Positions 1 through 64,000 of a stretch of 64,000 bases of DNA are shown here, piece by piece (position 1 is the first letter of the stretch; the number at the start of each line of letters is the position of its first letter). Under the pieces are notes generated by a model that was not told the origin of the DNA, did no database searches, and saw only the letters and a list, made by a program, of their open reading frames with translations. The DNA comes from Ancylothrix sp. D3o (GTDB taxonomy: Bacteria; Cyanobacteriota; Cyanobacteriia; Cyanobacteriales; Oscillatoriaceae): positions 201,441 through 265,440 of the forward strand of contig NZ_JAMXEX010000004.1 in assembly GCF_025370775.1 (NCBI RefSeq), given 5' to 3'. Both the position numbers and the translations under genes were made by a program.

Positions 1-215
1 ACTTTGACTTGTTTGCCGATGATTTGGGAAATCGCGGGAACCGGAATCAGCGGCGTGTTACCTTCGTGCAATGTCACAACCGGCGTGGTTTCACTCACCG
101 GCAAATAAGGCCGGTAGGCTTCGATTAATCCGGGCCAACCTTTATAGGTAGCCGGTGAGTTGCTCATCGGGGAGGCGGGTTTGGCAGGCGAATTAGCAGA
201 CAGGCTCAGAGTCAC
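1..215 (-). CDS. thrC: Threonine synthase, N-terminal part (cut by window edge)
   Basis: This is the amino end of a leftward gene that runs off the window. The translation contains GWPGLIEAYRPYLPV followed by TTPVVTLHEGNTPLIPVP, the N-terminal signature of cyanobacterial threonine synthase, the PLP enzyme that converts O-phosphohomoserine to threonine. I chose the GTG at 215 because the resulting MTLSLS start resembles other cyanobacterial ThrC proteins; an ATG at 167 is the alternative. No strong ribosome-binding site precedes either. The PLP lysine and the catalytic core lie outside the window, so only family identity can be judged. Confidence 0.85.
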   Translation of the reverse strand, partial: MTLSLSANSPAKPASPMSNSPATYKGWPGLIEAYRPYLPVSETTPVVTLHEGNTPLIPVPAISQIIGKQVK

Positions 216-471
216 GATATTTAGAAGTTTAGGATGCAAAAAGTATCTGTTTTAACCTCTAGTTTACCTTGAACATCCCGATAGCCTGCGTTTTTTCTCA
301 GAATTACCCAATCCCAAATGTCCTTTTCTTTGGTTTTCCTGGTTGCCCTCCTTTCCCATGCCCCATCCCCAGTCACTTCGGAAACTGACACATTACCGTA
401 AAAGTGTACAAGTGGATGCAAATTAACTTATATTTCAGGTTAAGATATTTCTCAGGTGTGAGTAAGTACAA

Positions 472-738
472 ATGACTACCCCACTTTCTATGTCTGCCGA
501 TACGCCTAGTTTGGCAACCGCCAGCGAACAATCTCAATCCCCAGCCCCACAAAAGGCTGCTCCTTTGTCACCCACCAAACCTAACCTTAACCATTGCATG
601 AAATCTCCATTACCCGCCGATCAGCAAGTTAAGTATCTGCACCTCCAAGCTGAAATCGATACCCTATTGCTTGAGTTGCAAACCCTTAAACACAAACGGC
701 AAGAAACGGATCGTCAGCCCGTCGGGGCCGGTCGTTAG
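472..738 (+). CDS. Small conserved cyanobacterial protein, unknown function
   Basis: This 88-residue protein has a Ser/Pro/Ala-rich, probably disordered first half and a second half (about residues 50-78) predicted to be an amphipathic helix or short coiled coil (DQQVKYLHLQAEIDTLL). I recall similar short proteins in cyanobacteria but know no function. There is no signal peptide or membrane segment. It is transcribed away from thrC and lies about 210 bp before the split initiator tRNA. No clear Shine-Dalgarno sequence is visible before the ATG. Confidence 0.55.
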   Translation: MTTPLSMSADTPSLATASEQSQSPAPQKAAPLSPTKPNLNHCMKSPLPADQQVKYLHLQAEIDTLLLELQTLKHKRQETDRQPVGAGR

Positions 739-951
739 GTTCAATTTGAGAGCGCCGGTTCGCCTCCTTTGATAAGATTTTTTTGCTAAAAACCCTTTTT
801 CACTTTTCGACAGCCTTGCCCTGAGAGCCGATGGAGTGGCTCTCATCTCCCGCAGGCTAATGCTTCCAGAGGTCGTGCCGGCTCGTTGAAAAAAACTTTT
901 GCTCAAGGGGTTGCCAAATCAAGAAAGATGCGCTTATAATAAAGAAAGCGA

Positions 952-1287
952 CGCGGGATAGAGCAGCCTGGTAGCTCGTCGGGCTCAACGACAAAGTTAA
1001 CTTTAAAGTTAACGTTGCAATGGGCTGTACACAAGGAAACTCGTGTATGACAACCTTTCAAATTCGGGGAAGCCTGTAAAATGGTAATCCCGAGCCAAGC
1101 CCCAGAAACGGGGAAGGTGTAGAGGCTCGATGGAAGGCATCCTAACAGTTAGGCTGAGGATGAAGGGAGAGTCCAGACCCCAAACTGGGATAACAGGCAA
1201 GATGCCTGTGCTACAAATTCCAGGCAGCGAAAGCTGTAGTAGGTAAGCATAACCCGAAGGTCAGTGGTTCAAATCCACTTCCCGCTA
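952..1287 (+). tRNA. Initiator tRNA-fMet (CAT), split by a group I intron
   Basis: Exon 1 (952-985) and exon 2 (1248-1287) join into a 74-nt cloverleaf without encoded CCA. Position 1 (C) and 72 (T) do not pair, and the anticodon stem has the three G:C pairs (GGG 981-983 with CCC 1253-1255); both are initiator hallmarks. The D stem is GAGC/GCTC, the T stem AGTGG/CCACT, the anticodon loop CTCATAA after splicing. The gene is interrupted just after the T at position 33, directly before the CAT anticodon, so no working initiator tRNA can form unless the intron is removed. A terminator hairpin follows at 1303. Confidence 0.93.
986..1247 (+). other. Group I intron, 262 nt, without an ORF, in tRNA-fMet
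   Basis: The boundaries follow group I rules: the upstream exon ends in T (985) and the intron ends in G (1247). Core elements are visible: P-like AATTCGGGGAAG (1061-1072), Q-like AATCCCGAGCCAAGC (1086-1100), R strand GGCTC (1124-1128) pairing as P7 with S strand GAGTC (1169-1173), and a P8 hairpin between them (about 1137-1162). An 18-bp palindrome at 996-1013 fits a P2 stem. Related introns interrupt tRNA-fMet in Synechocystis, where the intron also encodes the endonuclease I-Ssp6803I; here there is no room for an ORF. The 3' peripheral part (about 1194-1216) resembles a dispersed repeat seen elsewhere in the window. Confidence 0.9.
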
Positions 1288-1302
1288 TTAAAGACAAATA
1301 CC

Positions 1303-1342
1303 AAAAAAACCCTGTAATCTTTAAGGTTGCGGGGTTTTTTTG
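1303..1342 (+). terminator. Intrinsic terminator after tRNA-fMet
   Basis: AAAAACCCTG and the complementary CGGGGTTTTTT flank a roughly 15-nt loop, followed by a T tract. It lies directly behind the tRNA and before the endonuclease gene, so the two are probably separate transcription units. Confidence 0.7.
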
Positions 1343-1375
1343 TAGAGTAAAAAGCCGCAGTAGCTAAAAAAGCCG

Positions 1376-1873
1376 GTGGATACAAAGCTAAAAGGTGATA
1401 TTGCAGAGCAAGCCGCCGTATTGCAGGCGCTTAAGCGTGGCTGGGGAGTGTTAAAGCCGGTGGGAGACAGGCTGGCTTACGATTTAGTTTTTGATGTAGA
1501 AGGAATTTTAGTTAAAATTCAAGTCAAATATGCCTGGCTGGATGCCCCATCTGGTAACTATGTTACAGACAACCGGCGAACGAAAACAAATCGCCGCGTC
1601 ATGCTTCGAGAAGCTTACAAGCAAACAGACTTTGATTTTGCCTTAGTTTATATCGAAAACCTCGACTTATTTTATGTGTTTCCGGTAGAGATATTCACCG
1701 GCTATAAAAGCGAGATACACCTTGTAGAAGCTGAGAAACGCCAGAGAAAACCTCGCTCCGCCGAATATCGGGACGCTTGGCTGCTAATCTTAGAATGGGT
1801 TGAAGAGCGAAGTACACACCTAAAAATTAGTGAAATCTTACCATCGCTTGCAAGCCACGACACCACCGGCTAA
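1376..1873 (+). CDS. Free-standing PD-(D/E)XK homing endonuclease, I-Ssp6803I type
   Basis: The 165-residue product belongs to the group I intron-associated PD-(D/E)XK family (PDDEXK_5), whose characterised member I-Ssp6803I cuts intronless tRNA-fMet genes. Visible catalytic positions are Glu11 (GDIAEQAA), Asp36 (AYDLVF) and Gln49-x-Lys51 (KIQVK), the E..D..QxK pattern of that enzyme. The region around residues 60-75 is Lys/Arg-rich (NRRTKTNRR) and may contact DNA. The start is GTG at 1376; no ATG fits. In Synechocystis this ORF sits inside the intron, whereas here it lies 88 bp downstream of the split tRNA, past a terminator. The reading frame is intact, so the enzyme may be active; cleavage of an intronless initiator tRNA gene is inferred from the family. 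Confidence 0.88.
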   Translation: MDTKLKGDIAEQAAVLQALKRGWGVLKPVGDRLAYDLVFDVEGILVKIQVKYAWLDAPSGNYVTDNRRTKTNRRVMLREAYKQTDFDFALVYIENLDLFYVFPVEIFTGYKSEIHLVEAEKRQRKPRSAEYRDAWLLILEWVEERSTHLKISEILPSLASHDTTG

Positions 1874-1984
1874 ACCCCCCAAAAGGTAGAATGAGATTAG
1901 CTTAAAAGGAATATGGTAGGGAATACTTGACCCTGTTTTTCCTTCTCATTCGCACGATCCCAAAAAATTATTAAATTTTGTACT

Positions 1985-3421
1985 ATGGCAATGAAACAAC
2001 CGATTTTAGTAGGTGGTTTAGGTTTAACTGCTGCTTTGGGGATATTTCAAACCGTCCATCACTCTCTGGTAAATATGGGAGACTGGACAATGTTAGGGGT
2101 ATTAGCTGCCGGCGGTATTGCTTGGTGGTTGCAAGGAATTACCCAACCATTCCTCCCCAGCATGACTTCTCCCCTTACCAGAGAAGCGTTAGAAAAAGCC
2201 ATTGCAACGGCTGAAGCTTCTATTACGGCGTTGAAATCGGAAACCGAATCTCTCGACTCTAACGCAAAATCAGCAATTAATGTAATTTGTGAAAATTTAC
2301 AAGAACAAATCTCGAAGTTAACCGCCGAACTCGACCGGCCCGAAGTTCGCATTGCTGTTGTCGGGGGGAAAAATTGCGGTAAGAGCACTTTAATACAACT
2401 GTTGCAAGCAAACTGGCAAGAGCAACCACAAAAGGTTATTTTTACAGAAATTTCCTCGTTATTTTCTGATCCAAATTGGCAGATTAAAGCTGATTTGGTG
2501 CTGTTTGTAACGACTGGGGATATTACTGATCCTGAGTTTCAAGTTATCCAGCAATTAAAAAATAGCGGTTTGCGGACTTTGTTGCTGTGGAATAAACAAG
2601 ATTTATGCTTGCCGGAAGAACGCGCCTCGGTTTTGCAACAACAGCAAATTAGACTGCAAGAAACGCTTAATTTGGGGGATGTAATGGCGATTTCGGCTTC
2701 TCCGGCGCCGGTGAAAGTCCGCCGTCATTTAGAAGATGGTTCTTGGCAAGAATGGCTGGAAGAACAAACTCCAGAAATTGCAGCTTTAACCGGCAGACTA
2801 AATGAAATTTTGGAAAACGAAGCGCAGCAATTAATTTATAGCGGCAGCTTGCATTCTGTGAATACTATCAAATCTGAAGCGAAAATGCTGTTAAATAAGG
2901 TGCGGAAAGAACGCGCTTTGCCGATTATAGAACAATCACAATGGATTGCGGCGGCGGCTGCTTTTGCGAATCCGGTGCCGGCTTTGGATTTGTTGGCAAC
3001 GGGGGCAATTACGGCGCAGTTGGTGGTAGATTTGGGGGGGATTTATAAGCAACAGTTTTCGTTTGAGCAAGCTAAAACTGTCGCGGGTACAATGGCTGAG
3101 TTTATGTTTAAGTTGGGGTTAGTTGAACTGTCTACGCAGACGGTGACGCATATCCTTAAAAGTAATGCCATTACCTTTGTTGCCGGTGGTGCTGTGCAGG
3201 GTGTGAGTGCGGCATATTTGACACGAATTGCCGGGTTAAGTTTGATTGAGTATTTCCAAGAGCAAGAAATTAGTGCGGCGGAGAATCGCGGTTTGAATTT
3301 TGAGCAATTAAAGAATACTTTGCAAAGTGTTTTTCAGCAGAATCAACGTAAGGAGTTTTTGCAATCTTTTGTGAGGCAAGGGATTGGGCGGTTGATGCCG
3401 GATGCGAAGGTGCCGGTGTAG
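1985..3421 (+). CDS. DUF697-type membrane-associated GTPase with degenerate switch region
   Basis: This 478-residue protein has two N-terminal hydrophobic segments (about 7-24 and 34-50), a helical linker, a P-loop GGKNCGKST (127-135), an NKQD motif (203-206) and a C-terminal half with hydrophobic stretches like the DUF697 domain. The normal DxxG switch II motif is absent and only about 68 residues separate P-loop from NKQD, so the switch regions look shortened. The next gene encodes a paralogue with all motifs. Both are probably membrane-bound regulators of unknown role. The start ATG at 1985 has a second in-frame ATG two codons later. A terminator follows immediately. Confidence 0.7.
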   Translation: MAMKQPILVGGLGLTAALGIFQTVHHSLVNMGDWTMLGVLAAGGIAWWLQGITQPFLPSMTSPLTREALEKAIATAEASITALKSETESLDSNAKSAINVICENLQEQISKLTAELDRPEVRIAVVGGKNCGKSTLIQLLQANWQEQPQKVIFTEISSLFSDPNWQIKADLVLFVTTGDITDPEFQVIQQLKNSGLRTLLLWNKQDLCLPEERASVLQQQQIRLQETLNLGDVMAISASPAPVKVRRHLEDGSWQEWLEEQTPEIAALTGRLNEILENEAQQLIYSGSLHSVNTIKSEAKMLLNKVRKERALPIIEQSQWIAAAAAFANPVPALDLLATGAITAQLVVDLGGIYKQQFSFEQAKTVAGTMAEFMFKLGLVELSTQTVTHILKSNAITFVAGGAVQGVSAAYLTRIAGLSLIEYFQEQEISAAENRGLNFEQLKNTLQSVFQQNQRKEFLQSFVRQGIGRLMPDAKVPV

Positions 3422-3428
3422 AAATTAG

Positions 3429-3452
3429 GGTGGGCAAAGCCCACCTTTTTTG
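3429..3452 (+). terminator. Intrinsic terminator
   Basis: GTGGGC-AAA-GCCCAC followed by a run of six T residues, about 10 nt after the first GTPase stop codon. Confidence 0.8.
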
Positions 3453-3657
3453 TATGCTGAAATGATGGTTTCCTACTATTGAGATGGTAGCAAAATCACT
3501 GAGTTTGTTGATGTTTGTAAAAGAGAAGTTTATGAAGATGATCACTATGCCTAGAAGTCAAATTTGGCTGTATACTGCTGAGCCTAATTATCCCCCCAAA
3601 CCCCCCCAAAATTACTGATAAAATAAACCTATAACCCCCCAAATTCCCAAACCAACC

Positions 3658-5022
3658 TTGAACACACCCCAACCAAAACCCAACCGAGGCGACAGCCACA
3701 TCAACAGCGCCAAAGGAAGCCTCCGCCAATCTCTCACCTGGTACTCCCACATCCGCCGGCAACCCCAACTCAGCAAAGACACCCAACTCCAAACCACCCT
3801 CCAAAAACAACTCGATACCCTCACCGGCAACCTCAACAAACTCGACACCGGCATCATTCGTATAGCAGCCTTTGGTTTAGTCAGTCGCGGCAAATCATCC
3901 GTATTAAACGCCTTAATGGAGCAAAAAATCCTCCAAACCGGCCCCATCAACGGCATCACCCAATGGCCCAGAACCGTCCGCTGGACACCCAACCCCGACA
4001 GTAAAATAATCGTCGAACTAACCGACACCCCCGGCTTAGATGAAGTCGAAGGCGAAAGCCGCGCCCAAATGGCAAAAGACATCGCCCGTCAATCTGATTT
4101 AATTTTATTTATAGTCGCCGGTGACATCACTCGCACCGAATATAAAGCCCTAACCGAACTTCGTAAAACCCAAAAACCCCTGATTTTAGTATTTAACAAA
4201 ATTGACCTTTACCCTGAACAAGATCGCAACGCCATCTATCAACAACTCCAAGAATTAGGCAGTGGCGAAACGATCATTTTACCCGATGAAATCGTCATGG
4301 TAGCCGCCGAACCTATTCCCCTACAAGTGCGTGTTGAATGGCCGGATGGACGCATTACCTACGAATGGGAAACCCCAGAACCCATCATCGATGAACTCAA
4401 ACTCAAAATCCTAGAAATACTCAACAGCGAAGGCAAATCTTTACTCGCCTTAAACGCCCTAATTCAAGCCAAAACAGCCCAAACAAACATTGCACAAAAA
4501 CTCTTACAATCCCGCGAAGAAGCAGCCGAAAAACTTATCTGGGATTTCGCCAAATACAAAGCCTTAGCCGTCGGCCTTAACCCCATCGCTTTCTTTGATT
4601 TATTAGGCGGAATTGGTGCAGATTTAATCTTAATTCGTTCCCTGGCAAAACTCTATGGTTTACCCATGACCGGCTACGAAGCCAGCAAACTTTGGAAAAC
4701 CATTTTATTCAGTTCTGGCGGCTTACTTTTAGGCGAATTAGGCAGCGGATTAATATTAGGAATTGGTAAAACAGCCGGTGCCGCCGCCGGTGGTATGGGC
4801 GATGGTATGGGAATTGCTACCTTTGCCGGCTCTGCTATTGCTCAAGGTTCCTTTGCCGGTTATGGTGCTTATAGTGTTGGACAAGCCGCAAAAATCTATT
4901 TAGAACAAGGTTGTACCTGGGGGCCAATGGGGCCAGATACCATCATTCAAACTATCTTAAATCAGGCTGAACCAGATACAATTATTGCTCGTTTAAAGCA
5001 GGAAATATTTAACCGCAGATAA
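3658..5022 (+). CDS. DUF697-type GTPase, Era/Der-like G domain
   Basis: The 454-residue product has a complete G domain: P-loop GLVSRGKSS (73-81), switch threonine near 101, DTPG (123-126) and NKID (180-183). The C-terminal third contains Gly/Ala-rich hydrophobic stretches typical of DUF697, suggesting membrane association. It is probably a paralogue of the preceding gene. The start is taken as TTG at 3658, since no ATG is available near the family's N-terminus; the first 25 residues are Pro/Gln-rich and may not all be translated. The last codons and the TAA lie inside a tandem 10-bp repeat (5011-5040), so the C-terminus may have been reset by repeat insertion. Confidence 0.75.
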   Translation: MNTPQPKPNRGDSHINSAKGSLRQSLTWYSHIRRQPQLSKDTQLQTTLQKQLDTLTGNLNKLDTGIIRIAAFGLVSRGKSSVLNALMEQKILQTGPINGITQWPRTVRWTPNPDSKIIVELTDTPGLDEVEGESRAQMAKDIARQSDLILFIVAGDITRTEYKALTELRKTQKPLILVFNKIDLYPEQDRNAIYQQLQELGSGETIILPDEIVMVAAEPIPLQVRVEWPDGRITYEWETPEPIIDELKLKILEILNSEGKSLLALNALIQAKTAQTNIAQKLLQSREEAAEKLIWDFAKYKALAVGLNPIAFFDLLGGIGADLILIRSLAKLYGLPMTGYEASKLWKTILFSSGGLLLGELGSGLILGIGKTAGAAAGGMGDGMGIATFAGSAIAQGSFAGYGAYSVGQAAKIYLEQGCTWGPMGPDTIIQTILNQAEPDTIIARLKQEIFNRR

Positions 5023-5040
5023 ACGCGGATAAACGCAGAT
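5011..5040 (+). repeat. Tandem decamer repeat, three units
   Basis: Three consecutive 10-bp units of the form AAnCGCnGAT. The same trimer occurs inverted at 19771-19800. The GTPase stop codon lies in the first unit boundary. Confidence 0.8.
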
Positions 5041-5043
5041 GAG

Positions 5044-5898
5044 TTAGCCGCCTACGTCTGCGGTTTTTAATTGTTTTTGTGCTGCTTTTGTGATTTCTTT
5101 AAATACAGGCACCGGCACTCCTCCATCTATTCCCAACCATAACAAATATTCAATATTCCCCGCCGGCCCCGTAATTGGAGAAAATGTTAAACCGCGATAT
5201 TCCCAACCCAAAATTTTCGCCGTTTCTAATACTTGTTGAATGGCAAAAGCTTGAGCATCTGCATCTCTTACTACACCTTTTTTTCCGATTTTTTCTTTCC
5301 CGACTTCAAACTGCGGTTTCACCAACAATATTAGCTCTTTTGGAGGTGCTAATAATTCCAACAAAGCCGGCAATATTTTGGTTAAAGAAATAAAAGAAAC
5401 ATCCACAACACCCAAATCTGGTAGGGGCTTTTGGTGCAGGTTTTCCGCCTTTATGTCGGCCCCTTCAATACCATATAAATCTGCTTTTGTCAAGTGTCTT
5501 AAATTCGTGCGTTCTCGCAAAATCACCCGTTCATCGGTGCGAATACGCCAGTCCACTTGACCATAGCCAACATCAATACCGTACACTAATTTTGCACCGG
5601 CCTGTAATAAGCAATCCGTAAAACCACCCGTAGAAATACCCCCATCCAAACAAATGCGATCTTGCACCTTAATAGCAAAAACTTCTAAGGCTTTTGCTAA
5701 CTTTTCTCCACCTCTGGAAACAAAGCGGGAACGCTCTTTTATAGAAATTTTCGCCTCCACATCAACAGCCGTGCCTGGTTTATCAATCACCTGCTGATTA
5801 ACCATCACTTCTCCGGCACCAATCAACCGCTGCGCCAACTGTCGAGAGGCGCATAATCCACGTTCTACCAATAAACTATCGAGACGTTGCTTTGCCAA
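5044..5898 (-). CDS. tlyA: TlyA family rRNA 2'-O-methyltransferase
   Basis: The 284-residue protein begins with an S4 RNA-binding domain (MAKQRLDSLLVERGLCASRQLAQRLI, residues 1-60) and continues with an FtsJ-like SAM methyltransferase domain carrying STGGFTDCLL near residue 89 and the KPQFE motif near 195. TlyA enzymes methylate cytidines in 16S and 23S rRNA; older annotations call them hemolysins. The start is TTG at 5898, supported by the conserved MAKQRLD beginning. It converges on the GTPase gene with a gap of about 20 bp. Confidence 0.9.
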   Translation of the reverse strand: MAKQRLDSLLVERGLCASRQLAQRLIGAGEVMVNQQVIDKPGTAVDVEAKISIKERSRFVSRGGEKLAKALEVFAIKVQDRICLDGGISTGGFTDCLLQAGAKLVYGIDVGYGQVDWRIRTDERVILRERTNLRHLTKADLYGIEGADIKAENLHQKPLPDLGVVDVSFISLTKILPALLELLAPPKELILLVKPQFEVGKEKIGKKGVVRDADAQAFAIQQVLETAKILGWEYRGLTFSPITGPAGNIEYLLWLGIDGGVPVPVFKEITKAAQKQLKTADVGG

Positions 5899-5973
5899 GG
5901 AAATAACCGCTTAAATTCAGGCGTTTGCTTTAAAAAACTTGTTTCTGTTCAATTCTAAAATAAAATTGCCTAT

Positions 5974-6504
5974 TCACCCATTACCATTGGGAAAAATAAC
6001 ATCCCTTAAATCAGCCGTCGATAAATCAACGCCGGAAAGATTAGCAGATTCTAAATTAACCTGGTGAAAAATTGTCCCCGTTACAAGGGCGCACGTCAAA
6101 TCTGCGCGCTGGAGATTAGCCCCTGTAAAATCGGCACCTTGGAGATTACAAGAGTACAAAAAAGCCAGCCGCAAATCGGCCTTTTTAAGAAGAGATCCGC
6201 TGAGGTTAGCTTTACGAAAATCCGTTGAAACAAGACAAGCATCGCAGAGATTAGCACCGGCCATAGCACAACAACGCAGATCCGCACCGCTCAAATTAGC
6301 ACCCTTCAAATTAGTAAGGGCCAAATTAGAACCGTAGAGATTGGCTTCGCGCAAGTCAGCCCCGGCCAAATTGTAACCTTGGAGATTAAACTCCGGTAAA
6401 ATCGCTCTGCTGAGATCCGGCTGAATTTCGGGATAGTCGCTGCGCCATTGGTTCCAACAATCTACCCCTTTGTTGACCAACTCCAAGAGTTTAAGATTTG
6501 CCAT
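5974..6504 (-). CDS. Pentapeptide-repeat protein
   Basis: From about residue 38 to the end of this 176-residue protein, A(D/N)Lxx pentapeptides follow one another almost without break (for example LAGADLREANLYGSNLALTN). Such repeats fold into a right-handed quadrilateral beta helix. There is no signal peptide or membrane segment, so it is presumably cytoplasmic. The function of most cyanobacterial pentapeptide proteins is unknown. It lies behind tlyA on the same strand with 75 bp between them and may share its promoter upstream at about 6520. Confidence 0.85.
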   Translation of the reverse strand: MANLKLLELVNKGVDCWNQWRSDYPEIQPDLSRAILPEFNLQGYNLAGADLREANLYGSNLALTNLKGANLSGADLRCCAMAGANLCDACLVSTDFRKANLSGSLLKKADLRLAFLYSCNLQGADFTGANLQRADLTCALVTGTIFHQVNLESANLSGVDLSTADLRDVIFPNGNG

Positions 6505-6696
6505 AAAAGTTTAAAAAAATATAACGATTTGTGGGCAATGGGGAACAACTTTTTTAATAGAGAGTCGGCCCTATTGTAAACAAAAATCGACTTAAAAGCC
6601 ATTGGCGAAACCGCCACCCAATATTGACAAGCTTGGTATTATTGAAGAATATAAAAGGCTGGCTTTTTAATTTAGAGCAGCAAAAGGGAACAACCC

Positions 6697-8862
6697 ATGT
6701 CTGGCAAACTTAACAGAAAAAATACAGCTACCTCCCTCAGCGAAGGAGACTTGTTAAACCGAATAACCAACCGTATCCGCCAGTCCCTAGAGCTACAAGA
6801 AATTCTCTCGGCAACCGCAGCCGAAATGCGCTCGTTTTTGGACATAGACCGCGTGAAGGTGTACAAGTTTGAAGAAGACGGCACCGGCATTGTCATTGCG
6901 GAATCGATCCACAAAAATCGCCTGCCGGCCTTATTTGGATTACATTTTCCGGCCAGCGACATTCCCCCGCACGCCCGCGAAATGTTCATCAAAGCCCGCA
7001 CCCGCTCTATAGTCGATGTCGCCCAACAGCAGATTATCCTCAACCGCCTCGAAACAGAAACCACCGGCGACCTCACCCTAGAAGACTTGAAAAAAGAACC
7101 CATTGAAGACATTATCCAGCGTCCAGTTGACCCCTGCCACGTCAACTATTTAAAAGCAATGGGAGTGCTGTCATCTTTAGTCGTGCCGGTGATGCACCAG
7201 CAAAAACTCTGGGGGATACTCGCAGCCCACCACAGTACATCAAAAAGCTTTTCTTCCAAACAACTGCGAATCGTCCAAATGATTGCCAATCAAATGTCAG
7301 TGGCAATTTCCCAATCAGAACTACTCAGCCAAGCCCGCTCCCAAACTCGCCGGGAAGCCTTGATAAATCAAGTTTCCACCCTCTTGCACGCACCTTTGAA
7401 TATCAAAGAAACTCTCCAAAGCGTACTCGAAAAAATTGTGGCGGCGGTGGGCGGAAGTGGTGGCCGGCTTTATATCGTCGCCTTAGATACCAGCGCCACA
7501 GCAGAACTGTTTACCACCGGCACCCAACCACAACAGCCCCCTCAAAGCAACTACCCCGACTGGCTAGAACATCACCCCTACTGGCAATCTCTGATGGGTT
7601 GGCCGGCCCAATCTTTACAAGCCGCCTTTAAAGACAACTACGACAGCAGCGAGCCGCCTTGGTCTGATTTACTGCCAAATCCCCTAGAAGATTTAAACTT
7701 TTATCAAAAAGCTACCGCGCCTCTGCGCGTAATTGATGATATTTACCAGGAACCCCAATTATTAAAAGTAGCTAAAACCTTTGGCTCAACTTTGATCCGG
7801 GGATTATTAGTCATGCCCATGCGTTATGGCCAATATTCTTTGGGTTGCTTGAGCGTTTTTCGCAATCAAATAGATACAGATATTGTTTGGGCAGGCCGGT
7901 TTAACCCCGATGAAAGAATCCAGCGAGTAAGGGATTCTTTTGATGCGTGGCGCGAAATCAAACGCGGTCAAGCTCATCCCTGGACCAATGAAGAAACAGA
8001 ATTAGTTCAATCTCTCGGTACCCACGTTGCAATGGCTGTGATGCAAAACCGGCTTTTTTTGTGGGAACGCGAACACCGGCTTTTAGTAGAAATGCGAAAT
8101 CAAGAACTCAAAGCCGCCCGCGCCGCCGCCGAACAAGCCAGCCGCCTCAAATCAGATTTTCTTTCCTCCACCAGCCACGAGTTACGCACGCCTTTAGCCT
8201 CAACAATTAACTACTTAAAACTTCTTAAAGAAGAATTTTATGATGATGAAGTAGAGTTAAAAGAGTACATTTCTATTGCTTATCAATCAGCCGAAAATTT
8301 GGTGGCAATTATTAATGATGTTTTGGATATTGCCAAAATAGAAGCCGGTCGGATGAGTGTCAACTTTGAGGAAGTCAACTTGCCACCCATGCTTGAAGAA
8401 CTGCGGCGCTTGTTTTCGGTCGATAGCCGGCGTAAAAATATCCCGCTGATTGTTGAGTGTGAAGTCGAAACCGTCTGGGCTGATACAGTAAAAATGCGGC
8501 AAATCTTGACAAATTTGCTTTCTAATGCTTTTAAATTTACCACCGAAGGCGAAATTCGCTTGCGAGCAATTTATCGCCCTGTGAAAAGCGACATATCTCA
8601 AGCACCGGCCCCCATTATCGAAATTTCTGTAGCCGATACCGGCATAGGAATTGACGCCAATCAACGCGACATGGTGTTTGAACCTTTTGTGCAAGCCGAT
8701 GGCAGTATCAAGCGCCGCTATGGCGGCACCGGCCTCGGTTTAACCGTATGTAAGCGTCTGGTAGAGCTCATGGGTGGCCGAATTCGCCTCGAAAGCGCCG
8801 GCAAAAATCAAGGCACAACCGTCAGTTTCTCGTTACCCTATCAAAATGACGTTTCCGACTAA
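6697..8862 (+). CDS. Phytochrome-like sensor histidine kinase (GAF-PHY-like-HisKA-HATPase)
   Basis: The 721-residue protein has an N-terminal GAF domain (about 20-210) with phytochrome signatures: FPASDIP (84-90), the bilin-binding Cys147-His148, and His178 spaced as in Cph1. A second GAF-fold region (about 220-445) carries features like a PHY tongue: Trp398-Ala-Gly, Arg412-Asp-Ser-Phe, and WREIKRG ending in PW near 428. A coiled linker leads to HisKA with His494 (STSHELRTP), N box Asn610 and a GTGLGL ATP lid. There is no N-terminal PAS domain, as in knotless Cph2-type photoreceptors. Light sensing through a bilin is inferred from the conserved residues. Two receiver proteins follow on the same strand. 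Confidence 0.85.
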   Translation: MSGKLNRKNTATSLSEGDLLNRITNRIRQSLELQEILSATAAEMRSFLDIDRVKVYKFEEDGTGIVIAESIHKNRLPALFGLHFPASDIPPHAREMFIKARTRSIVDVAQQQIILNRLETETTGDLTLEDLKKEPIEDIIQRPVDPCHVNYLKAMGVLSSLVVPVMHQQKLWGILAAHHSTSKSFSSKQLRIVQMIANQMSVAISQSELLSQARSQTRREALINQVSTLLHAPLNIKETLQSVLEKIVAAVGGSGGRLYIVALDTSATAELFTTGTQPQQPPQSNYPDWLEHHPYWQSLMGWPAQSLQAAFKDNYDSSEPPWSDLLPNPLEDLNFYQKATAPLRVIDDIYQEPQLLKVAKTFGSTLIRGLLVMPMRYGQYSLGCLSVFRNQIDTDIVWAGRFNPDERIQRVRDSFDAWREIKRGQAHPWTNEETELVQSLGTHVAMAVMQNRLFLWEREHRLLVEMRNQELKAARAAAEQASRLKSDFLSSTSHELRTPLASTINYLKLLKEEFYDDEVELKEYISIAYQSAENLVAIINDVLDIAKIEAGRMSVNFEEVNLPPMLEELRRLFSVDSRRKNIPLIVECEVETVWADTVKMRQILTNLLSNAFKFTTEGEIRLRAIYRPVKSDISQAPAPIIEISVADTGIGIDANQRDMVFEPFVQADGSIKRRYGGTGLGLTVCKRLVELMGGRIRLESAGKNQGTTVSFSLPYQNDVSD

Positions 8863-9005
8863 TACTCAATGACGAATAGCCGAGTTTAAAAACGAAAAAA
8901 CTTCCCACCCCCAGGGGTACTATAGTTTCTTCAAAGTTTCCATTCTTAAAGCTAAAAATAGCTACTTTAACTATCACATTACGAGCAATATTTGAGAGGT
9001 ATTGA

Positions 9006-9413
9006 TTGAATATTTTATTAGTAGATGACGATTATCTCCTAGCAAAGGGAACTGCAAAATTAATACAGCGCATCGGAGGACACAACGTAACCATCAGCGA
9101 TGAGCCAGCAGAAATTGTTAAGCAATGTGAAGCAGGCACCGTAGACGTGGTACTCATGGATGTAAACTTACCGGGCGCTTCGTGGCAAGGCCAAGAAATC
9201 AGCGGCGCAGACTTATCACGCATCCTCAAAACTCGACCCCCTACTGCCCACATTCCGATTATTATGGTCACAGCCTACGCAATGCTGACCGAGCGGCAAA
9301 CCTTACTCGCCCTGTCTCAAGCCGATGAATTTTGCACCAAACCGATCACAGATTATGAATTTTTATTAAATTTAATTGAGCGTCTCACCAAAAAACAAAG
9401 CGAGCAGAACTAG
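9006..9413 (+). CDS. Single-domain response regulator
   Basis: This 135-residue protein is a CheY-like receiver with acidic triad Asp7-9, phosphoacceptor Asp52 (LMDVNLP), Thr in VTAYA and Lys in CTKPI. No output domain is attached. The start is TTG at 9006, preceded by GAGAGG at a good distance, and the reading frame begins directly at the MNILLVDDD receiver strand. It lies 143 bp behind the phytochrome-like kinase, which makes it the likely phosphorylation partner. Confidence 0.88.
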   Translation: MNILLVDDDYLLAKGTAKLIQRIGGHNVTISDEPAEIVKQCEAGTVDVVLMDVNLPGASWQGQEISGADLSRILKTRPPTAHIPIIMVTAYAMLTERQTLLALSQADEFCTKPITDYEFLLNLIERLTKKQSEQN

Positions 9414-9963
9414 AGAATGCCATTTTTACCGACTGATTTTTATCCAAAGCCTTGCCTTCACAGGCCGGTCGCTTTGCTTGGCTTTCTGCTGAGGAAAAAT
9501 AAAATAGATTATTTTAAGCTTCTTCTCTTCTTGACCTCGTTCGGTAGTATTTGGCAGACAAAGATTTTTCAGTACCCCAGCCATTTTTTTTAGGCTAAAC
9601 TACAGAATTATAGAAACCAGTTTTAGCTGAGGTTGCTTAATTGAGTTAAAACAAAAAGTGGGTTTTTTTAGCAAAAAGTTACCTTAGCAAAACTGAAACA
9701 ACCAAATAAAGTGAGGACGGGATAAAGACAGCACCCATGAAAAACTGGGAAAAAAGCGATTATCCTCAAACATCATTCAATAAATAAAAGCTACAAATAA
9801 AAGCCAGAAAACATTAAGCCGGCAGATATGAAAAAAAATGTCAAGTTAAAATGGTTACAATACATTAAGTTTTTTGAGATGTTATAAAATTTATCTTTAA
9901 AAACCCACACAATCGGGACACGGCGTTTAAAATTTTTTAAGTAAGCGAAAAGGAAACAGAAAA
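9414..9963. other. Gene-free stretch between two response regulators
   Basis: This AT-rich 550-bp stretch has stop codons in all frames and no convincing gene. A TTTTTTGAGA...TATAAA arrangement near 9870-9890 could be a promoter for the second regulator. The ATG at 9964 is preceded by AAAAGGAAAC, a usable ribosome-binding site. Confidence 0.4.
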
Positions 9964-10371
9964 ATGCACAGAATAGCGGTACTAGATGATGATGAAAACT
10001 GGTGTTTTACGATCCAGAGATTTTTTAGAAAATACTATCAAGTTTCAGTTTTCGCCGATGTAGAGATTTTTCTGGGCCAAGTAGATCGCTTTGATCTAGC
10101 AATTGTAGATTTCTCACTTCCGAGGGCAGTCTTTGAACCCAAAACCAACGGCAGCGAAATTATCAGAAATATAAAATCAAAATTAAAAAATCCGCCGATC
10201 TTGGTTTTGGCAAGCGGCTTTATTAGCACCCGTGATCAACAAGCCGGCTATGAAATTTGCCCAGAGGCAGATAGTTTTTTAGCCAAAGATGCCGGTTTAG
10301 ACAACATTTTGCAGCACATCCACTTTCTGCTGGCAGAAAAAAAACCCTCGTCGTTTGTCCTCCAAGACTAA
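9964..10371 (+). CDS. Response regulator receiver protein, divergent
   Basis: The 135-residue product resembles a receiver domain: Asp8-10, phosphoacceptor Asp49 (IVDFSLP), Ser in VLASGF and Lys in FLAKDAG. The conserved Thr is replaced by Ser and an extra acidic/basic insertion follows the phosphorylation site (about residues 55-75), so it is divergent but keeps the key residues. No output domain is present. It may belong to the kinase and regulator upstream, although a 550-bp gap separates them. A hairpin with a T-rich tail follows. Confidence 0.8.
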   Translation: MHRIAVLDDDENWCFTIQRFFRKYYQVSVFADVEIFLGQVDRFDLAIVDFSLPRAVFEPKTNGSEIIRNIKSKLKNPPILVLASGFISTRDQQAGYEICPEADSFLAKDAGLDNILQHIHFLLAEKKPSSFVLQD

Positions 10372-10405
10372 TTTTCCCGGCACCCGCTAGAAATATTCGT
10401 GCATC

Positions 10406-10435
10406 GGCTGGTTAACATCCAGCCTAATTTTATTT
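10406..10435 (+). terminator. Probable intrinsic terminator after response regulator
   Basis: GGCTGG-TTAACAT-CCAGCC followed by TAATTTTATTT. The rest of the 311-bp gap to argF shows nothing else I can identify. Confidence 0.55.
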
Positions 10436-10682
10436 GTAGCAAAAATAACAAAATTATTTTAAACAGCGTAGCCTTTAGAATTTAGGAAAAGGTGAGTCCC
10501 TACAAAAACCGGCATTATTCTCTAAAATCCTCCTATCGCCCCCCAGAGCAATCTAAAATCCTCATGCCTGTGGTAATCTATGCTAAATGCAGCCTTCAGG
10601 AGTTTGCGCTTGCGGTTGCAAAAAAGGATTAGAGCAAAAAATTAACTAAAATTACCACCAAGATTGAGCAAAGGAAGAGGGG

Positions 10683-11609
10683 ATGATCACAGAAACACTG
10701 AAAGGACAAGATTTTTTGAGTTTGGCAGACTTAACTGGGCAACAAGTCGCAGAGTTACTGCAACTCGCAGCGGATATGAAAGCCGGCAAGGTTAACCTGC
10801 GCTGTAATAAAATTTTGGGACTATTATTTTACAAAGCCTCTACCCGCACAAGAGTTAGCTTTACAGTCGCCATGTATCAACTGGGAGGACAGGTACTCGA
10901 CCTCAACCCCAATGTTACCCAAGTCAGTCGCGGCGAACCGATCATCGATACTGCGAGAGTTTTAGATCGGTATTTAGATGTTTTAGCAATTCGCACCTTT
11001 GCCCAAGAAGACTTACAAACCTTTGCCAATTATGCCAAAATTCCTGTTATTAACGCCCTCACCGATTTAGCGCATCCTTGTCAAGCCTTGGCGGATTTAT
11101 TAACAATTCAAGAATGTTTTGGCGACCTTAAAAATTTAACTGTTACTTACGTTGGAGATGGCAATAACGTTGCCAATTCTTTAATGTTAGGTTGTGCAAT
11201 GATGGGAGTAAATGTACGAGTAGCCACCCCATCAAATTTTGAACAATCGGCAGAAATTATCGAAAAAGCAAAAGCTTACGCCAATGGCAAAAGCGAAGTA
11301 ACAATAACAAACGACCCCATCGCCGCAGCCACCGGCGCCCATGCACTTTATACCGATGTTTGGGCAAGCATGGGACAAGAAGAAGAAGCCAATAGCCGGA
11401 TTCCCATTTTTCAGCCTTATCAATTAAACGAAAAACTGTTAAGTGTGGCCGATAAAAACGCCATAGTTTTACATTGCCTGCCGGCGCACAGAGGCGAAGA
11501 AATAACAGATGAAGCCATCGAAGGTTCCCACTCCCGCGTATGGGATCAAGCCGAAAACCGAATGCACGTTCAAAAAGCCTTACTTGCAAGCATTCTAGGT
11601 GCAGAATAA
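10683..11609 (+). CDS. argF: Ornithine carbamoyltransferase
   Basis: ArgF joins carbamoyl phosphate and ornithine to citrulline in arginine synthesis. The 308-residue length is standard. The carbamoyl-phosphate loop STRTR is at 53-57, HPCQAL near 132, the ornithine-binding SMG region near 235 and HCLPAHRG near 265. The ATG at 10683 is preceded by GGAAGAGG, a good ribosome-binding site. It appears to be transcribed alone. Confidence 0.95.
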   Translation: MITETLKGQDFLSLADLTGQQVAELLQLAADMKAGKVNLRCNKILGLLFYKASTRTRVSFTVAMYQLGGQVLDLNPNVTQVSRGEPIIDTARVLDRYLDVLAIRTFAQEDLQTFANYAKIPVINALTDLAHPCQALADLLTIQECFGDLKNLTVTYVGDGNNVANSLMLGCAMMGVNVRVATPSNFEQSAEIIEKAKAYANGKSEVTITNDPIAAATGAHALYTDVWASMGQEEEANSRIPIFQPYQLNEKLLSVADKNAIVLHCLPAHRGEEITDEAIEGSHSRVWDQAENRMHVQKALLASILGAE

Positions 11610-11660
11610 CCCCAAAACGCCGCTAACCCAATCAAAACCTATCTGCGTTTATTTGTGGAG

Positions 11661-11680
11661 CAGGCATCCTGCCTGCTTTA
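11661..11680 (+). repeat. Short dispersed hairpin repeat
   Basis: AGCAGGC-ATCCTG-CCTGCT forms a hairpin and belongs to the same short family as 19692-19708 and 50695-50728. It follows a partial copy of the ATCTGCGTTT decamer at 11641. Confidence 0.6.
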
Positions 11681-11852
11681 TATCTACGGTTAAAAAATCA
11701 AAAACTCCAAAAACACAGCACCCCTTATTACAGTAAAATAAAAAAAACATTTACAAAACTTGACAGCCTTCTCATCAGGGCCCAATGCCCAAATCAGAGC
11801 GGGCACAGCCACCCCCCAAAGCCTGCACACCTCACAATACAAAAATCCCAAT

Positions 11853-12104
11853 ATGGCTATTTTCCGTCAATACATCGCCCCCCTATTAATCGTCTTAGTA
11901 TTCGTATTTGCCCTAGTCGCCGTCGGTATCCGTAGCTTCTTACCGGCAGATATGGCAGCACCGGCACCCATAGAAGAAGCAGCCCCCCAAACGTCCAGCA
12001 CATCCTTTCAAAACCTCCACGCAGAAGCCGGTTTACCAGCTTCCCTTTCTAGCCTCATTCGAGGTTTGCCAGAAGACTCCTTACTTTCTGGGCAATTTAA
12101 CTAA
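11853..12104 (+). CDS. Small single-span membrane protein, conserved, unknown function
   Basis: The 83-residue protein starts MAIFRQYIAPLL and has one strong transmembrane helix (about residues 6-30), then an Ala/Pro-rich linker and a short Leu/Ser-rich tail. Similar small proteins occur in cyanobacteria without known function. An upstream in-frame TTG at 11760 would add 31 polar residues, but the helix-adjacent ATG is more natural. Neither start has a clear ribosome-binding site. Confidence 0.6.
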   Translation: MAIFRQYIAPLLIVLVFVFALVAVGIRSFLPADMAAPAPIEEAAPQTSSTSFQNLHAEAGLPASLSSLIRGLPEDSLLSGQFN

Positions 12105-12129
12105 ATTAGGACAAACGCATCAAGACCAA

Positions 12130-12174
12130 AGAAACCGGGTTTTTACAGGTCTTTGCTGCTAAAACCCGGTTTCT
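12130..12174 (+). terminator. Long perfect hairpin, CCGGGTTT repeat family
   Basis: AGAAACCGGGTTTT (12130-12143) and its exact complement (12161-12174) flank a 17-nt loop. Similar hairpins at 16687-16721 and 48081-48114 also follow gene ends, so this dispersed repeat probably serves as a terminator. Confidence 0.65.
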
Positions 12175-12211
12175 GAGAACCCCTGCTTTTGTTCTATAAA
12201 TAAGCAAATTC

Positions 12212-12685
12212 GTGAATATCCCCGGATACAACCTCCGCACCGGCACTAGCTTAGATCGAGCCTTGGTGGTAAAATTCATGGCTAAAACCTACCATGAACT
12301 TTACCCCGATCAAGACTTATCACATCTGGCTCGTACCGTTGAGCAATATTTTTCCAGCAAAACGCCGCTATGGTGGGTAGACAGCGCCGATGAGGAACAA
12401 AACAATCCCATTGCCGGTTTATGGTTAGGTAATGCCATCGATCAAGTCACCGGCAGCCGCATCAGCCATGTATTTTTATTATATGTTGCCCCCCAACACC
12501 GCTACCAAGGCATAGGGCGTTTCTTAATGCAGCAAGCCGAAAGCTGGGCACAACAACGCGGAGACAAACAAATAGGGCTGCAAGTTTTTGTCCAAAATGA
12601 GCCAGCATTAAACTTATATCGTAAACTTGGCTATACAACCCAGTCCCTTTGGATGCTCAAACCCTTACCACCAAAAGAAACCTAA
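12212..12685 (+). CDS. GNAT family N-acetyltransferase
   Basis: The 157-residue protein has the GNAT core: VFLLYVAPQHRYQGIGRFLM (residues about 89-108) contains the acetyl-CoA pyrophosphate loop (Q/RxxGxG/A), followed by the helix QAESWAQQRG and the final strand pair ALNLYRKLGY. The substrate cannot be told from sequence; RimI-like and small-molecule acetylases both fit. The start is GTG at 12212. It lies 46 bp before the HEAT-repeat gene and may be cotranscribed with it. Confidence 0.8.
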   Translation: MNIPGYNLRTGTSLDRALVVKFMAKTYHELYPDQDLSHLARTVEQYFSSKTPLWWVDSADEEQNNPIAGLWLGNAIDQVTGSRISHVFLLYVAPQHRYQGIGRFLMQQAESWAQQRGDKQIGLQVFVQNEPALNLYRKLGYTTQSLWMLKPLPPKET

Positions 12686-12730
12686 CCAAACCTGCATCAC
12701 ACAGAACCATCCTGCGGTAAATTTACAAAT

Positions 12731-13477
12731 ATGGATGATTATGATGACTTAAAAACACTAACGGATGGGGGCGAATTTGAAAGCCCTCTGGATAGTATGG
12801 ATGAGGTAGAGCCTCCCAAACCAGATCCAGAGGAAATGTTGCCGTTGCTTACATCCTCGCAACCTCAGCAACGGATGTTAGCAGCGCGTGCTTTCTGCGA
12901 AGTGCAAGATCCGCGAGCCATACCCCATCTTATTGAACTATTAAAAGACGCTTGCCCTTTGATCAGGGTAAGTGCAGCCTATGCTTTGGGGCGAAACCCC
13001 AGCAAGGATGCCGTAGAACCCCTCATCGAACAGCTTAACCGCGATTGGAATGGTTATGTCCGCAAAGGCGCTGTCTGGGCGCTAGGAAACTGCGGAGATC
13101 GTCGTGCTTTGGCACCGCTACTAGATGCGTTGAAAACTGAAATTTCGGCTGTGCGTCTCTGGGCGGCGAGTTCATTGGGCCAAATGGCAGCGGTGGGGTA
13201 TGATACGGTGATTGCGTCTCTACCGCCGATTATTGAAGCTTTGCGACGTGATCCGGTGCCGGCTGTCAGAAGTAATTGTGCTTGGGCTTTAGGCCAGTTA
13301 TGTCGAGAATTGCCTTCTAATGTGGTTTATGCTACCGCAATTGATGCTCTGATTGAGGCTTTTGCGGAGGATGAGGATATGGGTGTACGCGAAGATGCCA
13401 AAGCTTCGTTATTGCGAGTTGGTGATCCGCGTGGTTTACAGTTAATTGAAGAGTTAGAAGTCGAAGGCTGGATATAA
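12731..13477 (+). CDS. HEAT-repeat protein (CpcE/NblB-like superfamily)
   Basis: After an acidic N-terminus (residues 1-35), the 248-residue protein consists of about five HEAT-like repeats, for example RAIPHLIELLKDACPLIRVS and DAVEPLIEQLNRDWNGYVRK. In cyanobacteria such proteins include phycobilin lyase subunits and NblB-like phycobilisome degradation factors, but no lyase-specific motif is visible, so the partner is unknown. It converges on the flavoprotein gene. Confidence 0.8.
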   Translation: MDDYDDLKTLTDGGEFESPLDSMDEVEPPKPDPEEMLPLLTSSQPQQRMLAARAFCEVQDPRAIPHLIELLKDACPLIRVSAAYALGRNPSKDAVEPLIEQLNRDWNGYVRKGAVWALGNCGDRRALAPLLDALKTEISAVRLWAASSLGQMAAVGYDTVIASLPPIIEALRRDPVPAVRSNCAWALGQLCRELPSNVVYATAIDALIEAFAEDEDMGVREDAKASLLRVGDPRGLQLIEELEVEGWI

Positions 13478-13486
13478 AGCTACTAA

Positions 13487-13523
13487 CGCCACCGGTTAAA
13501 ACTCTTGGCATTAGCCGGTGGCG
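13487..13523. terminator. GC-rich hairpin between convergent genes
   Basis: CGCCACCGG (13487-13495) pairs perfectly with CCGGTGGCG (13515-13523). It has no T tract but sits exactly between two convergent stop codons, so it may terminate both. It is built from the window's frequent CCACCGG motif. Confidence 0.5.
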
Positions 13524-13524
13524 A

Positions 13525-14748
13525 CTATTGAGAAATTGCTTTCCCTGCCAGCCAGCCTGTCGTCCAAGCACTTTGGAAATTAAAACCGCCGGTGATGCCA
13601 TCAATATCTAAAATTTCCCCGGCAAAATATAAACCTGGCTGAATTTTGCTTTCCATTGTTTTAAAGTCAATTTCTTTTAAGTTTACGCCGCCACAAGTCA
13701 CGAATTCTTCTTTGAAAACTCCTTTGCCGGTGACTTGATATTTGCCTCCAGTTAATTCTTGAATTAGCAAATTAAGAGATTTATTAGAAACTTCTGCCCA
13801 ACGTTTATTTTCATCAATTTCTGCTGCAACAGTTAACTTTTCCCACAGCCGGCGGGGAATGGGAAGCGGACAACTTGAAGAAACCATTCTTTGGGGTAAT
13901 TGAGATTTAACAGCAAGCAACATTTCCCGTAATTTTTCCTGCTTATATTGCGGCAACCAATTGATAGTAATGGTTGTTTTATAAGCGCTATCATGCAAAA
14001 ATCTTGCCCCCCAAGCTGATAATTTTAAAACAGCCGGCCCGCTTAACCCCCAATGGGTAATTAAAACCGGCCCTGTTTGTTCTAATTTGGCGTCAGTTAA
14101 GCGAACAGTTGCATTAGCAACAGACACACCGGCTAAGTCTTGTAAGCGTTCATCTTTAATATTAAATGTAAATAAAGAAGGCACCGGCTTTTCTATAGTA
14201 TGACCTAATTCTTGCGCCCATTTGTAACCGCTTGGGTTGCTGCCGGTGGCGAGTAAAAGCCGGTCTGTTTTTAAAGTTTTGCCAGCTTTTAGATTAATTT
14301 CAAAGCCTGGAGAAAGGGCTGAAATTGAAGCTACGGAGGTGCCGGTGTAAATTTTTACTCCTGCATCTTCGGCTGCATTCAACAAACAATAAACAATCGT
14401 GTTAGAATTATCTGTAATCGGAAACATTCTGCCATCTTCTTCGGTTTTTAGCTTTACACCTTTTCTTTCAAACCAATTGACGGTATCACGGGCTTGAAAA
14501 CGAGTAAAAGCACCTCGTAAAGCTTTACCACCTCTGGGGTAATTTTGCACCAAACTACCCGCATCAAAACAAGAATGTGTCACATTACAACGTCCGCCGC
14601 CAGAGATACGAACTTTGCCTAAAGGTTCCCGCGCAGCTTCTAAAATTGTCACCCGACAATGAGGGTTAGTTTCTGCGGCTGAAACTGCCCCAAAAAAGCC
14701 GGCAGCGCCGCCACCAATTATAATAATGTTAAGAGAATCAGAATTCAT
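13525..14748 (-). CDS. FAD-dependent oxidoreductase, BaiN/YhiN (HI0933) family
   Basis: The 407-residue protein starts with a dinucleotide-binding fold (IIIGGGAAGFFGAVSAAE, residues 8-25), followed by GKVRISGGGRCNVTH near 45-59 and a C-terminal GLYFAGEILDIDGITGGFNFQ, all signatures of the HI0933 flavoprotein family. Members bind FAD; most have no assigned substrate. The ATG at 14748 fits the conserved beginning. It lies downstream of the reductase gene on the same strand with a gap of about 50 bp, suggesting an operon. Confidence 0.88.
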   Translation of the reverse strand: MNSDSLNIIIIGGGAAGFFGAVSAAETNPHCRVTILEAAREPLGKVRISGGGRCNVTHSCFDAGSLVQNYPRGGKALRGAFTRFQARDTVNWFERKGVKLKTEEDGRMFPITDNSNTIVYCLLNAAEDAGVKIYTGTSVASISALSPGFEINLKAGKTLKTDRLLLATGSNPSGYKWAQELGHTIEKPVPSLFTFNIKDERLQDLAGVSVANATVRLTDAKLEQTGPVLITHWGLSGPAVLKLSAWGARFLHDSAYKTTITINWLPQYKQEKLREMLLAVKSQLPQRMVSSSCPLPIPRRLWEKLTVAAEIDENKRWAEVSNKSLNLLIQELTGGKYQVTGKGVFKEEFVTCGGVNLKEIDFKTMESKIQPGLYFAGEILDIDGITGGFNFQSAWTTGWLAGKAISQ

Positions 14749-14796
14749 GGTTATTGTGTAATTTCAGGTAATTGATCCAATTAAAATATTTTTTTG

Positions 14797-15684
14797 CTAA
14801 CTTTTAATGCCTAAATTTTGAGTTTTTAAAAACTTAAATTCTTCGCGTAAACTCAAAGGCTGATATCCTAAACTAAAACCTAAAGAACTATCCAAAGAAA
14901 CATCTGCCGGCCTCGGTGCCGACATTTTAACATCTTGTTGGCGGCAAGTTGTAATTTTAGCCTCTTTCATTTCTAAAACTTGCAGTAGCAAGCGCATAAA
15001 TTCATAACGGGAAACTCGTTCTTTGCCTCCCAGATGAATAATACCATGAACTTTATCTAAAGCCAATAATAAACCTTTAGCGGCGGAGGTTGCGCTGGCC
15101 GGTGTGCGGAACTCATCAATAAATAAAGCCAATTCATTACCGGCCCGTAAAGAGTTTAACATAGGTTGAATAAAACTTTGTGAATGGGGACTGCCGGCAC
15201 CAAACATTAAAGGCATTCTGCAAACTGCGGTTTGTGGGTAACGTTCCAACATACCTGTTTCTGCCATAACTTTTTGTTCGCCATAAATACTGATCGGTGA
15301 GACAGGATCAGATTCTTTATAGGGTGCATTTAAGCCATTAAAAACCAAGTCTGTTGAAGTGAAAACACAAGGAATATTATAATCTGCACAAAGGCCGGCA
15401 ATATTCCAAGAAGCAGTGACATTTACAGGATATGATTCTTGAGGATTATTTTGGCATAAATTCGGCTGAGATTGAGCCGCCGTATGAATGACAGCCGCCG
15501 GTTTAACCTCAGAAAAAAGCTGTTTTAAAGCGGCAAAATTTGTGATATCAATTTTGAGGTTAATGGCGGAATTCTCGGCAGGATGGGAAAAATAAACCCC
15601 GTAAACTTGCCAGTTTTGTTGGGCAACTTGGCAGAGATTCCAACCTAAAAAACCACTACTGCCGGTGATGAGTAATTTTTGCAT
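14797..15684 (-). CDS. RmlD-like NAD(P)-dependent sugar nucleotide reductase
   Basis: This 295-residue protein is an extended short-chain dehydrogenase: GSSGFLGWNL (7-16) binds NAD(P), and the active-site pattern shows Tyr-x-x-x-Lys as YGEQK near 135. It resembles dTDP-4-dehydrorhamnose reductase (RmlD), with TSTDLVFNG and YKESDPVSPISIYG. No other rhamnose genes are nearby, so the real substrate is uncertain. It precedes the flavoprotein gene on the minus strand. Confidence 0.78.
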   Translation of the reverse strand: MQKLLITGSSGFLGWNLCQVAQQNWQVYGVYFSHPAENSAINLKIDITNFAALKQLFSEVKPAAVIHTAAQSQPNLCQNNPQESYPVNVTASWNIAGLCADYNIPCVFTSTDLVFNGLNAPYKESDPVSPISIYGEQKVMAETGMLERYPQTAVCRMPLMFGAGSPHSQSFIQPMLNSLRAGNELALFIDEFRTPASATSAAKGLLLALDKVHGIIHLGGKERVSRYEFMRLLLQVLEMKEAKITTCRQQDVKMSAPRPADVSLDSSLGFSLGYQPLSLREEFKFLKTQNLGIKS

Positions 15685-15740
15685 TTTTAGACAAATCTAA
15701 AATTAGGTTATAATTATAGCATCAAGTTCAAATTCTAACT

Positions 15741-16661
15741 ATGAGATTTATCAGCCCCAAAACAGACTTTGCCTTTAAAAAAATCTTCGCCTCAGAAGAC
15801 AGCAAAGACATCTTAATTAGTTTCTTAAACGCCTTGCTGTATGAAGGAGAACCAACCATCGAAGACTTAGAAATAATCGACCCCTATAGTGCAGGAAGAA
15901 ACATCGGTTTAAAAGACTCGTATTTAGATGTCAAAGCCAGACTACAAGATGAAACAATAGTCATAATTGAAATGCAGGTATTGAATGTAGAAGCATTTGA
16001 TAAACGAGTTTTGTACAATGCAGCAAAAACCTACGCAACGCAACTGAAATCAGGAGAAGGCTATTTTAAATTAAAGCCGGTGATAGCCTTAACCATTACC
16101 GACTTTATCATGTTTGAAGAGACCGATGAAATTTGCTCAAGATTTGTTTTTAAAGAAAAGCAAAAACTCTTTGATTACAAAGACAACCATCTTGAATTAG
16201 TCTTTGTGGAATTGCCAAAATTTACCAAAACTTTAGAAGAATTGGAAACTTTAGCAGATAAGTGGATATTTTTTATAAAAACAGCACCAAGCTTAGAGAC
16301 TGTACCGGATAAAATGGCAGAAGTGCCGGCATTGGAAAAAGCCTTAAGAATTGCCAATGAAGTGAATTTAAGCCGAGAAGAGATGGAAGAATTAGAAAAG
16401 CGAGTAATGTTTTTAGAAGATCAAAAAGGAGTGCTGCGTTTAGGTTTGCGAGAAGGAAGAGAACAAGGGTTAAGGGAAGGACAAACTACATTAATTTTAC
16501 GACTACTTAACCGGCGTTTGGGAGAAGTGCCGGCAGACATTCAAGATCAAATAAACTCCCTAACTCTTGAAAAACTCAACAGTTTAGGAGAAACTATATT
16601 AGAACTAACAAACTTTTCCCAGTTGAGTGAGTGGTTGCAAGCAAATTCAAGTACAACCTAA
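15741..16661 (+). CDS. Rpn-type PD-(D/E)XK nuclease with DUF4351
   Basis: The N-terminus FISPKTDFAFKKIF and the segment YLDVKARLQDETIVIIEMQV (about residues 61-80, with Asp and Glu-x-Gln in place of ExK) identify the PDDEXK_2/Rpn family, linked in Escherichia coli to recombination-promoting DNA cleavage and often called putative transposase. The C-terminal third (REGREQGLREGQ, then LNRRLGEVP...LSEWL) matches DUF4351. Total length 306 residues. The family is present in many copies in cyanobacteria and moves by unclear means; no inverted repeats flank this copy. The gene diverges from the reductase with a gap of only 56 bp. Confidence 0.85.
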   Translation: MRFISPKTDFAFKKIFASEDSKDILISFLNALLYEGEPTIEDLEIIDPYSAGRNIGLKDSYLDVKARLQDETIVIIEMQVLNVEAFDKRVLYNAAKTYATQLKSGEGYFKLKPVIALTITDFIMFEETDEICSRFVFKEKQKLFDYKDNHLELVFVELPKFTKTLEELETLADKWIFFIKTAPSLETVPDKMAEVPALEKALRIANEVNLSREEMEELEKRVMFLEDQKGVLRLGLREGREQGLREGQTTLILRLLNRRLGEVPADIQDQINSLTLEKLNSLGETILELTNFSQLSEWLQANSSTT

Positions 16662-16686
16662 GCAAAAGCCCGGAAATTTAAGTTTT

Positions 16687-16721
16687 TAAAAACCCGATTT
16701 CTTTAAGAAACCGGGTTTTTG
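16687..16721 (+). terminator. Terminator hairpin, CCGGGTTT repeat family
   Basis: AAAAACCCGATTTCT and AGAAACCGGGTTTTT pair with one mismatch around a very short loop, ending in T residues. It follows the Rpn gene by about 25 bp and faces the ChaB gene, so it could serve both strands. Confidence 0.7.
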
Positions 16722-16741
16722 ACTTTAGGAAGAAACCTTAA

Positions 16742-17512
16742 TTAAACACTCACCTTTTGTTTAGACCAAACACCATTTTCATCCTCATCAAACTGCTCTC
16801 GTACACTATCCCAAGCAGCGTGTTCAGCATCCAAACCATTCTGGCTTTCATCGTACACAGCATTGTAGCGCTCCATAAAAACTTTTTGCGCTGCATCCGA
16901 CAAATGAGAACGAACTTCTGGCGCCAACTCATTCACACTATCACACCGGCCATCACAAGCACGAGGCAAAGTCATATCATGCACAGAAATTTCTTCACCA
17001 CCGGCACTTTCCAATAATAGCTGAATTTCACCAGACTTATTAGCCGGCACCTCAGCCATCACCAAAAACTCGCCAGCTTCAACACGAGTTTGATAAACCG
17101 CCGCCTTCTCCTCCGGCATACCCAAAGCAGCAAGCGCAGAAACCAAACCAGCACCAGCACTACCAGCCAGAGCACCACTAGCTGCACCTAACAATACAGC
17201 ACCCAGCGGCCCCGCCGCAACCACCGGCCCCACAAAAGGAATAAACAACACCCCAACGCCGGTTAAAAGACTTAAAAAAGAACCAAACAAAGAGCCAAAA
17301 ATAGCCCCATTTCGCAACCCACCCAAAATCAAATCTCGCTTAGTAATAAAACCCGCAATACGAGTTTTAGACTGAAAATTTTTCCCCATTACCGAGATAT
17401 GATCTTGACGAATACCGCGATCCAACAAACGGCGAATAGCCCCATCTATTTCTTGTTGATCCTTAAAAATTGCTGACACAGTACGTTCAGCTTTGTAGGC
17501 TGCATCCACCAT
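16742..17512 (-). CDS. ChaB-domain protein with stress-protein-like N-terminus
   Basis: The 256-residue protein has three parts. Residues 8-60 ([20 protein letters not shown]) resemble the small ligand-sensing domain of general stress protein 17M. Residues 60-135 are rich in Gly/Ala with glycine-zipper stretches that may enter membranes. The end ([18 protein letters not shown], about 195-256) is a ChaB domain, first named from an E. coli cation-transport regulator. The role is unknown. The ATG at 17512 is clear. The gene stands alone on the minus strand. Confidence 0.72.
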
Positions 17513-17656
17513 TATTTTACCTCAACTTGTTTCACCATTAATCACAGTAGAAACCATAACAACTTTTACCCTATCCTTGTTATCTACCTCCAGATTGATA
17601 ATTTTTACAATTTTCCCACAATCTCTCATACCTAAGAAAGAAAAGATCAATTTTAT

Positions 17657-18973
17657 TTATTTATTTTTAACTTCAACCTCTTTCGTATTAAAAAGCGATT
17701 TTTTGCCCAAACAAACCTCCTCAAACGCACAATCAAACTCTCCAGGCAAAAACTCCCCACTTTTCGGCAAACGTTCTAACTGATCTGCCTGAAAATAAAA
17801 ATAATCGCAGATAACCCCATCAACATTTGTTAAATAATTAACATTCAAATCAGCCAAAACAGCAGCAGTTAACTTTGCTTCAGATAAATTTACCCCAAGT
17901 AACTGAGTACCTCTAAGATTAGACCCATTTAAACAAGCCTTTTTCAGTGTTGCTTCATTCAAATTAACCTCTTGTAAATCCGCGTTTTCTAAATTCGCCC
18001 CCGCCAAATTAGCCCCCTTTAAACTTAAGCCAGAATAGCACTTATTTCTGCCATTACCCGTTACCAATAAATCTCGAATCAAATCATTTTCCAAAATAGT
18101 ACCCTCCAGCCTGGCGCGGAAGATAAAAGAACTTTCCCGCAAATAAGTACGAGTCAAAATTGCCTGCCGAAAATCAACATTATCCAGCACAGCCTTAGAA
18201 AAATTAGCATCAGTTAAATCAGCCCGACGAAAACAAGTCCCCACCGTACTCGCCAAAATAACCCCCAACTTAAGAACCAAATTAAACCGCAAATCTCCCC
18301 GGATAGCCCGTCGGCACCCATACCCCGAAAAAACTCCCACCACCAAATAAATTATCAGCCCCCAAATTAAAAAAAGAAAATCACTTATTCCCATGATCCA
18401 AAGACCATAAATCATCGCAAAAAAGCCAAAAAGCCAAGCTAAAAATCCCGCCGCAGCACCTCCGCCTTCACCCCCACAAGCCAAAGCAAATACACCCGCC
18501 AAAATTCGTAACCAAACCCAAACAACCATACTAGAAAAAGCCCAAATCAAACCCAAATTCTCATTCCAAGTCGCAGTCCCCATCGCACCAACCAGCGAAG
18601 ACAAAACCGCCAAACTTAAAACCCCCCACTCAAGATTTTTATAAAAAGTAAAACCACCAAAAATGCCAAACAAAAAAAGCAATATTACCCCTTGATAAAT
18701 CCCACTTAAAGTTGTAAAATTAGGATTTATAGCCACCCCACTAAAAACCGAGTATGCTCCGGCTAATACCGAAAGAAAACAAGACAAAAGCCGTAATAAA
18801 ACACCTTTACTTGGCTGAACCCCAGCCAGAATGTTGCTAAAATTAGCCCCTTTTAAAACAGCCCCCGTAAAATTGGCCCCTCGAATATCCGCACCGGCAA
18901 AATTACATCCCGATAAATCTTGGCCCTTAAAATTCCGGCCTTGTAAATTTTGAAGAGAAAAATCTTGTAGCAT
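17657..18973 (-). CDS. Membrane protein flanked by pentapeptide repeats
   Basis: In this 438-residue protein, pentapeptide repeats occupy residues about 8-48 (LQGRNFKGQDLSGCNFAGAD), then about six hydrophobic helices follow (about 58-245), and a second pentapeptide block runs from about 250 to 375 (LSLKGANLAGANLENADL). The arrangement places two beta-helix blocks on the same or opposite sides of the membrane depending on helix count. The function is unknown. It is transcribed away from the DUF4112 gene. Confidence 0.8.
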   Translation of the reverse strand: MLQDFSLQNLQGRNFKGQDLSGCNFAGADIRGANFTGAVLKGANFSNILAGVQPSKGVLLRLLSCFLSVLAGAYSVFSGVAINPNFTTLSGIYQGVILLFLFGIFGGFTFYKNLEWGVLSLAVLSSLVGAMGTATWNENLGLIWAFSSMVVWVWLRILAGVFALACGGEGGGAAAGFLAWLFGFFAMIYGLWIMGISDFLFLIWGLIIYLVVGVFSGYGCRRAIRGDLRFNLVLKLGVILASTVGTCFRRADLTDANFSKAVLDNVDFRQAILTRTYLRESSFIFRARLEGTILENDLIRDLLVTGNGRNKCYSGLSLKGANLAGANLENADLQEVNLNEATLKKACLNGSNLRGTQLLGVNLSEAKLTAAVLADLNVNYLTNVDGVICDYFYFQADQLERLPKSGEFLPGEFDCAFEEVCLGKKSLFNTKEVEVKNK

Positions 18974-19183
18974 CTTTCAATCTCTCAACAATCAACAATA
19001 AAAGGAGAAAACAAAAAAATCAGCCCTAAACAGCCAACAGTTCCCCCCAAGATTGCCTTAACTACCCCACAAACCATACCCAATTCCGCAAAACATTCTC
19101 TAGCCACCGGCTTCTATCCTTCGACATATTCAAAAAAATTCCAAAAATGCTTGAATAAAAAACAAAAATCCAAAACCCCCCCA

Positions 19184-19669
19184 ATGACCAAAACCCCGCC
19201 CCTCACCCACACCAAAACCGTCCAACGCCTGCGCCAACTCTCCCACCTACTCGATAACGCCATTCCCATCCCCGGTACTCGCTACCGCATAGGAATTGAC
19301 CCCATATTAGGACTATTACCCGCCGGTGGCGACATAGCCGGTGGCCTTCTCTCCGTTTACATCATCTACAACGCCGCCAAACTTGGACTCCCCCAAGAAA
19401 CTCTTACGAAAATGGTGTCAAACGTCCTTTTTGAAGTCATCGCCGGCACAGTTCCCGTCGTTGGCGACGTCGTAGATGTAGCCTGGAAAGCAAACATCAG
19501 AAACCTAGAACTCCTCGAAACCCACCTCCAACTCCCCTCCACCAGCAAAAAAGCAAATCCCTGGTTTGTCTTTTTCCTCCTGGCCGGTTTAATCCTCGTC
19601 ATCATTTTAGTTGCCAGTTTTAGCATATTCCTCATCACCTCCCTATTTCGACTGATCACCGGCACCTAA
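19184..19669 (+). CDS. DUF4112 membrane protein
   Basis: The product (161 residues from the ATG; 172 from a TTG at 19151) contains the DUF4112 signature LSHLLDNAIPIPGTRYRIG, DPILGLLPAGGDIAG and VVGDVVDVAWKANIRN, and ends with one strong transmembrane helix (about the last 30 residues). DUF4112 proteins are widespread and uncharacterised. Neither start has a clear ribosome-binding site; the ATG is preferred because the extra residues are low-complexity. Confidence 0.75.
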   Translation: MTKTPPLTHTKTVQRLRQLSHLLDNAIPIPGTRYRIGIDPILGLLPAGGDIAGGLLSVYIIYNAAKLGLPQETLTKMVSNVLFEVIAGTVPVVGDVVDVAWKANIRNLELLETHLQLPSTSKKANPWFVFFLLAGLILVIILVASFSIFLITSLFRLITGT

Positions 19670-19691
19670 AAATCCCCCATATATTAGTGGC

Positions 19692-19708
19692 GCAGGCGTC
19701 CCGCCTGC
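19692..19708 (+). repeat. Short dispersed hairpin repeat
   Basis: GCAGGCG-TCC-CGCCTGC is a perfect 7-bp hairpin, about 25 bp after the DUF4112 stop codon. It belongs to the same family as 11661-11680. Confidence 0.6.
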
Positions 19709-19770
19709 ATTACAGGCATCAAGCAGCAAAAAATCCCACTTGGCACCCCCTCCCACCCAACAAAACCCCC

Positions 19771-19805
19771 CATCTGCGTTCATCTGCGTTCATCTGCGGT
19801 TAAAA
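19771..19805 (-). repeat. Tandem decamer repeat, three units, inverted copy
   Basis: Three CATCTGCGnT units followed by TAAAA. This is the reverse complement of the trimer at 5011-5040. Confidence 0.8.
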
Positions 19806-19901
19806 CCTCCAAAAATAATCAACCCCCCGTCTCTACCCCCTCGTGAGATAATAAACTGCAAACGCGATCAATAACCTCTTCACAGATCGCCCAAATGTCC
19901 A

Positions 19902-20936
19902 ATGGTTCAATCCTTCGAGTCACCCGACGATCTAGCCGCTGCCCTCAAAGGTCTCAGCGACATGAACTTTGAAATCCCCGATCCAGAAAACGAGGAAATT
20001 CCCGAACACGAATTTGAGCAACAACTCGACAACGCCTGGCGAGTTTGCGACCACTTCGACCTGCAAACCGACATTTGGCGCGGACGCATCCTTCGCGCCA
20101 TTCGTGACCGCGAAAAACGCGGCGGAGACGGACGCGGCACCGGCTTCCTCAATTGGCTAAAAGAACGCGAAATCAGCAAAAGTCAAGCCTACTCTCTCAT
20201 CGAACTCGCCAACAGCGCCGACACCCTCCTTTCCGAAGGCAAACTTGACCCCGCCTCAATTAACCACTTCAGCAAACGCGCCTTCGTCGAAACCGCAAAA
20301 TCAGCCCCCCAAGTTCAACAACTGATCGCCGAAGCTGCAAAAACCGGCGACCGCATTACCAGGCGCGAAGTCCGTCAACTCACCGACGAATGGACAGCCA
20401 TGAGTTCCGACCTCCTCCCCGAAGAAATTAAAGAAAAAGCCGCCTCTGGTTCGGTTCCCCCCAAATTTCTCGCCCCCCTTGTGCGAGAAATGGAAAAACT
20501 ACCCGAAACCCACCTCAAAGCCATTCAGCAAGAAGCTACCGAAAACCCCGACATCTCCACCGTCCGCCAACTCACCTCCGACGCCCGCAACCTCTCCAAA
20601 TATCTCCACGCCGCCGCCCTCGTCTCCGCCATTAACCAGTCCTCGGTTGACATGGAAATGGCCCTCGATGAAGCCCTCCGCAATGGCTGTCTCAACACCG
20701 CCGCCGATCTCGTCAAACAATCCGCTCTTTTAGAACAAACAGTTGCCAAGCTATACACTACTTGGAAGAAAGTGTCAAGTCTTACCGACCGGCTTTATGT
20801 CGATACCGGCGCTTCGACGCCCCATTTACGTTTATTAATTACCTGTTTAGATCGACTTGCAGGAGAAGTGATAGAAGTTCCACTCGGTGATGGTGACAAA
20901 CGCACGATCCGTCTCCGTGTTCTTACGGAGGAGTAA
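19902..20936 (+). CDS. Conserved protein of unknown function
   Basis: I do not recognise this 344-residue protein beyond similarity in style to conserved cyanobacterial hypotheticals. It is soluble and predominantly helical with many charged residues. Residues 65-100 (GRILRAIRDREKRGGDG, then FLNWLKEREISKSQAYSLIE) look like a helix-turn-helix-like segment similar to those in proteins with DUF3102-type or ParB-like DNA-binding parts. The end (LYVDTGASTPHLRLLITCLD) is predicted to be beta/alpha. GC is higher than in its neighbours, especially in its Pro/Ala-coding parts. The ATG at 19902 has no obvious ribosome-binding site. Confidence 0.6.
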   Translation: MVQSFESPDDLAAALKGLSDMNFEIPDPENEEIPEHEFEQQLDNAWRVCDHFDLQTDIWRGRILRAIRDREKRGGDGRGTGFLNWLKEREISKSQAYSLIELANSADTLLSEGKLDPASINHFSKRAFVETAKSAPQVQQLIAEAAKTGDRITRREVRQLTDEWTAMSSDLLPEEIKEKAASGSVPPKFLAPLVREMEKLPETHLKAIQQEATENPDISTVRQLTSDARNLSKYLHAAALVSAINQSSVDMEMALDEALRNGCLNTAADLVKQSALLEQTVAKLYTTWKKVSSLTDRLYVDTGASTPHLRLLITCLDRLAGEVIEVPLGDGDKRTIRLRVLTEE

Positions 20937-21340
20937 AAGTTTTTAAAGCAGAAATTGTCCTGAAATTCAGCAAAGTTTTTGCAAACATTTAGCCCTTACC
21001 TACCGACGTCCAAAACTTTGTTTGTTGAAGCCGGCTATTTTTTGGGAATAATCTTTTTAAGGGATAAATTATTCCTGAAAAGTAGCTTAAAAAGGTGAAT
21101 CTATCCTTTGGCAAGTCCAAAAAAATTACACACAGGGATTGCAGAGAAGGGGTTGGTAATTAAAAATTGGAATGTTGCAAAACAAACCAGTTCGAGAGTG
21201 CAGTCCCCAACGCACAGTACGCTGTACTTAGTTTCTGTCCATTCACTAAAAAGCTATAAATCAAATTGCGTGCCAGCCAGAAAAAAAGAGCCTTCAATTT
21301 TCGGTGCATCCCGTCAACTATTAGAGGCTCGCAGATATTT
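20937..21340. other. Gene-free stretch with one hairpin
   Basis: No credible gene is present. GGAATAAT (21045-21052) and ATTATTCC (21068-21075) form an 8-bp hairpin without a T tail. Nothing else stands out. Confidence 0.4.
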
Positions 21341-21637
21341 ATGATCCGTGAAGAGGTTGTTTTAACCCATGACCACACCCTCAATGCTCAGCTTTTACGC
21401 TGTAGCTTTTTTCAAGAAAATAAAGGGTGGTTGATTGCTCCTCGTGGAGTGCCTTATATGAACTGGCTTTTGGTGCCGGTGCAACATCCGGGCGGTTGGG
21501 TTTTAGAAGCCCACAGCCCCACTTTTGGCATCTGCACAGACTCACAAATTTTTCCCTCTCCTGAAGCAGCTATTGAGTCGGGCCCAGAATTTGTTACTCG
21601 CTGGTTTGCTCAATACTCTTTGCTTGATGCTTCTTAA
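21341..21637 (+). CDS. Small protein of unknown function
   Basis: I chose the ATG at 21341, giving 98 residues starting MIREEVVLTHDHTLNAQLL; the longer frame from 21266 adds a basic stretch that looks untranslated. The protein is soluble with aromatic residues (GWLIAPRGVPYMNWLLVPV) and no membrane segment. I do not recognise the family. It stands alone between two non-coding stretches. Confidence 0.5.
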   Translation: MIREEVVLTHDHTLNAQLLRCSFFQENKGWLIAPRGVPYMNWLLVPVQHPGGWVLEAHSPTFGICTDSQIFPSPEAAIESGPEFVTRWFAQYSLLDAS

Positions 21638-21652
21638 CACTCGTTAACACTC

Positions 21653-21676
21653 GTTCCCAGGGAGGTGCCTGGGAAC
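21653..21676 (+). repeat. Hairpin repeat of the GTTCCCAGG type
   Basis: GTTCCCAGG and CCTGGGAAC form a 9-bp stem 15 bp after the preceding gene, flanked by duplicated AACACTCGTT. Repeats of this appearance are common in filamentous cyanobacteria. Confidence 0.65.
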
Positions 21677-21891
21677 CAACTCACGAGGCTCTACCTTTTC
21701 TTTTTCTCGAAGCCTGATATTATGCACGACTATCTTGCAGCCACCTCATCCCATCGGATGATCCTAATGGCATCGCAATATTGAGCCGGTTAGATAATTC
21801 TATCTGGGGACGGTGAGGGGTCTCACCCCCTGTACATTGGTAAGTAGATAACGAACTGACACTTACTACCAATTTACAAGGAATACCAATC

Positions 21892-22392
21892 ATGCTTTCA
21901 CACAGTGAAGTTAAACCTTTTACTCTCGTTACCAATAAACCCCAACTGCAACTGCATTCCACCGGCGCCGCCGTTATAGAATTGCAAACTTTGCTTGCTC
22001 ACTGGGGAACTTATCGCGGCGAAATTAACGGAAAATTTGATCGGTTTGTAGAAGCAGCGGTTAAGCGTTTTCAGTTTGCAGTGTTTTTAGCAGATGATGG
22101 GATTGTTGGGTCGCTGACTTGGAAAGCTTTGGAAACGGGTGCGCCGGTGAATGTGCCGGTGTTGCGTTTGGGTTCCACCGGCAACGCCGTCCGCACGATA
22201 CAAGATGTCCTTAAAGAAGCCGGTTTTTATTATGGACAAATAGACGGAGTTTTTGGGCCGGTGACAGAAGCAGCCGTCCGAAATTTACAGCACAGTTTTA
22301 ATCTTATTCAAGACGGCATTGTTGGGCCGCGCACTTGGTGGGCCTTAAGCCGCATCCCCCGTGCTTATTTGCCAGATGGGGCCGGTTGTTAA
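21892..22392 (+). CDS. Peptidoglycan-binding-repeat protein without signal peptide
   Basis: This 166-residue protein consists of two PG_binding_1 repeats: residues about 22-83 (LHSTGAAVIELQTLLAHWG ending in DGIVGSLTWKAL) and 92-156 (LRLGSTGNAVRTIQDVLK ending in DGIVGPRTWWAL). No catalytic domain and no hydrophobic export signal are present, which is unusual for this domain. The ATG at 21892 follows ACAAGGAA, a good ribosome-binding site. A hairpin GGTGAG-GGGT-CTCACC sits upstream near 21811. Confidence 0.85.
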   Translation: MLSHSEVKPFTLVTNKPQLQLHSTGAAVIELQTLLAHWGTYRGEINGKFDRFVEAAVKRFQFAVFLADDGIVGSLTWKALETGAPVNVPVLRLGSTGNAVRTIQDVLKEAGFYYGQIDGVFGPVTEAAVRNLQHSFNLIQDGIVGPRTWWALSRIPRAYLPDGAGC

Positions 22393-22618
22393 TTTCCCTC
22401 TGTGCCCCCTCTCCATAGCCGGTGAGGGGGAATTTTTCTCGCACATATATTTCTGGAATCGAACGCGGTGTGAGAGATTTCTCCCTAAGTGTTTTTGTAA
22501 GTCTGGCCGGTGGTTTAGGCATGACTGTTTCTGTTAGCGCAGCGTGGCGTTAGCCATACTTCTCAAAGCTTTGGAAATAGAAGCCGGTAATTCAGAGTGA
22601 GCAATCATCTTACCCCCC

Positions 22619-23509
22619 TCAATTCTTAATCCCTGTCGTAGCAATTCCCCGGATAAACTGACGAGAACCGGCCAAAAACAACAACACCACCGGCACCGTC
22701 GCCACCACCACCGCCGCCATCAATAATCCCCAACTATTAGTAAACTGTTCCTGAAAATCTGCCAACGCCAACTGCACAGTTTTTAAAGCCGGCTTAGTCG
22801 TAAAAATCAGAGGCTTAAACAAATCATTCCACTCCCCAATAAACGTAAACAAAAACAACGTCACCACCGCCGGCCTAGACAAAGGCAGCATCACCCGCCA
22901 TAAAATTTGCCACCTTGTCGCCCCATCCAAAGCAGCCGCCTCCTCTAATTCCACCGGCACAGTTTGGAAAAACTGCCGCATCAAAAAAATCCCAAAACCA
23001 TTAGCCGCCGTCGGCAAAATCAACGCCGCATAAGTATTAATTAAATGACCCCATTTCAACACCAAAAAAATAGGAATCACCAACAACTGAAACGGAATCA
23101 CCAAAGTCGCCAAAACCAGCAACAAAATTGCATTTTTCCCCCCAAACTTTAACCGCGCCAAAGCATACCCCGCCAGCGCCGAAGTTACCACCTGAAACAA
23201 AGTCACCATTAACGCCACAAAAGTTGAATTTGCAAACGCTAATAAAAAATTCCCTCGCCGCCAAGCCTCCTGATAATTGGCCAGCGTCCACTGCGAAGGC
23301 CAGAGACTTATCGTGCCGGTGGGAGAAAGTGAGGTTAAAAAAACCACCCCCAGCGGCAATAGCACAATTAAAGCACCAAGTATCAATACAAATAAACTCG
23401 CGGAATTTAAAAACCAGTCAAGCCCAGGTACAACAGATCGAACGCCCGCTGATAAACGATTCTGGGGTTGAAACTTGGATACTTGAGTTTCCAGCCGATT
23501 TTCAGCCAT
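22619..23509 (-). CDS. Carbohydrate ABC transporter permease, MalG/GgtD type
   Basis: The 296-residue protein has six predicted membrane helices and the EAA loop EEAAALDGATRWQILWRVMLP (about 192-212), which contacts the ATPase. It resembles the second permease of sugar importers such as MalG, UgpE or the cyanobacterial glucosylglycerol permease GgtD. The binding protein, first permease and ATPase are not in the vicinity. I start at the ATG at 23509; a TTG two codons upstream is possible. Confidence 0.85.
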   Translation of the reverse strand: MAENRLETQVSKFQPQNRLSAGVRSVVPGLDWFLNSASLFVLILGALIVLLPLGVVFLTSLSPTGTISLWPSQWTLANYQEAWRRGNFLLAFANSTFVALMVTLFQVVTSALAGYALARLKFGGKNAILLLVLATLVIPFQLLVIPIFLVLKWGHLINTYAALILPTAANGFGIFLMRQFFQTVPVELEEAAALDGATRWQILWRVMLPLSRPAVVTLFLFTFIGEWNDLFKPLIFTTKPALKTVQLALADFQEQFTNSWGLLMAAVVVATVPVVLLFLAGSRQFIRGIATTGIKN

Positions 23510-23825
23510 TGACAATTATTTAATAAACTTATTTAAACGATAAGACATTGAAATCTCAACCCCCTCACCGCCACAAAAAGCCCCCAAATCTCCCAACATT
23601 TAGTATCCTAGAATACAGATTTTCATGTTAAACTTTGTTAAAGGACAAGTCGGATCAAGGCCACTTTGGAGACGCTGGCCACTTTGAGGCAAGTAAAGCT
23701 TTGTTGAAACTCTGTAAAGTAAACTATAAGCTAATTCACATTTCGTTAACTCAAACGAATAAATCCGCGTAACCTAACCAAACTGATAACCGCGCTTGTC
23801 GTAGTGATGAGGAGTAAAGAACCCT
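23510..23825. other. Divergent promoter region before ado
   Basis: The stretch holds the upstream regions of the permease gene and ado. GGCCACTTTGGAG and GGCCACTTTGAGG form an imperfect direct repeat at about 23659-23690, upstream of an AAGTAAACTATAAG segment that may contain the ado -10 box. This is a guess. Confidence 0.35.
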
Positions 23826-24521
23826 ATGCCGCAGCTTGAAGCCAGCCCAGCCATTGACTTTCAAAGCGAAATTTATAAAGATGCCTACAGCCGGATCAAC
23901 GCCATCGTCATTGAAGGCGAACAAGAGGCCAACGAAAACTACATCAGACTCGCTGAACTGCTGCCGGATCATAAAGACGAGTTAATCAGCTTATCCAAAA
24001 TGGAGAACCGGCACAAAAAAGGCTTCCAAGCCTGTGGGCGAAACCTGGAAGTGACCCCAGACATGGAATTTGCCCGGCAATTTTTTGCCGATCTGCACAA
24101 AAACTTCCAAGAAGCAGCCGCCACCGGCAACATCGTCACCTGCTTACTCATTCAAGCCCTAATCATTGAATGCTTCGCCATCGCCGCCTACAACATTTAC
24201 ATTCCCGTAGCTGATGACTTCGCCCGTAAAATCACCGAAGGAGTCCTCAAAGACGAGTATATGCACCTAAACTTCGGCGAAAAATGGCTCAAAGAACACT
24301 TTGAAGAGTCCAAAGCTCAACTCGAAGAAGCCAATCGTAAAAACCTCCCCCTCGTCTGGCGGATGCTTAACGAAGTAGAAAAAGATGCACACATACTAGG
24401 TATGGAAAAAGAAGCCCTCGTAGAGGACTTTATGATTTCCTATGGCGAAGCACTGGGGAATATTGGCTTTACCCCCCGTGAACTCATGCGTCTGTCTGCT
24501 CACGGATTAGCAGCAGCTTAA
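23826..24521 (+). CDS. ado: Aldehyde deformylating oxygenase
   Basis: Ado turns fatty aldehydes into alkanes one carbon shorter plus formate, using O2 and reduced ferredoxin. All six di-iron ligands are present at the positions known from Synechococcus: Glu32, Glu60, His63, Glu115, Glu144 and His147. The 231-residue length is normal. The aldehyde is made by Aar, encoded about 360 bp downstream. A GC-rich hairpin after the stop codon suggests that ado and aar are transcribed separately, as is known from other cyanobacteria. Confidence 0.97.
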
Positions 24522-24882
24522 ACTGTGATCAGTGGCGTGTGATAAGCAATTAGCAAAACAACAAAAATCCTTGGTTTTTGTGGGGCGGGCCGAAAAGCCC
24601 GCGTTTATGCCCAGATTAATCAGCAAAAATCAAACACTCAATCAGTCAATAGGGGTGCGGAACAACCGGCCCCTATCGATAGGGAAACTTAGTATGTTAT
24701 GCCCATAGAAAGCGACAAACCTCAAAAAAATCTGCTGCTGACCAGAAAGCCGAACAGAAGCTCTAGGAAGCAAAAGCAAAAGAAATCTCCGAAATAATCC
24801 CGAATAGGGATTCAAACCAATATACTTAACGATTATTTACCTTTTTTGCCACCGGATTTCACCGGCTAAGTAAAACCAGTTC
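24522..24882 (+). other. ado-aar intergenic: hairpin and palindrome
   Basis: GCGGGC-CGAAAA-GCCCGC (24585-24602) is a probable terminator for ado, though its T tail is weak. CCCTATCGATAGGG (24671-24684) is a perfect 14-bp palindrome just upstream of TAGTATGTTATG, a possible -10 region for aar, so it may be an operator. Confidence 0.5.
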
Positions 24883-25914
24883 ATGTTTGGTCTAATCGGT
24901 CATTTAACGAGTTTGGAACACGCCCAGGCTGTGGCAAAAGAACTTGGCTACCCAGAATATGCCGATCAAGGCTTAGATTTCTGGTGTTCTGCTCCACCGC
25001 AAATCGTAGACGAAATCACAGTTACCAGCATCACCGGCCAAAAAATCCAAGGCCGGTATGTCGAATCGTGCTTTCTGCCCGAAATGCTAGCCACCCGACG
25101 CATCAAAGCAGCCACGCGAAAAATCCTCAATGCAATGGCCCATGCCCAAAAAAGCGGCCTCAAAATCACCGCCCTAGGAGGATTTTCCTCAATTATCTTT
25201 GAAAACTTCAAACTCGAACAACAATTCCAGCAGATCCGCAATATCAAACTGGAATTTGAACGCTTTACCACCGGCAACACCCATACCGCCTATATCATTT
25301 GCCGGCAAGTAGAACAAGCCTCCCAAAAACTCGGCATAGAGCTTAGCAAAGCCACTGTTGCCATTTGCGGCGCCACCGGCGATATCGGTTCTGCTGTGTG
25401 CCGCTGGCTCGACAAGTGCACCGACGTTGCCGAAATGTTGCTCATAGCCCGCGACGGAGAACGCCTGCTGGCTTTACAAGAAGAACTCGGTCGGGGCAAA
25501 ATCCTCTCCTTAGAAGAAGCCCTCCCCCAAGCCGATATCGTCGTCTGGGTTGCCAGTATGCCCAAAGGTGTAGAAATAGACGCGAGCAAATTAAAACAAC
25601 CCTGTTTACTGATCGATGGCGGCTACCCAAAAAACATGGCAACCAAACTCCAACATCCGGGGGTTTACGTCCTCAACGGCGGTATTGTTGAGCACTCCCT
25701 CGATATTGAATGGAAAATCATGTCTATCGTCAACATGGACGCACCGGCCCGTCAGCTATTCGCCTGTTTTGCCGAATCCATGTTACTCGAATTTGAAAAA
25801 CTGTACACCAATTTTTCTTGGGGACGCAATCAAATCACCGTCGAAAAAATGGAATTAATCGGCCAAATGTCCGTCAAACACGGCTTCCGCCCCTTATTGT
25901 CCTTCTCTTCCTAG
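24883..25914 (+). CDS. aar: Long-chain acyl-[ACP] reductase
   Basis: Aar reduces fatty acyl-ACP to fatty aldehyde with NADPH, providing the substrate for Ado. The 343-residue protein begins [15 protein letters not shown], has the Rossmann motif [10 protein letters not shown] (163-172) and Cys295 in LFACFAESM, matching the thioester-forming Cys294 of Synechococcus Aar. The start ATG is unambiguous. It is followed further on by accA, the usual order in cyanobacteria. Confidence 0.97.
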
Positions 25915-25943
25915 CTTGTTTTACCCAACAATTCCAAACCAAA

Positions 25944-25964
25944 CTCCGGGCCGAAGGCCCGGAG
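25944..25964 (+). terminator. GC-rich hairpin after aar
   Basis: CTCCGGGCC-GAA-GGCCCGGAG is a perfect 9-bp stem 30 bp after the stop codon. There is no T tract, so termination by it alone is uncertain; it could equally be a mobile short repeat. Confidence 0.5.
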
Positions 25965-26095
25965 CACCCTAAAAATTTAAGAGAACTCTTTTTTATTGAT
26001 TTATCCAAAGTAATCGCCTCCAGCAAAACCCTCTACCCACCAGAAATTTTTGAAGGCTGCTCGAAATAAGAGAAAACAAACACGCCCCACAAAAC

Positions 26096-26560
26096 CTAAT
26101 GACAATTTTTGATAATCATCACATTTAAAATTTTCTCTCCTATTTCATCGGGAATATCCAAAGCGTGCCAAAGTTGCAACAAAAACTCTTTTTCTTCGGC
26201 CACCAAAACCCCATCCGATAAAACAAGATCCGCAGCCATAGCAAAGGCAGATTGTCTTAATTGAGATGTCAAAGCCACCTTAGCCGCCGCAAAAACCGCC
26301 GCTGAACTATACTGCTGAATTAATTGCAAAACCTTATTTAACAAAGCTTGAAATTCCTCACCAGAATGAGACTTAAAAATGCGGATATGATTGGCATAAA
26401 GCGTCCATTTTTCCTCCTCAGATAAATTTCCATCCGCCGTCGTCGCCAAAATTGAAATCGCCATCAACGCCTCAGCCGGTTCTAAAACTAAATCAGTTGT
26501 CGAACGTTTTAAACTCTCGAAAATCTCAGCATTGCCAGTGCTCTTGGGATTTTTGATCAT
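26096..26560 (-). CDS. TerB-like protein
   Basis: The 154-residue product (ATG at 26560; a TTG at 26617 would extend it) resembles TerB/DjlA-type helical domains: EALMAISILATTADGNLSEEE (about 34-54) and AMAADLVLSDGVLVAEEKEFL (about 109-129), each an acidic loop that may bind metal. Family members occur in tellurite-resistance operons, but no other ter genes are here. It lies antisense between aar and accA, interrupting an otherwise common gene order. Confidence 0.75.
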   Translation of the reverse strand: MIKNPKSTGNAEIFESLKRSTTDLVLEPAEALMAISILATTADGNLSEEEKWTLYANHIRIFKSHSGEEFQALLNKVLQLIQQYSSAAVFAAAKVALTSQLRQSAFAMAADLVLSDGVLVAEEKEFLLQLWHALDIPDEIGEKILNVMIIKNCH

Positions 26561-26829
26561 AGTTTTTTTAAATTGTTTTCTGTCTCGACTTAATCGTTCA
26601 GCTTTGACCGGCCCCAAACTGACCCGGAAGTAGCGGGCGACCGGCCCAAGGAAAAAAATTTTCTGATCGCAGGCAAAACCAGCAAGCTAAACTCTTGATT
26701 AAATCTAATTTTCCTACCCATCGCTCTAGTTGGGCAACAATCTATTTTTTTCTTAACCTGATTTTCTAAAACATCCACAACAAGGTACGATCTCTTAAGA
26801 ATCTTGTCCATGCTATCCAGATTGCTATC

Positions 26830-27807
26830 GTGGCCACTCAATCCCGCCGAATATTTCTATTAGATTTTGAAAAGCCCCTAGCGGAACTCGAAACACGCAT
26901 CGACCAGATCCGCCAACTGGCAGACGAAAACGGCGTGGACGTTTCCGAACAAATACGCTTGCTGGAACTGCGCTCGACTCAACTGCGTGGCGAAATTTTT
27001 AGTAATCTTTCCCCCATGCAGCGCCTGCAAGTCGCTCGCCACCCCCGCCGGCCTAGCACGCTTGATTATATTCAAGCCATCAGCGATGAATGGATAGAAT
27101 TACATGGTGATCGTGGCGGTTCCGATGATCCAGCCTTAGTAGGCGGAATCGCTCGTTTGGCTGGCCGGCCGGTGGTAATGTTGGGCCATCAAAAAGGCCG
27201 CGATACCAAAGATAACGTCGCCAGAAATTTTGGCATGGCTGCCCCAGGCGGTTACCGCAAAGCAATGCGGTTAATGGAACACGCCAACCGGTTCAGTATG
27301 CCAATTATCACTTTTATTGACACCCCCGGTGCCTGGGCCGGTATCGAAGCCGAACATTTAGGCCAAGGTGAAGCCATCGCCTATAATTTACGGGAAATGT
27401 TCAGTTTAGATGTGCCGATTTTATGTACCGTTATTGGTGAAGGCGGCTCCGGTGGGGCGCTGGGTATTGGTGTCGGCGACCGGCTGCTAATGTTTGAACA
27501 CGCTGTTTATACCGTAGCCACTCCCGAAGCCTGCGCGGCTATTTTATGGAAAGATGCCGCAAAAGCTGAACTCGCCGCTGAAGCGCTCAAAATCACATCC
27601 TGGGATTTAAAAAATTTGGGAATTCTTGACTGTTTGTTACCAGAGCCGGTGGGAGGTGCCCATTCTGATCCTCTCAAAGCCGCAGAAATTCTCAAAGACG
27701 CCCTTGTGCAGAACTTAGACGAACTCAGCCAACTCTCCCCCCAACAAAGGCGAGAACTTCGCTATCAAAAATTTCGCCGCATCGGGATGTTTTTGGAGTC
27801 GGCTTGA
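26830..27807 (+). CDS. accA: Acetyl-CoA carboxylase carboxyltransferase subunit alpha
   Basis: AccA, with AccD, transfers the carboxyl group from biotin to acetyl-CoA, making malonyl-CoA for fatty acid synthesis. The 325-residue protein shows [49 protein letters not shown] and [12 protein letters not shown], all conserved in the family. The start is GTG at 26830. Its position behind ado and aar is conserved in cyanobacteria and fits shared supply of acyl chains. Confidence 0.96.
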
Positions 27808-28079
27808 GCCACTCCCCCCACCGGACATCCAGACATACCCATGCAAGTATAAAATAAGATGCTAGAATCATCAAAGAATTAATACCATTCTTTGCCTGAA
27901 TCGATCCCAGCTACCCCAAAAAAACCGTCTACCGAGTAGTTGACAAAACAAAAACTTTCTGTGATGTCATCAATCCTGAGTGGTATAATTTGCTAAGTTA
28001 CGAATTGTAATACTTTTTCATAAAAGCCAAGTTCCAGTCTTAGACTGGCTGGGTTTTGGCCCCTCACACATTCTATTTG

Positions 28080-28805
28080 ATGAATTTTCCCAATCAACGA
28101 CGCGCCCTAATCACCGGCGCAAGCAGTGGGATAGGACAAGCAACAGCCCTAGCCTTTGCCAAAGCTGGAATTAATCTTGCCCTGGTGAGTCGTTCACCTG
28201 AAAAATTAGAGCAAGTCGCCCAAGCGGCCCAGCAAGCCGGAGTAAAAGCAGCGGTTTATCCCCTAGACTTAGCCAAGCTTGAGTCAGTGCGAGATGGCAT
28301 TTCTGCGATTGTCGCTCAAGAAGGATTTATCGATATTTTGGTCAACAATGCCGGCATCGGCTACACCGGCACCACACTAGAAACTCCCCTTTCTGACTGG
28401 CAGCAAGTGATGGATCTCAACCTCACCAGTGTCTTTCAGTGCATCCAAGGAGTTTTGCCTGCCATGCGGCAAATGCAATCAGGGACAATCATTAACATCG
28501 CCTCGATTGCAGCTTACCAACATTTTCCGGGGTGGTGTGCCTACAACGTCAGCAAAGCCGCCTTGGTTGCCCTCTCAAAAACCCTGGCATCTGAGGAACG
28601 TGGTAATGGCATTCGCGTAACCGTTGTTTCTCCGGGTGCTGTCAACACCCCGATCTGGGATACCCCAACCATGCAAGCAGACTTTGACCGCTCTAAAATG
28701 CTGACCCCCGATATGGTGGCGCAGTCAATTTTATACACGGCTATGTTGCCACAAGCCGCGACGGTTGAAGAACTTACCCTCATGCCGAGTGGCGGCGCTT
28801 TATAG
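28080..28805 (+). CDS. Short-chain dehydrogenase/reductase
   Basis: The 241-residue protein is a classical SDR: TGASSGIGQA near residue 13 binds NADP, NNAG near 92, and the catalytic Ser, Tyr-x-x-x-Lys appears as IASIAAYQ... CAYNVSKAAL. The ATG at 28080 is chosen; the TTG at 28056 would add eight residues before the Rossmann fold. An extended -10 box TGGTATAAT (27981-27989) lies about 90 bp upstream. SDRs of this type accompany accA in many cyanobacteria; the substrate is unknown. Confidence 0.88.
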   Translation: MNFPNQRRALITGASSGIGQATALAFAKAGINLALVSRSPEKLEQVAQAAQQAGVKAAVYPLDLAKLESVRDGISAIVAQEGFIDILVNNAGIGYTGTTLETPLSDWQQVMDLNLTSVFQCIQGVLPAMRQMQSGTIINIASIAAYQHFPGWCAYNVSKAALVALSKTLASEERGNGIRVTVVSPGAVNTPIWDTPTMQADFDRSKMLTPDMVAQSILYTAMLPQAATVEELTLMPSGGAL

Positions 28806-28916
28806 ATGATCGATAGTCAGTAGCGCGTCTTGAAACGCTCTTAACTGACTCCTAAATCATTTATCAGAGATTGCCCGCTTTGTCAAGATCAAGCCCAACT
28901 ATAACTAAGATTGCAC

Positions 28917-29648
28917 ATGACTATTGCATCCTCCAACGGTTCGACCCTTCCCAATCTCCTGAACGCTAACAACAACGCCGAAGAAATGGCCGAGGCAGTC
29001 GCCAACCTGCCAACCCGTCCAGACCGCAATACCGCCAAGGGGGGCCAGAAACCCAACCTCCACCCCCCCACCGACGAAGACATCGCTAATATTGCCGATA
29101 ATGTCCGAGCAATGTTGGTAGGGTTAGGCGAAGACCCCGACCGCGAAGGACTGCTGAAAACCCCCAAGCGCGTTGCTGAGGCCATGCGTTTTCTAACCAG
29201 CGGTTATTCCCAGTCTCTCGAAAAACTCGTCAACGGTGCCATTTTTGATGAAGGTCATAACGAAATGGTACTGGTGCGCGATATTACTTTTTTCAGCCTT
29301 TGCGAACACCATATGCTGCCGTTTATGGGACGGGCCCACATTGCTTATATTCCTAATCAAAAAGTGGTTGGGTTGAGCAAATTAGCCCGTATTGCCGAAA
29401 TGTATTCGCGCCGGTTGCAGGTACAAGAACGCCTCACTCGTCAAATAGCCGAAGCCGTGCAAACCATTTTAGAACCCAAAGGCGTGGCTGTGGTGATGGA
29501 AGCAACCCATATGTGTATGGTGATGCGCGGTGTCCAAAAACCCGGATCTTGGACTGTCACCAGTGCGATGTTGGGTGTGTTTCAAGAGGATCAAAAAACC
29601 CGCGAAGAATACCTCAATTTGATCCGCCATCAACCGGCATTCTTTTAA
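28917..29648 (+). CDS. folE: GTP cyclohydrolase I
   Basis: FolE makes dihydroneopterin triphosphate from GTP, the first step toward folate and pterins. After a variable N-terminal extension of about 50 residues, the catalytic domain carries [18 protein letters not shown], the zinc ligands Cys129 and His132 (SLCEHH), and [14 protein letters not shown] with the third zinc Cys. The ATG at 28917 is used rather than the TTG two codons before. It converges with trpF. Confidence 0.96.
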
Positions 29649-29673
29649 GTTTGGCTTTTGAGGCGGTAATTGC

Positions 29674-30321
29674 TCAAAAACTTACCGCTGACTTTTTCAA
29701 TTTTTCAAACAACTTGGCGACTTTTGTTAAGTCTTTATCCCCCGGCGCCGTCTCTACCCCGCTAGAGAGGTCTATACCGCTGGGGTTTATTTGCTTGAGG
29801 GCGACTTCGACGTTATCGGGAGTTAAACCACCGGCCAAAAACCAAGGCTTTGAGGGTGAAAATTCTTTGAGGTTTTGCCAGTCTAGGGTTTTGCCGGTGC
29901 CTCCTAGCATTTGTGGGTCATAGGCATCCAACAGCAGGCTATCGACATCATTAAAGTAATGATCTGCCTGCTTTAGGGCTTCTGCTGAACTTACTCGCAA
30001 GGCTTTGATGATTTCAACATTGGGTAATAATTCTCGCAGAGAGCGGCAAAATTCCGGGCTTTCGTCTCCGTGTAATTGAATCCCGGTGAGGTTTGTTTGC
30101 TGAGAAACTTGACAAATTTCTTCAATTGTGGTATTAGCAAAAACTCCGATCCGGTCAATGGTCAGCAGCGATGGTTGAGATGAGATTTCTTTAATTTGTT
30201 GGGGGGAAATGTAGCGCTTGGAAGCAGGTACGCAAATAAAACCTAAAGCCGTTGCGCCCATCTGGACAATAGCACAGCCCTGCTCTGGTTTGGTAATGCC
30301 GCAAATTTTTATCCTCAGCAA
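29674..30321 (-). CDS. trpF: Phosphoribosylanthranilate isomerase
   Basis: TrpF isomerises N-(5-phosphoribosyl)anthranilate in tryptophan synthesis. The 215-residue protein has KICGIT with catalytic Cys near residue 7, [20 protein letters not shown] with the catalytic Asp, GGTGKTLDW and the phosphate loop [10 protein letters not shown] with SSGVE near the end. The start is TTG at 30321, placing KICG at its usual distance from the N-terminus. It overlaps nothing and is separated from folE by 25 bp. Confidence 0.94.
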
Positions 30322-30472
30322 CGCGATTAAGTCCTCGTTAAGTTTGTAGATTTGTATCGAAAAAAGAAACTATTGTTAACTATTGAAACAAAAGATGTCT
30401 ATTGAGTAAAGGTTTATTGTACAAAGAACATCAAAGTTTTTTTGCTTGTTTATCAAGGCAGGAGTTAACAAC

Positions 30473-30739
30473 GTGATTTACCAATTCTTACTGGCTGCTC
30501 TTCCTTCTACCGTGTCTTGGTCGCCTAGCGTGGGTTTGGTGATGGTTCTTTGCAATTTGTTTGCCATTGCTATCGGACGTCCTGCTATTCAAAAACGGGG
30601 CGCAGGGCCAAAATTACCGCTGTCTGTACCCGGACTGTTCAGCGGCTTTGGCTGGCCAGAATTGCTGGCTACCATGAGCTTCGGTCACTTGCTGGGGGCT
30701 GGGGTGATTTTGGGATTGGGTAATGCCGGCGTCCTTTAA
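30473..30739 (+). CDS. psaK: Photosystem I reaction centre subunit PsaK
   Basis: PsaK is a small two-helix membrane protein on the rim of photosystem I. The 88-residue product starting at GTG 30473 reads MIYQFLLAALPSTVSWSP, helix 1, a charged loop IGRPAIQKRGAGPKLPL, and helix 2 (LLATMSFGHLLGAGVILGLG). The GTG follows GCAGGAG at good spacing, and the start agrees with PsaK from other cyanobacteria, so the longer frame from 30446 is rejected. Confidence 0.96.
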   Translation: MIYQFLLAALPSTVSWSPSVGLVMVLCNLFAIAIGRPAIQKRGAGPKLPLSVPGLFSGFGWPELLATMSFGHLLGAGVILGLGNAGVL

Positions 30740-31074
30740 GGAAATTTCCATCTGCTGATCAGGTAATAGGGGATTGGGAGAAATCTGTCTTCCCCTCCCC
30801 AATATCAAAAATAATACTTTAATTTTTGTTAACAAGCTGGGCCGGTTAAAAATACAAAAATATTTCTGAAGATAGAAATTTATTTTAAGTTTTATTACAA
30901 CATTTAGGTTTACTGACAAGAACTCGTCTAGCTTCAACCAACGCAAACAAAAGAAAAGGCTGAGGTTACATCTACCGATAGATGAGTAGGGGCCGATGGG
31001 AATCTGGGAAAGTTATTAGAATAAGGATAAAGCGATTGTTTAGATAAACATTTACGATAAATAAGGGTAATGTC
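30740..31074 (+). other. Intergenic region after psaK with hairpin
   Basis: ATTGGGAG (30773-30780) and CTCCCCAAT (30795-30803) pair with one bulge and are followed by AT-rich sequence ending in TTTTTG, a probable psaK terminator. No gene is seen in the rest. Confidence 0.45.
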
Positions 31075-32307
31075 ATGCAGTCAGGTTGGCGAATTGGCTA
31101 TTTATGCGGAATTCCTCTTTATATAGATACCTCTTGGTTGATCATTTTGGCCCTGTTAACGTTGGCGAATCATGCTAATTGGGAGAATGTTCACCCAGAG
31201 TGGTCATCGGCTGTTACTTGGTGCGCTGGTTTTTTGATGGCGTTGTTACTTTTTGCCTCGGTATTAATTCACGAATTGGGGCATAGTTTAGTTGCTCAAT
31301 CGCAGGGAATTAAAGTAAATTCAATTAGGCTATTTTTATTTGGCGGAATTGCTTCAATTGAGCGCGAATCGAAAACAGCAAAAGAAGCTTTTGAGGTGGC
31401 AATTGCTGGGCCGGCGGTGAGTTTTATTATTTTTGCTTTATTGGCATTAGCTGTGCAGTTTTTGCCCGAATCAAATCCTGTTACCGTTGTGGCGGTGGAT
31501 CTGGCTCGAATTAACTTAGTTTTAGCGTTATTTAATTTAATACCGGGTTTGCCTTTAGATGGCGGCCAAATTGTTAAAGCGGCGGTATGGCAAATCACCG
31601 GCAATCGTTTTGTAGGAGTTCACTGGGCTGCCAAAGCTGGTAAACTGTTGGGCTTTACGGCTATGACGTTGGGCATTTCGGCGCTGTTGTTGGCAGGAAG
31701 AAATGGAATTGCCGGTTTATGGATTGCGTTATTAGGTTGGTTTAGTGTAGGAAATGCAACACTTTATGAACGGCAAACAGATTTACAAGAAACCTTATTA
31801 AAACTAACTGCCGGGGATACTATCAACTGTGATTTTCGAGTAGTTGATGCCAATTTAACTTTACGAGAATTTACAGACAAATATTTGCTTTTTGAGCCTC
31901 AGAACTTAAATCAGATTTTTTATGCCGCCTCAGAAGGTCGATATCGCGGCATGGTAAACATGGAACAAATTCATTTTAGGGAGCGCAGTTTATGGGAAAC
32001 TCACACTTTGCTAAGTATTGTTTCCCCCTTAACAGAAATTATCTCGGTTAACGAAAAAACGCCTCTGGTGGAAGTGATTAATCAATTAGAAACGCATCAA
32101 TTAAAACAAATTACGGTTTTATCACCGGCCGGTGCGGTTGCTGGGGTGATTGATCGGGGGGATATTGTACGCACGGTGGGAAAAAAGCTTAATTTGGCAA
32201 TTTCTGATGCGGAAATTAAGCAGATTAAACAAGAGGGTCGGTATCCTCAATCTTTGCAGCTTACAGCGATGGCAAAAGCAGCGGCAGAAGTGTTAGAAAC
32301 TCAGTAG
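31075..32307 (+). CDS. Site-2 protease (M50) with C-terminal CBS domains
   Basis: This 410-residue polytopic membrane protein has the zinc motif His66-Glu67-x-x-His70 (IHELGH) and the third ligand in NLIPGLPLDGGQ near residue 163. The N-terminal part has about six helices; residues about 245-405 form a pair of CBS domains, which usually bind adenyl nucleotides. Such proteases cut membrane-anchored regulators within the lipid bilayer. The substrate is unknown. The ATG at 31075 is clear. Confidence 0.92.
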   Translation: MQSGWRIGYLCGIPLYIDTSWLIILALLTLANHANWENVHPEWSSAVTWCAGFLMALLLFASVLIHELGHSLVAQSQGIKVNSIRLFLFGGIASIERESKTAKEAFEVAIAGPAVSFIIFALLALAVQFLPESNPVTVVAVDLARINLVLALFNLIPGLPLDGGQIVKAAVWQITGNRFVGVHWAAKAGKLLGFTAMTLGISALLLAGRNGIAGLWIALLGWFSVGNATLYERQTDLQETLLKLTAGDTINCDFRVVDANLTLREFTDKYLLFEPQNLNQIFYAASEGRYRGMVNMEQIHFRERSLWETHTLLSIVSPLTEIISVNEKTPLVEVINQLETHQLKQITVLSPAGAVAGVIDRGDIVRTVGKKLNLAISDAEIKQIKQEGRYPQSLQLTAMAKAAAEVLETQ

Positions 32308-32410
32308 ATAATTGACAAGGGATGCTGCAATCAAAACTGGTCAAATTTACAAAGCAGGATGGAAAACAATGTAATTTTGACCAAAAAATTACTTTAGCGT
32401 AATATTTGGT

Positions 32411-32824
32411 TTGGAAAATAAACGACCGGCTGGTTTAGTCGCTATTGTAATTTATAAGGCTTTTGTAGCTTTTTTGCTGGGAATTACAGCGATTATTTTA
32501 CTTTTATCTTTCCAAAATTTAGAGAATTTGCTGGCTTTTTCCGAATCCTACGTTATCGGAGGCAAACTAGCCATTATTGAGTGGCTGATTGATAAACTAA
32601 CCAGTCTCCCACCAAAAACCCTAGCATTTAGTGGCGCAGTGGCGGCAGTTTATTCTATCGTAACAGCCATTGAGGCAATTGGATTATGGTATGAAAAAAC
32701 CTGGGCCAGACTTCTAGTGTTAGGATTGGTGGGAGTTAGTATTTCCCCGGAAATTTTCGAGTTAATTCAAGGCTTAACCTTTCTTAAATTGGTGGTTTTT
32801 ATGGCAAATATTGCTGCTTTTTAA
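32411..32824 (+). CDS. DUF2127 membrane protein, possibly shortened
   Basis: The 137-residue protein has four hydrophobic segments and RPAGLVAIVIYKAFVAFLLG, YSIVTAIEAIGLWYEKTWAR typical of DUF2127. The start is TTG at 32411. Directly after the TAA the same frame continues for another 15 codons reading YLLRYFLQHGHSQKG before the next stop at 32870-32872, which looks like the usual end of the family. The gene may therefore have lost its last residues to a nonsense change. The 3' end overlaps the convergent lipoate ligase gene by 26 bp. Confidence 0.7.
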   Translation: MENKRPAGLVAIVIYKAFVAFLLGITAIILLLSFQNLENLLAFSESYVIGGKLAIIEWLIDKLTSLPPKTLAFSGAVAAVYSIVTAIEAIGLWYEKTWARLLVLGLVGVSISPEIFELIQGLTFLKLVVFMANIAAF

Positions 32825-33611
32825 TACTTGCTGCGTTATTTTCTTCAGCATGGTCATAGCCAGAAAGGTTAACGCTATATTTGGAAGAGGTTTCTAAAAT
32901 AACTTGCCATTCTTCATCGCTTAAATTTTCGACGACAAACTCGCCGCCAAAACACTCCGCCGCCGCTTGAATTAAAGCATCCATCACATCTTTGGTATCA
33001 AAATTTATATCTAAATTTGCCTTTTCTGCTTCTCCAAAAACTTGAGCAAATAACTCGACATCAGGTTTTAAACGTATAGAACCGTGTTGCAAAATTGCCC
33101 CATCTCGCCGTAATTGGGCGCTACCAATTAATTTACTGCCATCCGCTAAAACCAAATCTGCACTCGTCGCCGTTCCGAAACAATTGGGATTATGAATATA
33201 TCCCCGCCCCGCCATACCATAACTTAATTCAATCCCCAATTTTCGCCAACCTTCTATTAAAAACCGGCAAATAAATTCATAACTTTCTAAGCGCTTTACC
33301 CCTAAATTTGATGTTATTACTGCATAGGTTAAATCGCCTTGATGCAAAACTGCTCGTCCGCCTGTAGGCCGGCGTACTAACTGCAATTTGCCGCCTTGCC
33401 ATGTCAAATTTTCCCAAAAATTCGGCCATTTGTGTTGATGATAACCGAGAGAAATTGCCGGTGGCGACCAAGAATAAAAGCGTAACACCGGACCGCATAA
33501 ACCCAGGCGATATTGTTCTAGTAACCAGGCATCTATTGCCATCTGAATTTTTCCCGACTCTTCCAAAAAAGGAATTAAACGCCACCGCCGGCATTCCCTA
33601 CTAGGCATCAT
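32799..33611 (-). CDS. Lipoate/biotin-type protein ligase
   Basis: The 270-residue protein belongs to the LplA/LipB/BirA superfamily: YSWSPPAISLGYHQ, RRPTGGRAVLHQGDLTY with the RRxTGG nucleotide motif, and DGSKLIGSAQLR containing the conserved Lys that contacts the acyl group. Such enzymes attach lipoate or octanoate to carrier domains; the exact substrate is not clear. The start is one of two adjacent ATGs at 33611 and 33608. It lies 3 bp after the YbjN-like gene, so they are almost certainly one operon. Its last codons overlap the DUF2127 gene. Confidence 0.85.
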   Translation of the reverse strand: MMPSRECRRWRLIPFLEESGKIQMAIDAWLLEQYRLGLCGPVLRFYSWSPPAISLGYHQHKWPNFWENLTWQGGKLQLVRRPTGGRAVLHQGDLTYAVITSNLGVKRLESYEFICRFLIEGWRKLGIELSYGMAGRGYIHNPNCFGTATSADLVLADGSKLIGSAQLRRDGAILQHGSIRLKPDVELFAQVFGEAEKANLDINFDTKDVMDALIQAAAECFGGEFVVENLSDEEWQVILETSSKYSVNLSGYDHAEENNAASIKKQQYLP

Positions 33612-33614
33612 TTT

Positions 33615-34112
33615 TTACCCATTATTCATTCCATATTCTGCCTGCCAGGCATCATCATTCTCATCGGCAATTGTGGCGACAATGGTGATGATCCGCGAAA
33701 TTTCCTGGGGCGACAGATCGGCAATTGTTCGGCTTGATACCACTATTATATTGTCTTCTAAAATGCCAAATCTTGCTTCAAAAGTTGCCGACCAATTCAT
33801 TTCTAAAATCTTGCGAAATAAATCCTGTTCATTTTTGGCCGGCAAGGGTAATACAACAGACCAAACGGTTAATGTATCTTCGTCATCAAAGCCGGTGAGT
33901 TGCACAAATACTTCCACTGATCCATACTGAAACTTCCAGAAATATGCTTCCTCGCTGTGGCCTACCATCACTTTTTGGTCAAGGGCCATGCTACCAATCA
34001 CGGTTTCAATCTCTAAGACCAGATTAACTGAAACGGCATCTTCAATTAACTCATTTGTGATCATATCTTCTGTAGAAGGTATTTCGGTAGAAACTGTTGG
34101 CGAGTTTGTCAT
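33615..34112 (-). CDS. YbjN-like (type III secretion chaperone fold) protein
   Basis: The 165-residue product has an acidic, probably disordered N-terminus (1-25) followed by an alpha/beta domain: VEVFVQLTGFDDEDTLTVWSVVLPL and LFRKILEMNWSATFEARFGI, the pattern of the YbjN family. It is soluble. A good ribosome-binding site (GAGGAAT) precedes the ATG at 34112. It forms an operon with the lipoate ligase gene; a functional link is unknown. Confidence 0.75.
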   Translation of the reverse strand: MTNSPTVSTEIPSTEDMITNELIEDAVSVNLVLEIETVIGSMALDQKVMVGHSEEAYFWKFQYGSVEVFVQLTGFDDEDTLTVWSVVLPLPAKNEQDLFRKILEMNWSATFEARFGILEDNIIVVSSRTIADLSPQEISRIITIVATIADENDDAWQAEYGMNNG

Positions 34113-34254
34113 GTTTATTCCTCTGTTTTAGGTGGGTATAGTCTCACAGTAGCATTTGTTGCCGGTTTTGTGTTTTTCAGCTTTTACAAATCTTAAAATG
34201 CTTCAGGGTTCATTGTTCTCAACTTTTGGCAAAAGTTGCAATTTTTTTATTTTT

Positions 34255-34326
34255 AACCGCAGATGTATAGCGGCAGGGATGCCGGCCCCACTGATGTATA
34301 GCAGCGGCAATGCCTACTCCACCGAT
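34255..34326 (+). repeat. Imperfect tandem repeat with GATGTATAGC units
   Basis: After AACCGC, two units of about 32-34 bp each begin GATGTATAGC and continue into GGCAGGGATGCCGGCCCCAC or a degenerate version. It combines pieces of the decamer repeat and the GATGCC...CCCAC repeat. Confidence 0.6.
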
Positions 34327-34383
34327 CAATTTATAACTTTTGCTGGGGGTGTTTTGTTGGAACAATGAACCCTGATTTATTTG

Positions 34384-35445
34384 TTATAAAGGTTTATGGG
34401 CGATGAGATATTTGCTCATAAAATGAACCTGGGTGCTAATGTTTTGGAAGCCGGCTTTTTCCAATCGCTCGATTAAATCATCAGTGATGTAGTGCCGGTA
34501 ATAAGGTTCATGGAACATTTCAGGAAAGTTTTCCATGAGCGGTTTAAATTCTGGGGCATCAACAACTTGAATTGAATCGCAGATTACAAATGTACCTCCG
34601 GGTTGCGTTACTCGGAAGCATTCGTTAATTACTTGTTGGCGTGCAGATGCCGGCAATTCATGGAATAGGAAAACGCTGGTTACTGCATGAAAATAGTTAT
34701 CTCGATAGGGCAAAGATTCGGCGTTAGCTTGTAAAAGTTGCGGTAATTCTCCGGGTATTTGTGATAACAATTGATTGGCTTTGCGTAAATAAGCCGGAGA
34801 AAGATCAACTCCAAATAAGGAAGAGTGGGGCAATGTTCCGCGAATAAATCTCAGTGTGCGTCCTGTTCCGCAAGCTACATCTAAAACCCGAATTTGGCGG
34901 GGAGAAACTTCAGGAAAAGCCTTTTCTATTCCTTCTTTTAAAGGGGCAAGAATGCGCCGGCGCATGGCATCCGCCCCACCATTAAAGAGGAGTTCCACCT
35001 GCAAATCATAGAGGTTTGCTGAGGAATCACTCAAATAACCATCGGTTTGATGGTGGAAGTTTTGGGTGTAGTAGCTGGGATATTCTTCGGTGACAATTCC
35101 TGGCGAAAAGTGTTGATATTTTTTATCGATTATTCGATTCCAAATACTCGTCATATCTAGCCAAACTTGCGGGTAAAATTTTAGGAAATCTTCCCAAGGA
35201 TTATCAAACAATATCGCGGCGGGATAAATTCCTCGTTCCGCATCTTGCCAGTCAACTTCTAAAATGTTGTTCAGGCGTTGCTGAATACTGAGTAAAACTT
35301 GCGTTGGCACACGATTGAGTTGGGGTTGAGCAGCCGGTGCAATGGTTTTCATTAACTGCGAACCCAGGTTTTTATGGGCAAGCGCAAAGACGCTTTTGCC
35401 TTGCTGAAATGTTTGGTAAGCCAGTTTTGTCAGAGTGTCAGACAT
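34384..35445 (-). CDS. SAM-dependent methyltransferase
   Basis: The 353-residue protein has an N-terminal domain of about 180 residues and a class I methyltransferase domain with motif I VLDVACGTGRTLRF (about 188-201), GVDLSPAYL, NAESLPYRDNYF and GGTFVICDS. The long N-terminal part (PWEDFLKFYPQVW, NFHHQTDGYLSD) is typical of a cyanobacteria/plastid group whose substrate I cannot name. The ATG at 35445 is good. It stands alone. Confidence 0.8.
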   Translation of the reverse strand: MSDTLTKLAYQTFQQGKSVFALAHKNLGSQLMKTIAPAAQPQLNRVPTQVLLSIQQRLNNILEVDWQDAERGIYPAAILFDNPWEDFLKFYPQVWLDMTSIWNRIIDKKYQHFSPGIVTEEYPSYYTQNFHHQTDGYLSDSSANLYDLQVELLFNGGADAMRRRILAPLKEGIEKAFPEVSPRQIRVLDVACGTGRTLRFIRGTLPHSSLFGVDLSPAYLRKANQLLSQIPGELPQLLQANAESLPYRDNYFHAVTSVFLFHELPASARQQVINECFRVTQPGGTFVICDSIQVVDAPEFKPLMENFPEMFHEPYYRHYITDDLIERLEKAGFQNISTQVHFMSKYLIAHKPL

Positions 35446-35698
35446 GAGGTGCTGTTGCTTGAGCAGATCAATAATTACTAATTGTAAATAATTGTAACGA
35501 AAATTTATTCAACCAAAAGAGGGAATGCCCGTACCTCACCATCATTACCAGCAAAAACTAACCAGGCGGACGTGACTGCTTTCTGCTAAAAGTAGAGCTT
35601 GTTTTGCTGTTTATCGCAGTTTGGCCTTTCAGTTTTAACGTTAATTAAATTTTTGCCACTGAGTTAAGTAAGTCAACTTAATTAAACTAAGGATGTAT

Positions 35699-35770
35699 TG
35701 TAGGTTGGGTAGAGGAACGAAACCCAACAGAGGCTTTGATGGGTTTTGCTTACGCTCTACCCATCCTACA
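35699..35770. repeat. 72-bp foldback element
   Basis: TGTAGG...GGGTAGAG (35699-35714) pairs with CTCTACCC...CCTACA (35755-35770), one mismatch in the outer stem, and the inside carries a second perfect pair AAACCCA/TGGGTTT (35720-35726 and 35740-35746). It has no ORF, so a MITE-like or REP-like element is likely. The rest of the 635-bp gap between the methyltransferase and glnA shows no gene. Confidence 0.7.
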
Positions 35771-36022
35771 AATAATTAAGTGCTTCTACTTACTGGCTGG
35801 TTTCTCGATGTTCTCTTGCCGGTGGATTAAGCCTATCCAAATTCTTCTTACAGTCCGCCGGCTGACTTTAAAACCAAGCTGCCAAAAATATTTTACCTCT
35901 AAATAATGTTGGAGGAATTTAGCAAACCCTTCAAATCCGGCATATTATCAGATTCGATTTCCACAGCGTCTTTTTCTGGCTTTCGCCTTAGAGTTATTTT
36001 TTCCACCAAAAGAAAAATTTAT

Positions 36023-36048
36023 CAAAAAAAAACCACCCCGGCGGGTGG
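36023..36048 (-). terminator. glnA intrinsic terminator
   Basis: Read on the minus strand, CCACCC-GCC-GGGGTGG is followed by nine T residues. It lies about 35 bp after the glnA stop codon. Confidence 0.85.
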
Positions 36049-36080
36049 CAAGCAGAGTCATCGCACGCACTTAACAAGAT

Positions 36081-37502
36081 TTAGCAATCGTAGTAGAGAG
36101 AAAACTCGTAGGGGTGCGGACGCAACCGCATCGGGTTAACTTCGTTATCAAGTTTGTACTCGATCCAATTTTTGAGGAAATCTTCCGTAAACACACCACC
36201 GGCAGTCAAAAACTCATGGTCTTTTTCCAAAGCCGCCAAAGCAGCATCCAGAGAGCCAGGGGTAGAAGGAACCTTCGCCAACTCTTCAGGCGAGAGATCA
36301 TAAATATCCACATCCAGTGGTTCGCCCGGATCAATTTCATTTTTGATGCCATCAATACCGGCACAAAGCATCGCCGCAAACGCCAAATACGGGTTACAAG
36401 TCGCATCAGGACAACGGAACTCTAAACGCTTCGCTTTCGGGTTATTGCCAGAAAGCGGAATCCGAATAGAAGCCGAGCGATTACCTTGAGAATAAGCCAA
36501 GTTCACCGGCGCCTCAAACCCTGGCACCAACCGCTTATAAGAGTTCGTAGTGGGGTTCGTCAGAGCCAACAAAGCCGGTGCGTGTTTAATCAAACCACCG
36601 ATATAGTTCAACGCCATTTTGCTCAGACCGGCATAGCCATCGCCAGCAAACAACGGTTGACCATCTTTCCAGATCGACTGGTGAGTGTGCATCCCAGAAC
36701 CGTTATCGTTAAACAACGGTTTCGGCATAAACGTCACCGTTTTGCCATATTTCTTAGCCACGTTTTTGATGACATATTTGTAAGTCATCAAATAATCAGC
36801 AGCTTTGAGCAGCGTATCGAAGCGGAAACCCAACTCATGCTGACCGCCGGTTGCAACTTCGTGGTGATGTTTTTCAATGGGAATACCACAAGCAGCCATA
36901 GTCAGCAGCATTTCAGTACGGATATCTTGGGCTGTATCCGTTGGTGCGACTGGGAAATAACCTTGTTTGTAGCCTGGTTTGTAACCCAAGTTTCCGCCGG
37001 CTTCTTCCCGGCCAGAATTCCAGCGACCTTCAATACTATCAAGGTAATAAAAGCCTTGATTTTCCTTTTGGTCAAAGCGAACATCGTCAAACAAGAAAAA
37101 CTCAGCTTCCGGGCCAACAAATACCGTATCGCCAAGGCCGGTAGAAATCAGATAATCTACTGCTTTTTGAGCAATCGTTCGGGGGTCGCGGCTATACCAT
37201 TCGCCAGTACGCGGTTCTTTGATACTGCAAATCATGCTTAGAGTTTTCTCTGACATGAACGGGTCAATCCATGCAGTCGTCGGATCGGGTACCATTGCCA
37301 TGTCCGACTCATTGATGGCTTTCCAACCACGAATACTCGAACCGTCAAATGCTACACCCTCAGTGAACGCACTCTCGTCAATAAAATCGTGATAAAACGA
37401 ACAGTGCTGCCAAATACCCGGCATATCGATAAATTTAAGGTCAATGATTTTAATGTCTTGCTCTTTTATGTATTGCAAGACTTCTTGGGCCGTCTGAAAC
37501 AT
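36081..37502 (-). CDS. glnA: Glutamine synthetase type I
   Basis: GlnA condenses ammonium and glutamate and is the main entry of nitrogen in cyanobacteria. The 473-residue protein has FDGSSIRGW, the Mg-binding [37 protein letters not shown] and NRSASIRIP. GlnA from this group is inhibited by the small proteins GifA/GifB rather than by adenylylation; those genes are not in the window. AAGGAG precedes the ATG at 37502. A canonical NtcA site and -10 box are present upstream and a strong terminator downstream, so it is probably transcribed alone under nitrogen control. Confidence 0.97.
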
Positions 37503-37551
37503 GAATAACTCCTTAAATGGTTGTAGCTGCCTCTATTTGGGAATCTGGACA

Positions 37552-37594
37552 ATGGTAGGGATTAAGGCCACCATTTTTTTGTATCCCTTGATAC
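37552..37594 (-). promoter_or_regulatory. NtcA-activated glnA promoter
   Basis: The perfect NtcA consensus GTA-N8-TAC lies at 37581-37594 (minus-strand reading GTATCAAGGGATAC). A TACCAT box, fitting TAN3T, follows 23 nt downstream at 37557-37552. This is the standard architecture of class II NtcA-activated promoters. The rest of the gap up to apcF (37987) has no gene; apcF has GGGAG before its ATG. Confidence 0.85.
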
Positions 37595-37986
37595 ACTTTT
37601 CCTAGAGGGGAAAGAGAATCCTGAAAGGATTTAACCACAATCAGGCTTTCAGCTTCCATTGAAAAAAATTAAAAACTCACCTTTGTGGGGTTGCCAAACT
37701 GTAAGCTTTGCTTTTTTCGCTAAAACTGAACCGACGCTCAATTTTACCTGACAATTGACCCCAGAAAGACCCTCTAAACCCAATATGTAGGGTGGCATCG
37801 GTTTATGGTAGTCTGCAAGTGGCTCTTTATATGACACCAAGCGTAAAAAGCGCCTCAAAAATCTAAGGGCGGGTGGCACTCCCCGATAGTGCTGGTGTGG
37901 GTGCTGGTGCGCTGATATCGCCTACGGCCCGGCGAAGCCGAACAGCCGTTGTAAACATTTGTTGAGATTGTTGGGAGAAAAAATTA

Positions 37987-38496
37987 ATGCGGGACGCCGT
38001 AACAAACCTAATTAAGAACTATGACCTCGCAGGCCGTTATCTTGACCGTAACGCCCTCGATTCGCTAAAGTCCTATTTTGACACCGGCACGGCACGAGTT
38101 CAGGCCGCAGGCGTGATCAACGGCAATGCAGCCGCCCTCGTCAAAGGGGCCGGTTCCCAGTTGTTCGCACAATTGCCGGAACTGATCCGTCCAGGTGGAA
38201 ATGCCTATACTACTCGCCGTTATGCCGCTTGTTTGCGGGATATGGACTACTACCTCCGCTATGCCAGTTATGCTCTGGTGGCCGGTAGCACCGACGTCCT
38301 CGATGAAAGAGTATTGCAAGGTCTTCGGGAAACCTACAACTCGCTGAGTGTACCCATTGGCCCCACCGTGATCGGCATCTCCATTCTCAAAGACTTGGTA
38401 AAAGAAAAAGTCGCCGAGGCCGGTATCACTCCGGGTGCTTGGTTAGATCAACCGTTCGATCACCTGATCCGCGAATTGAGCGAACGCGATATCTAA
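37987..38496 (+). CDS. apcF: Allophycocyanin beta-18 subunit
   Basis: ApcF is a minor phycobilisome core subunit that pairs with the core-membrane linker ApcE near the terminal emitters. The 169-residue globin-fold protein has Cys82 (RRYAACLRDMDYYLRY) for the phycocyanobilin and Asn72 (GGN), the methylated asparagine in this family. The beginning MRDAVTNLIKNYDLAGRYLD matches ApcF better than ApcB or ApcD. GGGAG lies ahead of the ATG. It stands alone, as usual for apcF. Confidence 0.95.
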   Translation: MRDAVTNLIKNYDLAGRYLDRNALDSLKSYFDTGTARVQAAGVINGNAAALVKGAGSQLFAQLPELIRPGGNAYTTRRYAACLRDMDYYLRYASYALVAGSTDVLDERVLQGLRETYNSLSVPIGPTVIGISILKDLVKEKVAEAGITPGAWLDQPFDHLIRELSERDI

Positions 38497-38686
38497 TAAC
38501 TTTTTTTGAGTCTGTGAGCGGTTAGGAGTTAATGGTTAGTGGTATTTGATGATCACTCTCTAGTAACTACTAACCCCCTCACGACCCATAAAGCCGGTTT
38601 AAAAAATTTTCTTTACATCCTTTTCTACAGATTTTTGTCTTTAATGGTCGCTCTTTTTTCATTAAAAAAGCTTCCAATTCAAAGCT

Positions 38687-39727
38687 TTAAGTTCCTATAC
38701 CGGCCAATTCTCGCTCCCCAGCCCGTAACTCTTCTATCACTTTGTCAATTAAATTACTCCCTTCCTCGACAGTATCAACTCGCGCCAATTTATCGCGCAA
38801 TTCTCCGGCATTAGGAAAGCCTTTCGCATACCAAGTCATGTGTTTACGAGCTTGTCTGATTCCGCTTTGGCCTTTATATTCCCACAAAGCAATCAAATGT
38901 TCTTTTGCACATTCCAAACGTTCAATAACAGTCGGTGGTTGTTTTTCTGTGCCGGTTTTTAAGAAATAATCAATTTCGCCAACTAAGAACGGATATCCCA
39001 TCGTCCCCCGCGAACACATCACACCATCGGCGCCGGTGTATTCTAAACAGCGCACTGCTGATTCAACTGAGAAAATATCACCGTTTGCAATAACGGGTAT
39101 AGAAAGCACTTCTTTAACTTTTTTGATCCATTCCCATTTAGCCGGCCCATTGTAACCTTGAGCTCTTGTGCGTCCATGAACGGTTATCATTTGAGCACCG
39201 GCAGTTTCCATTCGTTGAGCAAATTCAAGGATATTAATTTCTTTTTCTGTCCAGCCAATTCTTGTTTTTACAGTCACCGGCACTTTCACCGCTTCCACTA
39301 CCGCTCGCACAATCGCTTCAGCGGTTTCTGGATCGCGTAACAAAGAAGAACCGCCGCCATTTTTAGTAATTTTATTAACAGGACAGCCCATATTGATATC
39401 TACCGTGTCTGCGCCTTCTTCTACCGCCATTTGGGCTGCTTCCGCCAAAAAATCTGGCCGGCAGTCAAACAGTTGGATACTAATGGGCCGTTCGTTGGGG
39501 TCAACTTCCATTAGTTTCGGCAGTTGTCGCACATAGTGTAAGCCGGTGGCATTCACCATTTCTGTGTACATCATCGACTCTGGGGCATAACGCCGCACAA
39601 GCCGGCGAAACACCAGATCCGTTACTCCAGAAAGCGGCGATTGTAAGACGCGGCTTTTTACCTCAAAATTCCCGATTTTGAGAGGTGTTGAAAGTCTTTG
39701 TTGTAAGTCGGCAGAAATAACAGGCAT
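38687..39727 (-). CDS. dus: tRNA-dihydrouridine synthase
   Basis: Dus enzymes reduce uridines in tRNA with FMN and NADPH. The 346-residue TIM-barrel protein has the catalytic Cys in NMGCPVNKITKNGGGSSLL, VKTRIGW, HGRTRAQGYNG and GVMCSRGTMGYPFL, typical of the DusB-like group. The ATG at 39727 is well placed (MPVISADLQQ). It converges with apcF at a distance of 190 bp. Confidence 0.92.
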   Translation of the reverse strand: MPVISADLQQRLSTPLKIGNFEVKSRVLQSPLSGVTDLVFRRLVRRYAPESMMYTEMVNATGLHYVRQLPKLMEVDPNERPISIQLFDCRPDFLAEAAQMAVEEGADTVDINMGCPVNKITKNGGGSSLLRDPETAEAIVRAVVEAVKVPVTVKTRIGWTEKEINILEFAQRMETAGAQMITVHGRTRAQGYNGPAKWEWIKKVKEVLSIPVIANGDIFSVESAVRCLEYTGADGVMCSRGTMGYPFLVGEIDYFLKTGTEKQPPTVIERLECAKEHLIALWEYKGQSGIRQARKHMTWYAKGFPNAGELRDKLARVDTVEEGSNLIDKVIEELRAGERELAGIGT

Positions 39728-39845
39728 TTGGTGAATTTGCAGCGCAGGTCTGATTCTTTTATTGTATTATTGTATCGCGGCTCTTTCTCTCTTACAATAA
39801 AGCCAAAGCAAAGAATAAGCGTTGCTTTTTTTGGAGTGAGTATCA

Positions 39846-40214
39846 ATGCAGAGTGCTAGTAAATTTCAAGCTAAACAAATTGTTTGCCTAGAACATCAAA
39901 ACACCTACCTCTACGCTGAGGTCATTGATATCATAGAAACCCGTCAAATGTGCTGGGGCCGGCCCCTGTTGTTGGCCAGCGGCGAACTGCCCATATTATA
40001 TGACTTGCGGGAAGGTGCAGATATACTCTTGCCCCTCACTTTATTTCGCCCAGCTTTGGATACAGAATTAATACCCTTACTTGTTCAGATAACCACAGTA
40101 GAAGATAGGCCGGTGGACTCAGCCAAAATTGCTCACCGACAATTGCGAGCTTTTATTCAACAAGTCTGGCAAGATCACCCCAATAATTTTAGCTCTTCGT
40201 CTGGTGTCAGCTAA
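39846..40214 (+). CDS. Conserved cyanobacterial protein, unknown function
   Basis: The 122-residue product (KQIVCLEHQNTYLYAEVIDIIE, then CWGRPLLLASGELPILYDLREGADILLP) is soluble and mixed alpha/beta. I recall homologues in cyanobacteria without function. GGAGTGAG precedes the ATG at 39846 at good distance. It is divergent from dus. Confidence 0.65.
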   Translation: MQSASKFQAKQIVCLEHQNTYLYAEVIDIIETRQMCWGRPLLLASGELPILYDLREGADILLPLTLFRPALDTELIPLLVQITTVEDRPVDSAKIAHRQLRAFIQQVWQDHPNNFSSSSGVS

Positions 40215-40456
40215 ATTTTCTCTAAATTTGAGATTTTTTTGGCAACCCTGTAGAAAAATTTTGTTATTTGCGGCACAATAATATCAATCTCAAGATAGAT
40301 GACTGCATGGTTAATTTCCAAACCTCTGCACGAGTTCTACTGAGCGCCTATTTACGCTCAAGTAATATTGCGCTTGTTGATGCACCCGTTCCATCAACAG
40401 CTATAATCGCAAAAAGCATAACCACAGACACCGTGAAAAGTAAGACAGCAGTCAAA

Positions 40457-40636
40457 TTAGGTACTAGGCACTAACTGAATACGGCCAGCATCCATCTCAG
40501 CCATTAGTAACTCAAGAGCCTCATAATCCACATCAGAGATATACCCCAAACGAGTTAACTCGTAATTGATTTCATTTTCAATATCCGGGGTGAGGCGTTT
40601 GAAATACAGAGCTTTTTCAACAAGGTGGCGAATCAT
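40457..40636 (-). CDS. 59-residue conserved small protein
   Basis: The small reading frame starts at ATG 40636 behind a perfect AAGGAG seven bases away and encodes MIRHLVEKALYFKRLTPDIE, followed by a Tyr/Leu-rich amphipathic stretch (NYELTRLGYISDVDYEALEL) and an acidic helix. It resembles short cyanobacterial hypothetical proteins. The Shine-Dalgarno site and the protein-like composition support it over the overlapping plus-strand frame 40268-40474. Confidence 0.7.
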   Translation of the reverse strand: MIRHLVEKALYFKRLTPDIENEINYELTRLGYISDVDYEALELLMAEMDAGRIQLVPST

Positions 40637-40710
40637 CGTAGCACTCCTTGGTAGTAAGTCAGCAAAACTCCGGTCAGCTACTATTGTCCGTTGAAACCAG
40701 TCTCAAGAAT

Positions 40711-40747
40711 GTGATTTAAGCCTCACTTCAGTGATGATCTAAATCAC
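40711..40747. repeat. Nested inverted repeat upstream of small protein and STAS gene
   Basis: GTGATTTA (40711-40718) and TAAATCAC (40740-40747) form an outer 8-bp stem, with TCAC-TTCA-GTGA inside. It lies in the 406-bp divergent region and could be an operator or a structured leader. Nothing else is seen there except GGAAC before the STAS start. Confidence 0.55.
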
Positions 40748-41042
40748 TTTACTTTCTTCATGGTCGGGCCACTTCGCCTGTTTGGCGGCGAAATTGAGAA
40801 AATGCACAGATTGGCACCAAAAATATTAAGACTGGAAGAAGTTTTTGGTAGCTTTATATACTTTTATTCAGAATAACTTAATCATAACTTTAAAAAACCC
40901 CCGACCAGTTATAAAGATTCAGTAAAATGGCCTTAAGATTAAGTAAAATCACCCATACGGAATAGGTGTACACAGGAGTGTAGGCTTTATCGTTGATAGC
41001 AAATAGGGTAACTTTTCTTAATAACCCACCAAGGAACACAAT

Positions 41043-41384
41043 ATGATGTCCAATCTGATTAGCCCATTAAAAATAGCAGAGTCTAAGCCCCAAGGGCATA
41101 TTAATGCCAGCAACGCTGACCAGTTAAAAGAGCAACTCACCACCTTAGTAAACTCAGATATCAAAGGTGTTTTAGTCGATCTTCATCAAGTCGAATCTCT
41201 CGATAGTGCCGGTTTAATGGCCTTAGTCGCCGCCTTAAGCTTGGCCCAACGTCAAGAGAAAAGATTTAGTCTTTGCTGCGTTTCTCCAGCCATAAAAATC
41301 ATATTTGAACTGACTCAGCTTGACCGAGTTTTCGAGATATTTGAAAACCGCAGCGAATTTGAACGCGCTTGTTCGCAAGATTAA
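41043..41384 (+). CDS. STAS-domain anti-sigma factor antagonist
   Basis: The 113-residue protein has the STAS fold with the phosphorylatable Ser55 in ESLDSAGLMALVAAL and the leading strand GVLVDLHQVESLD. In the partner-switching model it would bind or release an anti-sigma factor kinase depending on phosphorylation. No partner kinase or phosphatase is in the window. Two adjacent ATGs are possible; the upstream AAGGAAC favours the first. Confidence 0.88.
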   Translation: MMSNLISPLKIAESKPQGHINASNADQLKEQLTTLVNSDIKGVLVDLHQVESLDSAGLMALVAALSLAQRQEKRFSLCCVSPAIKIIFELTQLDRVFEIFENRSEFERACSQD

Positions 41385-41627
41385 AGCGCACTGACCGGCT
41401 CACCTGTCACGACAACCACCCGAAGCACCCACCCTCCCCTAGTTTTGTTTTAAAAGATCATAAATTCAATTGTGAAACACCCACACAGCGGTAATTTCAC
41501 AACTGAACCTGTAGCAAAATTTTCGATAAATCCTCCGCCAACTTGCCAAGGCACCCCCGACGCTCCACTATAGTAAATAAAAGACAAAAAACGTTTTCCA
41601 TCACTGGACGACAAGTGGAGTAGTGCA

Positions 41628-44249
41628 GTGGCAGTTGCAGTAGAAGAATTAATCACACCAGAAATCATGCAACCGGCCCGTTACCTCGGTAACGAGTTGG
41701 GAGCATTCCATAAACCCTGGGAAAACGCCGTCGTGAGGTGGGTTTTAACCTACCCAGAAGTGTACGAAGTAGGTGCATCAAACCTCGGTCACATTATCCT
41801 CTACAACATCCTTAACACCCAACCGCGACAACTTTGTGACCGCGCCTACTTACCGGCGCCCGATCTAGGTGCCAAACTTCGCGCCACCCAAACCCCGCTT
41901 TTTGCCGTTGAACAACGCCGGCCTGTCCTAGATTACGATATTCTCGGCTTCAGCCTCAGCTACGAACTCGGCGCCACCAATATTTTAGAAATGCTCAATT
42001 TGGCCGCTATTCCGCTAACGTGGCAAGAAAGAAATCAAGAACCCCAAAAATGGCCGTTAATCTTTGCCGGTGGACAAACAGCCACCTCTAACCCAGAACC
42101 CTACGCCGACTATTTCGACTTCATCGCCTTGGGAGACGGAGAAGAACTCCTACCCGAAATTGGCCTAGTCCTAGAAGAAAATAAAATTAAAGGAGCATCG
42201 CGCCAAGAAACCTTACTTGACCTTGCTCAAATACCAGGCGTGTACGTTCCGCAATTTTATGACATGGCTGAGGATGGTTCCGTTCATCCCAACCGCACGG
42301 ATGTCCCCAAAGAAATATTGCGGCGTGTCGCCACTCCCATACCGGCCTACTCCATTGGCCTTGTTCCCTACACGCAAACCGTTCACGACCGTTTGATCGT
42401 AGAAATTCGGCGCGGTTGTACTAGAGGATGCCGGTTTTGTCAACCAGGAATGCTAACTCGACCGGCCCGCGATGTTCACCCAGACCAAGTGATCAACACC
42501 ATCGAAAAAGGAATGCGGGCCACCGGCCATAACGAATTTTCCCTGCTTTCCCTTAGCTGTTCAGATTATCTTTCCCTGCCATCCGTAGGCATGGAGATCC
42601 GCAACCGTCTCAAAGATCAAAACATCTCCCTGTCTCTTCCTTCTCAGCGAGTAGATCGCTTTGACGAAAACATCGCCAACATTATCGGCGGAAACCGGCA
42701 AGGTAGTTTAACCTTTGCCCCAGAGGCCGGTACCCAGAGAATGCGCGATATTATCAACAAAGGTTTGACCAACGAAGAACTTTTACGGGGAGTCAAAACA
42801 GCTTTTGAGCAAGGCTGGGACAAAATCAAACTTTACTTTATGATCGGCTTGCCAGGGGAAATTGATGCCGATGTTTTGGGAATTGCCGAAACAGTCCGCT
42901 GGTTACAGCAAGAATGCCGTACTCAAGGCCGAAAACTACTGAATTTTACCCTGACGATTTCTAATTTCACCCCAAAACCTCACACTCCGTTTCAGTGGCA
43001 TTCAGTTTCAAATGCCGAGTTTAAACGCAAACAAGCGATGCTGAGAGCGGAATTTCGCACCATCAAAGGCGTTAAGGCCAATTTTACCGACGTGCGAATC
43101 TCTGCAATGGAAGATTTCATCGGACGCGGTGATCGTCGTTTGGGGCCGGTGTTGCGCCGTGCTTGGGAGTTGGGGGCGGGAATGGATTCGTGGTTTGATA
43201 GTGCAGAAAGAGCTTATCAAGCTTGGGGAGAAGCCATTGCCGAGGCCGGTTTGACTTGGAAATACCAGCAAGTTGAAACCGGAGAATGGAATATCATGCA
43301 GGAAGGGGCAGAAGAAGGCCCCAACTTGGATAAACCTTTGCCTTGGGACCATATCAACACCGGCATTGAGAAGGAATGGCTAAAAGCTGACCTCCAAAGG
43401 GCTTTGGAAGCGGCAACAGTTCCAGATTGTTCGTTTGAAGGTTGTTCCCATTGTGGCGTTTGTTCGCCAGATTTTGGCCATAATATCGTCATCGAACCGG
43501 CCCCCATTCCACAATTTGCGGGTGAGTTTCAGCCCCAAATCGAGCGAACCCAACGCTTAAGGGTATGGTTTGGCAAACAAGGCGATATGGCGCTAGTGAG
43601 TCATTTAGACTTGCTGCGCTTGTTTGACCGGGCCTTGCGGCGGGCCAGTCTGCCGGTGGCTTTTACGGGAGGGTTTCATCCTCAACCTCGCATTTCCATA
43701 GCCAGTGCCCTTTCGTTAGGTGCCACGAGTAGCGGCGAAATAGTGGATTTTGAGTTGACCGAAGCAATGGATGTGGCTGATTTTAGTGAAAAGTTGGCTC
43801 TACAGTTGCCGGTGGATGTTCCTATTTTGAGAGTGGAGGAGATAGATTTAAAGGCGGCTTCAGCAACTCAGTTATTAGAGCGATGCGAGTATTTTTTGGT
43901 ACTGGCAACTGCAAATACAGAGCTTCAGCCGCAATGGCAAAAGTGGATTGAGTTAGTGAAGGCTACAGATACGATTTTGTGGGAGCAATTAACCAAGTCT
44001 GGAAAGAAAAAGGTTTTGAATTTGCGAACTTCACTTTTTGAGTTAGAGATAGCGGCATCTTCTCCTGAGCCGGTGCAGAAGAAAGTTTTGGCCGGTGAGG
44101 GACGCTGTGCGCTGCGGTACATTGGCAGTAGTCGCAATGACGGCACTTTATTGCGCCCTGAACATTTGGTTTATATGCTTCAACAAGTCAGCGATCAGGA
44201 GGTTGATTTGTTGCACGTTCATCGTTCAGCTTTGATTTTGGGAGGCTAA
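41628..44249 (+). CDS. B12-binding radical SAM protein, TIGR03960 family, with DUF2344
   Basis: The 873-residue protein has an N-terminal B12-binding-like domain (about 1-200), the radical SAM cluster Cys264-x3-Cys268-x2-Cys271 (RRGCTRGCRFC), the TIM-barrel core, a Cys-rich segment (EGCSHCGVCSPDFGHN near 606) and a C-terminal DUF2344 domain (about 640-873). This fused form is common in cyanobacteria and often precedes rne. The reaction is unknown; DUF2344 homologues accompany RNase G/E, suggesting a tie to RNA or cofactor metabolism. The start is GTG at 41628. Confidence 0.9.
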   Translation: MAVAVEELITPEIMQPARYLGNELGAFHKPWENAVVRWVLTYPEVYEVGASNLGHIILYNILNTQPRQLCDRAYLPAPDLGAKLRATQTPLFAVEQRRPVLDYDILGFSLSYELGATNILEMLNLAAIPLTWQERNQEPQKWPLIFAGGQTATSNPEPYADYFDFIALGDGEELLPEIGLVLEENKIKGASRQETLLDLAQIPGVYVPQFYDMAEDGSVHPNRTDVPKEILRRVATPIPAYSIGLVPYTQTVHDRLIVEIRRGCTRGCRFCQPGMLTRPARDVHPDQVINTIEKGMRATGHNEFSLLSLSCSDYLSLPSVGMEIRNRLKDQNISLSLPSQRVDRFDENIANIIGGNRQGSLTFAPEAGTQRMRDIINKGLTNEELLRGVKTAFEQGWDKIKLYFMIGLPGEIDADVLGIAETVRWLQQECRTQGRKLLNFTLTISNFTPKPHTPFQWHSVSNAEFKRKQAMLRAEFRTIKGVKANFTDVRISAMEDFIGRGDRRLGPVLRRAWELGAGMDSWFDSAERAYQAWGEAIAEAGLTWKYQQVETGEWNIMQEGAEEGPNLDKPLPWDHINTGIEKEWLKADLQRALEAATVPDCSFEGCSHCGVCSPDFGHNIVIEPAPIPQFAGEFQPQIERTQRLRVWFGKQGDMALVSHLDLLRLFDRALRRASLPVAFTGGFHPQPRISIASALSLGATSSGEIVDFELTEAMDVADFSEKLALQLPVDVPILRVEEIDLKAASATQLLERCEYFLVLATANTELQPQWQKWIELVKATDTILWEQLTKSGKKKVLNLRTSLFELEIAASSPEPVQKKVLAGEGRCALRYIGSSRNDGTLLRPEHLVYMLQQVSDQEVDLLHVHRSALILGG

Positions 44250-45625
44250 AAAGTTTTTTTGGTGCTCAGGAAGCGCAAAAATATATCCAAGGCTGTCAAA
44301 GGTTGTTTTTTAACTAAGTCTCTGACCGTAAAAGTAGGGGTGGGTATCTAGTCGATGCTTAAAGCCAAGTTGTTGAAGAACCGCTCGGACTTCGGAGTTC
44401 GGCGAAGCTGGCCCCTAGAAATTGGCTCTCAACCACACGAGCGCTAATATGTCAAAATAAGAAATCATGCAGCTTTTAAGGTTTGACCTGAAGGTGTTCG
44501 CGTGTTGGAGGCAAAATGGATTTGTGTAGGCCGGTGTTAAGAGGGAAGTTTAGCGATAGCGGAGCTTAATCTATCGCCAAAAAACGGTAGAATTATCTCA
44601 GCACAGACTCAAACGTAATGAGACTCTGGAAAGAGCTATTAAAAATAGGCTCTTCGTTTTCGGGGTGAGCGGGGTTGTCAGACTGCGACCGCAGTGATAC
44701 CCTCTCAACAATCAAGTAAAAATCTGTGACCTTAGCAAAACGCTTTGGAATCACAGGTCAAAGGTAAAAAGTCTCAACAAAAACAAGAGTTATTTATCAA
44801 GTGAAAAACAGCTTGAATGTTGAGGCTTTACCCAGAGAGGCTGGCTAGCTCGCAAGATAGATTTAACTTAACCGTCTAAAAGATTGTTGGTTTCTAAGAG
44901 CATAGCAGGCACAATTCGCCTTATCGACTCTGAAGTAACAGGAGTTGTCCCGATAAGGAAATTCACTTCCTGGGGCGGTGCCAAGCCGATAACGAAGCGT
45001 GGTAGCAGCCCTTGCTATTCGTCTCAGGCTGGGCGCTTGGTGTAGAAAGTACGGGCGTTTGGTCTGGGTGTGGTTTCAGGCAACAGATAGAAAACCCCGC
45101 AGTCGGTGAAGAAACAAAGCCGTTTCTGATAGCCGTCTGCAAGTTTTAAGCATCTGATTGTTTTTGGAAAGCGTGCTTGGGAAGTAGAAGCTGTGCTGGC
45201 TTTTAGTGAAGGCCCGCACCACGTCAATTTAGCTTAATCCTGAAAGGCTTTCAAACTTTTAGTAAAAGGCGATGGTTAGCTTTCAATTAGATGAAGCCGC
45301 AGTAATAGCCCTAGAAACGAGCTTGTTAATTCTTGCAACGGATGCCGCTGGAGCCAGAAGATCACGGTAACGATTTGTTTCTTGAACGCTCAAGATCGCA
45401 GCCATTTTAGGCTTTTTTGAACGTTAAACTCTTATGGATGTAAAATGCGTTTCCCACAAAGACGCTACGCGAACAAAACATCTGATTTTAGCGCGTAGCT
45501 ATTTGTTAAAAAAAGCGGGCTATTGACCTGACTGGGGGTTGCAAAACTATTCCCGGCGGGACGCTACGCAAACATAATCAATCGGCAATAGGTGAAACAC
45601 CAAAAGTTTTGAGGAAAATTGTTGA
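44250..45625 (+). ncRNA. 1.38-kb gene-free, strongly structured region before rne (leader candidate)
   Basis: No credible ORF exists in 1,376 bp. Many hairpins occur: GCGATAG/CTATCGC (44553-44577), AAGAGC/GCTCTT followed by CGTTTT (44631-44658, terminator-like), ACTGC/GCAGT (44682-44695), CTGTGA/TCACAG (44724-44756), an 11-bp stem AAGTCTCAACA/TGTTGAGGCTT (44769-44828) enclosing TCAAG/CTTGA, CCTTATCG/CGATAAGG (44919-44958) enclosing ACTC/GAGT, and nested CCAAGC/GCTTGG, ACGAA/TTCGT, TAGCA/TGCTA (44981-45040). Long, self-regulating 5' leaders precede rne in other bacteria. I infer a long rne leader or embedded small RNAs. The 3' end (45460-45575) carries two ACGCTACGC-type repeats. Confidence 0.6.
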
Positions 45626-48067
45626 ATGCCCAAGCAAATTATTATCGCAGAGCAGCACAGAATTGCTGCTGTCTTTTCAGAAGATCAAATTCAAGAACTG
45701 GTGGTTGCCACCGGCCAACATCAAGTAGGTGATATTTATCTTGGAGTAGTGGAAAATGTACTTCCTGGGATAGATGCAGCCTTCGTCAATATTGGCGATG
45801 CAGAACGAAATGGTTTTATTCATGTTACAGATTTGGGGCCCCTGCGTCTGAAGCGCTCAGCCGGTGCAATTACAGAATTATTAGTGCCCCAGCAAAAAGT
45901 TTTAGTACAGGTAATGAAAGAGCCCACCGGCACTAAAGGGCCAAGGCTGACCGGCAATATCACCCTCCCCGGACGTTATCTCGTATTAATGCCCTATGGG
46001 CGAGGCGTGAATTTGTCACGGCGCATCCGCAATGAAAATGAGCGAAACAGGTTAAGAGCCTTAGCCATTTTAGTCAAGCCGGCCGGTATGGGTCTTTTGG
46101 TTCGCACCGAAGCCGAAGGCATGGGAGAAGAAGCAATTATCGAAGATTTAGAGATTCTCCAACGTCAGTGGGAAACGATCCAGCAAGAAGCAGTTTCAAC
46201 GCGAGCACCAAGCCTACTCAACCGCGATGATGATTTTATCCAGCGCGTCTTGCGAGATATGTACAGTTCAGATGTAAATCGAATTGTCGTAGACTCGCAA
46301 TCAGCCATTAAACGAGTCAAGCAACAAATTTTAACTTGGAGTGGAGGCAAACCACCCCAAGGCGTACTCATTGATCACCACCGCGAGAGAACACCGGTTT
46401 TAGAATATTTTCGGGTGAATGCGGCAATCCGCGAAGCGCTCAAACCCAGAGTAGATTTGCCTTCGGGGGGTTATATCATCATTGAACCCACCGAAGCTTT
46501 AACGGTTATAGATGTAAACTCTGGCTCGTTTACTCGCTCGGCAACAGCAAGGGAAACAGTGCTGTGGACAAACTGCGAAGCATCAACAGAAATCGCCCGT
46601 CAGTTGCGGTTACGCAATATTGCAGGGGTGATTATTGTTGACTTTATTGATATGGACTCGCGGCGCGACCAACTGCAAGTGCTGGAACATTTCAATAAAG
46701 CCCTCAAGGCGGATAAAGCGCGGCCTCAAATTGCTCAGCTTTCTGAGTTGGGTTTGGTGGAGTTGACTCGCAAGCGCCAAGGTCAAAATATTTATGAATT
46801 GTTTGGCCGTACTTGTTCTTCTTGTGGCGGGTTTGGTCATTTGGTGCATTTGCCTGGTGAACCGGAGCAGTCGCCTGGGGAGCCGGTGGAACGTTTATCG
46901 GCGATGGCAATGCGAGAAGCGCGGGCGCGTAGTAGTGCTGAGAATGTCGGCACTCCAACACCAGAGGCCAATCTTTGGCAGGTTCCTGGGGAACGCTCCT
47001 CCAACTTAAAGATTTCACGTTCGCCCGAAGCAACCAGCGAAACTCTTGATTTTGGGGAAGCGCCTTCGTTACCGGTGTCTCGCTTAGGATTGAACAACTT
47101 GCCTGGACGCGAGGTGTCGTCTCCAGAACGTTCGCCTTCCGAGCCGGCTGAGTTAGAGCCTCTAAGCGATTTTCAAGAAACCGGCTCTGCTTATAACGCT
47201 AATTATCCAGACCGAGGTGGTGGAGATATCCGCCGCCGCCGCCGCCGCCGCATTGGCGATCCGGCTACACCAGAGGCGGGATGGCGGGAAAATAATATCG
47301 ATGAGGTTGCACCTGCCGCTTCTTCTCGACCGGTTTTGCCAGCGAAACCGGCTACGAAAATTGAGGAACCAGCCCCGGAGCCAGAGGTTCCAGAGGATTT
47401 TTCGTTTTCGATGCCGCCGCGAGAGAATACGACGCTCTCGGAACGAGAACGCAATTCTTTGCCCCTACCGCGTCCCCGCTCTTCTATGAGCGAATCACCC
47501 CGTAATTTCGAGGAACGAGCCAATATCCAAGGCCCACCCTCTGCAAGAGGCCGGTTTTATGGCCGGGAGGCTATTTCTTCGCCGCCTGAGCCGCCAGAAG
47601 TTATTGCTGTGGAGATGACACCGGAGGAGCAGGAAATTTATGGCATGATGGGTGTTTCGCCTTTGCTGTTGGCAGAGGGTGAGGTAAAAAACCCGAAAAC
47701 GGCTATCGTGTCTGTGCTTTCGCCTGGTCAGTCGCCGGATACGGTGCCGCCTCCACCGCCGGCGCGGGAGAGTCTGCCGGTGCGTCGCGGTTCTGTGAAA
47801 CCTACGCTTTCTTCTTCGCGTTTTTCTCGCATGGATGACGAGTCTATGGAGTTGATGGAGGAGGAGTCGAATTTACCCTCACGACATGATTTTTCGAGTT
47901 ATGATGAGCCGGTTTCTGAATCTTTTAATGAGGCTCCACCGGAAAGTTCGATGTCTTCTGAGTCTTCTGAAAGCGATCCGGAAAATGAGGCTGATTCTGG
48001 TACCGCTTTGAATCGTCGCCGTCGTCGTCGTTCCAGTGCAACGGATTCTGATCAGGGGCGCGGTTAA
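45626..48067 (+). CDS. rne: Ribonuclease E/G
   Basis: RNase E starts most mRNA decay and processes rRNA and tRNA. The 813-residue cyanobacterial form has an S1 domain (about 35-120), the catalytic DNase I-like region with DVNSGSFT and DFIDMD acidic residues, and the zinc-link TCSSCGGFGH near 397-402, then a low-complexity C-terminal half rich in Pro, Glu and Ser. The tail ends with LNRRRRRRSSA, the type of motif that binds polynucleotide phosphorylase in cyanobacteria; an additional seven-Arg run lies near residue 535. GAGG precedes the ATG at 45626. A terminator follows and rnhB is next. Confidence 0.95.
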   Translation: MPKQIIIAEQHRIAAVFSEDQIQELVVATGQHQVGDIYLGVVENVLPGIDAAFVNIGDAERNGFIHVTDLGPLRLKRSAGAITELLVPQQKVLVQVMKEPTGTKGPRLTGNITLPGRYLVLMPYGRGVNLSRRIRNENERNRLRALAILVKPAGMGLLVRTEAEGMGEEAIIEDLEILQRQWETIQQEAVSTRAPSLLNRDDDFIQRVLRDMYSSDVNRIVVDSQSAIKRVKQQILTWSGGKPPQGVLIDHHRERTPVLEYFRVNAAIREALKPRVDLPSGGYIIIEPTEALTVIDVNSGSFTRSATARETVLWTNCEASTEIARQLRLRNIAGVIIVDFIDMDSRRDQLQVLEHFNKALKADKARPQIAQLSELGLVELTRKRQGQNIYELFGRTCSSCGGFGHLVHLPGEPEQSPGEPVERLSAMAMREARARSSAENVGTPTPEANLWQVPGERSSNLKISRSPEATSETLDFGEAPSLPVSRLGLNNLPGREVSSPERSPSEPAELEPLSDFQETGSAYNANYPDRGGGDIRRRRRRRIGDPATPEAGWRENNIDEVAPAASSRPVLPAKPATKIEEPAPEPEVPEDFSFSMPPRENTTLSERERNSLPLPRPRSSMSESPRNFEERANIQGPPSARGRFYGREAISSPPEPPEVIAVEMTPEEQEIYGMMGVSPLLLAEGEVKNPKTAIVSVLSPGQSPDTVPPPPPARESLPVRRGSVKPTLSSSRFSRMDDESMELMEEESNLPSRHDFSSYDEPVSESFNEAPPESSMSSESSESDPENEADSGTALNRRRRRRSSATDSDQGRG

Positions 48068-48080
48068 CAAAATTGTTACT

Positions 48081-48114
48081 AAAAACCCGGTTTTTTAAGC
48101 AACTGGGTTTTTTT
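48081..48114 (+). terminator. rne terminator, CCGGGTTT repeat family
   Basis: AAAAACCCGGTTTTTT and an imperfect complement ending CTGGGTTTTTTT, 13 bp after the stop codon. Confidence 0.75.
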
Positions 48115-48267
48115 AACTTGTCTTTGGTTAAATGGCATCTACCGCTTCTAGTTTTCTCTGGAAAAAGTTTAGGGGCAATTAAGTTTTTCTAGCTTCAGCG
48201 GAGTTGGAAAATTACAATCTTGGTTGCCCCAAGATCACTTTCAAGCATTAACGAAATAGTATAATAA

Positions 48268-48885
48268 ATGCTCAATTCTCAACCTTTACAGCTTTCTTTT
48301 TGGGAGACACCGGCCCCTTCTCAAGCGGTTTTTGTGGCGGGGGTGGATGAGGTTGGTCGTGGTTGTTTGTTTGGGCCGGTGGTGGCTGCGGCGGTGATTT
48401 TGCCCTCTGATGTTTCTGAGCAGTTAATATCGGCTGGGGTGAAAGATAGTAAGCAGTTAAATAGTCGTCAAAGAAGTTACTTAGCTTTACTGATTAAGGA
48501 TGTGGCAATTGATTGTAAAATTGGCATGGCTTCGGTTAAAGAAATTGACCGATTGAATATTCTCCAAGCTTCTTTATTAGCGATGAAACGCGCTATTTTA
48601 AAATTAAAAGTTCAGCCAGAATTATGTTTGATAGATGGTAATCAGCGTGTGCCTTTTTTGCCGTTTCCCCAAGAAACAATGGTAAAAGGTGATAGCAAAT
48701 CTGTATCTATTGCTGCGGCTAGTATTATCGCTAAGGTTTGGCGTGATGATTTAATTGTTAGATTGGCTGCAAAATATCCCCATTATGACTTGATAAACAA
48801 TAAGGGATATGGTACAGCAAAACATCGTTTAGCCTTACAAAAATACGGTGCTTCAGGGCAACACCGGCAGTCTTTTCATTGGTAA
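48268..48885 (+). CDS. rnhB: Ribonuclease HII
   Basis: RNase HII removes ribonucleotides from RNA-DNA hybrids. The 205-residue protein shows the catalytic acids in VAGVDEVGRGCLFGPV, the GVKDSKQLNSRQR motif and LIDGNQ, followed by KGDSKSVSIAAASIIAKV and HYDLINNKGYGT. Its position after rne is conserved in cyanobacteria, but a terminator in between suggests its own promoter. Confidence 0.95.
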   Translation: MLNSQPLQLSFWETPAPSQAVFVAGVDEVGRGCLFGPVVAAAVILPSDVSEQLISAGVKDSKQLNSRQRSYLALLIKDVAIDCKIGMASVKEIDRLNILQASLLAMKRAILKLKVQPELCLIDGNQRVPFLPFPQETMVKGDSKSVSIAAASIIAKVWRDDLIVRLAAKYPHYDLINNKGYGTAKHRLALQKYGASGQHRQSFHW

Positions 48886-48935
48886 TTGTGCCTAAACAAT
48901 TAAAACCAGGCAATCACCAATAACTAATTTCAAAT

Positions 48936-49523
48936 TTAAACAATTTGTTCTCCATTGGAAATAACCGAGACTCCTTCTTGTAGTTGTGGAGTTCTTTCTT
49001 CGGTTGCCCAGCGACGATAATCTGATAACAATTGGTGCATTAAGCGGTGTTTTACTGTCAGCAAAACGCTATTAAGTAAAGCGTGGCCGGTGGTTTCTAA
49101 AATTGGCTTGGGAGTTAACCAAAACGGGGGCGGTAATTCTACTTTGACTTCTAAATCTGCTCTACCTTTGAGGTAAGTTACGCCATTAACTTTGCACGGA
49201 TAAAGTTTTCCTATTAAATTAAGCGCAAACCGCTGATTAATATATTCAACGCCGCGAATTTCACAGCGCACTGATCTTAAATGAATTGTCCCCTCTGCAT
49301 CAGCCCACACTTTCATGTCTACAATGGGTTGAATACTCAACATCATAAAGCTGAGAGGGCGCATTTTTAAGCGGAAAAGGTCTGGAGTAAGTTGTTCCAT
49401 CCGCGTCTCGTCAACCAAAGCATAGACGAGACGTTTAGGCTGACGCAAATAGTGTTGGATGGGTGCGGGTTGTTCCGCAACAGCTAATTCGACGGATTGA
49501 GAGGCGATAAACCGAGTTTCCAT
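48936..49523 (-). CDS. DUF1997 protein
   Basis: From the ATG at 49523 the protein has 195 residues starting METRFIASQSVELAVAEQPA. The longer frame from 49586 adds a hydrophobic-basic stretch that is probably untranslated. The rest (LRQPKRLVYALVDETRMEQL, then FRLKMRPLSFMMLSIQPIVD) is the DUF1997 domain, found in cyanobacteria and plants, beta-rich and possibly lipid-binding. It lies between rnhB and pheA, a conserved neighbourhood. Confidence 0.85.
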   Translation of the reverse strand: METRFIASQSVELAVAEQPAPIQHYLRQPKRLVYALVDETRMEQLTPDLFRLKMRPLSFMMLSIQPIVDMKVWADAEGTIHLRSVRCEIRGVEYINQRFALNLIGKLYPCKVNGVTYLKGRADLEVKVELPPPFWLTPKPILETTGHALLNSVLLTVKHRLMHQLLSDYRRWATEERTPQLQEGVSVISNGEQIV

Positions 49524-49743
49524 GAAAGTATGGCAAAGGATGACGTTATATAAAGTTATTTTACGTTTTTTTGCAAAAAGTAGCAAAAGGCTGAGAATGC
49601 TGTAATGAGCAAAAAACCTAAAAATATCTCAAAAGGCTCAGATGAGCGACGCTTGAGGTTGAAAGGATTGTACTAGATTTCTGATAAAAGTAAGACAATT
49701 CGTTGCATCAGTAAATTGATTAGGAATCCCTAGAGAAAAACTT

Positions 49744-50625
49744 ATGACGATTTCCATAGCACATCTGGGCCCCACCGGCACCTATGCAGAAGCCGCAGCA
49801 TTGGCTTATGTGAATTATTTAGCCCAAGAAACGGGACAGGAATGTTTTTTATGTCCGTTTCCTACCATTGCTCAGACAATGATGGCAGTGGCCCAAGGAC
49901 AAGTACAGGTGGGTGTGGTGCCGGTGGAAAATTCTATTGAGGGTGCCGTAGCGATGACGTTGGATAGTTTATGGCAATTGGAGGGTTTGCATATCCAAAA
50001 GGCAATTGTGTTGCCGGTGTCTCATGCTTTGTTATCAAAAGCAAGCAGTTTAGAGGAAGTTAAAATTGTTTATTCTCATCCGCAAGCTTTGGCTCAGTGT
50101 CAGGGATGGTTGCAAGAATTTTTGCCTAATGTCCAGTTAATTCCGGCGAATTCAACAACGGAAGGTTTGAAATATTTAGATGAAGAAAATACAGCTACGA
50201 TTTCATCTTTGCGGGCGGCTGAGTTATATAATTTGCCGGTTTTAGCGCATCCGATTAATGATTATCAGGATAATTGTACGCGCTTTTGGGTATTAAGTTT
50301 AGAGGATAAGGCTAAGGCTACGTTATCGCTATCAATTGAGGGAAGTCATACGTCTTTGGCTTTTAGTCTGCCGGCTAATGTTCCGGGGAGTTTATTGAAG
50401 CCTTTGCAGGTTTTTAATTTGTTGAATCTTAATATGAGCAGGATTGAATCACGCCCGACTAAACGCTCTCTTGGAGAGTATCTTTTCTTTATTGATTTGG
50501 AGGCTGATATTAATTCGCATGAGATGCAGTTGGCGTTGGAATTGTTGGCGCTGCATACGGAAACTTTAAAGGTTTTTGGTAGTTATGGGGTGATGGTTGT
50601 GGGTTCCCCTGCGCCGGTGGGATGA
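49744..50625 (+). CDS. pheA: Prephenate dehydratase
   Basis: PheA makes phenylpyruvate from prephenate in phenylalanine synthesis. The 293-residue protein starts ISIAHLGPTGTYAEAAALAY, has GVVPVENSIEGAVAMTLD and NDYQDNCTRFWVLS, the catalytic TRF motif, and a C-terminal ACT domain (about 205-285) with ESRPTKRSLGEYLFFID for phenylalanine feedback. No chorismate mutase domain is fused. Confidence 0.95.
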   Translation: MTISIAHLGPTGTYAEAAALAYVNYLAQETGQECFLCPFPTIAQTMMAVAQGQVQVGVVPVENSIEGAVAMTLDSLWQLEGLHIQKAIVLPVSHALLSKASSLEEVKIVYSHPQALAQCQGWLQEFLPNVQLIPANSTTEGLKYLDEENTATISSLRAAELYNLPVLAHPINDYQDNCTRFWVLSLEDKAKATLSLSIEGSHTSLAFSLPANVPGSLLKPLQVFNLLNLNMSRIESRPTKRSLGEYLFFIDLEADINSHEMQLALELLALHTETLKVFGSYGVMVVGSPAPVG

Positions 50626-50694
50626 TAGGAAATTTGATTTTTATAGGGTCGTTTTCTGGAGGGTTAGAAGAGTTATTTTTTCAAGGGTAGATGG

Positions 50695-50728
50695 AAGGCA
50701 GGCAAGATGCCAGCCCCACAGATAGATG
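50695..50728 (+). repeat. Dispersed GGCAGGCAAGATGCC...CCCAC repeat
   Basis: AAGGCAGGCAAGATGCC followed by AGCCCCACAGATAG matches pieces at 34270, at 58218-58240 (inverted) and within the tRNA intron at about 1194-1216. Confidence 0.6.
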
Positions 50729-50892
50729 CCGATAGGTTGACTTTTTAAATCGGGTTGGTATAAGCCTGTTTTTAAATAGCAAATTAGAAGAGATGACACA
50801 AACCTGATGCTGGTTAAAGATGCGGTATTAGCTATACCTCTCGTTTTAGGGGCATTATTGTTAATGTATCCGTCTGAGAAAACACCTGGTAA

Positions 50893-50960
50893 TAAAAAAC
50901 CCGCTCGGAGGGTTTGAGCGGGTAATACAAAATGGTGTGAGGAGCATTCAAAATGCTTTC
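50893..50960 (-). ncRNA. yfr1: Yfr1 small regulatory RNA
   Basis: Read on the minus strand, the roughly 68-nt RNA has a first hairpin AGCATT-TTG-AATGCT (50957-50943), the single-stranded core CTCCTCACACC (50944-50934), a short ATTTTGTATT linker, a second hairpin ACCCGCTC/GAGCGGGT (50923-50899) and six T residues. Two stem-loops around the CUCCUCACACC core are exactly the published design of Yfr1, which pairs with mRNAs of outer-membrane and other proteins in cyanobacteria. A TAATCT box near 50974-50969 may be the -10. It lies antisense in the gap before the 51141 gene. Confidence 0.88.
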
Positions 50961-51140
50961 TATTTAATAGATTAGGGGGCCGGTGTGACACTCTTGTGAC
51001 ATCTAGGTAACAAGTTTGTGAAATTTTCCAGCAATCGTTTAAGTTTAATCACCTACTCGCCCGTAGGAACTTCCAGAAACTCCCGAAACAGAGTTGTAGT
51101 CCAGAGTAAAATAAGCTACTGCTGTGAGAGGAGACTTTTT

Positions 51141-52559
51141 ATGTCGGAAACTGCAACGGGTGTACCAGGGTTGCCAGATTTAACCCATCCCAATGAGTTA
51201 ATTCAGTTTGGCGGTGAATTGCTGAAATTATCGCAAAAATTAGCAATTTTAGTCATATTTTTAGGAATAGCGCTTGCTCTAGTCGGCTTTGCTTTACGGC
51301 GGACAAAACCGGAACTTCTCGACTGGCTGGAAATTTGGATTAAACGTTATGATTTATTACTGCGAAAATTTCCCCACGCTGTGTTAATTTTTTCGCTGAT
51401 GATTGGGGGATTTTTTCTGTGTTCAACTTTAGCTAATCGCTATCATCATTGGGAACAAGCAAGAGTTGCAAAAGTAGCTGCAACGGTTAGCGGCGACCGG
51501 CTCGAACAATTTGCACCACAAGTGCGATATGTGGTTAAAGAACCCTACACTTATGACACGCAAGTTAAAGGCAAAATTGTTCGGGTGAAAGCAACACGAG
51601 ATATTAACCGATTTTTAATGGTGGCCGGTTCTCAAATTAATGTCAAACTTGAACAAATCAAAGATGTACAGAAGTTGCGGTCTGTTTATCGGGTAGGCTT
51701 TGAAGGAGATTATAAAGTTAAAAATCAGTTAAAAGAAGATCAGCAATTTTTCTTTGAAATTACCCCGCCGAATGGTTATTCGTTGCTGCAAAATTTTAAG
51801 GTAGAACGGGATAAAAACCGCTTAGTGCCGGTGAACCCTGGTGATTATGGTTTTCCGTTTCGTTTGCAAGCTGGGGAAGAAACAACGTTTCGGGTTACTT
51901 ATCAAGCGCAAGGCGGCCCGCGTTGGATTTATGATGCTAATGGACAGTTACTTTCTAATTTTCGTTTAACGGCTTTAGCTAATTTTGAAAATGCAGATTT
52001 TGCTAGTGGAATTGTACCCACACAAAGCAAAGTAGAAGGACAAGGAACGCGGTTTATTTGGGTATTTGATGATAATGTTTCGGTGAAAAATCCTTTTGGC
52101 GTTTTTACTTCCACCGGCAAAGTTACCAACACCGGCATTCTCCCCCGCTTGCTTTTACTTGCACCGGCCCTATTTTTCTGGTGGATTGTTTTGTTATACT
52201 TATCTGTCCGCCTCACTTTGCAAGATATAACTTTGGCCGGGGGTTTATTTTTTGCCTGCTTGCTTGCACTCACTTACCTCAGCCGAGTGATTGATGCACA
52301 ACTGGCCTGGTGTTTAATTTTCCCTGTTATGCTGGTTTTAGTGTGGGGATTAGGTAACAGCCGATCAGCCTCCATTGCGGCGGTAATTGCCACAATTGCC
52401 GGTGGTGTTTTGCCGGTGTTTGGCTTAGTTACTACCTATAGCGGTTTAACTTTAAGTTTGGCCGGTTTATTATCGGTTGTGTGGGTGGCAGTTTTACACT
52501 GGTATGGTTTGTATCGCATCAGCGATCAGGCAACATCTCACGCCAAGTATGATCTTTAG
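51141..52559 (+). CDS. Multi-span membrane protein, conserved, unknown function
   Basis: From ATG 51141, behind GAGAGGAG, the protein has 472 residues; the frame open from 51018 overlaps the Yfr1 promoter region and is not likely translated. There are two N-terminal helices (about 33-52 and 77-95), a large soluble domain of about 240 residues (beta-rich, VRYVVKEPYTYDTQVKGKIV) and about five C-terminal helices (about 335-460). The topology recalls CreD-like proteins. The function is unknown. Confidence 0.75.
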   Translation: MSETATGVPGLPDLTHPNELIQFGGELLKLSQKLAILVIFLGIALALVGFALRRTKPELLDWLEIWIKRYDLLLRKFPHAVLIFSLMIGGFFLCSTLANRYHHWEQARVAKVAATVSGDRLEQFAPQVRYVVKEPYTYDTQVKGKIVRVKATRDINRFLMVAGSQINVKLEQIKDVQKLRSVYRVGFEGDYKVKNQLKEDQQFFFEITPPNGYSLLQNFKVERDKNRLVPVNPGDYGFPFRLQAGEETTFRVTYQAQGGPRWIYDANGQLLSNFRLTALANFENADFASGIVPTQSKVEGQGTRFIWVFDDNVSVKNPFGVFTSTGKVTNTGILPRLLLLAPALFFWWIVLLYLSVRLTLQDITLAGGLFFACLLALTYLSRVIDAQLAWCLIFPVMLVLVWGLGNSRSASIAAVIATIAGGVLPVFGLVTTYSGLTLSLAGLLSVVWVAVLHWYGLYRISDQATSHAKYDL

Positions 52560-52631
52560 AAATCAATCGAAGTTTCCTGATTTTGGGGAAGTTTTGCTAT
52601 CAGGAAACTTCATGCTTTCTAGGTTTTTTTG

Positions 52632-55600
52632 TTACACAGCTTTTTCCAGACACAACTTTAATTTTTCTGCTAAAAAGCGAATATAAGGCTCTAAAATTAA
52701 AGTTTTGTGATGCCCCGGCACCTCGACAACTTCCACACCACTTTCTGTAAATTCTTCCCAGCCCAACAGGGGATAATGATATTTATTTGTCGGCCTTTCT
52801 ATGGCCTGAAAAAGGGTAATTTTTCCTGAATAAATACCCGGTGAATAATTTTTAGCTGCTTCTCGGTTCGCTTCTTCAATGTGTTGGAAGGATTTAACCT
52901 GATTTATGCTGATGCCACCGCCGAATTTCTCCTCTAAAAATCGATCAAGCCCTAAGTTAAATTGGTTATTAATTTTTTGAATGTAGGGTTTGATTTTCCA
53001 ATACACGCGATCCGTGATGTAAGTAACTTTTTGCAGCCCTTGGAGTCGAGAAAGGTTGAGTTTGTGAATAGACATTTGGTAAGAAAATGGTGGTGTTTCT
53101 TTGTTAAACAAAGTAGGACTAAAACTATCAAACATTCCCAGAAAAGCGACGGTTTCACCAGCCGCCACTAACTGCTGGGCAATCTCAAAAGCGATCAGTC
53201 CACCCAAAGAATGACCGGCTAAAAAATAGGGCCCTTGTGGCTGAACATTACGCATTTCTTTGATATAGTCTGCCGCCATGTCTTCCATTTTTGTATGAGG
53301 CGGTTGTTGTCCATCTAAGCCCCTTGCTTGTAGGCCGTAAATCGGCTGATCTGGGCCTAAATAAATCGCTAAACCCATATAAGATAAGACATTTCCTCCA
53401 ATGGCATGAACGCAAAATAAAGGCGGTTTAGAGCCTTTTGTTTGAATGGGTACGAGTGTTTCCCACGAGAAAGACGAATTTCTTTGTCGCAAAATTTGAG
53501 CTATTTGCTCAATGGTTGGTGCTTGAAAAAGTACGGCTAATGGCAATTTTTTATTAAAAGTTTCCTCTATTTGCGAGAATAAACGCACCGCCAGCAGAGA
53601 ATGTCCCCCTAATTCAAAATAATTATCTTTGACACTAATGGGCTGAACTCCTAAAGTTTTTTGCCAAATTTCTACTAGCTGAGTTTCTATCTCGTCGCGG
53701 GCTGAGGTAAAACTTTCTTTTTCTGGGGTTTTTGAGAATTCCGGTGCCGGTAAAGCGCGCCGATCTAGTTTGCCATTGGGAGTGAGGGGCAAAGTGTCAA
53801 GGATGACAATGAAAGAAGGTATCATGTAATCGGGAAGTTTTTCTTTTAAGAAGTTGCGTATTTCCTCAATTATTAATTCTTGGCTATGGGTTTTTGACTC
53901 TATTTGCTGAGCGTTAATAACAATGTAAGCTACTAAGTATTTATCGGCAGAAGATGTGACGCTACGCGCAATAACTGCACTCTGTTGAATGTTTGGATGT
54001 CGATTTAATAAGGTTTCTATTTCTGCCGGTTCTATACGAAAACCACGAATTTTTATCTGGTTATCTGCCCGTCCTGCAATGACAATTTCTCCTCCTGGTA
54101 AATACCGGCCTAAATCTCCTGTTTTATAGAGCCGGTCTTCGGCAATATTTGTTAAGGAATTTGTGATAAATCGCTGTTGAGTGAGGGTTTGATCACCTAA
54201 GTATGCTTTAGCAAGGTAAGGAGTGCGTATATAAATTTCTCCTAATTCTCCAATGCCTGCTAGTTGTTGAGAGGAATTTAAAATCAGCAGTTGAACATCT
54301 TTAATTCCTCGCCCAATGGGAATTTTAGCTTGTTCATTTTGCTCCAAGTAGGATAAATCATTGGCGATATAATATCCCATTGCTTGGGGAGTTTCTGTGG
54401 CTCCGTAGAAATTAACGCAAGTAGCTGAAGTTGCTATTTTTTGGATTTTTTTAATTTCTTGTACGGTTAATACATCTCCGCCAAAGAAAAGATAGCGCAA
54501 CGAAGTTAAAGGCTGTTTTACTCCTGAAGTTAGAATTTCTCCCATTGCCGGTGTTAAGTGAACAACGGTAATTTTACACTGCTGTATCCAGTCCCCTAAC
54601 CATGTCGGTGTCAAGATTTTATCGGGATTGGGAATATGCAGACAGGCACCTATACTTAAGGGTGTAAAAATGTCTCTTAATAACGGATCATGGGATAGTC
54701 CTGAGAGCATACTAAAGCGATCTGATTCATCAAATTTAAAGGTTTGAGTATGCCATTTCAGAAAATGAGAAACGGGCCCATGAGTGCCTAAAATGCCTTT
54801 AGGCTGGCCGGTTGAGCCAGAGGTAAAAGCAACATAAGCTAAGTTATCTTCTTTAATTTCTTTGGCCGGTAATTCGTTGGAAAATTCTTTGAATAAGTTT
54901 TGAATTTGCCCTAATGTTTTCGGCAAAAACCCGTTAACTTTCCATGAAAAAGCCTCAATAAATTCTTGCAGTTTTTCTGGCATTTCTCCGGCTGCTTCCA
55001 TTTGAATCCATGCTTTAGGTTGAGCGATTTTGATACAATCAATAAGCCTTTCTGGTGGATATTTAGCATCTAAAATTAGGAAAGCAGCACCAGCTTTCAG
55101 CACCCCCAGCAACCCACAAACTAAAGCAGCACTACGGTGAGCATAAATGGCGATAATTTCTTGAGATTCAATGCCATTTTGGAGGAGATAATTAGCAAGT
55201 TGATTGCTGGTAGTATCCAGTTCTTGATAATTCCAAGTTTGCCTTTCATCGCTAACGGCTGCTTGCTGCGGAACCCGTTGGGCTTGCTGACCAAATAATT
55301 GATGAATTGGTAACTGTTGTTCAATATTAAAAAATTGTTCTGGATGAGGTAACAGCTTTTGAGCCTCAACCGTTACGAGAGAAAATTGATTAATTTTTGT
55401 CTCAGAGTTGTTAACTGCTTGCTCGATGATAGCGGAAAGCTGTATCAGCATCTCTTTGATGCGCGCCGAGGTAAATAGGCCGGCATTATAGACAAATTCT
55501 AATTGTATTACCTCTGATTTTTCTCTGGCATAAAGAGTTAAATCAAATTTTGCTTCGGCTTCTGGACGCGGTAAAGTTTCCCAAGTTAAGCCGGCTACAT

Positions 55601-56813
55601 CAATTGTTTTTATGCCAAAATTCAAGAGATTAAAAAATACTTGAAAGACAGGTGTCCGGCTTAAATCTCTGTCTGGCTGTAACTCTTCAACTAATTTCTC
55701 AAAGGGTAAATCTTGATGAGCATAAGCGTCTAAAGCTACCCGCCTCACCCTTTGCAAAAGTTTGTGAAATGTTGAATTTTCATCAAGTTGATTGCGAAAA
55801 ACTAAGGTATTGATAAAAAATCCGATCAGGTTTTCTATTTCAGCACGGTTGCGACCGGCAATAGGGGAACCGATTAAAATATCTTCTTGTCCTGTGTGAC
55901 GATAAAGCAAAATTTGAAATCCTGCCAACAAAGTCATAAATAAGGTGACTTCTTGCTGTTGACAAAAGCGATTAATTTGGTCGCTAACAGGTTTAGAAAG
56001 CATTAAACTTTCTTTAGCACCGACAAAGGATTGAATTGCCGGCCTCGGATAATCAATTGGCAATTCTAGCACCGGCAATGGGCCGCTAAGTTGCTTTTTC
56101 CAGTAAGAAATTTGCCGGTTTAAAACTTCCCCACTTAACCACTGTTTTTGCCAGGAAGCAAAGTCAGCATACTGGATAGGAAGTTCTGGAAGACTGGCCG
56201 GTTGATCAGCAAGGTAAGCTTCATAAATAGCCGCCATTTCCCGAATGAATCTATCACTCGACCAACCATCGGTAATCAAATGATGCAAAACTAAAAACAG
56301 AACAAATTCGTTTTCCTCAAATTGAAATAAATTTGCTCGCATCAGCGGCCATTTAGTTAAATCAAAGGTCTGCTTAACAAGTTGAGAACGCAATTTATCG
56401 CATTTTTTTTCTTTTTCTGAAGGGGAAAGTCCGCTAATTTTTGTAACCGATAAAGCCAATTTTTCATCGTTGGAAATTACTTGAAATGCTTCACCTTTTA
56501 AAGAAACAAAGGTTGTGCGTAAAATTTCATGTCGGGAAATAATTTCGTTAATGCTATATTCAAGGGCTGTAATATTAAGCTCACCCTTGATTCGCAAGCT
56601 GATTGTTTCGTTATATACCGAATTACCAGGCTCAATCTGCTCCAAAAACCATAACCGTTGTTGGGCGAAAGAAAGGGGATAATATTTGTTAGGGTTTTCG
56701 CGGGAAAGTTTTGGGATTTTGGAAATTGTCAGCCCTTTATCTTTGATTAAAGCTTCAAATAAAGCTCTTTTGGTGGCTGATAAGGCGGTAATATCTTTAA
56801 TGGGCTGTGTCAT
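52632..56813 (-). CDS. Stand-alone one-module NRPS (C-A-PCP-TE)
   Basis: The 1,393-residue protein starts with a short linker and a condensation domain (about 45-450; HHLITDG at 177-183). An adenylation domain follows (about 500-985) with FTSGSTGQPKG, SHDPLLRDIF, NFYGATE and KIRGFRIEP; the Asp, Pro and Arg in SHDPLLRD recall Lys2-type alpha-aminoadipate domains, a weak hint. The carrier domain has its Ser1072 in FELGGHSLL, and the thioesterase has Ser1202 (GHSLGG), Asp1229 and His1369. No other NRPS, PKS or tailoring gene is near, so the amine or acyl donor comes from elsewhere. The ATG at 56813 precedes TQPIKDITAL. It converges with the membrane protein gene. Confidence 0.93.
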   Translation of the reverse strand: MTQPIKDITALSATKRALFEALIKDKGLTISKIPKLSRENPNKYYPLSFAQQRLWFLEQIEPGNSVYNETISLRIKGELNITALEYSINEIISRHEILRTTFVSLKGEAFQVISNDEKLALSVTKISGLSPSEKEKKCDKLRSQLVKQTFDLTKWPLMRANLFQFEENEFVLFLVLHHLITDGWSSDRFIREMAAIYEAYLADQPASLPELPIQYADFASWQKQWLSGEVLNRQISYWKKQLSGPLPVLELPIDYPRPAIQSFVGAKESLMLSKPVSDQINRFCQQQEVTLFMTLLAGFQILLYRHTGQEDILIGSPIAGRNRAEIENLIGFFINTLVFRNQLDENSTFHKLLQRVRRVALDAYAHQDLPFEKLVEELQPDRDLSRTPVFQVFFNLLNFGIKTIDVAGLTWETLPRPEAEAKFDLTLYAREKSEVIQLEFVYNAGLFTSARIKEMLIQLSAIIEQAVNNSETKINQFSLVTVEAQKLLPHPEQFFNIEQQLPIHQLFGQQAQRVPQQAAVSDERQTWNYQELDTTSNQLANYLLQNGIESQEIIAIYAHRSAALVCGLLGVLKAGAAFLILDAKYPPERLIDCIKIAQPKAWIQMEAAGEMPEKLQEFIEAFSWKVNGFLPKTLGQIQNLFKEFSNELPAKEIKEDNLAYVAFTSGSTGQPKGILGTHGPVSHFLKWHTQTFKFDESDRFSMLSGLSHDPLLRDIFTPLSIGACLHIPNPDKILTPTWLGDWIQQCKITVVHLTPAMGEILTSGVKQPLTSLRYLFFGGDVLTVQEIKKIQKIATSATCVNFYGATETPQAMGYYIANDLSYLEQNEQAKIPIGRGIKDVQLLILNSSQQLAGIGELGEIYIRTPYLAKAYLGDQTLTQQRFITNSLTNIAEDRLYKTGDLGRYLPGGEIVIAGRADNQIKIRGFRIEPAEIETLLNRHPNIQQSAVIARSVTSSADKYLVAYIVINAQQIESKTHSQELIIEEIRNFLKEKLPDYMIPSFIVILDTLPLTPNGKLDRRALPAPEFSKTPEKESFTSARDEIETQLVEIWQKTLGVQPISVKDNYFELGGHSLLAVRLFSQIEETFNKKLPLAVLFQAPTIEQIAQILRQRNSSFSWETLVPIQTKGSKPPLFCVHAIGGNVLSYMGLAIYLGPDQPIYGLQARGLDGQQPPHTKMEDMAADYIKEMRNVQPQGPYFLAGHSLGGLIAFEIAQQLVAAGETVAFLGMFDSFSPTLFNKETPPFSYQMSIHKLNLSRLQGLQKVTYITDRVYWKIKPYIQKINNQFNLGLDRFLEEKFGGGISINQVKSFQHIEEANREAAKNYSPGIYSGKITLFQAIERPTNKYHYPLLGWEEFTESGVEVVEVPGHHKTLILEPYIRFLAEKLKLCLEKAV

Positions 56814-56894
56814 GTTTACCTCTTTTAGGCAATTAATTTGTCAAGTAGCCTTCCCAGATAAATCTATTTTAAGTTTTCCCAAAATTCTTTTGAG

Positions 56895-57252
56895 TTATAT
56901 CGGCTTTCGTGATGTTTTGCCTTGCCGTTTTAATTCTTTGGCGACCGCGATAATATCCGGCGATTGATCAAGTAACCAGCCACATTTATAACCTACACTT
57001 TGGCTTAACAGGCGTGCTTCATCAATATGGTGTCCTGCCAAAAGCTTTAAGGAGACAAAATAATCTTTTCACGCTTGAAATTTTGATAAAATCTGACTAT
57101 ATTTTTTCACATCAGTTTCTTTGCGGTTCTAGTAATTGATAACTCGATTGGCAAGTCAGTAAAGGATAACCAAAAAACTCATAATCTATTTTTTTACCAG
57201 CACTTTTTAAATCCACTATAACCAAAAATTTTTTAGATGCCAATAACTGTAG
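56895..57252 (-). pseudogene. Decayed gene of unknown family
   Basis: On the minus strand one frame (57252-57112) reads ASKKFLVIVDLKSAGKKIDY and FFGYPLLTCQSSYQLLEPQ. A frameshift near 57112 leads into a second frame reading DVKKYSQILSKF, a TGA stop at 57071-57069, then KDYFVSLKLLAGHHIDEARL and GYKCGWLLDQSPDIIAVAKE to the TAA at 56895. Both parts look like protein, but no single frame is open. I do not recognise the family. It lies upstream of the NRPS on the same strand and may be a lost neighbour. Confidence 0.55.
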
Positions 57253-57310
57253 TCATAATTATGGAAATTGGTATAAGATATCCAGAAAAAATTTATTTAT
57301 GATAAGTTTT

Positions 57311-57358
57311 AGCCGGAAGTTCTCCCTGGTGGGAGCGCTTCCGGCTCTCGACATTTTT
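57311..57358 (+). repeat. Strong composite hairpin with T tail
   Basis: AGCCGGAAG (57311-57319) pairs with CTTCCGGCT (57337-57345), with inner CTCCC-TGGT-GGGAG, followed by CATTTTTT. It looks like a plus-strand terminator, yet no plus-strand gene precedes it. Confidence 0.6.
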
Positions 57359-57461
57359 TCGTGTTAGGGTAGGGTTGAGATATTTCTCAATATCAGCCAC
57401 AGTTTTGAGGCAAAAGTAGGTTTTGTTAACGCCTTAAGTGCCGGTGAATCTGCAAAAATAA

Positions 57462-58103
57462 CTACTTCAAAGCATCCTTAAGCACAGTCCGAGCCGCCAG
57501 ATGATTGCGAGTAGAAGTGAGAATTTCCGCCTCACGTTCCAACCGGCTCGCCGTATCCTGCATTTCCAGAAGCGCTTGCTGTTCAGCCGCCACCCCATAG
57601 AGATTACTCGCCACCCAGTAAGACAACTCCGTAGGTAAAGACGGAATATCTTCTGGCAACTCAATTTTTTGATCCATCAACTTAGCCGACAAGCGAACAA
57701 CATCTTTAAGCAATTGTTCAACATCAGTTGCCAAAGGACGGAGATCCTGTTGGGGAACTTCATCTTCAATCCACTGAACCAAACCCACACGATAGGGTTT
57801 TTCGCGTACATAGTCCAGCACCCGAAACCGTTGCTGGCCCAGAGTCCATATTTTCATCCGGTCATCGGGGAGACGTTGGAATTGCAAAATTTCTGCACAG
57901 CATCCAACGGCGGCGGGTTGACCTTGAACGGGGTCCCACATCAAAACTCCAAACCTGCGGTCGCTTTCGAGGATTGTGTTCATCATAATCCGATAGCGAA
58001 ACTCAAAAATGTGCAGGGGGAGGGGCCGGCCTGGAAATAAAACTACTTCAGGCAAGGGAAAGAGGGGGAGTTCTCGAACTGCTATCGAGGATGCTGAAGC
58101 CAT
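57462..58103 (-). CDS. LON substrate-binding-domain protein
   Basis: The 213-residue protein consists of the N-terminal substrate-binding domain of Lon protease (RELPLFPLPEVVLFPGRPLPL, residues 10-30; QPAAVGCCAEI) and a short C-terminal helix, without the ATPase or protease parts. Its role is unknown. It follows rpsJ on the same strand, a common position in cyanobacteria. Start ATG at 58103. Confidence 0.88.
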   Translation of the reverse strand: MASASSIAVRELPLFPLPEVVLFPGRPLPLHIFEFRYRIMMNTILESDRRFGVLMWDPVQGQPAAVGCCAEILQFQRLPDDRMKIWTLGQQRFRVLDYVREKPYRVGLVQWIEDEVPQQDLRPLATDVEQLLKDVVRLSAKLMDQKIELPEDIPSLPTELSYWVASNLYGVAAEQQALLEMQDTASRLEREAEILTSTRNHLAARTVLKDALK

Positions 58104-58217
58104 TTTTCCTCAGAGTAATTGCTAAGTGCCTTTTTATATCATAACTTTAACCCAAACAGCCCAGGCTTTCAAACCAAAACACCCTTTAGAGGGTGATCTA
58201 AAGGGTTCTGCAAGGAC

Positions 58218-58240
58218 TGTGGGGCTGGCTTCCAGCACAA
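58218..58240 (-). repeat. Short dispersed repeat
   Basis: The inverse copy of the GCCAGCCCCACA repeat seen at 50695-50728. Confidence 0.5.
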
Positions 58241-58266
58241 ATTAAGGCTTTTTTTGAAGCAGACTT

Positions 58267-58584
58267 TTAGAGTTTGACTTCAATATCCACACCGGCCGGC
58301 AAGTCTAGCTTCATCAAAGCATCAATGGTTTTAGAAGAAGGCTGATAAATATCAATAATGCGGCGGTGAGTCCGAGTTTCAAAATGTTCGCGGGAGTCCT
58401 TATCAACGTGAGGAGAACGCAGCAAGCAATAAATGCGCCGGCGAGTCGGCAGAGGAATCGGGCCAATAGCTGTAGCGTTGGTGCGGTTGGCAGTATCGAC
58501 AATTTTTTCGCAGGATGTATCGAGCAAGCGGCGGTCGTAAGCTTTCAAGCGGATGCGAATTTTTTGTTGCTGTAAAGTAGCCAT
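58267..58584 (-). CDS. rpsJ: 30S ribosomal protein S10
   Basis: S10 is part of the 30S head and of the NusB antitermination complex. The 105-residue sequence ([20 protein letters not shown], then [20 protein letters not shown]) is of standard length and clearly S10. In cyanobacteria rpsJ follows tuf in the str cluster, as here, about 185 bp behind. A hairpin in the gap may limit readthrough from tuf. Confidence 0.97.
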
Positions 58585-58700
58585 TTTTGTTTAGTTTTCT
58601 TGGTTCGGGTTTTTAAGAGAGTCAATCGTCAGTTGTCCATAGTCATTAGTCATCTGTCATTGCTCAATGGAACATGACGGCTGGCAATAACTAAAGACAC

Positions 58701-58747
58701 AAAATAAGAGCAGAAAAGCAACTTGAAATTTTATCGCTTTTCTGCTC
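58701..58747 (-). terminator. Terminator hairpin after tuf
   Basis: GAGCAGAAAAGC and GCTTTTCTGCTC form a 12-bp stem; on the minus strand it is followed by TTATTTT. It lies 23 bp after the tuf stop codon. Confidence 0.7.
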
Positions 58748-58769
58748 TGGCGATCCTCAACTAGCTAAT

Positions 58770-59999
58770 CTATTTGAGAATCTTGGAAACTACACCGGCA
58801 CCCACAGTGCGACCGCCTTCACGGATAGCAAAGCGCATACCTTGTTCAATAGCGATGGGGTTGATCAACTCCACCGTCATTTTGATGCGGTCACCAGGCA
58901 TAACCATTTCAGCAGCGCTGCCATCATCAGCAGTAAATTCGCTGATGGTGCCGGTTACGTCGGTTGTACGCACATAGAACTGAGGACGGTAGCCGGGGAA
59001 GAAGGGAGTGTGACGACCACCTTCTTCTTTTTTGAGGATGTACACTTCAGACTCAAACAAAGTATGAGGCTTAATAGAACCGGGTTTAGCCAGCACCATA
59101 CCGCGCTCAACATCAGCCTTTTGAATACCACGCAACAGAAGACCAACGTTATCACCGGCCATCCCTTCGTCCAGAGTTTTCTGGAACATTTCAACGCCGG
59201 TTACAGTGGTGGTGCGAGTATCCTTAATACCGATCAACTCGACAGTTTCGCCAACTTTGACCTTTCCGCGCTCAATCCGGCCAGTTGCCACCGTACCGCG
59301 ACCAGTGATTGTAAATACGTCTTCAACGGCCATCAAGAAAGGCTTATCAATTTCACGCTCTGGAGTTGGGATATAAGCATCAACCTGCTCCATGAGATTG
59401 TAGATTTTATCAACCCACTCATTCTCACCCTTCTTAGCACCAGGGTTAGCGATCATGTATTCAAGTGCTTTGAGAGCAGAACCGGCCACAATGGGGATAT
59501 CGTCGCCTGGGAAATCGTAGGAGCTAAGCAACTCGCGGACTTCTAACTCCACCAGTTCCAGCAATTCGGCATCATCCACCATGTCTTCCTTGTTCAAGAA
59601 AACCACCAACGCAGGAACGCCGACCTGACGGGCGAGCAGAATGTGTTCGCGGGTTTGAGGCATCGGGCCATCAGCCGCAGATACCACCAGAATTCCACCA
59701 TCCATCTGAGCAGCGCCGGTGATCATGTTTTTTACATAGTCAGCGTGCCCCGGACAGTCAACGTGAGCGTAGTGCCGAGTTTCGGTTTGGTACTCAACGT
59801 GAGCGGTGTTGATGGTAATCCCCCGCGCTTTTTCTTCGGGTGCTGCGTCGATTTCATCGTATTTTTTGGCTTTTGCCTGTCCCAGAGCAGCCAGGGTCGT
59901 TGTAATAGCAGCAGTCAGAGTGGTTTTGCCGTGATCGACGTGACCGATGGTACCGATATTAACGTGGGGTTTAGTCCGTTCAAACTTTGCGCGTGCCAT
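58770..59999 (-). CDS. tuf: Elongation factor Tu
   Basis: EF-Tu carries aminoacyl-tRNA to the ribosome. The 409-residue protein has [10 protein letters not shown] (19-28), the effector region [23 protein letters not shown] and NKEDMVDD; domains 2 and 3 are complete up to [10 protein letters not shown]. Length is standard for cyanobacteria. It lies 160 bp behind fusA in the same direction. Confidence 0.98.
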
Positions 60000-60054
60000 G
60001 AATAATTCTGTTCCTTTTTCCTTTGTCAGTTTTTAGTTGTCATTGGTCATTAGT

Positions 60055-60088
60055 CCCCCCCCCTTTTTTAAGGGGGGTTTGGGGGGGT
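60055..60088. repeat. C-run/G-run hairpin between tuf and fusA
   Basis: A run of nine C residues, TTTTTTAA and G runs make a slipping hairpin. Around it, GTCATTAGTC and similar sequences recur at 60034-60110 and at 58625-58665, a local low-complexity repeat in spacers of the str operon. Confidence 0.6.
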
Positions 60089-60161
60089 CAGGGTCATTAG
60101 TCAGTGGTCATTTTTACTGGTGACTCGTGACCCGTGACCGATGACCAATCCCACCAACTAA

Positions 60162-62237
60162 TTAAGCGTTCCCTTTGCTTTTTGCGATGATGGGTTCAGC
60201 AACGTTACGAGGTACTTCTTCGTAGTGGCTAAATTCCATCGTGAAGATACCCCGGCCTTGGGTTTTAGACCGGATATCCGTAGCGTAGCCAAACATCTCC
60301 GCTAACGGAACTTTTGCCGTAACCTTCGCAATTCCCTGTTCAGATCCCATTCCTTCGATCTGGCCCCGGCGGGAATTGAGGTCGCCCATGACATCTCCGA
60401 GGAAGTTTTCCGGTACTTCCACTTCAACTTTCATCATAGGCTCTAAGAGCACCGGCGAAGCTTTCATTACGGCTTCTTTCATTGCCATAGATCCGGCAAT
60501 TTTGAAAGCCATTTCTGAAGAGTCCACATCGTGGTAAGACCCATCAATCATTGTTGCTTTCACATCAATGAGCGGATAGCCTGCCAAAATGCCGGTTTCG
60601 CAAGCTTCTTTCATCCCTTGTTCTGCGGGGCCGATGTACTCTTTAGGTACTGTACCGCCAACAATTTTGGAGACGAATTCAAAGCCGGTGCCAGGTTCTG
60701 CCGGTGCCAGTTCGATGACGACGTGGCCGTACTGACCTTTACCGCCACTTTGACGGATAAACTTGCCTTCGGCTTTGACAGATTTGCGGATGGTTTCGCG
60801 GTAAGCAACTTGCGGTGCGCCTACGTTGGCCTCTACCTTAAACTCCCGCAACATCCGGTCTACCAGGATTTCTAGGTGCAATTCACCCATCCCGCGAATA
60901 ACGGTTTGGTTAGTTTCCTGGTCAATGCTAACCCGGAAGGTGGGGTCTTCTTCAGACAATGACTGGAGTGCTTTTGATAGCTTCTCCATGTCGTTTTTGG
61001 TTTTGGGTTCCACTGCCACAGAAATAACCGGCTCTGGAATAAACAAAGATTCCAGAATAATTTGGCCGTTTTCTTCGCAGATGGTGTCGCCGGTGAAGGT
61101 ATCTTTGAGGCCCAACGCTGCCCCCAAGTCACCGGCCCGCAATTCGTCTACTTCGATGCGGTCATCGGCTTTCATTAGAATCAGGCGAGATACCCGTTCT
61201 TTTTTGCCTTTGCTGGCGTTGTACACATAGCTACCTTTTTTGAGGATGCCTGAGTACACGCGCACAAAAGTCAGACGACCATAGGGATCTGCCATGATTT
61301 TGAAAGCCAAGGCAGCCAGCGGTGCATTGTCATCGGCGCGGCGTTCTGCTGTCTCACCGTTGGGGAGCGTTCCTTGAATAGGAGGAACTTCGATAGGGGC
61401 CGGCAAATAATCTACCACTGCATCTAGCAGTAATTGAACCCCTTTGTTTTTGAAAGCCGAACCGCACAACATCGGAACGATTGTACCTGCGATGGTACCT
61501 TTGCGCAGAGCCGTGCGAATTTCCTCTTCGGTTAATTCTTCGCCTTCGAGGTATTTTTCTGTCAGCTTATCATCGGTTTCCGCTACGGCTTCAACCAATT
61601 TGATCCGGTATTCTTCGGCGATATCCCGCATTTCTTCGGGGATGTCGCTTTCTTGAATATCGGTTCCTTTGTCGTTGGTGTAGAGCATGGCTTTCATGCG
61701 TACCAAGTCTACCAACCCACTAAAGGTGTCTTCAGCACCGATGGGCAATTGAATGGGAACGGCATTTGCCCGCATCCGGTCACAGATTTGGTTATAAACT
61801 TTGTAAAAGTTTGCCCCTGTCCTGTCCATTTTGTTGACGAAGGCAATTCGCGGCACTTTATACCTATCTGCCTGTCTCCACACTGTTTCCGATTGAGGTT
61901 GAACGCCACCAACGGAACAAAACACTGCGATCACTCCATCCAGTACCCGCATTGAGCGTTCGACTTCAATTGTGAAGTCAACGTGCCCCGGAGTGTCGAT
62001 CAAGTTGATTTGGTGGTCTTTCCAGCTACTGCTAATTGCCGCAGCGGTGATGGTAATGCCGCGTTCCCGCTCTTGCTCCATCCAGTCTGTTACTGTGGTC
62101 CCTTCGTGAACTTCTCCGATTTTGTGAACCACGCCGGAATAGAACAGAATTCGCTCTGTTGTTGTTGTCTTTCCTGCGTCAATATGGGCTGCAATCCCAA
62201 TATTGCGTACTTTCTCGAGCGGGGTGGTGCGTGCCAC
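60162..62237 (-). CDS. fusA: Elongation factor G
   Basis: EF-G drives ribosomal translocation. The 691-residue protein has [16 protein letters not shown] (15-30), the [12 protein letters not shown] switch, [16 protein letters not shown] and NKMDRTGA, and domains II-V to the end (FSHYEEVP). The start is GTG at 62237 ([15 protein letters not shown]), behind GGAGGTAG. It lies between rpsG and tuf. Confidence 0.98.
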
Positions 62238-62544
62238 AGCTACCTCCTTTATGTTAGCCGCAGATGTTTTGCTACTTGCGCTTTGTCAAGGTTCTATATG
62301 CGCTATTGCTGAGTTTGGCGCTAGGTGCGCTTCTCAAGCCAAGCTTGTTTAAAGCCATCTCTAGCCTACTCTCCGTTAGTCTCCCTAACGGGTTTGGGTG
62401 TCCTTCACACTCCATTTTGCCACCATTCCGGGCAGCGCGAGTGGATTCCGAGTTCCTTGTTATTAATATTTTAATATTTTTTGTTAAGTTTTGTTCCCTA
62501 GAGCCAAATTGCTCGGGGGAACTTTTGGAACTCGTTGGCCGCTT
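62238..62544. other. Gap between fusA and rpsG
   Basis: No gene is present. CCGTTAG-TCTCC-CTAACGG (62373-62391) is a 7-bp hairpin without a T tail; it may be part of the fusA leader. Confidence 0.4.
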
Positions 62545-63015
62545 CTAGTACCGATAATGGGCAAAGGCTTTGTTTGCTTCTGCCATCCGGTGTGTTTCTT
62601 CGCGTTTGCGAATTGCACTGCCTGTCTCGTTGGCTGCATCCATTAGCTCGTTTGCTAATTTGATTGCCATTGACCGGCCTGTTCTCGATCTTGCATATTG
62701 GATCAACCACCGCAACGCCAGAGCGATACCGCGATCTGATCTTACTTCCATTGGTACTTGATAAGTTGCACCCCCAACTCGGCGAGCTTTCACTTCTACC
62801 AAGGGTGTCGCATTCCGCACGGCTTTCTCAAACACTTCGATGGCTTCGGAGCCAGTGCGTTCTTGAATAATCTTAAAGGCATCATAAACTATCTGGTTGG
62901 CTACAGATTTTTTGCCTTTTTTCATTACACGCCGCACCATCATGGTGACGAGTCGGCTATTGTACACTGAATCGGCAGGGATAGGACGTTTTTGGACGAC
63001 AGAGCGACGAGACAT
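62545..63015 (-). CDS. rpsG: 30S ribosomal protein S7
   Basis: S7 nucleates assembly of the 30S head. The 156-residue sequence ([20 protein letters not shown], later [20 protein letters not shown] and FAHYRY at the end) is of standard length. It lies between rpsL and fusA as in other str operons. Confidence 0.97.
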
Positions 63016-63272
63016 AGTTTCTGTTTAAAAATGCAGTTCAGGACTTTTTTGCCGCTTTATTTCTTGGCGGCTTTTTGGCTCTCTCAGCCCAACCAGGGGC
63101 TTATAGCATGGCTGAGGTTTCCATTTTTGTAAGGGCAGTTTTTACCTCTTACATTTTTTACTTAATCACTTTTCACAGTCTATACGGGTACGCTCTTGGT
63201 CGTGAGATACAAAACTCCCCGATTATTGCCTATCTTTCTCTCAGCATAATGAGAAAGTTTCAGCCCGACTGT

Positions 63273-63683
63273 CTACTTCTTGCCTTTTCCTGTGGTTGCT
63301 GCCGGTGCGCCTGGTTTCGGACGCTTGGCACCATACTTAGACCGGCCTTGTTTGCGGTCTTTTACTCCCGCTGTATCCAATGTTCCGCGAATAATGTGAT
63401 ATCTCACACCAGGTAAATCCTTTACCCGTCCGCCGCGAATCATAACGACAGAGTGTTCTTGGAGGTTGTGACCGATCCCTGGGATGTAGGCGGTGACTTC
63501 AAAACCGGAAGTCAAACGAACCCGCGCTACTTTACGGAGGGCTGAGTTGGGCTTTTTCGGTGTGGTTGTGTACACTCTTGTGCAAACACCACGACGCTGA
63601 GGGCAACTCTTTAATGCCGGCGATTTTGTTTTCTTGTTCGCTTTTTCGCGTTCGTTGCGGATGAGTTGCTGAATTGTTGGCAT
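63273..63683 (-). CDS. rpsL: 30S ribosomal protein S12
   Basis: S12 lies at the decoding centre. [40 protein letters not shown] and the [12 protein letters not shown] loop are conserved, with the lysines at which streptomycin resistance arises. The 136-residue length includes a Pro/Ala/Gly-Lys tail about 10 residues longer than usual. It is the first gene of the str operon; the promoter should lie in 63684-63885. Confidence 0.97.
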
Positions 63684-63885
63684 GAGTTAAGGCTTTTACA
63701 GCTTGTGACTGTTCCGAGTTTCAACAAAAGGACATTATACCCATTTAGCGGAACTTCTGTCAATTCCTCTGTTTGTCTTTTTTTTCGCCAAGGGCGGCGA
63801 AAACATCCCAGACAAAAAAAACTAGCCCTCAACAACGCCGATACTTAATGTAGCGGGAAAAGAGCAATGTTGAGTTTTCTATTCT

Positions 63886-64000
63886 TTATAAACTAAATGA
63901 ATGACCGCAACTGCAAGACTGCGCCGCATTAGGGTTATTAAACCGAAACCCTCCACCCATCAAATCCTCTGAATAATCTACATTCAGACCGTTGACATAA
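63886..64000 (-). CDS. HesB/IscA-type iron-sulfur protein, C-terminal part (cut by window edge)
   Basis: The last 37 codons of a leftward gene read [20 protein letters not shown], then [15 protein letters not shown], ending in TAA at 63886. The Cys-x-Cys-Gly pattern is the C-terminal signature of A-type iron-sulfur carriers, whose third Cys is outside the window. Neighbourhood with rpsL occurs in other cyanobacteria. Confidence 0.9.

Follow-up and report, generated by a model that had tools for sequence, protein, structure and literature searches.

A free-standing I-Ssp6803I-type endonuclease gene beside an ORF-less group I intron in the initiator tRNA gene of Ancylothrix sp. D3o, a probable split mobile intron

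The window analysed here is a 64,000-nucleotide stretch of the Ancylothrix sp. D3o genome. It contains an initiator tRNA gene interrupted by a group I intron and followed on the same strand by a homing endonuclease gene and a GTPase gene:

952–985, + strand: 5' exon of tRNA-fMet(CAU), ending at U33 (ARAGORN with introns)
986–1247, + strand: group I intron, ORF-less, 262 nt (RF00028 at 993–1191, 70.3 bits)
1190–1218, + strand: peripheral insert on the P9 side, a dispersed genomic repeat (repeat matches; alignment gap elsewhere)
1248–1287, + strand: 3' exon of tRNA-fMet, its first bases being the anticodon CAU (ARAGORN)
1302–1342, + strand: intrinsic terminator, a hairpin and T run in the interval between tRNA and endonuclease gene (fold −25.6 kcal/mol, z −3.65)
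1376–1873, + strand: free-standing I-Ssp6803I-type PD-(D/E)XK homing endonuclease gene, 165 aa, GTG start (PF11645, 2OST)
1985–3421, + strand: slr1306-family/DUF697 GTPase, the next gene and the syntenic marker of the insertion place (NF049994, E 5e-189)

With introns allowed, ARAGORN identified a tRNA-Met(cat) at 952–1287 whose spliced exons adopt a canonical 74-nt tRNA fold. The intron is inserted after U33 and before the anticodon and ends in G; its splice junctions read ...GGGCT/CAACG...GGTAAG/CATAAC, with a U preceding the 5' splice site. The RF00028 match covers the whole model (1–253) and exceeds the gathering threshold of 50 bits (E 8e-16). Homologous introns of 240–340 nt and of ~655 nt occupy the same site in fMet genes elsewhere. 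The window intron is longer than the usual 244 nt because of the insert at 1190–1218, which is a gap in all other aligned introns. This segment (intron nt 205–233) is a dispersed repeat with the core GGCAAGATGCCTGT and >20 other matches in the window genome. A 63-aa antisense ORF also lies inside the intron (1009–1200), and nothing points to its being a gene. The interrupted tRNA is the sole fMet sequence detected in the genome (as two halves; assembly 95.7% complete). The intron must therefore splice for viability, unless the assembly lacks a further copy, and on this indirect basis it is predicted to be self-splicing.

The 88-bp gap between tRNA and endonuclease gene contains the strong T-tailed hairpin, and a hairpin with T run recurs at the equivalent place in other loci of this layout and in empty sites. 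The hairpin at 1302–1342 was absent from the list of the consensus scan. Beyond it, wholly outside the intron, ORF 1376–1873 is a full-length reading frame with no internal stop. It matches PF11645 (PDDEXK_5) over residues 1–137 (E 9e-54, 181.7 bits against a curated cut-off of 26.1), and is the one PF11645 gene in the genome. The I-Ssp6803I structure 2OST was its only solved-structure relative at E<1 (E 6e-64), and NCBIfam held no model for the protein. Residues D36, Q49 and K51 are invariant across 15 homologues, with E11 retained in the full-length rows; from their alignment positions we take D36, Q49 and K51 to be the PD-(D/E)XK active-site residues. These searches, with the hairpin fold, bear out the initial annotation, which had placed an ORF-less group I intron at 986–1247 of an initiator tRNA gene and an intact I-Ssp6803I-family gene 88 bp past the tRNA, outside the intron and behind a terminator.

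The tRNA-fMet intron of Synechocystis sp. PCC 6803 is 655 nt long and contains a 150-aa ORF (PMC1995217, table). The two systems share the tRNA, the insertion site, and a homologous intron core and endonuclease. They differ in layout: the Synechocystis ORF (I-Ssp6803I) is intronic, whereas the 262-nt window intron is ORF-less and its ORF lies past the tRNA, behind the terminator. By analogy with I-Ssp6803I, whose intron occupies the same site, the window enzyme is expected to target the uninterrupted tRNA-fMet, the presumed substrate being the intronless sequence GTAGCTCGTCGGGCTCATAACCCGAAGG.

A scan of a genome collection yielded 80 loci with relatives of the ORF. The free-standing layout, an ORF-less intron with the ORF outside and downstream, was found at 39 of these (34 cyanobacterial and 5 Bacteroidota), with introns of 240–340 nt (median 244). 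The ORF starts 93–178 nt past the 3' exon start, just behind the terminator, in 34 of the 39 free-standing loci, and the 5' exon flank GCTCGTCGGGCT is identical in 34/39. The Synechocystis layout, with the ORF inside a 602–713-nt intron, occurred at 36 loci from many phyla; L081, L104 and L113 were assigned to the intronic class by reading, beyond these 36. An ORF beside an intronless fMet was seen at none of the 80 scanned loci. The free-standing layout is widespread in cyanobacteria and is not a one-off. Broken ORFs were found at L054, L137, L142, L013 and L143. A vector search for a plasmid carrier of the element gave no match, and a phage carrier was represented by only distant matches among annotated phages.

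Two loci depart from the usual order. Only at L105 (766–1400) does the ORF directly precede the tRNA-fMet gene with its intron. At L106 (4000–4562) all that remains ahead of the ORF is the terminator and the final ~18 nt of the tRNA, which gives the impression that a further element broke the locus at the 3' end of the tRNA.

To gauge the association of intron and ORF, 391 genomes were drawn evenly from the order. An fMet-type ORF, in some cases broken, was present in 22, and an uninterrupted fMet in none of these 22, against 306 of all 391 (ORF vs intact fMet: Fisher 2e-16, uncorrected for shared descent). Among the other 63 genomes without an intact fMet match, at least 34 have an intron but no full ORF, so the intron is able to persist alone; the rest include some in which no fMet was found, partly incomplete assemblies. 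Within the window's own family, G393, G421, G432, G443 and G455 have neither intron nor ORF, and G407 has the intron only.

The empty sites define the insertion place. In L116, L124 and L126–L128 the cassette is cleanly absent and the junction is intact in the T run past the terminator; the GTPase homologue follows directly. Where Nostocaceae lack the intron, the tRNA terminator is followed directly by the leader of the GTPase gene that in the window comes after the ORF. In occupied relatives the cassette, a short leader plus the ORF, sits within the T run that follows the terminator. The ORF stop codon TGA can derive from the host sequence TTTTGATC. A GTPase homologue lies ≤1 kb past the ORF in 28 other free-standing loci. 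ORF relics beside an intronless fMet were clear in 5 of 20 Nostocaceae, with one further weak case. On the simplest reading, these relics reflect precise loss of the intron followed by decay of the enzyme gene, an order of events that only the free-standing layout can record.

Distances between introns and between ORFs correlate at 0.49 across 27 loci, and no covariation is left beyond that of the neighbouring GTPase (partial Mantel 0.01, p 0.46, 27 loci). Descent within this set therefore looks largely vertical, unless conversion tracts extend over the neighbour. Were descent indeed vertical, the pair could be post-mobile: inherited with no current homing, its endonuclease kept since loss of the intron with an active enzyme would be lethal, an addiction-like state. 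The shared syntenic place in the window and in Nostocales, the several broken ORFs and the many introns without an ORF are also consistent with this. Against it, free-standing ORFs are under purifying selection (median dN/dS 0.09 over 276 pairs, many of them distant), and presence is very patchy: a single family and genus can hold intact, relic and empty sites, and the window's family has members that lack both parts or keep only the intron. The GTPase used as host marker may itself fall within conversion tracts. Overall, we judge a post-mobile pair to be rather unlikely.

The direction of change can be read from the ORF 3' ends. Intronic ORFs occupy the P1 loop and continue through the 3' strand of P1 and through P2, in many cases also into P3/P4 (SPVKFGEA). 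Remnants of this P1–P4 sequence can still be recognised at the 3' ends of most Nostocales free-standing ORFs. With introns masked, the best matches of an ORF-less-intron profile were ORF 3' ends (E 4.8e-7). Reciprocally, a profile of free-standing ORFs matched the 5' 100 nt of ORF-less introns from other genomes (L149, E 1.4e-8). A profile of intronic tails scored on 17 of 36 free-standing tails, all cyanobacterial; 16 of these scored above all 100 shuffles and the remaining one was beaten once. The window ORF's own tail carries no intron-derived mark at the DNA or protein level. The window ORF groups with the Nostocales free-standing ORFs (support 94/81; wider group 87/63). In the protein tree, rooted on phage homologues, the free-standing ORFs of Bacteroidota are the first to diverge, and the clade of the window falls among the intronic ORFs. 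AU tests on 140 columns reject neither a single intronic clade nor a single free-standing clade. Judged from these tails and the tree, an intronic ORF that moved out is the most likely ancestor of the clade containing the window. This conclusion reaches the window because of its clade placement (94/81), and a relocation in the history of the window gene itself is inferred from that clade.

Two further candidates were rejected. Several independent origins of the free-standing layout were suggested by parsimony (4–8 changes), but the AU test allows a single origin (p 0.42–0.45). A remnant of the ORF N-terminus in the P1 loop of free-standing-type introns (ACTAAACGCTTA; L032, ATGAGTACAGAGCTCAAAAAAGACA) seemed plausible on visual inspection but scored no better than shuffled introns. 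At L032 (~1240–1300) the P1 loop of the ORF-less intron holds ATGAGTACAGAGCTCAAAAAAGACA where intronic ORFs begin; this stretch resembles an ORF remnant but is not above shuffles.

The tree also bears on an early stage, in which a free-standing endonuclease already cutting the insertion site lies beside an ORF-less intron that it has yet to invade. Such a stage would agree with the phage homologues L186–L189, free-standing beside an intronless tRNA-Met, and with the first-branching Bacteroidota ORFs, free-standing and without intron-derived tails. For the window it is very unlikely, given the nesting of its clade among intronic ORFs, the support for which is modest (94/81; wider 87/63), and the intron-derived 3' ends that other members of that clade often bear. 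The unmarked Bacteroidota copies and the phage-borne outgroup leave room for an ancestral free-standing state. Very unlikely, too, is the possibility that the ORF was never intronic and acquired its 3' end by local recombination with the intron 0.5 kb away, as their close same-strand position and the restriction of the mark to the ORF 3' end might suggest, since the mark lies in the register and frame of the intronic P1–P4 reading (SPVKFGEA), at the same codon position.

We regard the locus as a probable split mobile group I intron served by a trans-acting downstream endonuclease, the endonuclease of the window's clade having once been intronic and since relocated. The ribozyme interrupts the anticodon loop of the sole initiator tRNA gene detected, and the separate I-Ssp6803I-type enzyme encoded just downstream would cut the uninterrupted anticodon region (GTCGGGCT/CATAACCCGAAG) in trans. 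Repair templated by a pair-bearing copy would then bring in the intron, together with the endonuclease gene where the conversion tract spans at least ~0.6 kb. Once in place, the intron would shield the tRNA gene from the endonuclease, and this shielding would account for the lack of intact endonuclease genes beside intronless tRNA. The ancestral ORF would have lain in the P1 loop, read into the intron core, and been relocated behind the tRNA terminator. Collaborative homing fits the constraint (dN/dS ~0.09) and the co-occurrence, and by analogy with phage systems and I-Ssp6803I we infer it to be the best mechanism, with cleavage, co-conversion and shielding as its presumed steps.

The initial annotation had offered three origins for the arrangement, which together are partly supported. 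Departure of the enzyme from the intron at a late stage is supported for the window's clade by the Nostocales P1–P4 tails and the 94/81 placement, with the window's own tail unmarked. A collaborative pair is favoured by the distribution (22 of 22 ORF genomes without an intact fMet, empty sites lacking both parts) and by purifying selection; covariation beyond the neighbouring gene was nil. An early stage before invasion is disfavoured for the window and possible for the Bacteroidota copies, which are unmarked and branch next to the phage homologues. It had also proposed comparing related genomes with and without the intron; uncorrelated presence of the ORF in intronless relatives was not seen.

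Collaborative homing pairs of phages include the psbA intron with F-CphI in cyanophages and T3 gene 5.3 with PhiI I-TslI. The concept has been set out previously (PMC3984707, PMC10448857), with the ICP1 terminase as an example (PMC10448857). The window resembles these pairs: a free-standing endonuclease neighbours a gene that has an ORF-less intron or an intron site, and the insertion site is the expected target. Unlike them, it lies on a bacterial chromosome, in an essential tRNA gene, and involves a PD-(D/E)XK enzyme, and the free-standing gene of its clade shows evidence of intronic origin. Judged from layout and association, the arrangement would work like a collaborative homing pair, with cleavage and co-conversion predicted. 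The seg genes of T4 are free-standing homing endonucleases that act in intronless homing. Like them, the window has an endonuclease gene that lies next to its presumed target and would act in trans, but here an intron would protect that target; the phage homologues L186–L189 resemble the intronless type.

L186–L189, from IMG/VR viral contigs, carry a free-standing ORF (51–57% identical) at ~3001–3430 (L188: 2284–2718). The 3' end of this ORF either adjoins or overlaps an intronless tRNA-Met(CAU) at its 5' end. Compared with the bacterial site, L186, L187 and L189 have a different anticodon stem, and L188 retains the core. In several Nostocaceae (L016, L017, L027, L028, L144, L145 and L146, around 1345–1510; possibly L018), a divergent PF11645 subfamily was also observed, ~70 nt past a tRNA-Arg(UCU) gene that has no intron. 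The anticodon stems of these tRNA-Arg(UCU) genes differ strongly between loci, and the subfamily may be a free-standing endonuclease directed at tRNA-Arg, with changes in the target conferring immunity.

As a tentative wider reading, which we hold to be possible at best, the endonuclease family may have cycled. It would have passed from a free-standing phage gene by an intronless tRNA-Met to a partner of an ORF-less intron (Bacteroidota), then into the intron (many phyla), and out again in cyanobacteria, the exit fusing intron sequence to the gene. The window would be a product of this exit.

The origin of collaborative homing arrangements has been stated not to be clear (PMC10448857), and the direction usually proposed is from a free-standing enzyme into an intron (PMC3984707). 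The component parts described here are members of known families. Neither the systematic distribution nor the intron derivation of the ORF 3' ends was found described in the open-access literature searched; priority for the bare free-standing layout is uncertain, the search having covered open papers. At a single essential site, the system supplies dozens of naturally occurring cases, many of them from cyanobacteria that can be cultured, and these span both layouts as well as empty sites, relics and enzyme-less introns. In one clade a sequence mark gives the direction of change, and the order of events and the cost and benefit of each layout become directly testable.
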